A DNA stretch of 50,227 bases from Acidobacteria bacterium 13_1_20CM_3_53_8 (GTDB taxonomy: Bacteria; Acidobacteriota; Blastocatellia; Pyrinomonadales; Pyrinomonadaceae). A program made the translations under genes and the position numbers. Below the pieces are notes generated by a model. The model was given only the letters and a program-made list of their open reading frames with translations. It was not told the DNA's origin and did not search any database. Numbering within the stretch: the first letter of the stretch is position 1; every line of letters begins with the position of its first letter. Positions 1 through 50,227 of this stretch are shown one piece after another. The DNA lies in NCBI GenBank assembly GCA_001920415.1, contig MNJR01000034.1, forward strand, positions 1-50,227, read 5' to 3'.

Positions 1-203
1 ACGTCAACCTCGCTCACCTCCGGCATACCAGCAAGCTCGTCATCGCGCTGAAATTTTTGGGGGATTATCTCGTCCATCTCAACCTCTTCGACATCTAGAG
101 GCGGAAGACGATAGCCAATTCTACCGGGCTGCGAACGCTCGAATATAAGCGCTTCGTTCTGCGAAATGTGCGGCACAACTTTTTTTATATCCGATGAACT
201 CAT
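1..203 (-). CDS. gcvPB: Glycine dehydrogenase (decarboxylating) subunit 2, N-terminal part
   Basis: Partial gene cut by the left window edge. Reading from the ATG at 203, the first 67 residues include LIFERSQPGRIGYRLPPLD and a GMPEVSEV stretch, the usual start of the P-protein beta subunit. This subunit works with GcvPA as the PLP-dependent glycine decarboxylase of the cytoplasmic glycine cleavage system; the PLP lysine lies outside the window. It is the last visible gene of the minus-strand gcv operon, 217 nt after gcvPA, and that gap holds a 115-bp palindrome. An AAGGA sits almost directly against the ATG, closer than usual, so the start is somewhat uncertain. Confidence 0.9.
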   Translation of the reverse strand, partial: MSSSDIKKVVPHISQNEALIFERSQPGRIGYRLPPLDVEEVEMDEIIPQKFQRDDELAGMPEVSEVD

Positions 204-286
204 TCCTTAAAATCCAAGCCTTCAAAGCTTGTTAACACAAAGCTGAAAAATCAAATTCAACTTCATAACAACTGCTCAACCCGTTT

Positions 287-401
287 GCGAGCTTAAGAAT
301 TTCCCTTTGCGCCTTTGCGTGAACCTGCAATTAACATGAATCTTGAGCTTTAAGTGAATTGCAGGTTCACGCAAAGGCGCAAAGATAAGAGATAAGCTCG
401 C
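287..401. repeat. Long palindromic dispersed repeat, copy 1
   Basis: Arms of about 45 bp beginning GCGAGCTTAAG and ending AAGCTCGC fold into a long hairpin; the arms contain CTTTGCGCCTTTGCGTGAA and its complement. Related copies lie at 21554-21668 and 23763-23879. This copy sits between gcvPA and gcvPB inside one operon, so it would be transcribed. It has no coding capacity. It is probably a MITE/REP-like non-autonomous repeat. Confidence 0.85.
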
Positions 402-420
402 TAAGGTTTTGAATCGCGCT

Positions 421-1797
421 TTAAGTTCCGCCGTGACTTTGAATCATCTCACTGGAAACTGCCGCCAGACCTTCGACGAGCGAATCTATTTCCCGGCGCG
501 AATTGACCTCTGTGACGCAGACCAGAAAATCTTGCGCGCGGTCTGGGAAGTAGCGCGAGAGCGCAAGGCCGCCCGTGATCTTCTTATCTTGCGCCAGACG
601 AGACAGAAGTTCTTTGGCCCCAATCGGCGCACGCACAACGAATTCGTTAAAGACCGGAGAAGTGAAGGGAATCGAGAAGCCTTCGATCTCTTTAATCTTG
701 CGTGCGGCGTAGGCAGCCTTTTGCGCGCACTGTCGCGCAGTTTCCTGAAGCCCTCGCGGCCCCATAGTCTCTAGATAGACGGTCGCGGCCAGCGCTATCA
801 ATCCTTCGTTGGTGCAGATGTTCGACGTGGCCTTCTCGCGCCTGATGTGCTGCTCGCGCGTCGCTAAGGTCAACACATAGCCGCGCCTTCCTTCCCTGTC
901 GTAAGCCTCGCCTACCAGACGACCCGGAATCTGGCGCGCGTACTTTTCGCGCGTTGCAAAGAGACCGACGTATGGGCCGCCGAAAGAGAGCGGCACGCCG
1001 AATGATTGACCTTCTGCGACAACAATGTCCGCGCCGCTTGAACCGGGCGAGCGAAGAAGCCCCAAAGACATGGCCTCTGTGATTGCTACGATTAAAAGAG
1101 CGCCGATGGCGTGAGCTTTATCTGCCAGAGCATGCAGGTCTTCTACACAGCCGAAGAAATTCGGAGACTGCACGACGAGCGCGGCCACTTTGCCATCGAG
1201 CGCGTTAAGACTTTCTGGCAAAGTCGTGCCAGCCTCAGTGCAATAGACAGAGTGTTGAAGCTCTATGCCCGCGTGCTGCACGTAGGTATTGATTACTTCA
1301 AGATATTCAGGATGAACCGCGCTTGAGACTATAACCTTGTTGCGGCGCGTGACGCGCTCGGCCATGAGCACGGCTTCTGCAAGAGCGGTCGAGCCGTCGT
1401 ACATGGAAGCGTTGGCTACTTCCATCCCGGTTATCTGGCAGACTAAAGTCTGAAACTCGAATATCGCTTGCAGAGTCCCTTGCGAGATTTCGGGTTGATA
1501 AGGCGTGTAGGCTGTGAAAAATTCGGAGCGCGAAATGAGATGGTCAACAATCGTAGGGCTGTAGTGCGAGTAAGCGCCCGCGCCAAGAAAACTCGCGCGA
1601 CGCGCGGCAACATTTTTCGCAGCAAGATTTTCAAAACCTGCGAGAAGCTCAAGCTCTGAAATTGCCGCAGAAGTCTTCAGCGGCTCAGTGAGCCGCAAGT
1701 CAGCAGGGATGGAATCGAAAAGCTCTTCGGCGGAACTGAGTCCAACCTGGCGCAGCATCTCTGCGCGCTCGTCGGGCGAGTTTGGGATGTAACGCAA
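421..1797 (-). CDS. gcvPA: Glycine dehydrogenase (decarboxylating) subunit 1
   Basis: 458 residues, the normal length for the alpha subunit of the split P-protein. The N-terminus RYIPNSPDERAEML and the segments YTPYQPEISQGTLQ and NASMYDGSTALAEA are typical of the family. With GcvPB it decarboxylates glycine and passes the aminomethyl group to the lipoyl arm of GcvH. The start is a TTG at 1797, three nt after the gcvH stop, with GGAAGGTG upstream inside gcvH, which implies translational coupling. Confidence 0.96.
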   Translation of the reverse strand: MRYIPNSPDERAEMLRQVGLSSAEELFDSIPADLRLTEPLKTSAAISELELLAGFENLAAKNVAARRASFLGAGAYSHYSPTIVDHLISRSEFFTAYTPYQPEISQGTLQAIFEFQTLVCQITGMEVANASMYDGSTALAEAVLMAERVTRRNKVIVSSAVHPEYLEVINTYVQHAGIELQHSVYCTEAGTTLPESLNALDGKVAALVVQSPNFFGCVEDLHALADKAHAIGALLIVAITEAMSLGLLRSPGSSGADIVVAEGQSFGVPLSFGGPYVGLFATREKYARQIPGRLVGEAYDREGRRGYVLTLATREQHIRREKATSNICTNEGLIALAATVYLETMGPRGLQETARQCAQKAAYAARKIKEIEGFSIPFTSPVFNEFVVRAPIGAKELLSRLAQDKKITGGLALSRYFPDRAQDFLVCVTEVNSRREIDSLVEGLAAVSSEMIQSHGGT

Positions 1798-1800
1798 AGC

Positions 1801-2193
1801 TTATTCACCTTCCGATTTAGTAAAATCTTCGTACTCGGCTGCTGTCAACAGGCTGTCAACCTCGCCCGGATTTGAAAGACGCATCCTGACCATCCAGCCT
1901 TCGCCGTAAGGATCGTTGTTAACTTTCTCAGGCTCATCAGAAAGCGCGTCGTTGACTTCAACGACTTCGCCAGAGACGGGCGTGAAAATTTCAGAGACGG
2001 CCTTGACGGATTCGACCGTGCCGAACGACTCGTGCGCGCCGAACGGTTCGCCAGCCTTCGGCAACTCTACATAAACCACATCGCCCAAAGAATTCTGCGC
2101 GTAGTCTGTGATGCCTATAACGCCCGTGTCGCCTTCGACCCTGAGCCATTCGTGATCCTTGCTGTAATGTAAATCATCTGGAATGTTTGCCAT
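1801..2193 (-). CDS. gcvH: Glycine cleavage system H protein
   Basis: 130 residues from the ATG at 2193 (MANIPDDLHYSKDHEW). An upstream in-frame ATG at 2205 is less likely because a GAGGG ribosome site lies between the two. The lipoylation site is visible as ESVKAVSE, with the lysine carrying the lipoyl arm that shuttles the aminomethyl intermediate between P, T and L proteins. It lies between gcvT and gcvPA on the same strand. Confidence 0.96.
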   Translation of the reverse strand: MANIPDDLHYSKDHEWLRVEGDTGVIGITDYAQNSLGDVVYVELPKAGEPFGAHESFGTVESVKAVSEIFTPVSGEVVEVNDALSDEPEKVNNDPYGEGWMVRMRLSNPGEVDSLLTAAEYEDFTKSEGE

Positions 2194-2206
2194 TTTAACC
2201 CTCACA

Positions 2207-2330
2207 TTTTGGATTTTAGATTTTGGATTTTAGATTAGAGCTTCTCTCTTCTTGAATTTTGGCATCGAAAACTCAAGCTGCACATTTTCATTCAATCCAA
2301 AATCCAAAATCCAAAATCTAAAATCCAAAA
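2207..2330. repeat. Low-complexity inverted repeat (GGATTTTAGATTTT type)
   Basis: Left arm of TTTTGGATTTTAGA units, right arm of their complements (CCAAAATCCAAAATC), with a loop of about 50 nt. It lies in the gcvT-gcvH gap within the operon. The same unit makes up the palindromes at 5402-5516 and 7390-7509. It resembles the short tandemly repeated repetitive sequences known from cyanobacteria. Function unknown; it could act as an RNA hairpin between cistrons. Confidence 0.85.
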
Positions 2331-2336
2331 TAAACT

Positions 2337-3455
2337 CTATTGTCGCTGCCTCTTGTAGAATGGTGTCTTAACAATCTTCGCGCCGATTGCGCGACCGCGA
2401 ACATCAATCTGTATGTCCTGTCCTTCGCCTGTGTGTTCGACGGGGACATAAGCCATGCCTATGTTCTTCTTCAAGAAAGGCGCTGGACTGCCCGATGTGA
2501 CTCGCCCTACCTTTTGTCCGTCAACGAGAACGTCCTGATCGTCGCGCGCAATGCCGCGCTCGGTCATCTCAAAGCCTACGAGCTTGCGCTTGACGCCCTC
2601 TTCCTTCTGTTGTGCAAGGCGCTCGCGCCCTATGAAGTCGCCTTTGTTCAGTTTGCAAATCCATCCCAGGTTGGCTTCTAGCAGAGTCGTCTCCTCAGTA
2701 ATCTCGTGACCGTAGAGCGCCATGCCCGCTTCAAGACGGAGCGTGTTGCGCGCGGCCAATCCGCACGGAAGCACACCTTCCGGTTTTCCGTAACCGCCCG
2801 CATTCAGGATTTTGTTCCAAAGCTGCTCGGCCTTGTCCGGCGCAGCGTAGACCTCGAACCCATCCTCGCCCGTGTAGCCAGTGCGCGAGATGATTGCTGG
2901 AACTCCTTCAACTTCGCCTTCGCTGAAATGGTAATACTTTATCTCTTCGAGCGGAGTTTCCGTGAGCTTCTGAAGAATAGGGATTGCTTCGGGGCCTTGC
3001 AAAGCTATCTGACAATATTCCGCGCTCGCGTTGCGAAGTTCAACCCGTTCATCTTCATGATGCGACCTGATCCACTCCCAATCCTTATCGGTCGTCCCGG
3101 CGTTTACGACCAGCAGCAGGCGATCTTCTGTAAAACGATAGACGAGCAGGTCGTCAACGACTGTGCCTTCGGGCGTAGTGAGCGTGGAATATTGAGCCTG
3201 ACCGTCAACGAGTTTCGTTACGTCGTTCGACGTGATGCGATTGACGAAAGGAATCGCGTCAGCGCCGCGAACGTCAATCTCGCCCATGTGCGAGACATCG
3301 AAAAGCCCTGCAACGGTTCGCGTGCGCAGGTGCTCTTCGACTGTGCCCGCAGGATATTGCACGGGCATGTCCCACCCGCCGAACTCGACCATGCGCCCGC
3401 CCAAACTGCGATGCACCGAATTTAATGGAGTCTGCTTGAGATTTTGCGCGCTCAA
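2337..3455 (-). CDS. gcvT: Aminomethyltransferase (glycine cleavage T protein)
   Basis: 372 residues, full family length. GGWDMPVQYPAGTVEEH, FDVSHMGEIDVRG and the LRLEAGMALYGHE segment are characteristic of GcvT. It transfers the methylene group from the aminomethyl-lipoyl arm of GcvH to tetrahydrofolate and releases ammonia. It is the first gene of the operon. The start is TTG at 3455 with AAGGTG upstream. A sigma70-like promoter lies about 75 nt upstream. Confidence 0.96.
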   Translation of the reverse strand: MSAQNLKQTPLNSVHRSLGGRMVEFGGWDMPVQYPAGTVEEHLRTRTVAGLFDVSHMGEIDVRGADAIPFVNRITSNDVTKLVDGQAQYSTLTTPEGTVVDDLLVYRFTEDRLLLVVNAGTTDKDWEWIRSHHEDERVELRNASAEYCQIALQGPEAIPILQKLTETPLEEIKYYHFSEGEVEGVPAIISRTGYTGEDGFEVYAAPDKAEQLWNKILNAGGYGKPEGVLPCGLAARNTLRLEAGMALYGHEITEETTLLEANLGWICKLNKGDFIGRERLAQQKEEGVKRKLVGFEMTERGIARDDQDVLVDGQKVGRVTSGSPAPFLKKNIGMAYVPVEHTGEGQDIQIDVRGRAIGAKIVKTPFYKRQRQ

Positions 3456-3527
3456 CCCTGAACACCTTGCGGCTCAAAGAGAAGCCGAGGGATGCTAATA
3501 ACTTCATTGTGTGTAAAGCGAAACTGA

Positions 3528-3556
3528 AACCTAGCACGCCGCGCCCGGTGCGTCAA
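3528..3556 (-). promoter_or_regulatory. Probable promoter of the gcv operon
   Basis: Minus-strand TTGACG, 17-nt spacer, TAGGTT; the start of transcription would fall near 3520, leaving a leader of about 65 nt before gcvT. That leader is too short for a tandem glycine riboswitch and shows no clear glycine aptamer core. Confidence 0.45.
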
Positions 3557-3625
3557 GCGAGTTGGAAAGTATCATTGTAGGAGAGAAATTGTCCGGGATT
3601 TTAAGAGTTGAAGGGCGAGATTACT

Positions 3626-4234
3626 TCAACATCCAGAGCTACTGTAAGAGCCGCTGCTGAATTGAACAGGGGCGGAGGTCACAGGAGTTGTCCAAAGCAG
3701 CCCTGTGCGCCGCCAGCGTTCTCGCAACCTTTCTCCCAATTGTCTGGACTCGTACCATGTGGAGACGCCGATTTTAAGAAGATGTTCTCCGGCTATGATT
3801 GCGCCGACGGGAATCGGCGCACTTTCGCGTACAACTGGCAGAGAAACGGTCAGTTCCGTCTCAAAATTTTCTTTGGGCGAAAGTAGAACGAAATCCCTGC
3901 CAAGTGATGGTCTATCAAGATTCTCTGGCCCGAGTTGTAAGTAACGGGAGCCAGTCGTCATCATTTGATAAGAAGGTTGATTCAGATTCGAGCTGACCCA
4001 GACTTGGAAGAATAGGTTATTGCCTCTGTAAAGTATGAGCTTCTGCGCGCCTGCGTTCCTGTAATTGAGACGGAGTTTGAGATGAAGAACATCTACGCCG
4101 CCAGACCCTGCGCAGAACTTTTGACCTATGATTTTAGCTGTGAGTTGTAGTTCCCGTGTTTGAGTGCTGGTCTGCGCGTAGAGCGCTAAGGGAAATACGA
4201 TTAACAGCAGAAGAGCAAAGCTCGCGCGTAGCAT
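3626..4234 (-). CDS. Secreted protein of unknown function
   Basis: 202 residues. A signal peptide is clear (about residues 1-20, LRASFALLLLIVFPLALYAQ), followed by a beta-rich body. No known domain recognised. Two cysteines (in KFCAGSGG and the final residue) could form a disulfide. It starts 9 nt after the anti-sigma gene upstream and is probably the last gene of the sigma/anti-sigma operon, so it may be a cell-envelope target or accessory (inference). Confidence 0.75.
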   Translation of the reverse strand: MLRASFALLLLIVFPLALYAQTSTQTRELQLTAKIIGQKFCAGSGGVDVLHLKLRLNYRNAGAQKLILYRGNNLFFQVWVSSNLNQPSYQMMTTGSRYLQLGPENLDRPSLGRDFVLLSPKENFETELTVSLPVVRESAPIPVGAIIAGEHLLKIGVSTWYESRQLGERLRERWRRTGLLWTTPVTSAPVQFSSGSYSSSGC

Positions 4235-4243
4235 CCTTCATAC

Positions 4244-5059
4244 CTAAAATTTTCGCTCGCGCACGTTTACTTTCTGCACGACGAGGACGACGCGCAGGGT
4301 CTCTGGCCTGCGGTCGTAAGAGGCTGGAACAAAGGCCGCATCGCGGCGAAGCGCATCCTGAAACTCTTCCAACATGCGCGGGTCGCGCGGAGCCTGCACC
4401 ACGCCAGCGAGCGAAGCCTGACCGTCCCAGAAAACATCCGTCAGAACGACCATGTCATCATCGCCAGCGCGGTCGTGACCGTGAAGCGGAGACCAAACGA
4501 GTGCAGCAAGCGAGCCTCGCGGATTCAGGCTTGGCGATTCAGTGGAGTAGGGCGCGCGTCGCGCGGCGTAATTCTCAGCCGTAACCGGCTGGCTTATGTC
4601 GTAATCCTCGCCCGTTGTGCTCTGAGTAGCGAAGACACGCAAAGCTATTGCGTCGGTCTCGCGTTGTGACACCTCCCAGTCGCGCAACGCCTGCATGTGC
4701 GGGCGGAAGGCTGAGATAAGAACCAGGAACAGGATAACGGAAGCAAACGAACCAATCGAGTACGGCATCAGACGCGGCTCAATCCAGCGCAGGACTGCGA
4801 CGTGAAGCGGTATCTCAGGTGCGCGGGCGCGAGCGGCGGCTTCTATGATGAGCGCGTCTGTGATGGAAGGAATAAGTTCAGGCGGAGGAGTGGCGCGCGA
4901 AAGCTGCGCAAGCCCGCGCGTCATCAAACGCAGTTGGGCCAACTCCTCACGGCACACCGGGCACGCTTCCATATGCGCATTGCAAGCAGTACGCGAGGGC
5001 TGCGTCAACTCGTCGTCAACGTAAAGCGAAAGAGCCTGTTGTATTTCCTCGCACGACAT
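4244..5059 (-). CDS. Zinc-finger anti-sigma factor, membrane bound
   Basis: 271 residues. The N-terminus carries the ZAS-type zinc motif HMEACPVC (His-x3-Cys-x2-Cys) with an upstream cysteine in SCEEIQQ; one membrane segment follows at about 100-118 (SIGSFASVILFLVLISAF), then a periplasmic domain of unknown fold. Such proteins hold their cognate ECF sigma factor inactive at the membrane until a signal arrives. The likely partner is the ECF sigma factor encoded upstream at 5516-6172, although 456 nt separate them. Confidence 0.88.
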   Translation of the reverse strand: MSCEEIQQALSLYVDDELTQPSRTACNAHMEACPVCREELAQLRLMTRGLAQLSRATPPPELIPSITDALIIEAAARARAPEIPLHVAVLRWIEPRLMPYSIGSFASVILFLVLISAFRPHMQALRDWEVSQRETDAIALRVFATQSTTGEDYDISQPVTAENYAARRAPYSTESPSLNPRGSLAALVWSPLHGHDRAGDDDMVVLTDVFWDGQASLAGVVQAPRDPRMLEEFQDALRRDAAFVPASYDRRPETLRVVLVVQKVNVRERKF

Positions 5060-5065
5060 AAAGCT

Positions 5066-5132
5066 GGGTTTCGGGTGTCAGGTGCCGGGTGCCAGTAGAT
5101 GTCTTTAACCGACACCTGACACCCGAAACCCG
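5066..5132. repeat. Low-complexity inverted repeat (GGGTGTCAGGTGCC type)
   Basis: Arms built of GGGTTTCGGGTGTCAGGTG and its complement with a loop of about 25 nt, directly upstream of the anti-sigma start. It belongs to the same architectural class as the other word-like palindromes in this window but has a different unit. Confidence 0.8.
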
Positions 5133-5147
5133 TCACCCGTTTTTCGG

Positions 5148-5392
5148 ATGGCTCACCGACCCCGGCTGCTCCCTTACCTGAAAGGAAGCAACTCGCTCGG
5201 CCTTAATGACTCTCGCAGGCTTTTGGCTTCTCTCATGAAAACGATCATCATAAACGGGTGTTGCTGGCCGCGTTTTCAATATCGCTCACTTGCTGAAGCC
5301 TCGACAAGCCCGGACGAGCGCCAAAGACCGTCTCGCGTCACTTCGACCCATTGGCACCGAGTTTTACAGTGAAGCCGGGGCGGGTCAGCCAT
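5148..5392 (-). ncRNA. Possible structured RNA between sigma and anti-sigma genes
   Basis: A 245-nt stretch whose two ends are near-complementary over 20 bp (ATGGCTCACCGACCCCGGCT at 5148 against AGCCGGGGCGGGTCAGCCAT at 5373), closing a long region with no convincing reading frame. It would be transcribed in the sigma to anti-sigma direction. No known RNA family is recognised; RNase P, tmRNA and SRP hallmarks are absent. It could equally be a decayed repeat. Confidence 0.25.
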
Positions 5393-5401
5393 CCACTAAT
5401 A

Positions 5402-5516
5402 TGATTTTGGATTTTAGATTTACGATTTTCGATTGAAGGCAAGCCGTTAGAAATAGCATGCCTCCCATCATTAACTTAAATCGCAAATCGTAAATCTAAA
5501 ATCCAAAATCTAAAAT
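5402..5516. repeat. Low-complexity inverted repeat (GGATTTTAGATTTT type)
   Basis: Arms of TTTTGGATTTTAGATTTACG and complement around a loop of about 50 nt, immediately downstream of the ECF sigma gene on the minus strand and touching its stop codon. It may work as a transcript hairpin or terminator. Confidence 0.82.
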
Positions 5517-6172
5517 TACAAAGAGCTAAGTTTGCGTCGCAATTCCGTGCGACCGCGCGAAAGTCTGGATTTGACCGTGCCGATGCTTATCTCAAGCGTC
5601 GAGGCGATCTCCTCGTAAGTAAAACCTTCAACGTCTCGCAGAATGACGACCTCACGGTAGGAGCGGCCAAGCGAGTGAAGCGCGTTGCAAATTGCACGTT
5701 CGCGTTCGTGCGCCAGCGTCTCCTGCTCAGGATCGCGCGCGTTAGTGACACGCAGGCTTGCGCTCAAGGGCTGCTCTGTGTGGCCGTCCGGCATGTCAAG
5801 CGAGACTGTAACGTCTCTACGGCGTCGTCGCCACCATCGCCAACGGTTGCGAGCCTGATTGATGGCGATCCTGTAAATCCATGTTTTCAAATCGGCGTCG
5901 CCCCGAAAGCTCTTGATACTCTGAAAAGCGCGCAGGAAAGTCTCTTGCGTTAGGTCGCGCGCTTCTTCAGCATCTTCCGTCAGACGATAGAGCAGGCCGT
6001 AAACTTCGCCGGACCGCTCCGTGACTAGCCTGTTGAATGCTTCAGGCTCGCCCGCCTTCAATCTTTCAACGAACCATTCCTCGCCAGAGGTGCGGACTTC
6101 GCCGTTGGTAGCCGCAGCAACCTGCTCCAGCTCCAAATGCCCGCTCAGCGCAATTGGCTCTCCGTAGCTCAC
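5516..6172 (-). CDS. ECF RNA polymerase sigma factor
   Basis: 218 residues. Region 2 is visible as LYRLTEDAEEARDLTQETFLR (broken here as LTEDAEEARDL and TQETFLRAF) with WIYRIAINQARN, and region 4 as SYREVVILRDVEG with EISIGTVKSRLSRGR, which binds the -35 element. It directs polymerase to a stress or envelope regulon. The start is GTG at 6172. It is paired with the downstream anti-sigma factor; the gap between them holds palindromes. Confidence 0.95.
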   Translation of the reverse strand: MSYGEPIALSGHLELEQVAAATNGEVRTSGEEWFVERLKAGEPEAFNRLVTERSGEVYGLLYRLTEDAEEARDLTQETFLRAFQSIKSFRGDADLKTWIYRIAINQARNRWRWWRRRRRDVTVSLDMPDGHTEQPLSASLRVTNARDPEQETLAHERERAICNALHSLGRSYREVVILRDVEGFTYEEIASTLEISIGTVKSRLSRGRTELRRKLSSL

Positions 6173-6282
6173 TCCCTAACCTCCGGCGCTGGGAAGCTTT
6201 GAAGGAAGGCCACGGTCGCTTCCCGGACAGTCCGCAGCTTTAGACACCACTTTCCTGAGTTTGTTCCGAAGTTTTTAAAAGC

Positions 6283-6410
6283 AGGGATGAAAGAAGAAGG
6301 GGGAAAAGGGTAAGAGGGAAAGAGGGGAAAAGGATAAGGCAGCTCGTCATTATCCTTTTTCCCTTTTACCCATTTCCCCATTTCACCTTATCTCTTCATC
6401 CTTCATCCCT
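6283..6410. repeat. Low-complexity inverted repeat (GGGGAAAAGG type)
   Basis: Purine-only left arm (AGGGATGAAAGAAG, GGGAAAAGGG units) and pyrimidine-only right arm ending CTTCATCCCT. It lies in the divergent space between the sigma factor and the TPR protein. A close relative is at 12972-13092. Confidence 0.85.
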
Positions 6411-6471
6411 TGTTTTTAGCCGAGCGTAGCACGCTCGCGCCTGACGGTCAAACAACTTCTTTCGGCCTTGC

Positions 6472-6501
6472 TTGACAAGCTTTCTCTGCGACCGCTAGCA
6501 T
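6472..6501 (+). promoter_or_regulatory. Probable sigma70-type promoter
   Basis: TTGACA at 6472-6477, 18-nt spacer, TAGCAT at 6496-6501. It precedes the TPR membrane protein and argues against the longer reading frame that would begin at 6468. Confidence 0.5.
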
Positions 6502-6569
6502 GGCTTTTTACGACTCATACCATAAAAATGAACGCTTTTGACAGTGCGTTCTTGCAAGAGGAAAAACGA

Positions 6570-7388
6570 GTGGCAAAGTACAAGAAGAAACGGGCGCGCG
6601 AACTGAAGCACGACCAGTTCCGCGACACCACTATGAAAGTCTTCGAGCGCATAGGAGATCGTCTAGAAGGAAGAGGGCGCACGATTCTTTACGCCATAGG
6701 CGGCGTTATAGTGCTGGGCCTCCTCGTCTGGGCGTTCACAGCGTGGCGTCACAAGAAGAATGAAGAGGCTGAGCGCGCGCTCGGTCGTGCCATAGAGATT
6801 CAGCAAGCAGAGGTGAGCGCTTCGCCCGCGCAGCCGGGTCAGCCTGCATCAGAGCTTACTTTCCCAACCGAAAGCGCACGCGCGCAACGTGCAGTTGAAG
6901 AGTTTCAGAAGGTCGCCGCAAAATATCCTTCGTATAACGAAATCTCGCGTTACTTCATAGCCACGAATCTGCTGACAGTTGACAGAAACAAAGGGCTGAG
7001 CGAGCTTGAGGCTTTGTCCAAAAGCAGCGATCCAAAAGTTGCCGCACTCTCTAAATTCGCGCTGGCGCAGGCGCGCGAATCGGACGAGCAACTGGACGCC
7101 GCCGTAACTCTCTACAACGAGCTTGCACGCCAGACTAATTCACCCATCCCGCCCGATACAATCAACCTGCGCCTTGCAGCCATTTACGAGCGACAGGGCA
7201 AGAAGAAAGAGGCCGCAGACCTTCTCTTCCAGATAATTGAAGCGGCGCGCAAAGCAAAAGGGGCTGACGGAAAGCCCGCCCCGCAATCTGCTGCCGCAAG
7301 AGATGCAGCGCAGAAACTGCAACGTCTTGACCCCGAACGCTACGCGCAACTGCCCCCGGAACCAGCGCCAGCAGGACTACCATTTTAG
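6570..7388 (+). CDS. Single-pass membrane protein with TPR-like periplasmic part
   Basis: 272 residues from GTG 6570, chosen because AGAGG precedes it and the promoter lies inside the longer frame. The N-terminus is strongly basic (AKYKKKRARELKHD); one membrane segment follows (about 36-55, ILYAIGGVIVLGLLVWAF), then helical TPR-like repeats (YNEISRYFIATN, LAAIYERQGKKKEAADLLF). The arrangement resembles YfgM, the accessory subunit of the Sec translocon in proteobacteria, but the identity is not certain. It ends in a Pro/Ala-rich tail. Confidence 0.8.
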   Translation: MAKYKKKRARELKHDQFRDTTMKVFERIGDRLEGRGRTILYAIGGVIVLGLLVWAFTAWRHKKNEEAERALGRAIEIQQAEVSASPAQPGQPASELTFPTESARAQRAVEEFQKVAAKYPSYNEISRYFIATNLLTVDRNKGLSELEALSKSSDPKVAALSKFALAQARESDEQLDAAVTLYNELARQTNSPIPPDTINLRLAAIYERQGKKKEAADLLFQIIEAARKAKGADGKPAPQSAAARDAAQKLQRLDPERYAQLPPEPAPAGLPF

Positions 7389-7389
7389 T

Positions 7390-7509
7390 GATTTTGGATT
7401 TTAGATTTTCGATTTTGGATTAAGCGATTGAGCATCTCTCAAGTTGAGATTTAACTGCTTATGCTTGATTCATTACTCCAATCTAAAATCCAAAATCTAA
7501 AATCCAAAA
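7390..7509. repeat. Low-complexity inverted repeat (GGATTTTAGATTTT type)
   Basis: Third palindrome of the GGATTTTAGATTTTCG type, filling nearly the whole gap between the TPR gene stop and the next gene start. Confidence 0.83.
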
Positions 7510-7517
7510 CCGAGTAG

Positions 7518-8672
7518 ATGGATAACCTGACGCATTCGCTCGTTGGCCTTGCCGCCGCAAAGGCGGGTCTTGAGCGGTGGTCGCCAGCCGCGACTACGCT
7601 GTGCGTGCTTGCTGCCAACGCGCCAGACATTGACGTGCTCTCGGTTTTCGGTGGTCGTTGGGCTAGCCTGCATTATCACAGAGGCATAACTCATTCAATC
7701 GTAGGCACGCTCACGCTCGCAATACTGTTGCCCCTCATCTTTTATCTTATAGGGTTGTTAGTCTCGCGCCGCTCTCGCAAAGAGAATCAACTAAAATTTC
7801 GATGGCTTCTGCTTGCGTCCCTTCTTGTCACGGCGACGCACCCTTTGATGGATTGGACGAACAACTACGGGCTGCGTCCTCTTCTCCCTTGGAACGGAAG
7901 ATGGTTTTATGGCGACCTTGTGTTTATTGCCGATCCGTTGATATGGCTTGTGCTGGCGGGCGCGACCTTCTTGCTTACGTCCAGAACGTGGCGACAGAAA
8001 TTCTTTTGGACTCTGCTGTGGCTGATTACAAGTGCGGGCGTGATTCTTCTTCCTCTTCGCAATCCGAATGTCTCTATCCCGCTCGCCATTCGCATCATCT
8101 GGCTTGTTGGTTTTCTGGGCTTCATCATTGCGCGTAACACTCGCATCGTACGAACGTGGGGACGAGCCATTCCTATCATTGCGCTAGTCTCTATTGTAAT
8201 CTACTGGGGCGCTCTGGCACTTTTGCACGCACGCGCTCTTCATCTAGCGGAAGCTGAAGCCGCATTGCTTGCTGAGCAGAATGGCGAGACAGTTTCGCGC
8301 GTCGCCGCTATGCCTGAGCTTGCTAATCCGTTAAAGTGGCGATGCGTTGCCGAGACCGACAGGGCGATTTACAGGTTCGAGACAAGAGTTAATGAAAGAA
8401 ATGGAAACGGCGAGCTATTAAAACGTTATTCTAAACCAGAGGGAGAAGCAGCCGTACTCGCAGCGCGTGCCGCAGAGGATTGGAGAAGTAAAATCTTTCT
8501 GGACTTCGCAAGATTTCCCGTGGCAAGAGTCGAAGGCGATTGCATGACAGAAGCGCTTGTCCAGTTTGCAGACTTACGTTTTACAGAACCGGGCGGGCGC
8601 GGCGGAAACTTCTCGCTGGAAGTTCCCGTTGAGTGTGATACACAGAACGCGGAGGGCACTGGAGTCAGGTGA
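7518..8672 (+). CDS. Membrane-bound metal-dependent hydrolase (YdjM/DUF457 type)
   Basis: 384 residues. DNLTHSLVGLAAAKAGL at the N-terminus, NAPDIDVLS, HYHRGITHSIVG and THPLMDWTNNYG are the conserved Asp/His clusters of this inner-membrane family, expected to bind metal. Several membrane helices follow (about 60-80, 95-110, 140-155, 165-235). The C-terminal 150 residues are soluble. Substrate unknown. Its stop overlaps the next start by four bases (GTGA), so the two are co-translated. Confidence 0.9.
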   Translation: MDNLTHSLVGLAAAKAGLERWSPAATTLCVLAANAPDIDVLSVFGGRWASLHYHRGITHSIVGTLTLAILLPLIFYLIGLLVSRRSRKENQLKFRWLLLASLLVTATHPLMDWTNNYGLRPLLPWNGRWFYGDLVFIADPLIWLVLAGATFLLTSRTWRQKFFWTLLWLITSAGVILLPLRNPNVSIPLAIRIIWLVGFLGFIIARNTRIVRTWGRAIPIIALVSIVIYWGALALLHARALHLAEAEAALLAEQNGETVSRVAAMPELANPLKWRCVAETDRAIYRFETRVNERNGNGELLKRYSKPEGEAAVLAARAAEDWRSKIFLDFARFPVARVEGDCMTEALVQFADLRFTEPGGRGGNFSLEVPVECDTQNAEGTGVR

Positions 8673-10099
8673 GCGATAACGCGGAACGTAGCGGATTCAA
8701 AGCTTTCACAGATTCGATTTCATCTGCGGAGCTTTCAAAGCCTGGAGCATCTAGCTCAGTAAGCGTGCGCGTGTCTCCGGGCAGCTACCTTGCAGTCTCT
8801 TTCATCCTGACCTTTGCGGCAATCATAGTCTCTCGTAATGAATTCAGTTCGCTCGCTCTTCTCCTTCTGATTGTGGCCTGGCCTGTCACACTTTCCCTGG
8901 CCTTCTTCGACCGCGTTGTCTTCGATGGACGAAAACTTTCGCGCACAGGAATAGTCGCGCTCGTCTCACGTCTGCGCGGTCGCAGGCTGGAGCTTTCCGT
9001 TGACCAGATAGAGCGCGTAGAGATGAGCGCTGTGCGCACGCTTAGAAGCGCAGGGCGCGTGCGTTATCGTTATCGTTGTGAAATGAGCAGCGAGAGCGTG
9101 ACGTTGGTCTTCGCTTCAGGCGGGCAGGGGTTCAGGCGTATGGTGCGCCTGCTCTTTCCGTTAATTGGAGATGAAAAGCTTGACGCGCGAAGCTGCGATT
9201 TGCGCGATTACCTCACAGATCAAAAATCGCTGAACTCTGCTCTTGAAGCTGTGCATCTTGCGCCTTCGTCTGTTCTGGAAGAGTCTGAAGAAAGCGTGCT
9301 GCAAGGCGTTAAGAGTAATAGCAAACGCACCGACACTGACTCAGGACAGTTATCCGAACGGGACGCAGAGCGGGGCCGTCTGCTTCGCCTTCTTGCCAAT
9401 CAATTGCGCGTAATGGGTCGTCTGCGTGAATCCTCAGAAGCTTTTCGTCGTGCGTTCTTGCTTCTGCCGCGCGAGGGGGGTCTTCTTTACGAATACTCAA
9501 GGCTTCTGCGTTCGCGTGCGAGCGCCGCAGGCGATGCGCGATTGTTGTCGCGTTCGCGCGCTGCGCTGAGGCTGGCTATAAAACGTGCTGGCGATAACGC
9601 GAGCGTGCTTGAGCGCGCAGGTGAGAGTTTGGTTGAAGCGGGCGATGCGCGCATCGCTGAAGAAGCGTTTCGTCGCGTGCTCACCTTGAACCCGCGCTCG
9701 TTTCGCGCGGCGACGGGGCTGGCAGAAGTTGCTTTGCGCAGAGGCCAACTCGCGCACATCATTCATCATTTCCGCAATGCTCAGACAATCGCAACCGATA
9801 AAGCATCGCGCCGATTCGCTGCGCGTGAGGCAGAGTATTACGCGCGGCTTTGCGAAGACGACGAGTACATGCTTGCAGAGATGAAAAGAATCAAGTGGCT
9901 GCATCACCTGAACGGCGCGCGACGCACTCTGGTGAGAACAACTTTTGCCGCGCTGCTCCTGGCAGTTGCCGGATCATTCTTTGATGAAGCCCTTGCCTCA
10001 GTCGGCTGGTCAATCGCATCAGGCGCGCTCGCCGCATGGATGATGACGGCGGCAGCGATAAAACTTTTGCTTCAAAGAAGAAAGATAAGAGAGAGTTGA
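8669..10099 (+). CDS. Membrane-anchored TPR protein
   Basis: 476 residues, GTG start overlapping the previous stop. Two membrane segments lie near the N-terminus (about 33-75), then a PH-like stretch (FDRVVFDGRKLSRTG, VDQIERVEMSAV), then TPR repeats at about 240-390 (LRLLANQLRVMGRLRESSEAF, broken as two helices; ARIAEEAFRRVLTLNPRS) and a C-terminal hydrophobic pair (about 425-465). Function unknown; probably a membrane scaffold working with the upstream hydrolase. Confidence 0.82.
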   Translation: MSDNAERSGFKAFTDSISSAELSKPGASSSVSVRVSPGSYLAVSFILTFAAIIVSRNEFSSLALLLLIVAWPVTLSLAFFDRVVFDGRKLSRTGIVALVSRLRGRRLELSVDQIERVEMSAVRTLRSAGRVRYRYRCEMSSESVTLVFASGGQGFRRMVRLLFPLIGDEKLDARSCDLRDYLTDQKSLNSALEAVHLAPSSVLEESEESVLQGVKSNSKRTDTDSGQLSERDAERGRLLRLLANQLRVMGRLRESSEAFRRAFLLLPREGGLLYEYSRLLRSRASAAGDARLLSRSRAALRLAIKRAGDNASVLERAGESLVEAGDARIAEEAFRRVLTLNPRSFRAATGLAEVALRRGQLAHIIHHFRNAQTIATDKASRRFAAREAEYYARLCEDDEYMLAEMKRIKWLHHLNGARRTLVRTTFAALLLAVAGSFFDEALASVGWSIASGALAAWMMTAAAIKLLLQRRKIRES

Positions 10100-10122
10100 A
10101 AGGGAGAAGAAGAGAGAAGCGT

Positions 10123-10358
10123 AGCCCCTGAAAGGGGCGATAGAGTAAAGCCCAGGGCGCAAGCCCTGGGTTTATGCAAAGAAGAAGAATTAAAGCCCCG
10201 TAGGGGCGACAGAACCGCGCGAGGCTGAGGCTAAAGAGATTCCATTTTGCCCCCTCATCCCTAAACTTCTGTCGCCCCTACGGGGCTTGCGTTCATTTAT
10301 TATATGTAAACCCAGGGCTTGCGCCCTGGGCTTTACTCTGCCGCCCCTTTCAGGGGCT
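10123..10358. repeat. Nested GC-rich palindromic repeat
   Basis: Small hairpins AGCCCCTGAAAGGGGC, AGCCCAGGGCGCAAGCCCTG and GCCCCGTAGGGGCGACAG occur on the left and again in reverse order and complement on the right, so the whole 236 bp is a palindrome made of smaller palindromes. Sequences of this style resemble REP/RAYT-type repeats (inference). A related block lies at 23514-23720. It fills the convergent gap between 10099 and 10424; nothing else is seen there. Confidence 0.85.
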
Positions 10359-10423
10359 GATCGAGTCGCTGTCAATGATCAAGATTCATTCGCACTTCGC
10401 TATAATTCTGAGTCGTCTCTAAA

Positions 10424-11668
10424 CTACATCTCAGGCGCGGCTTTCTTTGCGCGCGCTGTCGGCGCTTTACGCGCGGTGCTCTTGCGAGCAGTCGTGCCAT
10501 CGCCTTCAGCAGCAGAAGCTTCGCTCTTCGCGCTTCTCCTATTCTTAGGCTTTGGCTCTATGACAGAGCTTACGGCTTCGGATACTGCCGAAGCTGTGTC
10601 GTTCATAATCTCCCGCGCGCCTGTGGCTATGTCTTCTGAAATCTCGCGCACGGGTTCTGGGATGATAGTACGGGCGGCCTGTTCTGTGGCGGATGCTACG
10701 GCATGAGTTGCGTGCTCGGGCTGTCGCTTCGACTCAGGATTTAGAAATGAGTCCCAACGATAATTCGGCCTCTCCATCTTTTCCGAAAGACGCTTGAAGA
10801 CAAGATCGGTCACGGTGTTGGTCACCCATTTGTGATAGAACTCGCCCACGGAATAGACATCTGCATCCGGCGCAGGGTTCATGAAATCAATCGCGTAAGG
10901 AATACCGTCTTTGATTGCGAACTCTACTGTGTTGATGTCGTAGCCGAGCGCACGGCAGAGCGTCTGCACGTCTTTGGCTACGCGATGAGCCAATTCAGGC
11001 GCTAGATAGTTCGGGTCATGTATGTACTGCTCGCCCGAAAGGTAGGGCTTGCGCGGGTCGTAGGCCATTATCATCACCTCTTCCTGTCCTATGCAGTAGC
11101 AGCGAACGAACTGGTCGAAGTTGATGAACTCCTGAAGCGTCATGCAGAGCGTGCCCGTCTGGTCGTACTCGTACCAGAGTTCTTCCAGCGTGTTGACGCG
11201 CGAGACGTTCTTCCATCCACCGCCGTCGAAAGGCTTCAAGATTGCGGGCAGTCCCGTGTAATCAACAATGGCCTGCCAGTCCAGAGGGTATTCCAGATTG
11301 CGCAAGGATTCGCTGGTTACGCCTTCTATGTAATCCTTTTGGGGCAGCAGCACGGTCTTTGGAACCGCTACGCCCAGCTTTGCTGCGAGCGAGTAGTTGA
11401 AGAATTTATCGTCGGCAGACCACCAGAACGGATTGTTGATGATGATTGCGCCTTCAAGCGCAGCTTTTTTCAGGAATGCTCTATAGAAGGGGATTTCGTG
11501 CGAGATGCGATCAATAATCAGGTCATACTCTGGCCCGTAGTCTAACCTTACGCCGTCCAATTTAATGAACTCCGCGACCACATCGCCCTGCCCGCGCTCG
11601 TTTATGCTCTCTATTAGTGCAGCCGGGAATGACTGTTCGCGGCCAACCAGAAGTCCTACTTTTTTCAT
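10424..11668 (-). CDS. ATP-grasp ligase with Lys/Ala-rich tail
   Basis: 414 residues. ATP-grasp signatures: LPAILKPFDGGGWKNVSRV (nucleotide-binding loop), FINFDQFVRCYCIG and YAIDFMNPAPD (metal-binding acid/Asn). Family members activate a carboxylate as acyl phosphate and join it to an amine. Residues about 330-414 are low-complexity Ala/Lys/Glu-rich and probably disordered, unlike the compact ATP-grasp fold. Start ATG with AAGGAAGAG upstream. Together with the ligases at 16693 and 19117 it suggests a peptide or amide pathway (inference). Confidence 0.88.
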   Translation of the reverse strand: MKKVGLLVGREQSFPAALIESINERGQGDVVAEFIKLDGVRLDYGPEYDLIIDRISHEIPFYRAFLKKAALEGAIIINNPFWWSADDKFFNYSLAAKLGVAVPKTVLLPQKDYIEGVTSESLRNLEYPLDWQAIVDYTGLPAILKPFDGGGWKNVSRVNTLEELWYEYDQTGTLCMTLQEFINFDQFVRCYCIGQEEVMIMAYDPRKPYLSGEQYIHDPNYLAPELAHRVAKDVQTLCRALGYDINTVEFAIKDGIPYAIDFMNPAPDADVYSVGEFYHKWVTNTVTDLVFKRLSEKMERPNYRWDSFLNPESKRQPEHATHAVASATEQAARTIIPEPVREISEDIATGAREIMNDTASAVSEAVSSVIEPKPKNRRSAKSEASAAEGDGTTARKSTARKAPTARAKKAAPEM

Positions 11669-11690
11669 AAAACTCTTCCTTTCAAAATTA

Positions 11691-11780
11691 AGTCTGGAGT
11701 CTGGAGTCTAGAGTCTGGAGTCAAAAGATAAAAAGCTTTTGGCCTTTGACTCTAGACTCCAGACTTCAGACTCCAGACTT
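11691..11780. repeat. Low-complexity inverted repeat (CTGGAGTCTAGAGT type)
   Basis: Left arm AGTCTGGAGTCTGGAGTCTA, right arm its complement. It lies upstream of the ATP-grasp gene in the divergent gap 11669-12032. The rest of that gap shows only a possible -10 (TAGAAT near 11945). Confidence 0.85.
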
Positions 11781-12032
11781 ATTCTTTTCACCATATTTGA
11801 GAACTGAGAACTCTACAGGCCGTCGCACTTGGTTGTCAATCCGCTAACAGGCATCGCGGGCTGTGCCGCCGGGCATCTATAAACAGGGGCGCAAGTCGTT
11901 GGAATTATAAACCTTCGGTGCGCGCTTTTTAACCCGGTTATGTTAGAATCAATTTTACATAGGATGGCAGAAAGTCTTCCCTTCATGCCCGGCCATCACT
12001 TTTCAAGCTTTTAAGAAGGAGCGCCAACTTTA

Positions 12033-12953
12033 GTGTTCAGACCTCTTATTATAGCTGCAAGCTTGCTCTCGCTTCTTGCGTGCGGGAGCTTGCTCTTCGT
12101 GCAGAACGGTGCGGCGCAGCAGTCCACATCAGCGCAGAATAATAATGCGCCCGCGTCAAACGCGAATACATCTACAAGACAGAATAACTCTAACTCCAGC
12201 GCACAGCGTCCAAACGAGAACAATAACCCCTCTGCAAGAAATGCTACGGCAGAACAGGTTGCAGAGTATGCAGTCTTCATCTACGGCACGCGCCCAGGAT
12301 TGAAGCAGATACGCAGCAAGGGCGTGGAGCACGGGCGCAACATTCGCACAGGCTCGGACGGTCGGACTGAGGAATCAATTTACGACCGCCGCTTCATACG
12401 CGGCGAGCGTACCGAGCAGGATCGCATCAGGCTGGATCAGAAAACGCCTACGCTCGAGTATTCGCTCATATACGGCAGCGGGAAACTCTGGGGGCTGATT
12501 AACGGGGCGACCTTCACGCCGCGCCACGAGACCACAGTGGATTTTCTTTCAGACATGTGGCATGGCATTGACGCGCTCCTGCGTTACAAGGAGAACGGGT
12601 CTAAGCTCAATCTTGTGGGTCGTGAGAAGCGGCAGGGGATTGACCTTTACATGCTTGATGTGACGGACACACAGAACCGCAAGACACGTTTCTACGTTAG
12701 CTCTAGAACATGGCGCGTGCTCTGGCTAGAATATGAAGAGCCTGCGACCGAAGGCGGCCCCGTAGTCAAATACCAGCGCCGCTTCTACGATTATCGCTAC
12801 GCGCAGGGCACGCTTGTTCCGTTCCGCTCCGTACTCTACGAGGATGGTCATCAAACTCAGGAGAATAACATCATGACCGTCACTTACGGCGTCAGGCTAG
12901 AAAATTCTCTCTTCGAGAACCCTGAGAACTCCACGACTGCCTCGCAACCCTGA
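12033..12953 (+). CDS. Secreted protein, LolA/outer-membrane lipoprotein-sorting like
   Basis: 306 residues, GTG start with AAGAAGGAG upstream. Signal peptide about 1-28 (ending NGAAQQS), then an Asn/Ser-rich linker to about 75, then a beta-rich domain with pairs such as LYMLDVTDTQNRKTRFYVSS and WLEYEEPATEGGPVVKYQRR. The repeated strand pattern and the late KYQRRFYDYR-LVPFRSVLYEDG part resemble outer-membrane lipoprotein carrier-like domains, a weak family assignment. Likely periplasmic or surface-exposed. Confidence 0.7.
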   Translation: MFRPLIIAASLLSLLACGSLLFVQNGAAQQSTSAQNNNAPASNANTSTRQNNSNSSAQRPNENNNPSARNATAEQVAEYAVFIYGTRPGLKQIRSKGVEHGRNIRTGSDGRTEESIYDRRFIRGERTEQDRIRLDQKTPTLEYSLIYGSGKLWGLINGATFTPRHETTVDFLSDMWHGIDALLRYKENGSKLNLVGREKRQGIDLYMLDVTDTQNRKTRFYVSSRTWRVLWLEYEEPATEGGPVVKYQRRFYDYRYAQGTLVPFRSVLYEDGHQTQENNIMTVTYGVRLENSLFENPENSTTASQP

Positions 12954-12971
12954 AAAACAAGGATGCGCGAA

Positions 12972-13092
12972 AGGATGAGGGGGAAATGGGTAAGAGGTGA
13001 AAAGGGGAAAAGGGAAGAAGGCAGAAAGCATGTTGCTTGCTCTTGCTTCTTCCCTTTACCCTCTTCCCCTTTTACCCATTTCCCCCTCCTTG
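12972..13092. repeat. Low-complexity inverted repeat (GGGGAAAAGG type)
   Basis: Purine left arm (AAAGGATGAGGGGGAAATGG, GGTGAAAAGGGGAAAAGGG) and pyrimidine right arm. It is downstream of the secreted protein gene and related to 6283-6410. The remainder of the gap to 13321 holds no gene. Confidence 0.84.
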
Positions 13093-13320
13093 TATCTCAT
13101 CTCTCTCTTCTCATCTTTCTTCCCGTTATTTCGGGAACTTACATCTGCCGGGCGCGTGAATGCTGTGAGGATAGTTTAGGCCTCGCGGTGTATAATTGCT
13201 GCCCGGAGAGGTCGAAATGGTTTTGCTGAAGCGCGTGCGGCAAAGAATTTGCCGGGCTGTTATCCCTGAATAGCCTTTCGAGACGCGCTTCTGGAAACTC
13301 TCTGTGGCCTGCCTGCTTTG

Positions 13321-13962
13321 ATGAGCCAGCTTCGCTCAATTGATGAATTAGCATTCGGCGCGACCGTGCCTCAAACAATCGTGGCAGAATCTCGCTCGGA
13401 TCACGCACTGCTTGAGGCCACGCGCGCGGGCTGCGAGGATGCGTTCGCAGAACTTGTAGGGCGCTATCGTAATCAATTGACCAGCTACATCTACAGGATG
13501 ACGAACGATTATGAAGAGGCTGTTGATCTTGCCCAAGAGACTTTCGTTCGCGTTTACCGCGCGGCTGACCGTTACCAGAGCACATATGCGTTCTCGACCT
13601 ACATATACAAGATTGCAACGAACCTTGCCATCAGCGAGCTTCGCAAACGTAAACGCCGACGCATGGTCTCGCTCTCAGCGTTTTTCGCTTCCGCTGAAGG
13701 CGAGCAGCCGCAGGAGTTCCACGTGCCGGACGAGCGTCCATTGCAGGACGCTACGCTAGTAGAAGCCGAGCGGCAACAGGCAGTCGCGCGAGCGATCATG
13801 ACGCTGCCGGAAAAGTATCGCGCGCCGGTTGTGCTAAGGGATGTTGAAGGCAAAAGCTACGAAGAGATCGCGCGAATCCTTGAGACCAGCGAGGGCACTG
13901 TGAAATCGCGCATCAGTCGCGCGCGCGGGCTGCTCAGAGAAAAGCTGCGCGCATATTTGTGA
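13321..13962 (+). CDS. ECF RNA polymerase sigma factor
   Basis: 213 residues from the ATG at 13321 (an in-frame TTG lies directly before it). Region 2: YIYRMTNDYEEAVDLAQETF; then IYKIATNLAISELRKRKRRR. Region 4: LPEKYRAPVVLRDVEGKSY and ILETSEGTVKSRISRARG. It is a second, different ECF factor from the one at 5516. The anti-sigma gene starts 17 nt downstream, so this is a classic sigma/anti-sigma pair, with a PDZ protein as third gene. No clear Shine-Dalgarno is visible. Confidence 0.94.
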   Translation: MSQLRSIDELAFGATVPQTIVAESRSDHALLEATRAGCEDAFAELVGRYRNQLTSYIYRMTNDYEEAVDLAQETFVRVYRAADRYQSTYAFSTYIYKIATNLAISELRKRKRRRMVSLSAFFASAEGEQPQEFHVPDERPLQDATLVEAERQQAVARAIMTLPEKYRAPVVLRDVEGKSYEEIARILETSEGTVKSRISRARGLLREKLRAYL

Positions 13963-13979
13963 GTACGGAGTAAAGGGAA

Positions 13980-14780
13980 ATGAACTGCAAGGAATTTCAG
14001 ATAGAGATTGAAGAGAACGAGACCGATCAGGAGTTAAGTCCAACTGCTTCCGCGCACGCCCGCGAGTGCGCTTCGTGTCATCGCTTTTATACGGAGCAAC
14101 GAGCGCTAAGAGAACTGGTTGGAAAAGTCACTCCCATTTACGCGCCTGCGGATTTCGATTTTCGCCTCCGAGCGCGTCTCGCTGCCAGCCGCGAGCCTGG
14201 ACGCCTGTCTTTAGGTCGCTTCAATTTCTCGCCGGGGAATCCCGCTATAATCTTCGCGGCTTCCTTCGCTCTACTCTTCGCTATTACAGTCGCCGTGCAG
14301 CAACTCAGGTCTTCCCACACGGAAAGAAAAGCTACCGCAGTGAACATGCAGGTCGGCGCTGAAGCAACCAGCACAACGGTCGCTTCTTCGCCTTCTACTG
14401 GAACATCTAATGAAACTCAATCAGTTGCTGACAACCAGCCGCCAGTCAAAGTTGAGAGCGTGAGATCGTCCGGCGTTAACGCACGCAATAAAGCTAGAAG
14501 AAGCCTTGAAGAAAGACAGAGGGCTTTGACGGCTATAAATTCTATGCAGCCGAGAAGCAGGGCACTGAATTTCAGCGAAACGGTTGCGCCCGCGCCAATC
14601 GTCCTGCTTGACCCGGAAATGCATATTCCGCTTCGCTCTCCGCTTGCTCCTTCCAGGCTTCTTGTGAGCGAGCATGATGGGACAAGACGCGATGTTTCGC
14701 TAAAGCCCGTGAGCTTCGGTTCACAGAACATGCTGCCGGGGCGCAAAACCTCCGACTCTTCTACGACGGGAATCTGGTAA
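13980..14780 (+). CDS. Zinc-finger anti-sigma factor
   Basis: 266 residues. ZAS zinc motif HARECASCH (His-x3-Cys-x2-Cys) with upstream NCKEF, and a membrane segment at about 90-108 (AIIFAASFALLFAITVAV). The periplasmic part is Ser/Thr/Arg-rich and apparently disordered, with no domain recognised. It presumably sequesters the ECF factor encoded just upstream and releases it on an envelope signal. Confidence 0.88.
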   Translation: MNCKEFQIEIEENETDQELSPTASAHARECASCHRFYTEQRALRELVGKVTPIYAPADFDFRLRARLAASREPGRLSLGRFNFSPGNPAIIFAASFALLFAITVAVQQLRSSHTERKATAVNMQVGAEATSTTVASSPSTGTSNETQSVADNQPPVKVESVRSSGVNARNKARRSLEERQRALTAINSMQPRSRALNFSETVAPAPIVLLDPEMHIPLRSPLAPSRLLVSEHDGTRRDVSLKPVSFGSQNMLPGRKTSDSSTTGIW

Positions 14781-14799
14781 AGACGCTGAGCAATTTCCG

Positions 14800-16527
14800 A
14801 TGAAGCTTTTCACCATTAAAATTATACGGAGCCAGGCTCTTCTGCTTGCACTCCTATGTTTGTCTGCGGACATCGCTCTCGCGCAGCAAGCCAGAACTTT
14901 AGCGCCCGCTTCGCCCCAGAAAACAGCCGCGCGCACGATTGCGCAATCATCGCAGAGACCTGCGCCGCAAGTCGTCACGGTGATTCACAGGCTCAACGGA
15001 ATAAAAGTCCTAAAACTGCTTAGGCGCTCGAACACAGCGGCCAATGCATCTGTCGAAGTCGAAGATCAGACATTCACAACGCGCGACGTTCACACGACCA
15101 TCCTGGCAGGGCTGATGTTGGGCGACGGTCGAACAATCGTCACGCGGCTGCCCGAAGCTGTAGCAGAAGTCGAGACGGAAGTTCACACGGAAAATTCAAA
15201 TAATACGCAACAGCCGAGCACAGTAAGCGTTTCGCGCACGGTAACTGCCGACATCACCATTTTGGAAAGAAGCGGGCAACAGATTCCCGCGCGATACATT
15301 GGCTGGGACGGCGCGACCGGACTCTCGCTCATAGAGGTGAATGACGCGCTCCCTCAATCTCCACATGATGCCGACGAAGCCTCAATCAAAGCAGGGCAGC
15401 ATGTGCGTCTTATAGCTCCACTGCCAGCGCGCCACGCAGATGTTTCATCGCAGAACAGTCTCTCGCTTCGCATTGCTGAGATTGAAGGTGAAATCATTGA
15501 AGTCAGGCGTGGGCCAATGAACAAGATCACGGGGCTTGTCGTCCACGCTCATGATCTTTCGGAAGAGGTCGTAGGCGGTGTGGCGCTCAACGAAGCGGGT
15601 GAGACCATTGGAATCGTCGAAGGCGCTGCGGGGCAGCAGGCGCGCATCGTTCCCGCAACGATTGTGCGACGCGCAGCAGACCGTGTGATGGCGCGTCATT
15701 CGAGCGTGCCTCGCCCCTGGCTAGGCGTGCGAGGCGAACCTGTCTCGGCAGCTTCGCTATTAGCAATGCAATCGAACGGATGGACGCAGGAAGAGGCCAA
15801 CGCCTTGAAGTTGGCGCGGCAGGGCATATTTATCACCAACGTTACGCCGGGCACGCCCGCAGCGCTCGCCAATCTTCGACCGGGCGACATCATCTGGCGC
15901 GTTGGCGACGCAGAGATAAGAAGCGCTGAGGATTTCTCATTCACGTTGAGCGAAGCAGGCGGCGGCGCGTCAGTTCAATTCACAGTGCTGCGCGGCGTGC
16001 AGCAGCCCGGCCTGCCAAATGCTCCGCAGATACCTTCATCGCCGGTAACTTTCCCATCGCCGCCTCAGATTCCGATGGCTCAACTCATGAACATGCATCT
16101 GCCTGCGCCTCTAGCGCCCAGCAAAGCAATGTCGTTCGTCATCAAGCTGAGCGAAACGTTCGAGCCTATGATTGCTGCTGACATCACCTCATCCACGACT
16201 ATGGCGCAATCAACTAGAGCCACGCCTGTGGTTGTCTCTGACCCCTGGACGAGCTACGGGCTGGAAACAATCACGCTCGGCGAGAGAACAGCGAGAAGGC
16301 TGGGCGCGCGTAGCGGTTTGATAGTCGTGTCCGTTCAACCGCAGAGCGTTGCGGCGAGCGCTGGCCTCAGACCCGGCGACATTATCGAATCTCTGAACGG
16401 GCATTTGCTGCCGGAAGGCAATGCGCTGTTTGCGCAGTCAGCTTTAACTCAAAACAACCTCAAACTCGTAATCATACGTGATGGGCAGAGCCTTGAAATC
16501 ATTCTTCCGCCTCAGATAGCAAGATAA
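14800..16527 (+). CDS. HtrA-like double-PDZ protein lacking the catalytic triad
   Basis: 575 residues. Signal peptide about 1-29. A trypsin-like beta-barrel at about 95-295 can be lined up with HtrA/DegP, but all three catalytic positions differ: DGRTIVTRLPEAV has Pro where the His should be, DGATGLSLIEV has Gly for Asp, and EEVVGGVALNEAGETIGI has Val for the Ser of GNSGG. Two PDZ domains follow (about 302-400, with TNVTPGTPAALANLRPGDII; about 475-572, with VVSVQPQSVAASAGLRPGDI). It is probably a periplasmic binding or sensor protein, third gene of the sigma/anti-sigma operon, and may take part in signal reception (inference). Confidence 0.85.
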   Translation: MKLFTIKIIRSQALLLALLCLSADIALAQQARTLAPASPQKTAARTIAQSSQRPAPQVVTVIHRLNGIKVLKLLRRSNTAANASVEVEDQTFTTRDVHTTILAGLMLGDGRTIVTRLPEAVAEVETEVHTENSNNTQQPSTVSVSRTVTADITILERSGQQIPARYIGWDGATGLSLIEVNDALPQSPHDADEASIKAGQHVRLIAPLPARHADVSSQNSLSLRIAEIEGEIIEVRRGPMNKITGLVVHAHDLSEEVVGGVALNEAGETIGIVEGAAGQQARIVPATIVRRAADRVMARHSSVPRPWLGVRGEPVSAASLLAMQSNGWTQEEANALKLARQGIFITNVTPGTPAALANLRPGDIIWRVGDAEIRSAEDFSFTLSEAGGGASVQFTVLRGVQQPGLPNAPQIPSSPVTFPSPPQIPMAQLMNMHLPAPLAPSKAMSFVIKLSETFEPMIAADITSSTTMAQSTRATPVVVSDPWTSYGLETITLGERTARRLGARSGLIVVSVQPQSVAASAGLRPGDIIESLNGHLLPEGNALFAQSALTQNNLKLVIIRDGQSLEIILPPQIAR

Positions 16528-16622
16528 GAAAAAGGCAAAAGTAAAAAGGTAAAAGGCAAAAGTAAGGAAGGCATTCAACCCTCTTCACTTTTGCCTTTTT
16601 ACTTTTACCTTTTGCCTTTTTC
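16528..16622. repeat. Low-complexity inverted repeat (AAAAGGCAAAAGTA type)
   Basis: Left arm AAAAGGCAAAAGTAAAAAGG, right arm its complement; it follows the PDZ gene stop. Sister palindromes with the same unit lie at 21379-21494 and 25238-25346. Confidence 0.85.
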
Positions 16623-16692
16623 CTTGAGACCTGTGCTAATCTAAGCGCAGCCAGAAGCTCTTTTATCCTTTTCCAAAATTTACGTCCCCGTT

Positions 16693-18045
16693 ATGTTGCA
16701 CGAAGCTGTCGCGCATTATCACGAGTTGCTGAAGGACGCCGAATTGGCCGAAGCGTCCCGCAAAATGCTGGACGAAGGGCTTGAGCGCGCGAAGCTCATC
16801 TTCGGCGGTCGCCCGCTTTCACCGTACCTGCGCCCTCATTTCGTGACCGAAAAAGATTTCGCGCGCGTCACTCAAATTTGCGAAACGGTCTGGAGCGCTA
16901 TTCAGAAAGTGAAGGACGCTGCGGTTGAAGACGCGCGTCTTCTGGACGCTTTGGGCTTGACCGAAATCGAGCGCGAGCTTGTCAGCATTGATCCGGGCTA
17001 TCGCGCAGTCTCGCCAACGGCGCGCCTTGATTCCTTTCTAACGGATGAGGCTTACAGTTTCGTAGAACTGAACGGCGAAAGTCCTGCGGGGATAGCTTAC
17101 GCGGACGCAGCATACGAAATCTTCTCCGCTCTACCCGTGATGAAGCGTTTCAACGAAACCTACAGCACGCGCGCTCTCTACGGACGCAGCTTCATGCTGG
17201 AAGTTTTGCTCAGCGCCTACGAAGAATTTCTGGGAAGTAGGCCGGAGAAACCGCCGCACATTGCAATCGTAGATTTGAAAGGATTGCCCACGCAGAAGGA
17301 GTTCGAGCTTTTCAAAGAATATTTTGAATCGCAACGTTATCCTTCCATCATCTGCGCGCCCGAAGAGCTTCAGTGGGATGGGAAGCGATTGAGTTGCAAT
17401 GATTTTGAGATTGACATAGTTTACAAGCGGCTGCTCGTCAACGAATATCTTCCGATTATGGCGGAGCAACATGCGCTCGTTGATGCCTACCGCGCGCGCG
17501 CCATCTGCATGGTCAACAGTTTTCGCTCCAAGATCATTCACAAGAAAGCTATCTTCGCAGTGCTCACGGATGAAACCTGCGCGCGACTGTTTACAGACGA
17601 AGAGCGCGCAACCGTAGCAAACCACGTCCCCTGGACGCGCCGCGTGCGCGAAGGCAGAAGCGAGTATCACGGCCAGAACATTGATCTAATAAAATTCATA
17701 CGCGAGCAAAGCGGGCGATTGGTGCTCAAGCCGAATGACGATTACGGCGGGCACGGAATCTACATAGGGTGGAATTCGGACGAGGATGAATGGGACGCTT
17801 GCTTGAAGAAGGCGCTTGAGAACGGCGACTATCTTGTGCAGGAGCGCGTCCCTACGGCGCGTGAAGTTTTTCCGGCTCTGAGCGACGATGGCTCGTTCAC
17901 CTTTGAGGAGCAGCTTGTAGATTTAGACCCGCTGCTTTTTAACGGTAAAGTCGGCTCCGCTTTCACGCGACTTTCTTCTACGGAACTGGCGAACGTTTCA
18001 TCAGGCGGGGGAATGGTTCCAACTTACATCATTGACCGTAAGTGA
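16693..18045 (+). CDS. Circularly permuted ATP-grasp ligase
   Basis: 450 residues. The glycine-rich loop RLVLKPNDDYGGHGIYIGW sits late in the chain (about residue 340), and SFVELNGESPAGIAYAD and VDIVYKRLLVNEY-like strands come before it, the order seen in circularly permuted ATP-grasp enzymes. Such enzymes make amide bonds and are often encoded with GCS2-type ligases and a second ATP-grasp, as here. No good Shine-Dalgarno is seen before the ATG. Substrate unknown. Confidence 0.85.
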   Translation: MLHEAVAHYHELLKDAELAEASRKMLDEGLERAKLIFGGRPLSPYLRPHFVTEKDFARVTQICETVWSAIQKVKDAAVEDARLLDALGLTEIERELVSIDPGYRAVSPTARLDSFLTDEAYSFVELNGESPAGIAYADAAYEIFSALPVMKRFNETYSTRALYGRSFMLEVLLSAYEEFLGSRPEKPPHIAIVDLKGLPTQKEFELFKEYFESQRYPSIICAPEELQWDGKRLSCNDFEIDIVYKRLLVNEYLPIMAEQHALVDAYRARAICMVNSFRSKIIHKKAIFAVLTDETCARLFTDEERATVANHVPWTRRVREGRSEYHGQNIDLIKFIREQSGRLVLKPNDDYGGHGIYIGWNSDEDEWDACLKKALENGDYLVQERVPTAREVFPALSDDGSFTFEEQLVDLDPLLFNGKVGSAFTRLSSTELANVSSGGGMVPTYIIDRK

Positions 18046-18047
18046 GA

Positions 18048-18125
18048 AGAAGGTAAATGGTAAATAGTAAATGGTGAATAGATGAAAGCTCTTTCTATTT
18101 ACCATTCACCATTCACCATTTACCT
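18048..18125. repeat. Low-complexity inverted repeat (GTAAATGGTAAATA type)
   Basis: Left arm GGTAAATGGTAAATAGTAAA, right arm its complement, filling the gap between the permuted ATP-grasp gene and the PilZ gene. Confidence 0.84.
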
Positions 18126-18155
18126 AAAGCTCTTCACGCAAGGAGGAAGAGGGAA

Positions 18156-18488
18156 GTGGTTGATGAGATGGATGCTGGCGCGCCTTATGAAGAGAGGCGC
18201 GCTTACGAGCGCTCGCGCCTGATAATTGATGTTTACTTCAACGGCGCGGACGCGACAGGCATCGCCAGCACGAAAGATATAGGCGCTGGCGGGCTTTACA
18301 TGAACACTAAAGCAGACTTGCCTGAAGGCGCTGTGCTTACGCTACGCATACCTTTCAACGACGGGCAGCAGGTCGTGATCAACGCCGAAGTCGTTTACAG
18401 TAATCCGGGTCACGGTGTCGGCGTGAAGTTTCAGGGTCTCACGGATAAGGATCGCGCGCTGATGGAGCGCGAGCTTCCATCGCCCTGA
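18156..18488 (+). CDS. PilZ-domain protein
   Basis: 110 residues, GTG start after AGGAGG. The N-terminal RxxxR motif is present (RRAYERSR). The second motif, usually D/N-x-S-x-x-G, reads DIGAGG, so Ser is replaced by Gly; c-di-GMP binding may be altered. PilZ domains link c-di-GMP to motility or envelope functions. It overlaps no gene; the next gene begins one nt after the stop, so they are co-translated. Confidence 0.87.
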   Translation: MVDEMDAGAPYEERRAYERSRLIIDVYFNGADATGIASTKDIGAGGLYMNTKADLPEGAVLTLRIPFNDGQQVVINAEVVYSNPGHGVGVKFQGLTDKDRALMERELPSP

Positions 18489-18489
18489 G

Positions 18490-19029
18490 ATGCCGGGCAA
18501 TCAGGAAGCAGGAGTTTTGCGCTGGACGGAGCTTCCAACGAGCGTGCGCTCGGCGCTTCGCGGAAAGTTGCGCGAGTTATACGGGCGCGCACAAGATGAT
18601 GAGGAAGTGTTCGACCATTTGGACATTGACAAGCAGCAATCGCTCGTCATCTTCGTTCGTCGCTTGAATGAACTGGGCTTGTGGGAAGAGATAGAATCTG
18701 TCCTTAATGTTTACGGCGAGGGCGGAGTGGGATTGAGCTTTACAGCGTCGTCGCGGTTGCTTGACATTTTGCGAGGGCGAAAAGATTTCACGGAGAAATT
18801 CGCAAGGCATCGTCGCCACTCGGCTGGCTTCGCCGAACGCAAACGCTTGCGCGCTGCTCTGCATTTTCTTTATGCGGAAGAGAAATGGCCGCGCTGGAGC
18901 GCTCATTTCGATCTTTACAGCCCGGCCTCTTCCATGCGCAACGCTGCTCGCCATCTGCTCAGCGAGAAACTTCGACGAAAGACGCCCGGCTGGCGCGAGA
19001 TTAAAGCGGCGCTTAAGAACAGTTTTTAG
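18490..19029 (+). CDS. Conserved-looking protein of unknown function
   Basis: 179 residues, Arg-rich, mostly helical, no signal peptide or membrane segment. No family recognised. It sits between the PilZ gene and the carboxylate-amine ligase gene in the same direction and is likely part of their operon. Codon and base composition match the neighbours. Confidence 0.7.
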   Translation: MPGNQEAGVLRWTELPTSVRSALRGKLRELYGRAQDDEEVFDHLDIDKQQSLVIFVRRLNELGLWEEIESVLNVYGEGGVGLSFTASSRLLDILRGRKDFTEKFARHRRHSAGFAERKRLRAALHFLYAEEKWPRWSAHFDLYSPASSMRNAARHLLSEKLRRKTPGWREIKAALKNSF

Positions 19030-19095
19030 TTTTCAGTTTTAAGTTAAAAGCAATTAACTTCTTACTGAAAACTGAAAACTAAAAACTGAAAACTG
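19023..19095. repeat. Low-complexity inverted repeat (TTTTCAGTTTTAAG type)
   Basis: Arms TTTTTAGTTTTCAGTTTTAA and its complement around a short loop. It starts inside the last codons of the preceding gene and ends before the Shine-Dalgarno of the next. Confidence 0.82.
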
Positions 19096-19116
19096 CATTT
19101 ACGACGGAGGCGAGCG

Positions 19117-20277
19117 ATGTTCGATCAATTCACGCTGGGGATAGAAGAAGAGTTTCAGATAGTTGACCCGCAGACGCGAGAGTTGCGCTCGCATGTCACG
19201 GAATTTCTTGAAGAGGGGCAGATGATTTTGGGCGAGCAGATTAAGCCTGAGATGATTCAGTCGCAGATAGAAGTTGGCACGGGCATCTGCAAAAATATTC
19301 AAGAGGCGCGAGCCGACATCTCGCGCCTGCGCGGGATAATCTCTACGCTCGCTCGTCGCACAGGGCTTGAGATTGTAGCTGCTTCGACTCATCCCATCTC
19401 GCGCTGGCAGGATCAGAAAATTTTTGACGACGAGCGTTACGAACTGCTTGTTCAGGAATTACAGACGGTCGCTCGTTCTCTTCTAATCTTCGGCCTGCAT
19501 GTTCATGTGGGCGTGGCAGACCGCGAGCGCTCGATTCATATAATGAATGCCGCGCGATATTTTCTGCCGCACGTTCTGGCGCTCTCCACTTCGTCGCCGT
19601 TCTGGATGGGATTCAACACGGGACTGAAATCCTACCGCTCGGAAATTTTCAAGCAGTTCCCGCGCACGGACATTCCAGACCACTTCGATTCTTATCAAGG
19701 GTTCCAGCGCTACGTTGATCTTCTGGTTAAGACCAATTGCATGGACAACGGCAAGAAGATTTGGTGGGACGTGCGACCGCACCCGTTCTTTCCTACGCTC
19801 GAATTCCGAGTCTGCGACATACCTACGCGCGTTGACGACACAATAGCAATCGCCGCGCTCTTTCAGGCAATCGTGGCAAAGCTGAACAAACTGATTGATA
19901 AGAATCTTGGTTTCCGGCTCTATCGCCGCATGTTGATTCAAGAAAACAAGTGGCGCGCGATTCGCTACGGGCTTGACGGCATGATGCTTGATTTGGGCAA
20001 GCAGAAGGAGGTGCCCGTCAGAGATTTGATACGAGAGTTGCTGGAATTCGTTGACGACGTGCTGGACGATCTGGGTTCGCGCAAAGAGGTCGAGCACATA
20101 AACACGATTTTAGAACGCGGGACGAGCGCAGACGAGCAGCTACAGGTTTATCAAGAGACCAGCGATCTGAAGGCAATCGTGGATCGTTTGATAAAGAACA
20201 CTATGGAGAATGTGCCTACGGACGTTGATATGAGTGTAGCTAAACCAGCTTCGACAAGCTCAACCATCGCAAAATAG
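19117..20277 (+). CDS. Carboxylate-amine ligase, GCS2 (YbdK) family
   Basis: 386 residues, GGAGG eight nt before the ATG. GIEEEFQIVD at the N-terminus is the family signature; SQIEVGTGIC and GLHVHVGVADRER carry metal/ATP contacts. The family makes gamma-glutamyl-type or other amide bonds from a carboxylate and an amine using ATP. Close genomic association with a circularly permuted ATP-grasp (16693) is a recurring arrangement described for amide-bond pathways. The true substrate cannot be read from sequence. Confidence 0.93.
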   Translation: MFDQFTLGIEEEFQIVDPQTRELRSHVTEFLEEGQMILGEQIKPEMIQSQIEVGTGICKNIQEARADISRLRGIISTLARRTGLEIVAASTHPISRWQDQKIFDDERYELLVQELQTVARSLLIFGLHVHVGVADRERSIHIMNAARYFLPHVLALSTSSPFWMGFNTGLKSYRSEIFKQFPRTDIPDHFDSYQGFQRYVDLLVKTNCMDNGKKIWWDVRPHPFFPTLEFRVCDIPTRVDDTIAIAALFQAIVAKLNKLIDKNLGFRLYRRMLIQENKWRAIRYGLDGMMLDLGKQKEVPVRDLIRELLEFVDDVLDDLGSRKEVEHINTILERGTSADEQLQVYQETSDLKAIVDRLIKNTMENVPTDVDMSVAKPASTSSTIAK

Positions 20278-20327
20278 AGGCTAGAGGTTAGAGGAAAGCT
20301 TTTGCTGACCTCCGACCTCTAATCTCT
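20276..20327. repeat. Short low-complexity inverted repeat (AGAGGTTAGAGG type)
   Basis: GAGGCTAGAGGTTAGAGG against CCTCCGACCTCTAATCTC between convergent genes; it could act as a bidirectional terminator. Confidence 0.75.
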
Positions 20328-21312
20328 ACTTCGTATATCCGGCTGGATGGTCAACTTCTACGCCGGGCAAATCCGATTTCACATCTATTCTATGAAAACC
20401 TTTCTTCGGGTGAGTGGAAAGGTATGTCAGGGCGAGTTGTTGCGTGAGCGAGCGGCCAAGTTCGCGCAGGAACGGGTCGAAGCTAACGGGAGCGTGTGTG
20501 CCTTGAAAGTAGGCGCGCCCGCCCGTCTCATCGGAAAGCCTTTGGAGAGAGCCTTGAGCGTTCGAGATTAAAAACTGGCTGCCGCGTTCCGTGTAACTGA
20601 CGGTCGGGGCGAAGAAAGAATAGATGGCTACGCTGCGACGCTGAGCCTCCTTGATGGCGCGGTCAAGCTCCATGCTGAGCGACGGCGTGCTGCTTTCAAC
20701 GCCGTGCGATACATCAAGCCCGTCGCTTACGACAAGCATTGCTCGCCGCCCGCCCGGCAACGATTCAAAGCGCTTGAGCGCGTCACGAATCTCCGTATAT
20801 GGGCTGGCGGGCGCGGCACTCGCAGAGCCTATGGGGATGCGCAAAGAGCTTGCTGCGTGCTCAAGGTCTGTAGTGAACCTCTCGCTGGTTAGAAGCGATC
20901 CGGCGCGTATGTATGCGACCATCACGCGCGAGCCGCGCGGCAATCCTCGTATGAAATCCGCAGTGGCCTTGATTTCGTTGCTGATAGAAGGGACTACATC
21001 ATCCTGAATTAAAACGGCGACTGAAATAGGGGTTGTGCTCATGCTGCGCACGGATAGTATCTGCTGCTCATCGCCGTCTTCGCGCACCATAAGATTGCCA
21101 ATGGGCTGAACTTCCTGCTCCTGCGCGGAGCCGTGCCCTCTGACTGTAATCGGAATCGTCACGGGACGTACGCCGCCGCGTCTGGGTTTGTTCGCGTTAG
21201 AACTCTCGACAGTCGTCTGAGACGATGCGGGCTGTTGGCCCAAGATTGTTATGCTCAGTGCGAGCAGTGAAAGGATCGCTGCGACGGCGATCAGAGAACG
21301 TGCTTGATTCAT
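20326..21312 (-). CDS. Secreted VWFA-related protein (acidobacterial type)
   Basis: 328 residues. Signal peptide about 1-26. ISVAVLIQDDVV and the later LPGGRRAMLVVSDGLDVSHG match the metal-site strands of a von Willebrand A fold, though the first strand has LIQDD in place of a classical DxSxS site. This type of protein is expanded in Acidobacteriota and supports the taxonomic guess. GGAGG precedes the ATG. Probably an extracytoplasmic adhesion or assembly protein; exact role unknown. Confidence 0.87.
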   Translation of the reverse strand: MNQARSLIAVAAILSLLALSITILGQQPASSQTTVESSNANKPRRGGVRPVTIPITVRGHGSAQEQEVQPIGNLMVREDGDEQQILSVRSMSTTPISVAVLIQDDVVPSISNEIKATADFIRGLPRGSRVMVAYIRAGSLLTSERFTTDLEHAASSLRIPIGSASAAPASPYTEIRDALKRFESLPGGRRAMLVVSDGLDVSHGVESSTPSLSMELDRAIKEAQRRSVAIYSFFAPTVSYTERGSQFLISNAQGSLQRLSDETGGRAYFQGTHAPVSFDPFLRELGRSLTQQLALTYLSTHPKKGFHRIDVKSDLPGVEVDHPAGYTK

Positions 21313-21378
21313 CGCGCCTCCGGTTCAAGGTCTATTTATCTGGCCGCACGATTATTATAGCGCGGGAGCGAGGGAACA

Positions 21379-21494
21379 AGGCAAAAGTAAAAAGGTAAAA
21401 GGCAAAAGTTAAGAGGAAATCATTTTTAATCTATAATTGACGCCTGCAAGGCGTCTCTTCACTTTTGCCTTTTACCTTTTTACTTTTTACTTTC
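21379..21494. repeat. Low-complexity inverted repeat (AAAAGGCAAAAGTA type)
   Basis: GGCAAAAGTAAAAAGGTAAA units and their complement around a loop of about 50 nt. It lies in the 479-nt divergent gap 21313-21791 together with the palindrome at 21554-21668. No gene is seen in that gap. Confidence 0.84.
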
Positions 21495-21553
21495 TTGTCG
21501 TTGGGAGTTGATTTTGAGAAAGTGTATATTTAGAGAGCGTTCAAAATCGCTTT

Positions 21554-21668
21554 GCGAGCTTAAGTATTTCCCTTTGCGCCTTTGCGTGAAACTGCAATTC
21601 ACTTGAAGCTCAAGATTCATGTGAATTGCAGTTTCACGCAAAGGCGCAAAGATAAGAGATAAGCTCGC
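21554..21668. repeat. Long palindromic dispersed repeat, copy 2
   Basis: Nearly identical arms to copy 1 (287-401), including GCGAGCTTAAG and CTTTGCGCCTTTGCGTGAA, but the loop segment (CTTGAAGCTCAAGATTCATG) is close to the reverse complement of that in copy 1, as if the centre had been flipped. Confidence 0.85.
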
Positions 21669-21791
21669 CAGGAGTTCGACTCCTACAGGGGTTGAAATGA
21701 TTTCTTAGTTAAGAATTGAGCTAGATTTTTTATGAATTACTCTCGCTCTGTGTTCGTCGAGTCTCTTATCTTTAGATAGATTGAAACTTGA

Positions 21792-22589
21792 ATGTCGAGT
21801 AAAGAAGCAATTGCTAAAAATAGAATTAGCGCGGGGGATCGCTTAACGGCCAGCTTGCTTCGTTACGCGCCCTGGCTTGCCTTTCTTCTAGTCTCTGTCC
21901 CGCTCCCGCTCTATTTCCTGCTGCGATATTTTCTGGCGACCGAAGAGGCTGGTGTCTATATGTTGTTCGCGCTGACTTCGCTCGCTCTGGGTTCGGTTGT
22001 TGGCTTGATAGTCGCCGTGCTTCTTTTCCTTTACCGCAGGCACTGGGAGAAGGTCTTGCGCGACCGCGTAGCCGCGCAGGGTGTGACGGCGAGCGAGCTT
22101 TCATGGTTCATGCCGGAATTGACCAGAGCCGAGCGCGCGGCACTGAAACAGATGGGGCGTGAAAACCTGCTCCTGGCAGACGCTTATCGCGAGACACTGG
22201 CCGCGCGCATCACAGCCACGCGCGTCGCCACAAGAGCGAAAAAGGATTTACTGCTAGTCGAGCGCCGTCTCAACCGCGCCGTTTATATGCAGAGCGGAGA
22301 GGTCAAGAACTTGCGTGACGAATTGGTGCACGACCGCGAGAGGTTGGCGCGAATACGCAATGAGGCTGAGGAGCGAAGAGCCGAAGCACAGGCGCGACTT
22401 CAGATGATAGAAGCCGCCGCAAGCCGCGACGCCAGCCAGCGCGAGACCGATTTCGCCCTGAGACGTTTGAACGAAACCAGAGAACACCTGCCGCTCGCCC
22501 TTGAAGCCGTGCGCATGGAACAGACCGCGCATGAAGAGACTGAAGACGAGTTGAAGCGAATCGAAGGAGAAAAAAGGCTCGGCGATTGA
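21792..22589 (+). CDS. Two-pass membrane protein with coiled coil
   Basis: 265 residues. Two membrane segments (about 28-50 and 58-85), then a long charged helical region (about 90-262) rich in Arg/Glu with heptad character (RLARIRNEAEERRAEAQARL). No domain recognised. It could be a membrane-anchored scaffold. No Shine-Dalgarno is evident at the ATG. Confidence 0.75.
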   Translation: MSSKEAIAKNRISAGDRLTASLLRYAPWLAFLLVSVPLPLYFLLRYFLATEEAGVYMLFALTSLALGSVVGLIVAVLLFLYRRHWEKVLRDRVAAQGVTASELSWFMPELTRAERAALKQMGRENLLLADAYRETLAARITATRVATRAKKDLLLVERRLNRAVYMQSGEVKNLRDELVHDRERLARIRNEAEERRAEAQARLQMIEAAASRDASQRETDFALRRLNETREHLPLALEAVRMEQTAHEETEDELKRIEGEKRLGD

Positions 22590-22641
22590 TAGATTGATTC
22601 ATTGGTTCATTGAATCAATGAGCTAATGAACCAATGAATCA
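22588..22641. repeat. Short low-complexity inverted repeat (ATTGATTCATTGG type)
   Basis: GATTGATTCATTGGTTCATT and its complement between two convergent genes; probable hairpin terminator of either gene. Confidence 0.78.
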
Positions 22642-22645
22642 ATTA

Positions 22646-23461
22646 CTATTTCATCCCTGCGATTCTGTACATCCCTTCACCTATCCTCTCTGCAAAGCCT
22701 TCCGTGACAAGCGCGCGGTTGCCCTTTCCAGCTTCGGGTCTGGATAATCCTGTGACCTTCGCAAGCTCTCCGCGTAAAGTTATACCAGCGCCAGTGAGAA
22801 AAGCGCGTGCGATTTCTCGGAGCGCGACTTCGCGTTTGACCTTCTGTGAAAGCTCTTGCTGGAAACGCCCCTCTGCCAATGTCCAGATGTAAGTGAACCA
22901 GGGTTCGTACAGAACGTCCGACGGCACGACCTTCATAGCGCGTTGCAATTCGTCCAGAGCGCGCGTGAGCCGTGCGCGTTCCTCCATCTTCGCGGCCTTG
23001 CGTAGATCGCTCGTTGCCATCTCCCATTCGCGTCGAAGAATTTTAAGGACGATGCGAGCGTCCTTTGATAGTCGCGCAGCCTCCACTTTGCGCGGCACGC
23101 CCCAGAGCGCGTTAAAGTATGGCACGAGTCTGGGCGCGACGAAGATTGAGCGCCCCTTCAGCAGCTTCGCATAATAGACACGGCCATGTCGCATCACCTC
23201 GTCCTTGATAGTCCATGTCAGGCTGCTCTCATAATCTTTCTGAACGTTGCGCGGCATGAATGCGTCGCGGCGACCGCAGACGGCAACATATAGCGATGGG
23301 CCTGGGCGCCGCGCGTCGGTCATGGCGGAACAGAAACCAACGCTCTCTACAAGCCTCTCTGCGTCCACAGCAGTCTCCACGCGCGACTCAGGCTCGCGCC
23401 GCCACATGCGGTCACGGTAGGCTTCGACCTCTTCAGGGAGAATGCTTTGTTGGATTTTCAC
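22646..23461 (-). CDS. Unknown protein, possible winged-helix DNA glycosylase relative
   Basis: 271 residues, GTG start. The segment SLTWTIKDEVMRHGRVYYAKL with later RRWE-like helices and the C-terminal GELAKVTGLSRPEAGKGN, EGFAERIGEGMYRI looks like winged-helix modules and faintly recalls the AlkZ/YcaQ family, but the catalytic motif of that family is not clearly seen. Treat as unknown with a possible DNA-binding C-terminus. Confidence 0.65.
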   Translation of the reverse strand: MKIQQSILPEEVEAYRDRMWRREPESRVETAVDAERLVESVGFCSAMTDARRPGPSLYVAVCGRRDAFMPRNVQKDYESSLTWTIKDEVMRHGRVYYAKLLKGRSIFVAPRLVPYFNALWGVPRKVEAARLSKDARIVLKILRREWEMATSDLRKAAKMEERARLTRALDELQRAMKVVPSDVLYEPWFTYIWTLAEGRFQQELSQKVKREVALREIARAFLTGAGITLRGELAKVTGLSRPEAGKGNRALVTEGFAERIGEGMYRIAGMK

Positions 23462-23513
23462 GCTGGAAATGCGAAAGATATTGAATCACTCATGTTACAT
23501 AGCCAAAAATTTT

Positions 23514-23720
23514 AAGCCGTCGAAGACGGCGACAGCATAAAGCCCAGCACGTAAGTGCTGGGTTAGAGTTAATAAAATGAAGAGAGCTATTGAAGATAGC
23601 GACAGCCGTTTGATTATTATGGGCTGTCGCCCGCTCATGCGGGCTTTGATAATCTTTATTGCTATTTGTTCCCAGCGCTAACGCACTGGGCTTTACTCTG
23701 CCGCCCACTTTCGTGGGCTG
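23514..23720. repeat. Nested GC-rich palindromic repeat
   Basis: AGCCGTCGAAGACGGCGACAG, split here as AGCCGTCGAAGAC and GGCGACAG, then AGCCCAGCACGTAAGTGCTG on the left and their relatives on the right (CCCAGCGCTAACGCACTGGG, CCCACTTTCGTGGG). It has the same design as 10123-10358 but the small stems differ in sequence, with compensating changes that keep them paired. Confidence 0.82.
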
Positions 23721-23762
23721 AAAACAAACTTTTGCGTAAGGTGAGTGAATCAATCTCCTCTT

Positions 23763-23879
23763 AGCAAGCTTAAGTTTTTATCTTTGCGCCTTTGCGTGAA
23801 ACTGCAATTCCCTTGATACTCAAGAATCATGTGAGTTGCAGTTTCACGCTGTAGAAGCAAAGAAAAGAGCAAAGACCGC
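23763..23879. repeat. Long palindromic dispersed repeat, copy 3
   Basis: Left arm AGCAAGCTTAAG and CTTTGCGCCTTTGCGTGAA as in copies 1 and 2; the right arm is partly decayed (CACGCTGTAGAAGCAAAG). The loop has the same orientation as copy 2. Downstream of the TPR gene. Confidence 0.78.
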
Positions 23880-23917
23880 AAAGGGTTGAGCAGTTACTAC
23901 AGATTTGCAATTGACTT

Positions 23918-24661
23918 TTAAGTTCTGCCGCTCGTTTGATGCTGCACTAAAGGTGAAGTTTTAGCGATTCTTGGTTGTGTCGCCTGACGCTTTTGCTGCG
24001 CCTCTTTTATTAGCATCTCAAGCTCCATGATGTGTAGTTGAAGGAAGAGACGCAGGTCGCCGTTTAGCTGAAGGCTCTTGTTGAAATCGCGAACCGCTTC
24101 CGTCTCGTGACCCTGATGAAAGCGGGCTATGCCGCGATCAACGTAGTTCAGAGGATTGCGAGGGTCTAACGAGATGCTGCGGTCTAAATCGGCTACGGCA
24201 GACGCAAAGTTGCTGTTGATGAGAAGAGCGCGCCCGCGCTTGGCGTAAGCGTCAGCGTCCGAAGGGCTGAACTGTATGGCTCTGTCCAAATCCGAAAGCG
24301 CGCCTTCAATATCCAACTGGTTGGCGCGTATGAATCCACGATTCGTGTAGGCTTGCGTTATGTCGCGGTTGTTGTAACCGGAGCGTGGATCAATCTCTAT
24401 GGCGCGCTCGAAATCCTGTATGGCACCGTCCAAATCTCCACGCGCGCGACGAGCCTTGCCACGTGAAATGTGAGCTTCAGCAAGACTCGAATCAAGCTCT
24501 ATTGCCTGGGTGTATTCGTCAACGGCGCCGTCCAGATCGCCCCGACTGAAACGCACAAGCCCACGCTTCAGATGCTCTCTGGCCGCACGCTGATTCTGCG
24601 CGTGCGCCGCCGTGAAAGGAAGAAGCAGCAGTATTATCGCAAGCCAGGAGCAGCGTCTCAT
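23918..24661 (-). CDS. Secreted TPR-repeat protein
   Basis: 247 residues from the ATG at 24661, chosen because GGAGG lies just upstream and a signal peptide follows at once (RRCSWLAIILLLLPFTAAHA). A longer frame to 24802 would put extra sequence before the signal. About five tetratricopeptide repeats fill residues 25-190 (AREHLKRGLVRFSRGDLDGA, then SLAEAHISRGKARRARGD and so on). It is probably a periplasmic interaction scaffold. Confidence 0.86.
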   Translation of the reverse strand: MRRCSWLAIILLLLPFTAAHAQNQRAAREHLKRGLVRFSRGDLDGAVDEYTQAIELDSSLAEAHISRGKARRARGDLDGAIQDFERAIEIDPRSGYNNRDITQAYTNRGFIRANQLDIEGALSDLDRAIQFSPSDADAYAKRGRALLINSNFASAVADLDRSISLDPRNPLNYVDRGIARFHQGHETEAVRDFNKSLQLNGDLRLFLQLHIMELEMLIKEAQQKRQATQPRIAKTSPLVQHQTSGRT

Positions 24662-24747
24662 AAGCACCTCCAGAAAAACAGGCGATACGAGTTTTGACAG
24701 AGCATTTACGGGCAAAAACGAGCGTGCGTCTCTTGCACACCCAAAAT

Positions 24748-25014
24748 TTATTGCACCGTCGCGGGCAGAAGCGAATCGCGGCGGTCTGTGGCCGTAGCCC
24801 ATCCGTCCTCGATTCTTCCAATCATCCCGTGAAAGTGAATATCAGAGCCGGAGAGAACCAGCACCACATCACCGGCAAAGTAACGAGGATTATCAAGACG
24901 AAATTTAATAACTGTAGCCCGCCCATTTTCTTGCTCAAGAGTCTCGAACTCGAAGTCGTCGGCAGAGACCGTGTAAAGTTGTGAATTGTTCGTGTAGTTC
25001 GGTGTATCAGGCAT
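24748..25014 (-). CDS. Small protein of unknown function
   Basis: 88 residues (MPDTPNYTNNSQLYTVSADD at the start). It ends 86 nt before the TPR gene and could be its upstream operon partner. Beta-rich, no signal peptide, family not recognised. The amino-acid make-up looks like real coding sequence. Confidence 0.6.
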   Translation of the reverse strand: MPDTPNYTNNSQLYTVSADDFEFETLEQENGRATVIKFRLDNPRYFAGDVVLVLSGSDIHFHGMIGRIEDGWATATDRRDSLLPATVQ

Positions 25015-25043
25015 TTAAAATTCCCTTTGAATTGCGAAACCTA

Positions 25044-25181
25044 TCAATTGCGGAATGCTGATTTCGGATTGCGGATTTAAGAGAAGAATTAAATTCTTTA
25101 ATCTGAGATTTCAAATCTGAAATTTGAGATTTCAAATCCGAGCTTTCAATCCGCAATCCGAAATCAGCATTCCGCAATTGA
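25044..25181. repeat. Inverted repeat with long perfect outer arms
   Basis: The outer arms TCAATTGCGGAATGCTGATT and its complement are perfect over about 30 bp; the inside consists of GAGATTTCAAATCTGAAATT-type units. It lies in the 350-nt gap 25015-25364 with 25238-25346; no gene is seen there. Confidence 0.85.
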
Positions 25182-25237
25182 TTGTCCGGGCAATTGTGAG
25201 GGAAAGAGCGATTAGTTGCAAGGGCAAGCAGGACACG

Positions 25238-25346
25238 AAAAGGCAAAAGTAAAAAGGTAAAAGGAAAAAGTGGGGACGAAAGCATTTTAATTAAAAGATG
25301 GTTTGCGGCCTTCCTTTTACCTTTTCCCTTTTTACTTTTGCCTTCT
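25238..25346. repeat. Low-complexity inverted repeat (AAAAGGCAAAAGTA type)
   Basis: Third palindrome of this unit, just downstream of the ankyrin gene on the minus strand. Confidence 0.83.
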
Positions 25347-25364
25347 TCTGCTTACCTTTTCCTT

Positions 25365-26057
25365 TCAGACCGTCTCGCCCTCACGCGCGCCACTTTGCCG
25401 AAGAAGAGCAGCGATCTCTTCATGCTTGTTCTCTGCGGCCATACGAAGAGGCGTTCGCCCATCTTCGCTCACTGCGTTAACCTCTGCGCCGTGCGACAGA
25501 AGAAGCTCTATCATCTGGATTGGGCAATGCGCTGCGGCTTGATGAAGCGGAGTCCAACCGCCCTCTTGCGCTACCCTAACATCCGCGCCGTGCGAGAGAA
25601 GAGATTTCGCCATAGCTAGAGCCGCATCGGCTTGCCTGTGCGCCACAGCGCTGTGAAGAGGTCGCACACGCATATGATTCCGCGACGTTGCGTTCACGTC
25701 CGCGCCTGCCTCAATCAGAAGATTCAAAATTCCAACTCGACCGAAGAAGGCAGCAAGTCCAAGAGGCGTGAATCCATCGGGCGAGTAAGAGTTCACGAGT
25801 TCATGATTCTCATGAAAAAGTTCTCGAACACGACTTTCGTTGCCAAGCGCCGCCGCAGAGAAGATGTCCAGTTCAGCGCCCTGCTCAATAAAAATCTCTG
25901 AAATCTCATTCCTGCCATAATACGTAGCAAGAAGCAGAGCCGGGATGCCGCTTTCGTCCTTCGCATTGACAAGAGACGAATCCGTTCCTATCAAACGCCT
26001 GACGCCATCGGCATCGCCCGCTCGTACCGCCGCCAGAATCTCGTCCGTAGCGCTCAT
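25365..26057 (-). CDS. Ankyrin-repeat protein
   Basis: 230 residues, five to six ankyrin repeats (DESGIPALLLATYYGRNE, SPDGFTPLGLAAFFGRVGIL, GWTPLHQAAAHCPIQM, EDGRTPLRMAAENKHEEI). No signal peptide or membrane segment, so cytosolic protein binding is expected. AAAGGA precedes the ATG at 26057. Partner unknown. Confidence 0.92.
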   Translation of the reverse strand: MSATDEILAAVRAGDADGVRRLIGTDSSLVNAKDESGIPALLLATYYGRNEISEIFIEQGAELDIFSAAALGNESRVRELFHENHELVNSYSPDGFTPLGLAAFFGRVGILNLLIEAGADVNATSRNHMRVRPLHSAVAHRQADAALAMAKSLLSHGADVRVAQEGGWTPLHQAAAHCPIQMIELLLSHGAEVNAVSEDGRTPLRMAAENKHEEIAALLRQSGAREGETV

Positions 26058-26171
26058 TGCTTTATTGATCCTTTCTGAAAGATGACTGATGAAAGATTTG
26101 CTATCGCTCGGTTAGTCTAAAATCAATCCAATGAACGGAGCGCACAGCATAACACGGCTGCGGAAAATTAA

Positions 26172-26200
26172 TTGACACAAACTTTCTTCTTCGTGATAAA
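26172..26200 (+). promoter_or_regulatory. Possible promoter of the CHAT gene
   Basis: TTGACA, 17-nt spacer, GATAAA. It would leave a leader of about 280 nt before the lipase/CHAT gene. The rest of 26058-26485 shows no gene. Confidence 0.4.
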
Positions 26201-26485
26201 GTGCGCGCGTTAACTGAATTGAAAACGGGGACTCGGCTTCACTGGACACGGCTCGCGCTCCAGACTTCGACCGTCAAGCTCACAAATAACGCTTTCGCGT
26301 CCTCAACCAATAGCATTTATACGACCGCTCATAATTTTTTCGGCAGCAATGTATGGCTAACCAGCACTTGCCTTAACATCCCCGAAACTTTCTGAAAGAG
26401 AGTTTTGTGAACCTGTTAAGAAGTCAATCGGAGAAGACGGAAACATTTCAGCATTAAAAGCCATATAGAGATGGAGGCTTGGCCA

Positions 26486-29400
26486 ATGGCAAACGCGCAA
26501 CAGGAAAAAATCGCACGGATGGAGTGGGACGATCTCGAGAAGAGGCTGCAAAGTCCTACGCGCGGCACGGCACGCGCAGACACGAGCGAAGATGCCATGC
26601 GCCAGTATTTCGGCGATGAGGAGTTCGAGTATCTACGACAGCTCGCAGACCACGCGCAGGCTATGCGAACTCGCGCGGGCGTTCTAGGCAGTGTGATTCT
26701 TCTGCCGGGAATAATGGGAACGAACCTTGAGTCTATAGAAGGAGGCGGCGACCGCGATCTCGTCTGGGTGAATATTTTCAGGCTGGCGTGGGGTCAGGCC
26801 GAGCGGCTGAAATTGACTGCGGACGGAAAGCGCGAAGCGAACGCAGGAATCAAGATATTTCCGAGCGTGATTGATAAAAGAACCTATGCGCGCGCGCTTG
26901 TTTATCTGGGCGCGCGTTGGCGCGTGCTTCCATTTCCGTTCGACTGGCGCAAAGACATTGATGCATCTGCGGACGCGCTCGCGGACTTCATCAAAGCGAA
27001 CTCGAACGGTCAGCCCGTTCATCTGGTTGCTCATTCAATGGGTGGGCTTGTCTGCCGCAACTTTATACGCAGGCACAAAGATGTCTGGGAGAAGATAGCG
27101 GACGATGAAGGCGCGCGCGGCGGAAGGCTTGTGATGTTGGGAACGCCAAACTACGGATCGTTCGCAATACCGCAGGCGATGAAGGGAACGGAAAAGCTTG
27201 TGCGCTGGTTGGAGAAGGCAGACATCAAGCACGACATGAATGGGCTGCTCGCAATCCTCAATTCATTCGTGGGCAGCTACCAGATGCTGCCCGCGCCTGA
27301 CAAAATTCCAGAATCAGCGCAGGTAATCTATCGCGCTGAAAATTGGAGAGAGCCTACGGTCTCCGCTATTCATCTCAAGCGCGCTATGGATTTTCATGCG
27401 CAGCTAAGCGAAGAGGAAACGGTCAGCCCTGAGCGTATGGTTTACATAGCTGGCTGCAACCGCGAGACGCTGACGGGGCTGAAGATGGTCGCGCCGGGCG
27501 AGTTCGATTACACATCGAATTTTAACGGCGACGGGCGCGTCCCCTTCGAGCTTGGAATTCTGCCCAATGTGAGAACTTACTACGTTGACGAAGCGCACGG
27601 CGATCTTCCTAGAAATGAACTTGTGCTAACGGCAGTTGACGAAATTCTTTCGACAGGACTCACCAACACGCTCGCTGCAAGCCCTCCAGTTTTGCGCGCG
27701 CTCAAGCCGGGCGCAGTGCGCGCGCGCCACACTGTAGCAGACCAGCAACTTGGCAACGAGGTCGAAAGAATTGCGCAAGAATCTAGAGAGCGAAGAGCAG
27801 ACCCCGAAGAGGAGCGTGTTGCTGAAGAGCTAATCATGCAGGCTACGCAGGGGCAGGATCAAAAGACAGAGCATGCTGCGGTTCTGGAAAAGGGACGCAA
27901 GACGCGCGAGAGGAAGAAGGCAAGACGCAAGCTACAGATAAGAGTCGTGCTGGGCGACATCGCCAGAGTGGCCGCGCCCGTCATAGTCTGCGGCCATTAC
28001 AAAGGCGTCGCGCCAAAACGCGCAGAAGCTTCATTAGACAAAGCGCTGCACTACTGGATAAGCAGAGCCAACGAGCACGGAATGATAGGTGCTGATCTGG
28101 GGCAACTCTTCTTTATACCAGTTAACAGAAAACAGATAGCCGCGCGCGCAATTCTGCTTGCAGGCATGGGCGAAGAAGGCTCTTTCGGGCGCGATGATTT
28201 GCGCTACCTTATGCTGAACGTCACCTACGCGCTTTCCGTCCTGGACGTTGAAAGTTACGCGACCGTGTTGATGGGTTCGAGCCGCAACAACATGAGCATA
28301 GAGCGCGCGTTGCGAAGCTTGCTGTTCGGCATCTGCGATGCGCTCTCTCGCTTGCCTCGCAAGATAAGGCTGAAGACGCTGCTGCTTGTAGAGAAGGATA
28401 AGAGCAGGCATAAATGTATTGTTGATGCTCTCAAGAAGATTAAAGGAGACGAGTCAGCCGCGCAGTTAGATATAACCGTCAGAAGCGAGAAGCCTAAGAA
28501 TGCGATGGCGCGCGGCGGCGGGCCTGAGCGACCGTATGATTTAATGCCGGAAGATGAACAACGCGGCGTGAGAATTACAGTCGAGCGTGCTCAGACCGTA
28601 GAAGGCGGCGCTGTCAAAGATGTCTTTCGACTTTCAGCCATGACAGACTCTGCCGTCATCCCCGTGCGCGAAAGTAACGTTCAGCCTTTCTTCGTAGAAG
28701 GCATAGCAGATCATTTGATGGGCGCGCGCACCATCAAAGAGCAGGAGATGTTCGGCAAGCTCTTGTACAGTTATCTCATCCCGGAAGATTTCGGGCGCAT
28801 CATTGACAATGATACTCCGCTCACTCTGGTGCTAGACCGCAGCACAGCGTCTTTCCCTTGGGAGATGGCATGTTTTGGTGGAATAAACGGCAACGTCTTC
28901 TTCGGGCCTAGCCTTCAACTCGCGCGCCAGTTCCGAACTCTTCTCTCTTCATCGCCCGCCGTCGCACCTCCCTTGAATCGCCGCCTGCGCGTGCTGGTGA
29001 TAGCAGACCCTGCGCCGGAGCCTCAGTACCAACTCGCTGGCGCGCGGCTGGAAGGGCGCGAAGTGGTCAAAGTGTTTCAGAGTTTTAAGCGAAACAATGG
29101 CCTAGACATAGAAGTGGTGGATCGCATAGGCGCGGACGAATGCGATCCTGTTGAGTTGCTTGGCCTGATATTGAACGAAGAGTTCGACGTTGTGCACTTC
29201 GCAGGGCACGGCTACTTTGACGAGAAAGACCCGAATCTGGGCGGCTGGGTTTTCGGCAAAGACTGCTTCCTAACCCCTATGGAAATCTTCAAGGCGCGTA
29301 GAGTGCCGCGTCTTGTCTTCGCCAACGCATGTTATTCGTCTGTCATCAGGGAAGGGCAGCCGCTCTCAGCAGACGAGATGAACAAGCGGCTCGCAGGATT

Positions 29401-29644
29401 GGCCGAAAGTTTCTTCGAGCGCGGCGTACAGAACTACGTGGGCGCGGGCTGGCCTGTTGAAGACGACCCCGGCGTACTGATGGCTAAGACATTTTATGAA
29501 AACGCTCTCAAAGGCGAAACGCTCGGCGCATCGCTATCGGCTGCTCGAAGAGATGTCATGAAAAATTATATGACTTCGACCTGGGGCGCTTACCAACACT
29601 ACGGACAGGTCAACGCCGTGCTGGTGACGAAAGAGGAAGATTAA
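26486..29644 (+). CDS. Lipase-like / M17-N-like / CHAT fusion protein
   Basis: 1052 residues from the ATG at 26486, which has GGAGG nine nt upstream; an earlier ATG at 26471 overlaps that site. Domain 1 (about 65-390) is an LCAT/PGAP1-like alpha/beta hydrolase: VHLVAHSMGGLVCRN holds the nucleophile Ser (about 184), with a candidate Asp in FNGDGRVPFELG and His in DEAHGDLP. Domain 2 (about 480-680) resembles the N-terminal domain of M17 leucine aminopeptidases (PVIVCGHYKGVAPKRAE, LGQLFFIPVNRKQIAARAIL). Domain 3 (about 770-1040) is a CHAT caspase-like protease: VVHFAGHGYFD gives the His, VFANACYSS the Cys. No signal peptide. Such fusions may work in defence or regulated cell death (inference). 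A terminator follows. Confidence 0.9.
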   Translation: MANAQQEKIARMEWDDLEKRLQSPTRGTARADTSEDAMRQYFGDEEFEYLRQLADHAQAMRTRAGVLGSVILLPGIMGTNLESIEGGGDRDLVWVNIFRLAWGQAERLKLTADGKREANAGIKIFPSVIDKRTYARALVYLGARWRVLPFPFDWRKDIDASADALADFIKANSNGQPVHLVAHSMGGLVCRNFIRRHKDVWEKIADDEGARGGRLVMLGTPNYGSFAIPQAMKGTEKLVRWLEKADIKHDMNGLLAILNSFVGSYQMLPAPDKIPESAQVIYRAENWREPTVSAIHLKRAMDFHAQLSEEETVSPERMVYIAGCNRETLTGLKMVAPGEFDYTSNFNGDGRVPFELGILPNVRTYYVDEAHGDLPRNELVLTAVDEILSTGLTNTLAASPPVLRALKPGAVRARHTVADQQLGNEVERIAQESRERRADPEEERVAEELIMQATQGQDQKTEHAAVLEKGRKTRERKKARRKLQIRVVLGDIARVAAPVIVCGHYKGVAPKRAEASLDKALHYWISRANEHGMIGADLGQLFFIPVNRKQIAARAILLAGMGEEGSFGRDDLRYLMLNVTYALSVLDVESYATVLMGSSRNNMSIERALRSLLFGICDALSRLPRKIRLKTLLLVEKDKSRHKCIVDALKKIKGDESAAQLDITVRSEKPKNAMARGGGPERPYDLMPEDEQRGVRITVERAQTVEGGAVKDVFRLSAMTDSAVIPVRESNVQPFFVEGIADHLMGARTIKEQEMFGKLLYSYLIPEDFGRIIDNDTPLTLVLDRSTASFPWEMACFGGINGNVFFGPSLQLARQFRTLLSSSPAVAPPLNRRLRVLVIADPAPEPQYQLAGARLEGREVVKVFQSFKRNNGLDIEVVDRIGADECDPVELLGLILNEEFDVVHFAGHGYFDEKDPNLGGWVFGKDCFLTPMEIFKARRVPRLVFANACYSSVIREGQPLSADEMNKRLAGLAESFFERGVQNYVGAGWPVEDDPGVLMAKTFYENALKGETLGASLSAARRDVMKNYMTSTWGAYQHYGQVNAVLVTKEED

Positions 29645-29668
29645 CCTGACGTATAGTTGAGAAAGGAA

Positions 29669-29693
29669 AAGGCCACCTGTAACGGGTGGCCTT
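29669..29693. terminator. Rho-independent terminator
   Basis: AAGGCCACC-TGTAAC-GGGTGGCCTT hairpin (AAGGCCACC and GGGTGGCCTT arms) followed by TAACTTT; it ends the CHAT transcript and may serve the opposite strand too. Confidence 0.8.
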
Positions 29694-29703
29694 AACTTTA
29701 AGA

Positions 29704-29734
29704 GGGCGGCTAGTCGGACTTGAACCGACGACCT
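29704..29734 (-). pseudogene. Isolated tRNA 3' fragment
   Basis: Minus strand reads a T-arm (GTCGGTTCAAGTCCGAC) and an acceptor 3' strand TAGCCGCCC, but no matching 5' half occurs in the 1 kb upstream. The last codons of the nuclease gene run through it. Probable remnant of a tRNA gene split or displaced by the nuclease insertion, or an old attachment site. Confidence 0.65.
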
Positions 29735-30189
29735 AAAGAGCTAGATTGTGCAATCGGATTAGCGACTTCATAAGGTGCTGCCCATCGTATGCGCTTGACC
29801 ATCCCATTGCGTGGAGCATCTATTCGCAATCTACCTTCAAGAGCCACATCCTCAACGGGAACTAGATACAGCTTGCTATTGTCGGGACAGTAAACAGCAA
29901 AGATATCAGCACGTGTAGTATATCTTTTCTTATGGTGAGACCCGCGAGAACCGTTATGACTCCAAGCAGCAAAATGAACACAGCCCTGGCGCAGCCGTCC
30001 AGTCTTAACTTGAACTCTTAGTAATTTTGCTCCGTCATCCGCTACATAATCATAACTACAACCATTACCAAACGGGATTGAGACTTTGTAGCCAAGCTCC
30101 ATTAGTAAAGTTAACACCTTTGCCTCACTGATATTACCTACGTCTGTGGTTTGCTTTAAGAACCCAGAGTTGATACCGGCAGTAACCAT
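29710..30189 (-). CDS. PD-(D/E)XK homing-type endonuclease (I-SspI like)
   Basis: 159 residues; AGGAGG eight nt before the ATG. SEAKVLTLLMELGYKVSIPF, CSYDYVADDGAKLLRVQVKT give the E...D...Q-x-K arrangement of a PD-(D/E)XK nuclease, and YTTRADIFAVYCPDNSKLYL with RIRWAAPYE is typical of the group I intron-associated family related to I-Ssp6803I. Family members cut intron-less tRNA genes to spread. Its last eight codons (LGRRFKSD) are tRNA sequence, which places the gene against a tRNA 3' end; 5' half not found. It lies next to a tRNA-Arg that does carry a group I intron. Confidence 0.85.
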   Translation of the reverse strand: MVTAGINSGFLKQTTDVGNISEAKVLTLLMELGYKVSIPFGNGCSYDYVADDGAKLLRVQVKTGRLRQGCVHFAAWSHNGSRGSHHKKRYTTRADIFAVYCPDNSKLYLVPVEDVALEGRLRIDAPRNGMVKRIRWAAPYEVANPIAQSSSLGRRFKSD

Positions 30190-30281
30190 AATGATTCCCT
30201 CCTAATAAGAATCGCTGTTGAGAGGGTGATATAAGTTGAGGGTTCAGACAGGTCGCTTAACTTCTGGTGGATTTTGAGATG

Positions 30282-30356
30282 GGCGATAGGAGGGGCTTGA
30301 ACCCTCGACCTCCGATTCCACAGACCGGCGCTCTAACCAGCTGAGCTACTATCGCC
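30282..30356 (-). tRNA. tRNA-His (GTG)
   Basis: Minus strand GGCGATAGTAGCTCAG with anticodon loop CTGTGGA (GTG) and T-arm GAGGGTTCAAGCCCCTC. The acceptor pairs over eight bases with an encoded extra G at the 5' end opposite C73, the hallmark of tRNA-His. CCA is not encoded. Confidence 0.95.
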
Positions 30357-30437
30357 ATAAAACATGATCGCGGAAAGCATGATACTCAACAGAAATCCTA
30401 TATGACAAGTGAGCGAACTATGTTTTGAAATCACGAA

Positions 30438-30728
30438 TGCTCCCGGCACGACTCGAACGTGCGACCCTCTGCTTAGCCTACCACTCCAGGTTTCCCTGAC
30501 CTCGAAAGACGAGTTGTGGTCTGGACCATATCTTGGGCATTTCAGCCCGGATGCGTATGGCCTCTACGGATTCTTTAGGTAACTCTAAAGTTTCCTCGGT
30601 GTTGTCATGGAAGCCTCGCGGCTTCTTTAGAGATTCACCGATACAGCACCCTCCACTGTACGGATTACTTATTCTCCGCACAGGCTCCTAGTTGAAGGCA
30701 GATGCTCTATCCACTGAGCTACGGGAGC
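30438..30728 (-). tRNA. tRNA-Arg (TCT) interrupted by an intron
   Basis: 5' exon (30695-30728) GCTCCCGTAGCTCAGTGG through anticodon base T34; 3' exon (30438-30476) starts CTAAGCAGAGGG and ends CGGGAGC plus discriminator A. Joined, they give a 73-nt tRNA with acceptor GCTCCCG/CGGGAGC and anticodon loop CTTCTAA, i.e. TCT. The intron lies between anticodon bases 34 and 35. CCA is not encoded. Confidence 0.92.
30477..30694 (-). other. Group I intron in tRNA-Arg
   Basis: 218 nt, free of a convincing ORF. The 5' exon ends in T and the intron ends in G, as group I splicing requires. The 3' part holds AAGATATGGTCC (30523-30534), the S motif of the catalytic core (P7 region), with a possible partner GAGGCCATAC upstream, and the segment GGTCAGGGAAACCTGG before the 3' end looks like P9. 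Size suits subgroup IC3, as in other bacterial tRNA introns. P1 pairing with the exon could not be resolved by eye. Confidence 0.85.
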
Positions 30729-30884
30729 ATAATTTTCAAGTCAGAATGTTAACATGCGCGGCGCACTTTGAGTCAACTGTGCATGCGGAATCTAATGAGC
30801 AATCAAATGATGATTGAGATGAAGAAGGGAAGCGCGCTGGCTTCGTTAAGAAAAGTTTTGGATGGTTGAACTCGCCCAAAATGC

Positions 30885-30916
30885 AAAGACCGCCAACTTA
30901 GGGGATGGCGGTCTTT
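30885..30916. terminator. Rho-independent terminator
   Basis: AAAGACCGCCA and TGGCGGTCTTT arms with a 10-nt loop; it lies 29 nt downstream of the small gene at 30945 on the minus strand. Confidence 0.75.
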
Positions 30917-30944
30917 CAGTTTGGTAAAACTTGAACTTAAGGCT

Positions 30945-31193
30945 TTAGGCGGCGCGGCGGTCGTCAGCCGTTTCGGCGAATACACGTCGTCCGTTCAGCG
31001 CATCGTCAATGATCTCGCGCACTGCCGAAGTGTCCGGGTTAACGTCCATACGGTCGCAGGCGCGTAGGTGGCGGATGATGCCTTCTGTGGCTATGTCCAG
31101 GGCAGAGCCTGAGAGTTTAGAAAAACGGCGCGCCTGGATATGATCAATTCTCAAGAGCCGCTCCGATAGCGGCAGATGACGGTCAAAAATCAC
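30945..31193 (-). CDS. Small protein of unknown function
   Basis: 82 residues, GTG start with AAGGAG about 10 nt upstream. Charged and helical (IFDRHLPLSERLLRIDHIQA), no family recognised. A small palindrome GTGCTTTCGAGCAC sits just before the ribosome site, and a strong terminator follows, so it is a single-gene unit. The upstream gap 31194-31801 otherwise holds nothing recognised. Confidence 0.7.
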   Translation of the reverse strand: MIFDRHLPLSERLLRIDHIQARRFSKLSGSALDIATEGIIRHLRACDRMDVNPDTSAVREIIDDALNGRRVFAETADDRRAA

Positions 31194-31801
31194 TTTTTAT
31201 TTGCTCCTTCTGTGCTCGAAAGCACGGTCGAATAAACTTCCCCTCACGACCAATGCCCTCGATGAATGTTCGAGATATTTTAGATGTCAAGATTACGGTT
31301 TGGGATGCAGAATTGTTGCAATTCCCAAGCTATTTTGTACGGAACGACAGACCTGTACTCATCTATAGATTATAGCGAGGGCAAGCTGTGTCCTACAAAA
31401 CAGGCGATTGTACTTGAAACTTCTAAATTTTTCCAGATATTTTTTCGCGCGCTGTTTTAGAAAAGTCTGCACTGGACTAAAGATGGCCAGAGTCGGTCGT
31501 TTGAGTGCTCGCAGTGTTATTTTTGGCCAATATTTATGGGGTATTCAGTAACATCTAGCGAATTTTAAGATGGATATGGATTGGCTGAAGGAATCGCTGT
31601 GATTGATAGAAGGTTGAAAAGAAAGTTGCAGGATTTAAGACGGTTAACCGACGAGCTATGAAACAGAATAGGTAGAATTAAAGAGAGGGTTTCTTCCTGT
31701 TGCTTCCCATAGCGAAGCGCCGCCGGATTCACAGACGTCTTGTGTATGCGCTGGAATCAAAGGGCGGCGCTGCTGCTTTTATCGGTTATGATATAAACGG
31801 C

Positions 31802-32116
31802 CTATTTCTTAGGCAAAACCGTATCCTTCATGGATTTACCGACGCGGAACTTGAGCGTGGTTTTTGCAGGAATTTGAATGGTTTCGCCTGTTGCAGGGTT
31901 TCTCCCCTCGCGTGCTTTTCGCTCGGAACGAACGAGTTTTCCGAAGCCTGGGAGTACGAACTCGCCGTTCGTTGTAACTTCGTTGCTGGCTAAATTAGCC
32001 AGTTCATCGAAGAGTTCTTTTGCCTGTGACCGCTTCATACCGAATTTCTCGGCGAAGTGGTTCACAACTTCCGATTGAGTCATACGTCTTTTGCCGGTTG
32101 CCGCTTTGGTCGCCAT
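31802..32116 (-). CDS. hup: HU-family DNA-binding protein
   Basis: 104 residues, slightly longer than typical HU because of the N-terminal basic stretch ATKAATGKRRMTQSE. GEFVLPGFGKLVRSERKARE and GRNPATGETIQIPAKTTLKF are the classic DNA-binding arm and body of HU/IHF. It bends and compacts DNA as a nucleoid protein. GGAGG lies about 15 nt before the ATG. A promoter is visible upstream. Confidence 0.95.
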   Translation of the reverse strand: MATKAATGKRRMTQSEVVNHFAEKFGMKRSQAKELFDELANLASNEVTTNGEFVLPGFGKLVRSERKAREGRNPATGETIQIPAKTTLKFRVGKSMKDTVLPKK

Positions 32117-32178
32117 GGCGTGGTCTGATTACCTCCAGTGAGTCAGAGAAAATTTGAAAAAACTTACGGGAGAAACAT

Positions 32179-32207
32179 ATATCATACACAGGCTCGAAAG
32201 TCTGCAA
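32179..32207 (-). promoter_or_regulatory. Probable HU promoter
   Basis: Minus strand TTGCAG, 17-nt spacer, TGATAT; about 65-90 nt upstream of the HU start. The rest of the gap 32117-32629 shows no gene. Confidence 0.45.
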
Positions 32208-32629
32208 TAAATCGCCAAATTTTCAGCTTTTTTATCGAAAAACCGCACTTAAGAGTGGTTCTAAGGCGCGGAAAGTCGCTTGGGTTGAAGCGGCGGAGAT
32301 TGAATAACCCTTGTGCTCTGACCAAAAGCAAGAAGCTTTGGCGGGAGGTGAAGCCGTTTGAATAACTCTTATGAGAGAATTTGAAATTTCTATCCTCGTC
32401 TCCCAATCAAAGCTCCATATTGACTGAATTCCTGTCTCTCAACTTGACTGTTCCTTGCCCTCAATCTCGTAGAGTATCAGGAAGAGTGCCCACTTTTCCT
32501 AACAAAACTCGACAAAATGAGGTCTAGCCCTGTGCGGCATATGGCTTGCCAAAGCTTCGGCGGGCTGAAGTCTCGCCCGGACTGCGTGCGGCAGCAATCA
32601 ACTTCGCAAGACCTGAAGGAGTCTTACAA

Positions 32630-35275
32630 GTGAGAGTTAATAAACGTTCCCCGCTCGTTTCATTACTCATAGCATTTTCCGTATTGCTCTCGGTTTGCAG
32701 CGGAACCATCGTTGGCAACAATGCCGGCGCGCAATCCCCCTCAAGCGCCATTCAATCCGCTAATAGACAGAAGAGCAGGGCTGGCTACACACTTCTCTCG
32801 CGCTATGCAACAGAGTTGACGCGACTTGCTCGCCGGGGCGAGCTTGAGCCTGTCACGGGACATGACTCAGAGATTAGCCGCACCATCAATCTTCTATCTT
32901 CAGGTGCGCGCAGTAATCCTGTGCTGATTGGCGATCAAGAGACCAGCATGGCTGTGATTGCTAGCGGGGTGGCGCAAAGAATTGCGTCGGGCAATGTGCC
33001 GGAATCCCTTCGCGGCAAGCAATTGTTCAGTCTAAATGTGGCGGCCATATCGGCAGGCATACAGAGCAGCAGACAGTTTGTGAGCAGGTTGCAGAGCATC
33101 ATTGCGGAAGCGGCGAATAGTAGAGGGGAAGTTATTCTGTTCATTCCCGAACTGCATCAGTTTGTAGGTACGCGCGCGGCCCATGCAGCTTCCGAAGCGA
33201 TGCGAAGCTCGATTGAGCAGGGGCAGTTGCGCGTTGTCGGCGCAACCTCGTCCGAAGCCTATTCAGACTATATTGAAGCAGACTCAACTCTAGCAGGACT
33301 CTTCCAGACAGTGCGACTGGATGTAGAAAATAGAGCCGATTCAGATGTCGCTCAAAACGATGATGAAGACCGGACTCGTGAAGGATTCGAGGGTGTTAAA
33401 GTCTCTTCCGATTTGCGCGAAATAATGCAGAACGCCAGATCAAGCGGAGAGCGCGTGAGCGTTATTCTTCAGGCAGATGATGTGCGGAGCGGGCGTCTCA
33501 ACACATTTCTAAAGCAGAACGGCATCGAGATCAGCGCGAGAATGGCGCAGCTTGGCGCGCTCAGAGTTGATGTCCCCGTTCGAGCGTTAGAACAACTAGC
33601 AGCTAACAGTCAAACGCGCTACCTCTCGCCTGATAGAACGTTTCAGTCCTTCGGCCACATCACTACAACCACAGGCACTGAACAGGTGCGCAATCAACCG
33701 AGCGGCTCGCTCATAGGCGGAATTTTATCCCTCACCAGCGCAACGCTAGACGGCTCAGGCATAGGCATAGCCGTGCTGGATTCAGGTATGGACGCCCAGC
33801 ATGCGGCATTCAAAAAATCTTCCGGCTCCGGCTCTCGTGTAGTCTTTAGCCGCGACTTCACGGGCGAGAACCGCACGGACGACCCATACGGTCATGGCTC
33901 GCACGTAGCTTCATCAGCCGCTGGCTTCAGCTATACTAACGGAAACAGCTACGAGGGAATTGCGCCGAACGCCAACCTCATCAATTTACGCGTGCTCAAT
34001 TCACAGGGTATAGGGACGACCTCGGCTCTATTAAGCGCGCTCAACTGGATGCTCGGTCCGGTTGATGCGACCAAGCCTCTCAGTTCTACAAATCCGACCA
34101 ATCAGAGCAAGTATAACATTCGCGTCGTCAACATGAGCTTGGGCGCACCCGCAGTTGATTCTTACAAGAATGATCCTGTGTGCCGCGCTGTTCGCCAGTT
34201 GGTTGACGCCGGAATAGTCGTCGTCGCAGCCTCTGGAAACAACGGCAAGAATAGCGCCGGGCAGAAGGTTTACGGCCAGATTCATAGTCCCGGCAACGAG
34301 CCTTCAGCGATAACGGTCGGAGCAAGCAACACCTTCGGCACGGACGCGCGCAATGATGACGGCATCACCAGCTTCAGTTCTCGCGGGCCTACGCGCAGCT
34401 ACTCGACGGATGCGAACGGCGTCAAGCATTACGATAATCTGATCAAGCCCGATCTGGCCGCGCCCGGCAATAAACTGATCTATGCCGAATCGGACACCAC
34501 ACAAGGTCCGAATCTCCTGGTCACACAAAACCCACAATTGGATTCAGGCATTACTGACAATGACAACAAGCGGCTGATGTATTTGAGCGGCACGTCAATG
34601 TCAACGCCGCTGGTTGCAGGCGCAGCCGCCTTGATGCTGCAAGCCAATCCGAAGCTGACGCCGAACATGGTCAAAGCAATCCTGATGTACTCGGCGCAGC
34701 CGCTCGCAGGATTCAACATGCTGGAGCAAGGCGCGGGCGAGCTTAACGTCGCGGGCGCTGTTAAGTTGGCCCAGGCCGTTCGCACAGATTTAGGCTCAAA
34801 CCCTGCGCTAGGCACACCCATGTTGTCATCCAGTACGCCGCCCAGTCCGCAGACGACAATTGCCGGACAGACTTTTTCATGGTCGCAAGGTCTGATTCTC
34901 AATTACAGCTACGCCAAAGGCTCGAATCTGATTACACAGTACCAGTCGGTTTACGGCCAGGGCGTTGTGATAGGCGATGGCGTCATCGTTGGCAGCAACA
35001 CTGTGACGCTCAATGGCACGATGATGACGAACGGCGTTGTGATTGGCGACCAGATTATGACCAGCAACGGCGTCGTCATAGGTGACGGCATAGCCTTCCT
35101 ATCCGTCAGCCAGCTTCTAGGCGATGGCGTAGTTATTGGCGACGGCGTGGTAATAGGTGACGGCGTTGTCATAGGCGACGGTGTAGTGATAGGCGATGGC
35201 GTCGTAATAGGCGACGCTTATGTGCAGGCAATGTCGGCCATGCTCAATGGCGATGAAACGGCTTGCATGAAATAG
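32630..35275 (+). CDS. Secreted S8 subtilase with pseudo-ClpB N-domain and VIGDGV tail
   Basis: 881 residues from GTG 32630 (AAGGAG upstream). Signal peptide about 1-35 (SPLVSLLIAFSVLLSV). Residues about 58-232 line up with the D1 AAA+ module of ClpB/ClpC: YATELTRLARRGELEPVTGH, then NPVLIG, GVAQRIASGNVPESLRGK, EVILFIPELHQFVG, GQLRVVGATSSEAYSDYI. But Walker A is lost (GDQETSMA instead of GEPGVGKT) and the Walker B Asp is Pro. Then an I9-like propeptide (about 265-345) and the S8 domain: Asp in AVLDSGMD, His in GHGSHVAS, Asn in AASGNNG, Ser in SGTSMSTPLVAG. The last 110 residues repeat VVIGDG units, probably a beta-roll or surface anchor. Confidence 0.9.
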   Translation: MRVNKRSPLVSLLIAFSVLLSVCSGTIVGNNAGAQSPSSAIQSANRQKSRAGYTLLSRYATELTRLARRGELEPVTGHDSEISRTINLLSSGARSNPVLIGDQETSMAVIASGVAQRIASGNVPESLRGKQLFSLNVAAISAGIQSSRQFVSRLQSIIAEAANSRGEVILFIPELHQFVGTRAAHAASEAMRSSIEQGQLRVVGATSSEAYSDYIEADSTLAGLFQTVRLDVENRADSDVAQNDDEDRTREGFEGVKVSSDLREIMQNARSSGERVSVILQADDVRSGRLNTFLKQNGIEISARMAQLGALRVDVPVRALEQLAANSQTRYLSPDRTFQSFGHITTTTGTEQVRNQPSGSLIGGILSLTSATLDGSGIGIAVLDSGMDAQHAAFKKSSGSGSRVVFSRDFTGENRTDDPYGHGSHVASSAAGFSYTNGNSYEGIAPNANLINLRVLNSQGIGTTSALLSALNWMLGPVDATKPLSSTNPTNQSKYNIRVVNMSLGAPAVDSYKNDPVCRAVRQLVDAGIVVVAASGNNGKNSAGQKVYGQIHSPGNEPSAITVGASNTFGTDARNDDGITSFSSRGPTRSYSTDANGVKHYDNLIKPDLAAPGNKLIYAESDTTQGPNLLVTQNPQLDSGITDNDNKRLMYLSGTSMSTPLVAGAAALMLQANPKLTPNMVKAILMYSAQPLAGFNMLEQGAGELNVAGAVKLAQAVRTDLGSNPALGTPMLSSSTPPSPQTTIAGQTFSWSQGLILNYSYAKGSNLITQYQSVYGQGVVIGDGVIVGSNTVTLNGTMMTNGVVIGDQIMTSNGVVIGDGIAFLSVSQLLGDGVVIGDGVVIGDGVVIGDGVVIGDGVVIGDAYVQAMSAMLNGDETACMK
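34966..35217 (+). repeat. Coding tandem repeat (VVIGDG units)
   Basis: Tandem copies of about 18-21 bp encoding GVVIGDG; five or six nearly adjacent copies lie at 35123-35217. Third-codon-position variety among units (GGCGATGGC, GGTGACGGC, GGCGACGGT) shows selection for the peptide, not simple recent slippage. Confidence 0.85.
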
Positions 35276-35298
35276 AGAGAGCAAGCCCTTTTTGAGAT

Positions 35299-35337
35299 GA
35301 TGCGCGGAAGCCTCCTCTCCAAAGGTTTCCGCGCATC
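35299..35337. terminator. Hairpin between subtilase and GNAT genes
   Basis: GATGCGCGGAAGCCT and AGGTTTCCGCGCATC arms with a 9-nt loop. No clear U-run follows, so termination may be partial. Confidence 0.55.
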
Positions 35338-35389
35338 AAGCATGTTAAGACGGACAGCCCCTCCGGTCGAACCATTTCAGGAGCATTTA

Positions 35390-36307
35390 ATGTCGTCAGC
35401 GATGCCTTCCAAATCTATGGCCGTGCGGTCGTCTCTTCTCTCCCTCGATAGCGACTCTTCAATGAAAGTCAACGTTCACGCCCTCATCGCACTAGAGGAA
35501 GCGGAAGTGCTCGCCTTTCTCGCTCGACGCCCCATTCACACCTCTTTCATAACCGGATTGATACATGACAACGGTCTGGTCAGCCCTTTCAATCGCGGCT
35601 CTTTCTACGGCTTCCGCAATTCATCAGGCCATCTGGAAGGCGTCGCACTGATTGGCCGCAAGACAATTATAGAGACCAATAACGAAGAGGCTCAGGAAGC
35701 TTTCGCGCATCTTGCTCTGAAATCTCCTCTGCCATTTCTACTCAGAGGAGAGCGTAGCCAGATAGAGCGTCTCAAAAATCTTTGCGAAGTGATGGGTCGC
35801 ACGCCACGCCTTATCTGCCGCGAACTGCTGCTTGCCCAAAACTCTTTGCCGGAAGGAATTGAAGAGGTGCAGGAGTTGCGCCCTGCGCCCGAAGACCACT
35901 TGCAGTCCGTCGTTGACGTGAACGCGAAGATGTTTTTTGAAGAGAATGGTGTTAACCCCCTGAAGATTGATCCAGAAGGGATGCGCCAGCGCGTTGCTCA
36001 ACGAATAGAACAGAGGCGCGTCTGGACATGGGTCAAACAGGGGCGTCTGATTTTTAAGGCTGATGTCATCACAGAGACACCAGAAGCAGCATTCATTGAA
36101 GGCGTATATGTTCACCCGTATGAGCGAGGCAGAGGTTTTGGTTTGCGCTGTATGACTCAGCTTGCACGCCATCTTCTGCAACGCACGGCTTCGCTTTCTC
36201 TAATCGTCAACGAAGAGAACTTGATAGCGCGCGCTCTCTATCGTAAAGCAGGCTACGAGCATCACTGCAATTACAGTACGCTCTACTTCTCAGGAATGAT
36301 CGAATAG
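35390..36307 (+). CDS. GNAT-family acetyltransferase
   Basis: 305 residues from ATG 35390 (AGGAG upstream); earlier in-frame ATGs lie inside the hairpin before it. The C-terminal GNAT fold is clear: FIEGVYVHPYERGRGFGLRC contains the acetyl-CoA loop (R-G-R-G-F-G) and NEENLIARALYRKAGYEHHC the late helix. The N-terminal 150 residues resemble the DUF4081-type domain found before such GNATs. Substrate unknown. Confidence 0.9.
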   Translation: MSSAMPSKSMAVRSSLLSLDSDSSMKVNVHALIALEEAEVLAFLARRPIHTSFITGLIHDNGLVSPFNRGSFYGFRNSSGHLEGVALIGRKTIIETNNEEAQEAFAHLALKSPLPFLLRGERSQIERLKNLCEVMGRTPRLICRELLLAQNSLPEGIEEVQELRPAPEDHLQSVVDVNAKMFFEENGVNPLKIDPEGMRQRVAQRIEQRRVWTWVKQGRLIFKADVITETPEAAFIEGVYVHPYERGRGFGLRCMTQLARHLLQRTASLSLIVNEENLIARALYRKAGYEHHCNYSTLYFSGMIE

Positions 36308-36335
36308 CGAAAATTTTTTTAGGGACAAAATCCAA

Positions 36336-38556
36336 GTGGATACGACACTGAAGCTCATCGGCAGACAAAGATTCGCAAGCCTATACCAGTGGACAATCAT
36401 AGTCCTCGGCGCGCTTGTGTTCTGCTCTTCCGCCGCTCACATCCCGCTTCAGCTAATAGACATGCGTTACCTGTTGCTGACTTCCATGACGGTCATCATC
36501 AGTTCGCGTCTCGCTGTCAAAGTCCCGCGCGTCAACACCAACGTAACCATCTCCGACACCTTCATCTTCCTTGCGCTGCTGCTATACGGCGGCGACGCTG
36601 CAATCATATTGGCGACGGCAGAAGGGCTTTGCTCAGGAGCCAGAGTCGGCAAGAAACTTCGAACGATTCTCTTCAACTCGGCTGTAATGGCCTGCTCAAC
36701 AATGCTAACGGCTCAGGCCGTCAACTTCATCTTCGGCGATCCGACAGAGTTGCTGCGACAGACTTTCTCAGTCGTCATGATGGGAACTTGCGTGATAGCG
36801 CTCGCGCAATACTTTGCCAACACATGGATAGCCGCGATAGGCATGTCCTTCAAGAACAATCAACCGTTCTTGAAGATGTGGAGCGAAAATTTTCTCTGGA
36901 TTTCGATAACATACTTTGCTGGCGCAGGCGCAGCCAGTTTCATCGCGAGCAGTGTCGGAATGATAGGCTTCTACGCAATGCTCGTCGCCGTACCCATCAT
37001 CTCGATTCTCTATTTCACCTACTACAAATATCTGGAAGACATCCGTGCAACCTCCGCACAGGCCGAGCAGGCAGAGCGTGCGCGAGCAGAAGCCGAGCGT
37101 GCAAGAGCCGAGATTGAGCGAGAGCGCGCCGAACAGGCCGAACACCACGTAGAAGAATTGAACCTGCACATAGCCGAGCAGGAACGCATCAGTTGCGCGC
37201 TTGAAGAGAGCCGCGAGCATTTCCGTCACGCAGCTTTTCATGATGCGCTGACGGGGCTGCCGAACCGCGCGCTTCTAACAGACCACCTGAAGCTTTCGAT
37301 TGAACGCGCGAAACTTCATCACGATCATCTCTTCGCAGTTCTCTTTCTAGACCTGGATCGCTTCAAGAATATCAACGACAGTCTGGGCCACGTAGCTGGC
37401 GACCAGTTGCTCATCAACATCGCTCGAAGATTGGAAGAATGCCTGCGCCCGACCGATACGGTTGCGCGTCTTGGCGGCGACGAGTTCGCAATCCTTCTTG
37501 ATGGGCTGGAAGAATACGATGATGCTATACGTGTGGCCGAGCGTGCGCAGCGAGAGTTGATGCGACCTTTCAACCTGAACGGGCACGAAGTCTACACAAC
37601 TGCGAGCATAGGCATAACCTTGAGCACTACGGATTACGACCACCCGGAAAGCGTGCTGCGCGACGCAGACACAGCCATGTATCGCGCCAAAGAGAACGGC
37701 AAGGCTCGCTACGAACTGTTCGACAAGATAATGCACGCGCGCGCTGTCGAGCGATTGCAGTTAGAGAATGATCTGCGGCGCGCAATTGAACGAAGCGAGT
37801 TTCATGTTTACTACCAGCCCATCGTCTCGCTCGATGCGGACAGGCTTGCTGGCTTTGAAGCCCTCGTCAGATGGGAGCACCCGGAGCGCGGCATTATCTC
37901 GCCCATTGAATTCATAGCCAGCGCAGAAGAGACAGGGTTGATTGTAGAGTTGGGCCAATGGGTTCTTAAAGAAGCCTGCCGACAGATGCATGAATGGCAA
38001 TGGCAGAATCGCGCTCACCGCCATCTGAGACCTGCTAGGCCAGATCAAGCGCACGCTTTCTGAAACTGGGCTTGATCCGCGCTGTCTTAAGCTTGAGATA
38101 ACGGAATCGGTCGTGATGGAGAACGCAGAGACGGCCAGCACAATGCTTATGCAACTACGCGCTCTAGGCGTTCACCTGAGCATAGACGATTTTGGCACGG
38201 GCTATTCTTCATTGAGCTACCTGCACCGTTTCCCCGTCAACACCTTGAAGATTGACCGCTCGTTCATCAGCCGCATGGGAGCGGGCGACGAGAACACAGA
38301 GATCGTTCGCACCATCATCACGCTCGCCAGCAATCTTGGCATGAAAGTCATCGCCGAAGGAGTCGAAACGCAATCGCAACTTGCTCAGCTTAAAGAGATG
38401 AAATGCGATTACGGGCAAGGCTATCTCTTCTCCAGACCAATGCACGCTGAAGCGGCTGGACTGCTTATCCTCAGAGGATACCGTCAGCCCGTTGAATCCG
38501 ATATGGAGGAGAAAATTCTAGATGCTTCTGAGGATAGCTTTGTGTATATCAATTAA
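36336..38556 (+). pseudogene. Membrane GGDEF-EAL protein, broken in the EAL domain
   Basis: GTG start. Five or six membrane helices (about 20-230), a coiled coil rich in Ala/Glu/Arg (about 240-285), then an intact GGDEF domain (RLGGDEFAILLDG) and the start of an EAL domain (GFEALVRWEHP). The first frame stops at 38063. The rest of EAL continues in another frame from about 38028 (DLLGQIKRTLSETGLD, then EITESVV, DDFGTGYSSLSYL, KIDRSF, VIAEGVET) to 38556. The expected VNLS segment with its metal-binding Asn is missing, so a deletion with frameshift removed it. The cyclase part may still be made; the phosphodiesterase is very likely dead. A sequencing error cannot be excluded but would not explain the lost segment. 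Confidence 0.85.
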
Positions 38557-38759
38557 GCTGGCGGGCGCAGGATGGTATGAAGACTTGCGCGCAATTGGAT
38601 ATAAGAAGCAGTTTGAGAAAGCATAGATGAGGATGTCCCTGACGGGACTTTTCATACAGATTCTAACAGTTTTCTAAAGAAGAACCCGCACGCTTTCCAT
38701 ACCGGAATATCACATTCCAGTTTCCGATTGACCTGATACCGAAGATGTTCGGCGTGCCA

Positions 38760-38868
38760 ACCTAACGCCGGAATGAACCCGCACCGAGCACAGACATTCA
38801 AGCCGCATCTGTAAATACAAGCATGAAAGGAATGCTATTGCGGGGTTGGGTTGAATTAGTTGTTATGC
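38760..38868 (-). repeat. attC-like site 1 (integron cassette recombination site)
   Basis: On the minus strand it begins GCATAACAACTAATTCAACC and ends GCGTTAGGT (R' box GTTAGGT), with two complementary inner arms (AATAGCATTC and GAATGTCTG region). It follows the coiled-coil gene on the same strand, as attC follows a cassette gene. It is closely similar to attC-like site 2. Confidence 0.7.
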
Positions 38869-38897
38869 CGCCCGTTAGAGGAGAAGATATAGAAAAT

Positions 38898-39233
38898 CTA
38901 CTGTGTTCTCTCGCGCCCTTCAATCTTATCAATGCGTTCTTCAAGGTCTTCTTGTACGCGCGCGACATCTGCAAACGTAGACCGGAACATGCGACGCATA
39001 TCTTTAATCTCATTCTCGATACGGCCTAAACGATCTTCAACTTTTACAACCTCGGCGCGCGTCTCCATAATCTCTTGAAGCGCGCGCTCCCAAATTGGCT
39101 TCGTTTCGACTGCTCTACGCTCAGATTCGGCCTCTAATTTTTGCAGGCGAGCATCAAGCGCATCAAATCTGGCAAAAACCCTCTCTTCAAAGGAGCGCTC
39201 GTCTGGCATATTTTGTGTAGGCTCTTCATTCAT
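38898..39233 (-). CDS. Coiled-coil protein, probable cassette gene
   Basis: 111 residues from ATG 39233 (a longer frame with a TTG start reaches 39269). Nearly all helical with heptads (ERVFARFDALDARLQKLEAE, RLGRIENEIKDMRRMF). No known family function. Its stop is 30 nt from attC-like site 1 and its start is close to site 2, the size and order of an integron cassette. Shine-Dalgarno weak. Confidence 0.72.
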   Translation of the reverse strand: MNEEPTQNMPDERSFEERVFARFDALDARLQKLEAESERRAVETKPIWERALQEIMETRAEVVKVEDRLGRIENEIKDMRRMFRSTFADVARVQEDLEERIDKIEGRERTQ

Positions 39234-39323
39234 CCTAAAGATTATGAAGCTTATTGCAATTCTGTTCAAGCCAGAATCTAAGGTCTACCAAGGTGCTGAA
39301 CGAGAGGCGGCATGACGCTCGAA

Positions 39324-39420
39324 TCCTAACCCGCGCCGAGCGAACAGCATTCAATTTACATCGCAGGAGGAATCTTGAAAAGAATGCTATCGAGGCGTTG
39401 GGTCGAATGAGTTGTTATGT
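39324..39420 (-). repeat. attC-like site 2
   Basis: Minus strand ACATAACAACTCATTCGACC at one end and GCGCGGGTTAGGA at the other, with inner arms GATAGCATTC and GAATGCTGTTCG that pair. The first 45 nt are nearly the same as in site 1. It lies just after the stop of the gene at 39442. Confidence 0.7.
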
Positions 39421-39441
39421 CGCTCGTGAAATCGCACAAGT

Positions 39442-39987
39442 TTATTTCTTCAATTCTCTTTTGAGCTTTTGATAGTAAGAGATAATTTCACTTTCGTGCT
39501 TTGCCTTTGAAATAGAACTAAATAATTTGTCTAGTGCTTCTAATCCTGTTTCAGCTTTAATCATTTTTCTTGCATTAGCGATAGATTTTGTGAAATTTTC
39601 AATCTCGCCTTTTTTCTCTTCAGGGTCTTCCATATAATATACATCTTCAACTCCAATTAGAGCAGACACGCAATGCACAGTTATATTCTCATTGAGATAG
39701 AGTTCATTGGAATCCATAAATTTCGCCATGTCGAATACAACACTTGACCAGATTTCGTGCCGTTCTTCTTCGGAATATTTTGGATTTTCCATAATGTCAT
39801 GAGCTATTGGAGAAATCTTATATATTTTCTCATACAGTTTCTCGTAAACACTCAAACGCTTCTGGAAGATTTCTTTTGAATAAAGCTCAACGCGATTCCT
39901 CCTTCTGAAATATTCATTGATAAATAGTCCTATCAATACGCCGATTAATCCAATAAGAGATGTAAGAATAGGTTGAAGGATTTCCAT
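39442..39987 (-). CDS. Membrane-anchored protein of unknown function, probable cassette gene
   Basis: 181 residues. One membrane segment at about 8-25 (LTSLIGLIGVLIGLFINEYF), then a charged helical cytoplasmic part (RRRNRVELYSKEIFQKRLSV). The gene is clearly richer in A and T than all its neighbours, with many AAA/GAA/ATT codons, which points to foreign origin. It sits between a GTTATGC box (40015-40021) and attC-like site 2. No family recognised. Confidence 0.78.
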   Translation of the reverse strand: MEILQPILTSLIGLIGVLIGLFINEYFRRRNRVELYSKEIFQKRLSVYEKLYEKIYKISPIAHDIMENPKYSEEERHEIWSSVVFDMAKFMDSNELYLNENITVHCVSALIGVEDVYYMEDPEEKKGEIENFTKSIANARKMIKAETGLEALDKLFSSISKAKHESEIISYYQKLKRELKK

Positions 39988-40014
39988 TGCTACATTAAAC
40001 CATACAACTTAGTG

Positions 40015-40021
40015 GCATAAC
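40015..40021 (-). other. Possible cassette boundary (GTTATGC box)
   Basis: Minus strand GTTATGC 28 nt before the start of the AT-rich gene; it fits the R' box of a preceding attC or attI, whose other half has been lost. Confidence 0.4.
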
Positions 40022-40260
40022 GCATATTAGACGTCACAAAATACGCCCATTTAGATACTTAATCTTGAGAGCCATTAATAATCACTAAGATTTTGCTCCA
40101 TGCTACAGAATCAGGCTGTTGGCATGCTTTCAGATTAGACGCCTGTCGGATAACGTGAAGCTAACAAGAAAGGCTCTTATCAGCGCGTCTCTTTGAGAAA
40201 GGGCAAGTAATGGAAAGAGCAAGTGAAAAATTGGTTTTCGCTTCGGTTGTGTGTGCAAAG

Positions 40261-40291
40261 GGATACGGCCACCATGACAGTGGCCGTATCC
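40261..40291. terminator. Original terminator of tRNA-Pro
   Basis: GGATACGGCCAC and GTGGCCGTATCC arms with a 7-nt loop, just outside the left attachment repeat. Before the element inserted it would have followed the tRNA-Pro gene; it is now 9.7 kb away from it. Confidence 0.65.
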
Positions 40292-40302
40292 GCTTGATTT
40301 AA

Positions 40303-40352
40303 TTAATCGGGGCGAGAGGATTTGAACCTCCGACCCTTCGGTCCCAAACCGA
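40303..40352. repeat. Left attachment site (attL)
   Basis: 50 bp identical to 50040-50089. It begins TTAATCGGGGCG and ends GGTCCCAAACCGA, the 3' part of tRNA-Pro from the anticodon stem/loop onwards, without the 5' half. Confidence 0.95.
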
Positions 40353-40559
40353 TTCCAGCCATGTAACCCCAAGTCTAGGGGAGTACCACGAACCATCAAT
40401 TATCTAAGCCTAAAAAGAGCTTTGCTGTCTAGCGGTCGCTCATTGTAACAGCAAGTCTAGGCACGCGCACGCTCAATGTGGACGTGATTGTGTTCGCGGC
40501 TCTCCCCTACAAGGAATCCGGTTATCAATTAAATTGATGGTCGGTTCTAGGGGAGGCGC

Positions 40560-41726
40560 ATGGCAAGACAAAGAGAAGGGTATATACAAAAGCTAACAGA
40601 CGGCTCTCTTTGGGCGCGAGTGACTTACACCGGCTCAGACGGCAAGCGTCACACGCTACGCCGTAAGGTAAAGAACCGCACAGAGGGTAAGAAGCTTCTT
40701 AGAGAATTGATTGACGGCCTAGACCGGGTAGGAGACCACGCGGTTGAGGGCGACCGGATGCGCTTTCGTGATCTGGCGCAAAGGTACGAAGCCGAAAGAC
40801 TCATAGAGGCTCGCTATCACAACGACCGTAAGGTTGCTGGGCTTCGCTCGTGGAAAGTGCCGCGAGTGTATATCAGAGTCTTGGCGGCATACTTCGGCAA
40901 TCAGTTTATTAAGAGCATTACTCACGCCGACATTGAAAGGTTTAAGTCTCACCGGCTTTTAACTCCGGTAAGATGCGGCACGGACGCTAAGACAGGCGAG
41001 CCGACCTGCCGACCGCGCGCAATTGCCGCCGTCAATCGAGAGCTTGAGTTAATGCGCGCTGTGATGCGCTACGCACAGCGTCAGGGCTGGATTTACCGAA
41101 GTCCTTTCGAGATGGGTTCGCCGCTCATTAGCAAGGCAGACGAGACGCGGCGCGAGCGCACCTTAAGCCATGATGAAGAGGCACTGCTTTTAGCGGCCTG
41201 TGCCGGACGTAGGGCGCACTTGCGGCCTCTCTTAATCGCTGCCCTAGACACCGGCATGAGGCGCGGAGAACTGTTAAAGCTCGAATGGCGCGACGTTGAT
41301 CTTGCGGGCGCAATAATCATTGTAAGAGCAATGAACAGCAAGACGGCACGCGCGCGCATCGTGCCGATGACGCCGCGCCTGCGCGCCGAGCTTGGGGCAC
41401 TATGGCAAAAGTCAGCGCTGGATATGAGCGCGCGCATCTTTGGTATAACCGATACGGTAAAGAATAGCTTTGCGTCAGCGTGCCGCGCGGCTGGGATTGA
41501 CGGCTTTCGCTTTCACGATTGCCGCCACACGGCTATAACTCGAATGATTGCTGCCGGTGTCCCGGCAGAAGAGGTAATGAAGATTTCGGGGCACACACAA
41601 ACGTCAACATTCCTGCGCTATCTCAACCCAACGGGCTATTCACTGAACAGAGCCGCCGAGATTCTTAGCTCTTTCAACGCTGACAGAAGCGAGAGCAAGC
41701 CGGATGCTACAAGTTTCATAAACTAA
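40560..41726 (+). CDS. int: Tyrosine recombinase/integrase
   Basis: 388 residues. An N-terminal Arm-type/SAM-like core-binding part (about 60-170), then the catalytic domain: Arg in TGMRRGELLKLEWRDVD, His-x-x-Arg in FHDCRHTAITRM, His in ISGHTQTS and the nucleophile Tyr in FLRYLNP. It catalyses site-specific insertion and excision at the tRNA-Pro repeat 208 bp upstream. An AGGGGAGG ribosome site precedes the ATG. The gap 40353-40559 has inverted copies of ACCATCAATT that may bind integrase. Confidence 0.95.
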   Translation: MARQREGYIQKLTDGSLWARVTYTGSDGKRHTLRRKVKNRTEGKKLLRELIDGLDRVGDHAVEGDRMRFRDLAQRYEAERLIEARYHNDRKVAGLRSWKVPRVYIRVLAAYFGNQFIKSITHADIERFKSHRLLTPVRCGTDAKTGEPTCRPRAIAAVNRELELMRAVMRYAQRQGWIYRSPFEMGSPLISKADETRRERTLSHDEEALLLAACAGRRAHLRPLLIAALDTGMRRGELLKLEWRDVDLAGAIIIVRAMNSKTARARIVPMTPRLRAELGALWQKSALDMSARIFGITDTVKNSFASACRAAGIDGFRFHDCRHTAITRMIAAGVPAEEVMKISGHTQTSTFLRYLNPTGYSLNRAAEILSSFNADRSESKPDATSFIN

Positions 41727-41743
41727 AACGCCCGGCCTTAAAG

Positions 41744-41785
41744 CACCGTAGCACCGCACTTACTTAAGAGGGTGATGTTTTGATG
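41744..41785 (+). repeat. 42-bp inverted repeat, left copy
   Basis: Perfect inverted match to 48861-48902. It contains a CTTACTTAAGAGGGTGATG ribosome-site region and ends in the ATG at 41783-41785, so it supplies a start for the 56-codon frame after it. Confidence 0.95.
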
Positions 41786-41953
41786 CTTCGGCGCGTGAAG
41801 GCTCGCGGTAAAACAATCCGCAAGGGTTATGTCGCCACTATGATCTGCGCGTCGAATTCTGTGGTATCTTCCTTTTGTAGTGGGCGGCTCGCCCACGAAA
41901 TTAAAATTCTTGCGCTCTTGATTAGCGCCTCTTGTGGCCGCTTTTGCGGCTAA
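41783..41953 (+). CDS. Possible 56-residue leader peptide
   Basis: ATG supplied by the 42-bp repeat, GAGGGTGATG upstream. The peptide is basic at first (LRRVKARGKTIRKGYVATM) and Cys/Ser/Leu-rich later. The stop codon lies within the 3' half of the terminator hairpin at 41924-41970, so translation would open that hairpin. This suggests an attenuator leader for the operon from 41981. No homology recognised. Confidence 0.45.
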   Translation: MLRRVKARGKTIRKGYVATMICASNSVVSSFCSGRLAHEIKILALLISASCGRFCG

Positions 41954-41970
41954 AGGGGCGCTTTGTTTTT
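41924..41970 (+). terminator. Strong terminator before the element's main operon
   Basis: AGCGCC...GCCGC-TTTT-GCGGC...GGCGCT stem followed by TTTGTTTTT. The U-run touches the AGGAG of the next gene, leaving no room for a promoter between them. Confidence 0.75.
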
Positions 41971-41980
41971 AGGAGTTGCT

Positions 41981-42175
41981 ATGCACGAGACAGAAACAAA
42001 ATTGATGAGCGAAAAAGAAGCAGCGCACGTGCTCGGCTTGCATTGGACAACAGTTCGTGACTATCGGCGCGCCGGGAAAATTCCATGTTATACGGTTGGA
42101 CGCCGCCCGGTTTACGCCCCACATCACCTTGAAGAGTATTTGCGGCACAAAGGGCGCGCCGCAAACAAAAACTAG
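41981..42175 (+). CDS. Excisionase-like HTH protein
   Basis: 64 residues from ATG 41981 (AGGAG upstream). MSEKEAAHVLGLHWTTVRDY and IPCYTVGRRPVYAPHHLEEY give the HTH_17/MerR-type winged helix used by phage excisionases and by helix-turn-helix adaptors. It is first in the run of plus-strand genes. A paralogue is encoded at 48642-48863. Confidence 0.85.
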   Translation: MHETETKLMSEKEAAHVLGLHWTTVRDYRRAGKIPCYTVGRRPVYAPHHLEEYLRHKGRAANKN

Positions 42176-42208
42176 CGCTCGCCGCGCGCTAAAACGCGAA
42201 AGAAGAAT

Positions 42209-43309
42209 ATGGCAGCACAAATACTTACTCTAGTTAAAAGACAATCGAGCGTGCCCCAAGCGCTTAGGGCGGCGTCGCCAAGTCCCGCAATACGCAACGA
42301 GTTTTATGAGGTAGATAGACTTGGTTGTTATACGGTGGGCGAATTCCTGGGCATGGTCTTTACTGAGGGCGAGCCTATTTTACACGGTCTTCATAAAGGG
42401 GAAATCGGCATCATTAACGGGATGCCGAACGCTGGCAAAAGCACGCTCGCGCTCAACACATGCCTTGCGCTCGCGTGCGGTCGCCCCTTTCCGCCGTTGG
42501 TTCCTTACGACGGCAAACCGCGCCGCGTACTTTATCTTGATTTTGAGAATACGCCTCGCCGGTTGCAGTCAGACCTCTTCGTAATGGCGCAAGCTCTCCC
42601 ACCCAAAGAGCGCGAGGTTGCGTGCGATAACTTCGCCGTCATTGTGGGCGCTGAACTCAACAACGAAACGCTTACCATTACAAATCAAGAGCACCTGAGA
42701 CAAATTGCGCGCGAGACGGCAGAACATCGCGCCGACCTGCTTGTTATAGACACGCTGGCGTCAGCAACGAGTTTGTACGATGAAAATTCCAACGCCGAAA
42801 TTCAGCGCAAGGTATTAACACCCCTTAGAAAGATTTGCCGACTTACGGGCTGTGCCGCGCTCATCATAGACCATAAAGGAAAGAAAGGGCTTGATGCCGT
42901 AGGAGGCGAGACACCGCTTTATGCCGGGAGAGGGGCGTCGGCTAAGGCTTGCGCGGCAAGGGTGATTTACAACCTAGACGCAGACCCGAAAGCCGAGAAT
43001 GTATCCCTCTTGAGTAACCCAAAGATCAAGGGGGATAAATTTCAGTCCGTTTTAATGAAGCTTGATAGCAATAGATGGTTCAGCGCGATAGGAAAGAGTG
43101 CCGCGCGCGAACAGTCAAACTATGAAGCGGTCGTTAGCTTCGTGCTGGCAGAGGCTAGGCCGGTTAAGCGTTCAGAAGTAATTGAAAAATTCGCCGCCGT
43201 TATATCTAAGCCGACAGTTGAGCGCGCTTTGCGCGATGCCATCGGGCGTGAGGTTTTACGGCTTACAAAGCGCGGAATGTATGAAGCCGTTGTCAACGAA
43301 GGTCAGTGA
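42209..43309 (+). CDS. RepA-like AAA/RecA-fold ATPase
   Basis: 366 residues. Walker A GMPNAGKSTLALN, Walker B DLLVIDTLASA, then AALIIDHKGKKG; these fit the AAA_25/RepA (RSF1010-like) group of hexameric DNA helicases. The C-terminal 80 residues (PVKRSEVIEKFAAVISKPTV) look like a winged helix. It probably supports replication of the excised element. Confidence 0.88.
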   Translation: MAAQILTLVKRQSSVPQALRAASPSPAIRNEFYEVDRLGCYTVGEFLGMVFTEGEPILHGLHKGEIGIINGMPNAGKSTLALNTCLALACGRPFPPLVPYDGKPRRVLYLDFENTPRRLQSDLFVMAQALPPKEREVACDNFAVIVGAELNNETLTITNQEHLRQIARETAEHRADLLVIDTLASATSLYDENSNAEIQRKVLTPLRKICRLTGCAALIIDHKGKKGLDAVGGETPLYAGRGASAKACAARVIYNLDADPKAENVSLLSNPKIKGDKFQSVLMKLDSNRWFSAIGKSAAREQSNYEAVVSFVLAEARPVKRSEVIEKFAAVISKPTVERALRDAIGREVLRLTKRGMYEAVVNEGQ

Positions 43310-43324
43310 TTGAAAAGGAGTGGT

Positions 43325-43576
43325 ATGCAAAAGGGCGACATGGCACAAGCAAAAGCAATTGGTCAGAGACTTGTTGACGGTCATGCGGTTGACCCGACAG
43401 CAAAACGCAAGGCGCGACTCGCGCGCAGCTTCAAAAAGGATGACCGCTTAGAGGCAATAATCAAGCTACGATTTGAAGACCCAAAGGCTTATGAGCAGCT
43501 ACCCGTGTCGGTTAAGGTTGCGGTCGGACATTACTTAACAGCGAAAGCAGCAAACGAAGAGATGGGAGCGAAATAA
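43325..43576 (+). CDS. Small basic protein of unknown function
   Basis: 83 residues from ATG 43325 with AAAGGAG just upstream (a TTG 15 nt earlier is less likely). Basic and helical (AKRKARLARSFKKDDRLEAI). Its stop overlaps the tape-measure start (TAATG), so the two are coupled; it may be a tail-assembly chaperone-like partner (inference). Confidence 0.7.
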   Translation: MQKGDMAQAKAIGQRLVDGHAVDPTAKRKARLARSFKKDDRLEAIIKLRFEDPKAYEQLPVSVKVAVGHYLTAKAANEEMGAK

Positions 43577-46314
43577 TGTCAATCGAAGCCGCACGACTAA
43601 TAGTTAGCGTTGAGAGCGCGGGCACTCAAAAGGTTGTGCGCGACCTCGGCGCGGTTGAGACCGGCGCTCAGCGTGCGGCGAATTCCATCAATAAGCTTGG
43701 CGACTCTGGCGGCGACATGCGCAAGCCCGGCGGATTCCTGCCCGGCCTCTCACAAATTTCTGAAATCATTCAAGGCGTGCCGCAAGTTGGCCGTCTCATG
43801 GGCGCGCTCATCAACCCGATCACCGGCGCGGCTGAGGCTGGCATTAAGTTCAACGCATTTCTCGAAACTACGCGCATCGGTCTTACAACCCTACTCGGCT
43901 CAGAAGAGGCCGCAATGCGCCACATGGCAGAGCTACAGGCTTTCGCCGAGCGCACGCCGTTTCAATTCCGCGACCTCGTAACCGGCTCTCAGCGTATGCA
44001 GGCTTTCGGTTTTCGAGCCGAGCAGGTTTTACCTATTCTCACGGCAGTTGGCAATGCCGTCGCGTCAACCGGCGAGATAAGCCGCGACGCTCTTGACGGC
44101 GTGCTCTTAGCTCTCGGTCAGATGAAAACTAAGGGCAAGGTTAGCGCCGAGGAAATGAATCAGATAGCCGAGCGCGGTATTCCGGCGTGGGAGTTGTTAT
44201 CTAAGGCTATCGGCAAGAGCGTTGCTGAAACAATGAAGCTCGCGCAGCTTGGCCGCTTACGCGGCGGCGCGGCGGTTGACGCAATAGCGGCCATGATGCA
44301 ACAGCGCTACGGCGGGCAGATGGACAGGTTGAGCGGCACGCTCACCGGGCGCTTAAGCAACCTTGAAGATATACGCGACCGCGCCGAGGGACTTGCGACG
44401 CAAGGACTCACGCAAGACCTGAGCAACATGCTCGGCACGGCGCTTGAGCATGGCGATTTGGCTACACGCCTTGCTAATTCCGTCAATCGCATGGTGACGC
44501 CGGTCAGCGCTCTCTTGCGCGCGAGCTTTAACACGCTTGTCGGCGGCGGAATAACCGAGGGCTTAACCGAAGGTATTGCCGCCGGGCAGACGCTTGTAAA
44601 GAGCACGATGCTTAACATGGCGCAAGATTCTATCTTGACGCCGTTTACAAGTTTCTTCGGCATACACTCGCCGTCAACCCTTATGTATCAGCACGGGCTA
44701 AACATCACGCAAGGGTTAGCGAACGGCATACATGACGGATTTATGCAGGTGCAAGGCCGCATGACTCAGGCGCAGAAAAAGAGTTTTCAGGCGCTTCAAG
44801 AGTTGATGCGCCGCGAGCCTGATTTCATGCCGAAGCTCATACAGATGAGCCGGGCGCGCGGCATTAACCCCGACCATCTTCTCAACCTCATGGCGCTTGA
44901 GACCGCCGGAAGCTTTAACCCGCACGTCGGCAACGGTCAGGGCTATTACGGGCTTATTCAGTTCGGACAGGCCGCGCGTAGCGAGGTCGGTTTGCCGCTT
45001 GACCGACTCTTACAGCAAAGCGCGACACAGCAACTTGATTACGTTTTCAAATATCTTGATACGCGCTTTCGTCGCTTCTATGGCAATACCGACATAACTC
45101 AGGCGATGCTTTACGCCTCGGTCGGCGCTGGGCACGCGACGCGCAATGATGACACGGTAATGTTTCGGCGCGAGGGCTATCAGCAAGGCGACGACCCGTT
45201 GACGCGCGGCATATCTCGCGCGGGCTATCGTGCGAACTATCACTCTTGGGACGTAAACGGCGACGGGCAAATACAGCAATTCGAGTTTGGGCAAGCCGCT
45301 CTCTCTCGCCTCGGCGCTGGCGTCAACTTCTCTGTCAACGGTGAGACCGTGCCCGTGCGCGTCGTTGATATTGTCGGCGGCGCGGCGGCTCTTATTGAGC
45401 GCTCAGGTTTGGGCGGCGGCGGCAATGCGTCTGAGCCGCCGTTCAGTCACATCACAGACGATCAAGCGCAGCACGTCTTAGATATTTTCAAACAGGCGCG
45501 CGCCAACCTTCCCGTTGACGGTGGGTTAATCGGCGACCTCGGCGACGTAAACCGGCTGATACTCAAGACGATTGACGCAACAAACACGCTAGGCGACGCG
45601 GCGGTTAATAGCGCGCAAGAGCTTCAAGATCAAGTCAAAGGCGCTGGCGCGTGGTACGACGACGTAGCAGTACAGTCAGAAGCAGCCGCGCAACGTCTCA
45701 AAATTCAGTGGGACGATGTTGCTCAAGGATTCGAGCAGGTTTTCGTTGATAGTTTAGATAGGACGCTCATGGACGGCGAAAACTTCTTTGCAGATTTCAG
45801 CAAAGGCTTTGCGCTTATGCTACTGCGAATGGCAGAGCAAGCGGCGGCAGCTAATCTCAGCAAGGCAATTTTTGGCTACGATGGACAGCAAGGCTCAGCG
45901 AGCGGCGGTTTCTTAAGTAAGCTTATCGGTTTTGGCATAAGCGCGCTTGGCGCTTTCTTCGGTGGCGGTAAGTCATTCGGAAAGTTGACCGGCATTAACC
46001 TGTCACCGGGCACGTATAGCTGGGGCGGTCTAACGAGCGTGATAGGCGGACACCGCGCAGACGGCGGGCGCGTGCGCGCCGGTCAACCTTACTACATCGG
46101 CGAGCGCGGCGTTGAAATGTACGTGCCCGACCGTGACGGGCTTGTGATCCCGAATCACGAGTTAGGGCAAATGACTCACGGCGGTCGCCCTATTCAAGTC
46201 GTCAATAATTTTCACGTTACAGCGCCGGGCGGTCGTTTACACGAAGAGTCGCAAAGACAAATGGCCGAGCGCACGGCACTAGCAGTTCAAAAGATGCTCA
46301 GAAGGATGAGCTAA
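43576..46314 (+). CDS. Phage tail tape-measure protein with lysozyme-like domain
   Basis: 912 residues. Residues about 55-290 are the tape-measure domain (LETTRIGLTTLLGSEEAAMR, FAERTPFQFRDLVTGSQRMQ, SAEEMNQIAERGIPAWELLS). About 415-580 is a lysozyme/SLT-like domain: NLMALETAGSFNPHVGNGQG holds the likely catalytic Glu, then YYGLIQFGQAAR. An EF-hand-like loop DVNGDGQIQQFE follows (about 557-568). The C-terminus has glycine-rich hydrophobic stretches and AGQPYYIGERGVEMYVPD, usual for tape measures. It sets tail length and may open the cell wall during injection. Size is enough for a long tail, although no other tail gene is seen here. Confidence 0.9.
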   Translation: MSIEAARLIVSVESAGTQKVVRDLGAVETGAQRAANSINKLGDSGGDMRKPGGFLPGLSQISEIIQGVPQVGRLMGALINPITGAAEAGIKFNAFLETTRIGLTTLLGSEEAAMRHMAELQAFAERTPFQFRDLVTGSQRMQAFGFRAEQVLPILTAVGNAVASTGEISRDALDGVLLALGQMKTKGKVSAEEMNQIAERGIPAWELLSKAIGKSVAETMKLAQLGRLRGGAAVDAIAAMMQQRYGGQMDRLSGTLTGRLSNLEDIRDRAEGLATQGLTQDLSNMLGTALEHGDLATRLANSVNRMVTPVSALLRASFNTLVGGGITEGLTEGIAAGQTLVKSTMLNMAQDSILTPFTSFFGIHSPSTLMYQHGLNITQGLANGIHDGFMQVQGRMTQAQKKSFQALQELMRREPDFMPKLIQMSRARGINPDHLLNLMALETAGSFNPHVGNGQGYYGLIQFGQAARSEVGLPLDRLLQQSATQQLDYVFKYLDTRFRRFYGNTDITQAMLYASVGAGHATRNDDTVMFRREGYQQGDDPLTRGISRAGYRANYHSWDVNGDGQIQQFEFGQAALSRLGAGVNFSVNGETVPVRVVDIVGGAAALIERSGLGGGGNASEPPFSHITDDQAQHVLDIFKQARANLPVDGGLIGDLGDVNRLILKTIDATNTLGDAAVNSAQELQDQVKGAGAWYDDVAVQSEAAAQRLKIQWDDVAQGFEQVFVDSLDRTLMDGENFFADFSKGFALMLLRMAEQAAAANLSKAIFGYDGQQGSASGGFLSKLIGFGISALGAFFGGGKSFGKLTGINLSPGTYSWGGLTSVIGGHRADGGRVRAGQPYYIGERGVEMYVPDRDGLVIPNHELGQMTHGGRPIQVVNNFHVTAPGGRLHEESQRQMAERTALAVQKMLRRMS

Positions 46315-46317
46315 TCA

Positions 46318-46362
46318 TGGCTGTTAGTTTCGTATTTGATGAGGTCTTACAAAGAACATAGG
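46318..46362 (+). pseudogene. 14-codon stub after the tape-measure gene
   Basis: ATG with AAGGATGAG upstream; MAVSFVFDEVLQRT then stop. It looks like the beginning of a tail gene cut off by deletion, followed at once by the next gene's AGGAG. Confidence 0.3.
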
Positions 46363-46371
46363 AGCGAAAAC

Positions 46372-46896
46372 ATGAACACTACGCAGAACGAAATAGAATC
46401 TGCAAAGGCCAGAGTTGAGGCGATCAGGACGCGCTTGGTTGCGGGCGACACGAAGGTTACAGCAAAGCAGCTTGCAGATGCGCGAGCGGAAATTGAATTC
46501 GCGGAATTGCGCGCAGAGGCCGAAGTGCAAGCGCGGCGCGAGCGCGCAGAGACCGAGAGACGAGAAAGGTTGAACGACTTTCAGCAAAGACTCGCCGCTC
46601 TTGACTCGCAAAAGCTTGACATATTGCGCGAGCGCGTGCGCGCCGCCGTTGAAGAATATGTTAGCGAAGCGGCGGCGTTTAATAACGAGCTTGAAGCCAT
46701 ACGTCAAGCCGTAGGAGAACCGGGCGCGTTTCCGGGCGAAGATGTTGACGCTTACCACGAGCGAACAGCCGTAAGAATCCGCGAGGTAATAGTGGGACGA
46801 CAACGACCGCAGAAAACTCTTAACGAGATCATCGTGCCCGCGCTAAGGCAGCACTCAGGGCGAGCGCGCATCAGTATAGACAATCCGCAAGACTAG
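46372..46896 (+). CDS. Coiled-coil protein of unknown function
   Basis: 174 residues from ATG 46372 (AGGAG upstream). Ala/Glu/Arg-rich, almost wholly helical (ADARAEIEFAELRAEAEVQA). It could be a scaffold-like or tail-associated protein, but nothing identifies it. Confidence 0.7.
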   Translation: MNTTQNEIESAKARVEAIRTRLVAGDTKVTAKQLADARAEIEFAELRAEAEVQARRERAETERRERLNDFQQRLAALDSQKLDILRERVRAAVEEYVSEAAAFNNELEAIRQAVGEPGAFPGEDVDAYHERTAVRIREVIVGRQRPQKTLNEIIVPALRQHSGRARISIDNPQD

Positions 46897-46910
46897 CCGA
46901 GAGAGTGTAA

Positions 46911-47144
46911 ATGTTAAGAGACGCTTTAGACCCCGGCGCTGATAACGCTTATCCCTATTTCCCGCGCCGCGCGGACGGCTCGCCGCTTTGGAGCGATAGC
47001 GCCGAAACGGACGGCATAAGGATTGATGGTGTAATACCAATGCCGCGCGGCTCGCGGTTCATCATTCGGGACGGTCGGCGCATAGCAATTGACGTGACAC
47101 CTCGCAACACAGACGGCGCGCCGGTCAACCCGCCGTCGCTCTAA
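46911..47144 (+). CDS. Small protein of unknown function
   Basis: 77 residues, 14 nt after the previous stop. Acidic start (LRDALDPGADNAYPYFPRRA), Pro/Gly-rich and beta-like, with two short RDG/RRD turns. No family recognised; possibly a small phage structural protein. Confidence 0.6.
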   Translation: MLRDALDPGADNAYPYFPRRADGSPLWSDSAETDGIRIDGVIPMPRGSRFIIRDGRRIAIDVTPRNTDGAPVNPPSL

Positions 47145-47164
47145 ATGGAAGAAAGCGGAAGATA

Positions 47165-47581
47165 ATGGAAGATTCCAGCGAAGAGCTTACACAAAAACAG
47201 GAGGCGGCTATTGTCGCGCTAATAACGCACGGCACGGTGCGCGAGGCGGCGCGCGCTTGCTCCATAGGCGAAACGACCTTGTTTCGCTGGCTGCAACAGC
47301 CCGCCTTCGCCGCCCGCTATCGCGCCGCGCGCCGCCAGGTGGTAGAGGCCGCTATAGGCCGATTGCAGAGACTTGCGGTTAGAGCTGTGGATACGCTTGA
47401 GCGGAATCTTAATTGCGAAAATCCAACGGCTGAAATCCGCTCGGCACAACTAATCCTTGGGCAAGGCGTGAAGGGCGTTGAGCTAATGGACACGCAAGAG
47501 CGGCTTGAAAGACTGGAGGCTTTGTTAGATGAGCGCGAAGAGAAGAATAAAGAGCTTAGAGAAGCGCGTCAGGATACTTAA
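47165..47581 (+). CDS. HTH protein, terminase small-subunit like
   Basis: 138 residues. An N-terminal helix-turn-helix (VREAARACSIGETTLFRWLQ) is followed by long helices (RLQRLAVRAVDTLERNL) and a charged coiled-coil end, like the phBC6A51-type small proteins related to terminase small subunits. It could recognise DNA for packaging by a helper phage, since no large terminase is present. The role is not proven. Confidence 0.75.
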   Translation: MEDSSEELTQKQEAAIVALITHGTVREAARACSIGETTLFRWLQQPAFAARYRAARRQVVEAAIGRLQRLAVRAVDTLERNLNCENPTAEIRSAQLILGQGVKGVELMDTQERLERLEALLDEREEKNKELREARQDT

Positions 47582-47696
47582 GGGCAGGGAGTGTACTCAT
47601 GCGTTTACTCTCGTTGTTGACGGTGAGATTGTGAAGAATGACCCGCCGTGCTCGTGCGGCGGCGAGCGGGTGAAGATCGTCGTGGAATATGTTTGA
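47529..47696 (+). CDS. Small Cys/His protein overlapping the HTH gene
   Basis: 55 residues from ATG 47529, in another frame within the end of the HTH gene; GGAGG about 10 nt upstream. Basic N-terminus (SAKRRIKSLEKRVRILKG), then CTHAF and PPCSCGGE, a possible zinc site. The frame stays open past the stop of the HTH gene into otherwise empty sequence, which supports it being real. Confidence 0.55.
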   Translation: MSAKRRIKSLEKRVRILKGRECTHAFTLVVDGEIVKNDPPCSCGGERVKIVVEYV

Positions 47697-47728
47697 AGAG
47701 TTCAGGGCGCGCGAAAGAGAACAGTAGA

Positions 47729-48211
47729 ATGAGCCGGGTTAATATAATCAGAGAAGCTAGAAAGTTCATTGGCAAGCCATACAAGCCGTTTAGCCTTAAC
47801 CCGGCTCAGGGGCTGGGCTGCGTTGGCGCTATCTTCATACCAGCCGCAATCGCTGGCTATCGCTGTGCGGAGTTTTGCCGCTTCAATAAACCGCCTGTCG
47901 GGGCACAGATGCCGCGTTTCTTGCCCCAACTTCAACGCCAGATGCGTCAAATACCAATTGCGCGAGCGACCATTGGGGACGTGCTCTTGTTAACTATGGG
48001 CGCGCACGGGCAACACTTGGCGCTCGTCACGAGCGAGCGCCCGAAGAGAGTTCTTCACTCATGGCCGACACCAACAGGAGGCGGAAGGGTTCAAGAGAAT
48101 GTCTTAGACTCGCCGATACACAGTAATAATCCGCGTCTTAGGTGGTCTGATCTCGTTGTTGCTGCATTCCGTTTTCACGAGCCGGTTATTAGTAAAGAGG
48201 AACACGAATGA
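47729..48211 (+). CDS. NlpC/P60-like peptidase, divergent
   Basis: 160 residues from ATG 47729. NPAQGLGCVGAIFIPA corresponds to the catalytic Cys motif but has Gly where the family has Asp (GLDC); HLALVTSERPKRVLHSW holds the His. Members cut cell-wall peptides; in phages they sit at the tail tip. Its stop overlaps the next start (ATGA). Confidence 0.8.
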   Translation: MSRVNIIREARKFIGKPYKPFSLNPAQGLGCVGAIFIPAAIAGYRCAEFCRFNKPPVGAQMPRFLPQLQRQMRQIPIARATIGDVLLLTMGAHGQHLALVTSERPKRVLHSWPTPTGGGRVQENVLDSPIHSNNPRLRWSDLVVAAFRFHEPVISKEEHE

Positions 48212-48633
48212 GACGAGCGGATATATTAAGAGAGGCGCGCAAGCTTCTGGGCGTACCGTTCAAGCTTGAGGGGCGCAACCCAACGACCGGGCTTGATTGT
48301 GCTGGTTTGGTTATTTGCGTCGCGCAGGCTTTTGGTTGTTTCAGGGGATTAGATTACCGGCCACACTCTAGCCCTTCAACGTCGGGCGCTTTTCCCGCAG
48401 CCGTCCAGCGTGAAACGCAAAGGATACCGGCTGCAAGCGCCAAGCCGGGCGATATACTTTACCTGAGCTTTAAGGGCATGAGAGCGGCTCATGTAGCAAT
48501 AGTCTCAGCGTTGTCGCCGTTAAGGGTGATTCACGCGGGCGATATGACAGAAAAGGTAATCGAAGCGCCGCTCAATGCGCGCTTAAAGCAATTCATTGTT
48601 TGCGCGTACCAGTTTCGAGGGCTTAAGGATTAA
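48208..48633 (+). CDS. NlpC/P60-family cell-wall peptidase
   Basis: 141 residues. NPTTGLDCAGLVICVA carries the catalytic Cys in its canonical setting and MRAAHVAIVSALSPL the His. It is clearly a paralogue of the upstream gene, with the same REARK-LG-PFKL opening, and has the intact motif. The pair probably arose by tandem duplication and may degrade the wall during tail penetration or release. Confidence 0.88.
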   Translation: MRRADILREARKLLGVPFKLEGRNPTTGLDCAGLVICVAQAFGCFRGLDYRPHSSPSTSGAFPAAVQRETQRIPAASAKPGDILYLSFKGMRAAHVAIVSALSPLRVIHAGDMTEKVIEAPLNARLKQFIVCAYQFRGLKD

Positions 48634-48641
48634 CCGACCGC

Positions 48642-48863
48642 CTATATTTCAGCTTTAATCTTTTCAAGGAAAGCCTCAACATCATCTTGTCCGTATAGCA
48701 CACGCCTCCCAACCGTGCGATATGTCAACACGCCCTTTTGCCTGAGCCGCCAAAGGGTCATACGCGAGAGGCCGGTGATCTTCTGAACTTCTGCGTCTGA
48801 GTAGAGCTTGGGCGTCCCTTCGCTTTGTTCCTCCATCACTAGCGGGACGAATATAAAAGACAT
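48642..48863 (-). CDS. Excisionase-like HTH protein
   Basis: 73 residues from the ATG at 48863, which belongs to the right copy of the 42-bp repeat (a TTG sits just before it). YSDAEVQKITGLSRMTLWRL with GVLTYRTVGRRVLYGQDDVE is an HTH_17/MerR-like fold. It is the second gene after the repressor on the minus strand, so repressor and excisionase candidate share a transcript. Its leader, ribosome site and start lie in the inverted repeat. Confidence 0.85.
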   Translation of the reverse strand: MSFIFVPLVMEEQSEGTPKLYSDAEVQKITGLSRMTLWRLRQKGVLTYRTVGRRVLYGQDDVEAFLEKIKAEI

Positions 48864-48902
48864 CAAAACATCACCCTCTTAAGTAAGTGCGGTGCTACGG
48901 TG
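48861..48902 (-). repeat. 42-bp inverted repeat, right copy
   Basis: Perfect inverted match to 41744-41785. It spans the junction of two genes: the last seven codons and stop of the repressor, the ribosome site and the ATG of the excisionase-like gene. Confidence 0.95.
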
Positions 48903-49118
48903 TCGCGCTCTTCTGTTAGACACACGGACAAGCAAATCGGTCAACTCGCACCCTAGAGCCTCGCACAAGCGGTCAAGAGTCTTGAGGGCGATCATTTCGG
49001 TTTCACCCTTCCACAGCCGCGCGGCCATGCCGGGCTTAACGTCCATAGCTTTTTGAAGCTGATAGGCGTTGGTTATTCCGCGCGCTTCGGCGGCCTCTCT
49101 AATCGTTAGTTTCACCAT
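48879..49118 (-). CDS. Cro/CI-type repressor
   Basis: 79 residues. LTIREAAEARGITNAYQLQK and GMAARLWKGETEMIALKTLD are the XRE-family helix-turn-helix, and DRLCEALGCELTDLL the usual end. It probably keeps the element quiet by binding the operator at 49126-49178, in the gap with the divergent gene. It is followed by the excisionase-like gene after 15 nt. Confidence 0.88.
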   Translation of the reverse strand: MVKLTIREAAEARGITNAYQLQKAMDVKPGMAARLWKGETEMIALKTLDRLCEALGCELTDLLVRVSNRRARHRSTALT

Positions 49119-49125
49119 AAAAATA

Positions 49126-49178
49126 TATTACCACAAAAGTGAAATAGTTGTTGACAGGCATTCACTCTTTTGGTAATA
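49126..49178. promoter_or_regulatory. Operator for the element repressor
   Basis: TATTACCACAAAAGTG at 49126-49141 and CACTCTTTTGGTAATA at 49163-49178 form an inverted pair (14 of 16 matching). The right half covers the -10 of the plus-strand promoter, and the left half lies near the repressor gene's own start. Confidence 0.65.
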
Positions 49179-49179
49179 T
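49151..49179 (+). promoter_or_regulatory. Sigma70 promoter
   Basis: TTGACA, 17-nt spacer, TAATAT. It drives the SWIM-type gene and overlaps the operator. Confidence 0.75.
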
Positions 49180-49222
49180 TCACACATCAGGTAATACTAA
49201 TAACCTTGAGAGGAAACGCCAG

Positions 49223-49483
49223 ATGTTCACACTAGAAACAACAGAAATCGCAAGGGCAATCGAAAACGCAAAAGCTCTTCACCCGAAAGTTAGAATGATT
49301 CGCTTTGGTGAATACTCGGTTTCAGGCAGCACGGGCAATGCCTACACCGTTCATTGCTACCGCGACAACGGCCAAAAAGTTGTTGATTGCTCGTGCCCGA
49401 CGCGAGACGGTATTGCCTGTAAGCATGGCGTAGCCGCCGTCTCTCTTCATATTGCAATAGCGGCTCGCAAGCGCGCCCATTAA
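49223..49483 (+). CDS. SWIM zinc-finger protein
   Basis: 86 residues from ATG 49223 (GAGAGG upstream); the longer frame from 49148 would include the promoter. VDCSCPTRDGIACKHGVAAV is the SWIM motif (CxC...CxH), a zinc module for DNA or protein binding. It is the first gene of the right arm, under the repressor-controlled promoter, so it may be an early function such as anti-repression or control of host DNA (inference). Confidence 0.8.
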   Translation: MFTLETTEIARAIENAKALHPKVRMIRFGEYSVSGSTGNAYTVHCYRDNGQKVVDCSCPTRDGIACKHGVAAVSLHIAIAARKRAH

Positions 49484-49560
49484 AATAGCGGGCTTGGTAA
49501 GCGCTCGAACGCCCGCCAAGCCCTCTCAGCATCATTTCACGCCTTTAGATGGAGGAAAAA

Positions 49561-49929
49561 ATGTCGAAGCGAAAGAATACAACCAAAGGACAAGCGACGG
49601 CAATAGGCCGTAAGGCCGCGCCGAAGGGCTTTAGAGAGTTATTTAATAAGGCCGCTACTGAAAGCCCGATCTGTACGCCTGAGCGTATAGCGGTGCTCTA
49701 TCCGCTTTTGTGCGCCATCGCCGAAGAGGGTTTCGGTCGAGTGCTCGCCGCTAAGGTCGCGGAGGGAAGTACGGCGGCTTGGTATTCCTACAATGATATG
49801 CTAAGCCGCGCGCTTGCGGCTGAGCGTGTGCGCCCCGAACTCGCCGCCGCTATGCGCCCCATTTTGCAAGAAAGCATTGACGATCTGGCAAGGATTAAGC
49901 AATATGAAGAGCGGCAGATGAGAGCGTAG
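49561..49929 (+). CDS. Helical protein of unknown function
   Basis: 122 residues from ATG 49561 with GGAGG before it. Basic N-terminus (SKRKNTTKGQATAIGRKAAP), then Ala/Glu-rich helices (PELAAAMRPILQESIDDLAR). No family recognised. It is in the same direction as the SWIM gene and probably in its operon. Last gene of the element. Confidence 0.7.
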   Translation: MSKRKNTTKGQATAIGRKAAPKGFRELFNKAATESPICTPERIAVLYPLLCAIAEEGFGRVLAAKVAEGSTAAWYSYNDMLSRALAAERVRPELAAAMRPILQESIDDLARIKQYEERQMRA

Positions 49930-49992
49930 CGCTCTTGCTTCTGCCGTGAATCACGGGGCTATGTGGACGGGAAAGTGGACTTGAAAGTGATT

Positions 49993-50024
49993 ACGGGCAG
50001 CCGGTCAGTTGACCGATTGCCCGT
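49993..50024. terminator. Element-borne replacement terminator for tRNA-Pro
   Basis: ACGGGCA...GGTCA-GT-TGACC...TGCCCGT hairpin just inside the right attachment repeat, at the same relative place as 40261-40291 outside the left one. It lets the rebuilt tRNA-Pro transcript end correctly after insertion. Confidence 0.5.
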
Positions 50025-50039
50025 AAGTCGTTGAGTTAG

Positions 50040-50089
50040 TTAATCGGGGCGAGAGGATTTGAACCTCCGACCCTTCGGTCCCAAACCGA
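50040..50089. repeat. Right attachment site (attR)
   Basis: 50 bp identical to 40303-40352; forms the 3' part of the intact tRNA-Pro gene. Confidence 0.95.
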
Positions 50090-50117
50090 ATGCTCTACCA
50101 GGCTGAGCCACGCCCCG
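50044..50117 (-). tRNA. tRNA-Pro (TGG)
   Basis: Minus strand CGGGGCGTGGCTCAGCC; anticodon loop TTTGGGA (TGG); T-arm GGAGGTTCAAATCCTC; acceptor CGGGGCG/CGCCCCG with discriminator A, CCA not encoded. The element's repeat restores its 3' part. 50118-50227 holds nothing recognised. Confidence 0.96.
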
Positions 50118-50227
50118 ATAATGGTTCGACGATAATAAATGCCGAACTTTTGTGACTCATTCTAGCGAGCAGCTTGGATTCCGGTCAAGCTTTCAATTGC
50201 GCGTGGGCCATATTTGGGACGGAGTTC

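Follow-up and report, generated by a model that had tools for sequence, protein, structure and literature searches.

Clp domains are known from textbooks as ATP motors that work inside the cell, and the locus described here raises the question of what a domain of this kind does at the front of a protease that appears to be destined for export. The gene lies in the window (the whole stretch of DNA analysed, 50,227 nucleotides long) at 32630..35275 on the forward (+) strand, as do all window features mentioned below, and encodes a protein of 881 aa that begins with a GTG codon and continues without internal stop up to 35275. Direct reading of the sequence reveals a Shine-Dalgarno-like AAGGAG (32616..32621) 8 nt 5' of the GTG at 32630, and there is an alternative in-frame TTG further upstream, at 32546. 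From the N- to the C-terminus, the protein comprises a signal peptide, a domain that we call pseudo-AAA, an acidic linker, an I9-like propeptide, an S8 protease, and a tail of hexapeptides. The signal peptide is of the Sec type (32630..32731), with cleavage predicted between AGA and Q from the sequence and a heuristic. The same kind of simple heuristic found an N-terminal signal peptide in all the testable fused proteins of the family (91/91), in agreement with the placement behind such a segment proposed by an earlier, sequence-only reading of this DNA, and in none of 15 Clp controls (0/15); export itself is inferred.

The pseudo-AAA domain (32786..33322) corresponds, by both homology and structure comparison, to the large subdomain of ClpB NBD1 without the lid subdomain. 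Its 179 residues matched ClpB over their full length in a phmmer search against the PDB (E = 1.4e-38), matched the NCBIfam ClpB profile TIGR03346 (E = 1.6e-47, profile positions 142-335), and shared 44% identity with the ClpB of the same genome (E = 1.8e-42). The Pfam AAA profile gave only a weak match on the window protein, under the cut-off (E = 0.0016), so that routine annotation could overlook the domain. An AF2 model built with 82 family sequences as input had a core pLDDT of about 92-98; its best Foldseek match was ClpB NBD1 (1jbk, E = 4.9e-17), with which VIA-align superposed 183 residues at 2.2 Å (Z 27.6, 38% identity). The domain can therefore be counted as an AAA+ alpha/beta large subdomain related to Clp NBD1, and its homology with ClpB is certain. 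The five motifs from which the sequence-only reading had deduced a ClpB-like AAA+ module are all present in the order that it gave, the E-values of the phmmer and NCBIfam matches excluding a chance resemblance, and the profile and structure searches that could have refuted the deduction returned ClpB and ClpB NBD1, respectively. That reading had invoked the first AAA+ module of ClpB/ClpC, which is correct as regards ClpB NBD1 but only for its large subdomain: the lid subdomain and the second NBD are absent, and the linker and then the propeptide follow directly. A different fold for the N-terminal domain is ruled out by the Foldseek and VIA-align matches, and the models and structure comparison indicate that its homologues share the ClpB NBD1 fold. 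Chance resemblance or an assembly chimera can likewise be discarded given the ClpB matches, the ClpB of the same genome, and the recurrence of the fusion in relatives.

Practically nothing of the ATPase chemistry remains. In the window protein, Walker A reads GDQETSMA instead of GEPGVGKT (32930..32953), Walker B reads ILFIPE instead of ILFIDE, with Pro replacing Asp and the Glu retained (33134..33151), and Gly-Leu occupies the position of the ClpB arginine-finger pair, the RR of ERRF (33296..33301, by comparison with ClpB). The protein consequently presents none of the attributes of an active ATPase (Walker A GxxxxGK[ST], Walker B hhhhDE, Arg fingers) and neither of those of an unfoldase (a pore-loop aromatic residue; lid plus second NBD). 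We extended these observations by aligning 92 fused proteins, full or nearly full length, against ClpB controls. The loss of Walker A already noticed from the sequence extends to the family, since its Lys is lost in 89/92 members and retained in only three (L050, L123, and L157), and the Thr/Ser that follows it is mostly gone as well; in L050, Walker A is almost intact (GETGVGKA). The Asp to Pro replacement in Walker B, in contrast, holds for the window protein but not family-wide, as the Asp is present in 53/92 members (the Glu in 38/92). The pore-loop Tyr (KYRG) is found in 0/92, mostly replaced by Ser, Thr, Asp, or Asn, and both arginine-finger positions are altered throughout the family. 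All pseudo-AAA positions conserved in at least 60% of the sequences (the DLTxLARxGxL helix, PV, A, RIAxGxVPxxL, ILF, G, Y, I, and F) coincide with sites conserved in ClpB, mostly structural ones, and the core hydrophobic residues and the fold persist even in very divergent members. The conservation analysis of the domain detected no new family-wide polar motif in place of the active site; local motifs, such as DExGENQ at the Walker A site, are shared within subclades. In 16 close pairs, the pseudo-AAA had a dN/dS of 0.08-0.38, against 0.04-0.23 for the propeptide and, where computable, 0.04-0.13 for the S8 domain. The pseudo-AAA is a constrained yet fast-evolving domain. Taken together, its identity, its export, and its loss of ATPase motifs leave us very little doubt.

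Downstream of the acidic linker (33323..33385, modelled with low predicted confidence), the protein resembles known subtilases. The S8 catalytic domain (33752..34714) matched PF00082 with E = 5.1e-48, and the catalytic D, H, and S and the oxyanion N are invariant across 82 aligned family members; the protease is thus complete, as had been surmised from the sequence, which makes a latency mechanism plausible. The full-length model (mean pLDDT 81.9, pTM 0.72, with a poorly predicted tail) aligned with subtilases with Z 35-43, with ProN-Tk-SP (3afg_B) over 420 residues with Z 43.5 (model 224-775), and with unprocessed pro-Tk-subtilisin over model 244-686. The I9/fervidolysin-like propeptide (33386..33658) was delimited using the model and invariant columns, and ends with a conserved GH ahead of the likely processing loop. 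No Pfam propeptide match was found in the window protein by the Pfam search, and PF22148 had a weak match, under the cut-off, in one relative (L060). The assignment to the I9/fervidolysin type rests instead on the model, in which DSSP gives the order beta-alpha-beta-beta-alpha-beta (model 245-304), and on the alignment with zymogens; the two stretches in which processing would be expected (model 312-319 and 326-339) have low confidence. The tail contains repeats of the hexapeptide GVVIGD (35117..35212), encoded by an 18-nt tandem repeat (35118-35216). Tails with variant units (GVLVSD, GILMGD) terminate fused and unfused paralogues alike, and a GDxTxxM-like C-terminus closes most of these proteins.

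Among 60 relatives searched, fused proteins were confined to the source's own family. A profile constructed from 32 fused proteins retrieved matches at 1e-60 in 78/119 genomes of the order; about 75 of these contained rows (about 109 in all) that spanned both the AAA and the protease, and 3 had the protease part alone; the fusion is accordingly conserved among homologues, a point that the sequence-only reading had left to be checked. Neither a search of the class (162 genomes) nor a sample of the phylum (396 genomes) yielded the fusion outside the source family among the matches listed, which were ClpB-type only (model 3-192) or propeptide-protease only (about 192-376). In a quick propeptide-protease tree (LG+G4), 89 fused and 4 unfused rows formed one clade (SH-aLRT 99) on which the fused or unfused state requires 4 changes, one gain with later losses being the simplest reading. 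In its own tree, the pseudo-AAA formed a single clade separate from Clp sequences (support 100/98), with long branches that reached 0.5-1 change per site between lineages. Both trees fit a single capture and a few losses. The computational evidence establishes that exported S8 proteases gained the ClpB NBD1 large subdomain once, behind the signal peptide and ahead of the I9-type propeptide, and that the ATP-binding, arginine-finger, and pore-loop chemistry was lost after this capture while the fold was retained.

Pseudo-AAA without a protease was encountered in one case, L085, where a 193-aa ORF encoding this domain only (2345-2926, -) is followed by a GNAT gene in two frames (1204-2117, -); this looks like a decaying locus, a copy that has lost its protease. 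The other AAA matches listed in 29 near-complete genomes of the family were Clp-length frames or fused proteases, except two shorter frames in G015. A fused-type copy in another genome (G060:C1:2066563-2067468, -, read from L175) carries a single in-frame TGA within the matched region and is probably a pseudogene. L194, cut off at a contig edge, is possibly a fused gene in truncated form, and L195, which has a divergent N-terminal part, was grouped in the tree among the fused rows. In L054, a full ClpC-like gene (7581-9965, +) and the fused protease lie side by side on opposite strands, perhaps by chance. A contig scan with a single protein as query detected one locus, in a Desulfuromonadaceae MAG, with 33% identity over the AAA part.

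Comparison of neighbourhoods showed that a GNAT acetyltransferase gene (35297..36307) is the conserved downstream neighbour of the fused gene, followed by a likewise conserved second neighbour, a membrane GGDEF-EAL gene (36336..38063) with an interrupted EAL part. Where 999 or more downstream bases were available (27 loci), GNAT and/or GGDEF-EAL genes occur 3' of the fused gene in 22 cases; among 53 further loci with 400 bases or more, 43 have GNAT. Both are also found 3' of many unfused paralogues, so this cluster belongs to the protease lineage rather than to the fusion, and a fusion-specific operon is ruled out. In the window, the interruption of the EAL half (37900-38560) shows in a GGDEF-EAL frame that stops at 38063 and in a match to the EAL profile that breaks off at position 85 of 236, and EAL-like sequence apparently continues downstream in another frame; an assembly error or a pseudogene may account for this. 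The unfused paralogues have the signal peptide, propeptide, S8 domain, and hexapeptide tail of the fused proteins but lack the pseudo-AAA, the five closest ones, in the same genome, being 51-59% identical over propeptide and S8. Together with the four nested apparent losses, they indicate that the pseudo-AAA is not essential for the fold.

What, then, might an ATP-free chaperone domain do in such a protein? In the S8 family, the propeptide is normally removed by the enzyme itself, and a domain ahead of it would normally depart too. Because the pseudo-AAA occupies precisely that position, our preferred interpretation, to which we give a probability of about 0.5, is that it acts as an extra N-terminal pro-segment, a role that is inferred, neither processing nor release having been shown. 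The domain would cross the inner membrane via Sec together with the zymogen, fold without nucleotide, and assist folding, latency, or docking by binding protein or by blocking sterically; the protease would then cleave itself after the I9 propeptide, with which the pseudo-AAA would leave, and the mature enzyme would come to resemble the unfused paralogues. Several lines of evidence speak for such a role: the pseudo-AAA is N-terminal to the propeptide in every fused protein read, the predicted structure aligns with unprocessed zymogens over propeptide and protease, the dN/dS of the domain is closer to that of the propeptide than to that of S8, its conserved positions are mostly structural sites of ClpB with no new family-wide polar motif, and the trees support a single capture with long retention. 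Against it, paralogues in the same genome manage without the domain, and subclade motifs such as DExGENQ could be binding sites of a domain that is retained. A further suggestion, that the released pseudo-AAA works outside the cytoplasm as a nucleotide-free chaperone or inhibitor, an ATP-independent folding or holding factor for the protease, is tentative and, in our opinion, rather unlikely.

The main rival explanation is precisely such retention, the pseudo-AAA remaining on the mature protease, or stably bound by it, and recognizing substrates or partners outside the inner membrane. Purifying selection on the domain, the lineage-specific conserved loops that replace Walker A, and the rapid divergence between lineages, as if different partners were being tracked, speak for this reading, but ordinary self-processing would detach a domain lying N-terminal to a propeptide modelled as in zymogens and no surface motif is common to the whole family, so that we view retention as possible, though doubtful. 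The same rapid divergence, the few nested losses in the tree, and the absence of a new conserved motif could also be explained by a passenger that is merely tolerated, a folded spacer acquired in a single event and without selected function beyond being harmless to export; this is improbable in view of dN/dS values far under 1 in the 16 close pairs, the preservation of core hydrophobics and fold in very divergent members, and the retention of the domain in 89/93 rows of the clade. Hexamers being the normal state of the ClpB NBD1 fold, a nucleotide-free ring or heteromer comparable to Clp or LAP1-Torsin might cluster the proteases or form a cage, and LAP1, whose lumenal AAA+ fold is devoid of nucleotide motifs, has been proposed to form rings (PMC4358337), but LAP1 retains the arginine finger that the fused-protease family has lost, and with Walker A and the pore-loop Tyr also gone and the lid subdomain missing, we consider this assembly very improbable. 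Sensing of extracytoplasmic ATP or a related ligand by a pseudo-AAA still able to bind nucleotide is hardly tenable, since the nearly intact Walker A of L050 and the Walker B Asp of 53/92 members have to be set against a Walker A Lys missing from 89/92, the loss, in most members, of the Thr/Ser after it, and the disappearance of the finger residues.

We found no description in the open-access literature of an exported protease with a pseudo-ATPase of Clp origin fused to it, nor any open-access work combining subtilase, AAA+ domain, and Acidobacteria or dealing with Pyrinomonadaceae and subtilisin. As far as could be searched, a nucleotide-free chaperone or inhibitor role outside the cytoplasm would, if true, be an undescribed use of the Hsp100 fold. 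A part of a chaperone motor seems to have been put to new use as an ATP-free accessory to an enzyme that is exported: a Clp domain was acquired in a single event, lost its chemistry, and was retained over family-level evolutionary time. The 92 sequences, in which Walker A ranges from nearly intact to none, provide a natural series for exploring the capacities of an AAA+ fold in the absence of ATP, and the idea of a pro-segment is directly testable using one fused protein and its unfused paralogue.

Several known systems share one or another of these features. ClpB/Hsp104 NBD1 (PDB 1jbk, 4hse; TIGR03346) has the same fold and clear homology with the pseudo-AAA (38-44% identity), but the fused protein lacks the lid, NBD2, and the middle and N domains of ClpB/Hsp104, and its pseudo-AAA, predicted to be exported and fused to a protease, lacks Walker A, the arginine finger, and the pore loop. 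Tk-SP, Tk-subtilisin, and fervidolysin, S8 enzymes with an N-terminal propeptide of the I9/fervidolysin type, have the same propeptide and catalytic architecture, to which the fused family adds a whole chaperone-derived domain ahead of the propeptide. The Pfam NBD_SMAX1 profile was matched by 11/82 pseudo-AAA members. The plant SMXL/SMAX1/D53 proteins, atypical Clp relatives that serve as regulators, offer another example of non-chaperone use of a ClpB derivative (PMC9133912); unlike the pseudo-AAA, they regulate transcription inside the cell and are built of N, D1, M, and D2 domains, without export or protease. LAP1 and LULL1, lumenal activators of Torsin, have an AAA+ fold that lacks nucleotide-binding motifs and is located in a non-cytosolic compartment, but LAP1 has kept its arginine finger, activates a live ATPase, is not fused to a protease, and belongs to a different lineage (PMC4358337).

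Follow-up and report, generated by a model that had tools for sequence, protein, structure and literature searches.

Templated inverted insertion and inversion with duplicated breakpoints both leave short perfect inverted copies at the two ends of a DNA segment. At the pneumococcal cod locus, spontaneous inversions that occur at low frequency and independently of RecA have been described beside those driven by PsrA (PMC7096588). Amongst phage satellites, the model used for PICMI elements accepts PF12728, to which HTH17a and HTH17b of the island analysed here belong, as AlpA (PMC10803314). A literature search, judged mostly from listings, returned no recognised report of an arrangement of the kind described below.

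The window, the whole stretch of DNA that was analysed, is a complete contig (C2) of 50,227 bp from a 155-contig assembly. A Pyrinomonadaceae MAG (L202) is among its relatives, which places the host in the Acidobacteriota and probably in that family. It carries an island of approximately 9.7 kb that is integrated at a tRNA-Pro gene between 50-bp identical direct repeats (50/50), and the contig ends 109 bp beyond the tRNA. The integrase, HTH17a, AAA_25 ATPase, a small gene, the tape measure protein, further small genes, the small-terminase-like protein, two small genes and the NlpC/P60 hydrolase follow one another on the + strand. To their right lie HTH17b and the repressor, both on the - strand with the repressor rightmost, and then the SWIM gene and one more gene on the + strand. 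With an integrase, an AlpA-like HTH protein, a replication gene, att repeats and a size of about 10 kb, this is a satellite-like island in the PICI/PICMI sense. Family searches with 11 island proteins matched neither a capsid nor a portal family and recognised one recombinase, the att integrase; an Rfam scan of the island returned the tRNA alone. The tape measure, NlpC/P60 and small-terminase-like genes (43576-48633, +) are unusual for a satellite as small as 9.7 kb.

Table. Positions of the island features within the 50,227-bp window
Feature	Position	Strand	Details
attL-type direct repeat, 3' part of tRNA-Pro	40303-40352		50/50 identical to 50040-50089
Tyrosine recombinase/integrase	40560-41726	+	PF00589 E 1.7e-23; phrog_1 E 8e-58
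Left copy of 42-bp repeat	41744-41785	+	Starts 17 bp behind integrase stop
56-codon frame after left copy	41783-41953	+	Codon score -0.058; without relatives
Strongly structured leader before HTH17a	41880-41990	+	-52.8 kcal/mol, z -5.16, 0/200 shuffles as good
HTH17a, AlpA/excisionase-like	41981-42175	+	PF12728 E 5.7e-10; phrog_66 E 9e-10
AAA_25/DnaB-like replication ATPase	42209-43309	+	PF13481 E 1.4e-31
Tape measure protein	43576-46314	+	PF20155 E 5.6e-26
Small-terminase-like HTH protein (weak)	47165-47581	+	phrog_2538 E 1.5e-6
NlpC/P60 hydrolase, tail-associated	48208-48633	+	PF00877 E 2.1e-6; phrog_329 E 5e-14
HTH17b, AlpA/excisionase-like; start codon within right copy	48642-48863	-	PF12728 E 3e-10; phrog_66 E 8e-10
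Right copy of 42-bp repeat	48861-48902	-	Last 7 codons and stop of repressor, ribosome site, ATG of HTH17b
Repressor, HTH_26, Cro/C1 type, 79 aa	48879-49118	-	PF13443 E 2.4e-12
Sigma-70-like promoter, repressor/SWIM interval	49151-49180	+	10/12 consensus matches; whole scan not above shuffles
SWIM zinc-finger gene, divergent from repressor	49223-49483	+	PF04434 E 3.8e-4; 69% identity in sister L134
attR-type direct repeat, overlaps intact tRNA-Pro	50040-50089		
tRNA-Pro (tgg), integration target	50043-50118	-	

The core of the island is enclosed by a perfect 42-bp inverted repeat, as a sequence-only reading of this DNA had reported: the two copies are exact reverse complements over 42/42 bases and lie 7075 bp apart. 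Both also close, as that reading had noted, with the same ribosome site and ATG (AAGAGGGTGATGTTTTGATG). When the element was shuffled 100 times with its dinucleotides preserved, exact inverted pairs with arms more than 300 bp apart reached at most 11-18 bp, and the observed pair is far above chance. No third copy was present in the 6.1-Mb assembly containing the window, and the 21-base core of the repeat had no exact match in the viral_contigs and genome_contigs sets. Perfect inverted pairs of at least 30 bp are rare, not unique, with one other case among 80 related loci (1.10 Mb); from this count L072, L150, L151 and L162 were dropped as duplicates of the same locus, and L165, L102 and L147 were kept.

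Inverted sequences of other kinds were also seen. In L165, a 40-bp perfect inverted pair (7137-7176/9462-9501) with a further 17-mer match surrounds a 2.3-kb module, and in L087 an AAA gene lies between two sequences of about 49 bp (8365-8413/9475-9523) that resemble each other, form hairpins and have a 20-bp exact inverted core. In the host part of the contig, a palindromic repeat of about 132 bp recurs at dispersed sites (284-415, 21551-21682 and 23761-23892). This part also encodes a GGDEF/EAL-like protein (36336-38556, +; domain names read off the sequence) in two frames of 575 and 147 codons, broken around 38063-38113, which appears to be a frameshift or a sequencing error.

The two copies differ in their setting. 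Read on the - strand, the right copy comprises the final seven residues and stop codon of the repressor, then AAGAGGGTGATGTTTTG, then the ATG of HTH17b. The repressor stop is at the usual place, since the homologues in L134, L107 and L135 have lengths (77-80 aa) near that of the window repressor; these similar lengths are no proof of an old repressor/HTH17b junction, because the tails of the homologues are not conserved. The left copy leads into the 56-codon frame, for which a search found no relatives. Because the DNA after the left copy scores as non-coding (codon score -0.058, compared with a median of -0.08 for non-coding frames in 1071 windows and a 5% quantile of -0.007 for island genes in 423 windows), this frame is probably not a gene. 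The leader that follows (41880-41990) is formed of very stable nested hairpins with a T-rich end directly 5' of HTH17a, whose ribosome site is partly paired; its folding resembles that of an attenuator or a riboregulated leader.

Reversal of 41744-48902 in silico left the repressor (79 aa) and HTH17b intact, placed the start of HTH17b directly behind the integrase (int-HTH17b) and brought the leader-HTH17a-AAA operon behind the repressor. The geometry proposed earlier was thus borne out for the excisionase-like gene, but the 56-codon frame that was expected to come to lie behind the repressor is, by its codon score, probably no gene. Keeping both frames on inversion is a property of any repeat that spans an operon junction.

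The comparison of integrase loci covered 47 distinct loci: the window plus 46 relatives, three of them viral contigs (the distant loci L044, L045 and L204, all without the repeat; L046, L047, L048 and L205 gave no row), and left out integrase matches weaker than 1e-60 and HTH17 matches weaker than 1e-5. An inverted repeat of at least 15 bp behind the integrase was found in none of the 46 relatives, save for a 15-mer in L069 whose start lies within the integrase gene. Relative to the integrase, the cargo ran in the direction of the present form in 11 of the 12 relatives for which a cargo gene was labelled, and only L096 departed from it. HTH17 was the first labelled gene within 2.5 kb behind the integrase in 13/46 relatives and lay codirectionally within 400 bp of it in 6/46; in all, 20 HTH17 genes ran with the integrase and three against it. 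The relative with the best integrase E-value (L072, 53% identity) has the integrase, HTH17(+), AAA(+) and then HTH17(-), the same as in the window. An arrangement of the int-HTH17b type was present in L163, L071 and L088. The repressor (64%) and the SWIM gene recur in the sister L107, whose order of int(+), HTH17(+), cargo(-) and repressor(-) is the layout of the inverted form. Comparison with sister elements thus gave one sister with the inverted layout and 11 of 12 relatives with the present cargo direction, and the repeat in none.

In a phylogenetic tree HTH17b clustered with proteins of L163, L107 and L102, all codirectional with the integrase; with support of 0.46-0.71 and identities of about 30%, the tree was not decisive and was set aside for dating the home of HTH17b. 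A GGGCGGCT hairpin motif shared behind the integrase by the window, L088 and L202 (a Pyrinomonadaceae MAG) was likewise too weak to mark the age of the junction, being found in 3/47 loci compared with 38/2226 control tiles counted on both strands. Among 22 repressor loci, window included, HTH17 lies directly behind the repressor homologue in the window alone (1/22), and the repressor/HTH17b junction may therefore itself be derived. It had been proposed that the right copy is the natural one and the left copy derived from it; in favour of this, only the right copy falls within the ends of two coding regions, whereas the adjacency in 1/22 loci speaks against the right junction being simply the natural one. 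The relatives appear split on orientation, with neither form marked as the older, and their gene orders point to a possible earlier state in which the core lay the other way round.

A SWIM gene divergent from the repressor was found at four of the 22 repressor loci, window included, and the conserved divergent pair was seen in L134, L107, L147 and the window (48879-49483). In L134, L107 and the window, the pair lies beside a tRNA with different cargo after the repressor. The DNA behind the repressor encodes type I restriction-modification genes in L134 (from reading frames), other genes in L107, and HTH17b with the phage-like operon in the window; from these differences, the integrase-repressor interval reads as a variable cargo zone, and the repeat marks both of these ends in the window element alone. 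This documents a family of tRNA-integrated islands in the Blastocatellia with a common repressor/SWIM end and integrase, between which the cargo is swapped. Matches in viral contigs were distant only (integrase, four loci; tape measure, one locus; repressor, two loci), searches of the viral contigs with the AAA and SWIM proteins gave no confirmed relative, and no near match was found in phage records.

The pair could bound an invertible segment that acts as a heritable switch, in which HTH17b would now be co-transcribed with the repressor and, once flipped, would follow the integrase in an excision-ready state with the replication operon behind the repressor; we consider this unlikely. The copies do bound the segment as inverted repeats, as they would in a site-specific inversion switch, inversion keeps the repressor and HTH17b frames whole and yields the int-HTH17b order of L163, L071 and L088, and L107 has the flipped layout. 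Moving an AlpA-like gene would matter, because alpA supplied in trans is reported as sufficient for phage-free excision of PICMI satellites (PMC10803314). However, both frames would be kept whole by any repeat across an operon junction, and the frame predicted behind the repressor looks non-coding. Moreover, the assembly holds one orientation only, the left copy is absent from 46/46 integrase relatives, and no recombinase specific to the repeat was found among the 11 island proteins searched by family, in which the integrase was the one recombinase recognised. The repeat is unlike the att core of that enzyme, 462 of 500 shuffles scoring as well or better, and was rejected as an integrase site. 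The earlier suggestion of a heritable alternation between a quiet and an excision-ready state is not supported on these points. Two heritable island states produced by inversion of the 7.1-kb core, with the AlpA/excisionase-like activator tied either to the repressor or to the integrase and a subpopulation always ready for excision, are likewise unlikely; if the core does flip, a satellite-like element would be hedging dormancy against excision through DNA inversion.

It is also improbable that the repeat is a duplicated functional site (an operator, a translational coupling element or an RNA target) active at both places without inversion, with read-through from the late genes yielding an RNA antisense to the repressor/HTH17b junction. 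Such read-through would be antisense, since the cargo genes run towards HTH17b and the facing coding regions stop 8 bp apart (48633/48642), and the full ribosome site is kept in both copies; yet the folding of the repeat by itself does not surpass that of shuffles (z -0.29), its match to the repressor-SWIM intergenic region is not above shuffles (160/300 as good) and it is not conserved in relatives. An artefact of assembly or a mixture of strains in the MAG, for which the 155 contigs and the contig end 109 bp past the tRNA might speak, is very unlikely: a misjoin at the repeat would still require two true copies, both copies are flanked by unique sequence, and 42 bp is shorter than the usual read lengths. 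A transposon or other insertion bounded by inverted repeats was rejected, as there is no target duplication and no transposase was found inside; weak transposase-type HTH matches were confined to the small-terminase-like protein.

On balance, we lean slightly towards the pair being a recent short inverted duplication from one illegitimate rearrangement, now a static or rarely recombining scar; we infer both the mechanism of origin and the static state. Either a copy of the repressor/HTH17b junction would have been templated into the 3' flank of the integrase, or the core would have inverted through staggered breaks, duplicating the breakpoint sequence. The pair would now remain as a scar, over whose 42 bp homologous recombination could on rare occasions flip the core. 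Removing the left copy on paper joins the flanks as TTAAAG/CTTCGG and creates the palindrome AAGCTT, with the insertion point at its centre; this is only a hint, since an arm of three bases is expected by chance once in 64 cases. The pair has no flanking target duplication and its outer flanks differ. Perfect identity over 42 bp without decay could also be compatible with active use or gene conversion. The pair is real and, until an inverted form is seen, ordinary in kind; a functional switch is possible but unsupported.

Like the products of inversion with duplicated breakpoints or of templated inverted insertion, the locus has short perfect inverted copies at the ends of a segment; unlike them, its ancestral arrangement is not recoverable from the relatives and the route is a proposal. 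As described for the PsrA/cod locus of pneumococcus (PMC7096588) and the fim switch, inverted repeats of tens of bases surround coding DNA, and a flip would alter the succession of genes; those systems have a dedicated recombinase and demonstrated inversion, whereas for the island both are hypothetical. In comparison with PICMI satellites as described (PMC10803314), the island lies at tRNA-Pro rather than fis, and an AAA_25 ATPase replaces the DUF3987/DUF5906 primase. It further differs from PICMI in its tape measure, NlpC/P60 and small-terminase-like genes, in its Acidobacteriota host and in having no known helper phage. It is nevertheless like the PICMI/PICI-type phage satellites described there (PMC10803314) in being a small integrated island with a tyrosine integrase, HTH_17 (PF12728) and a replication protein.
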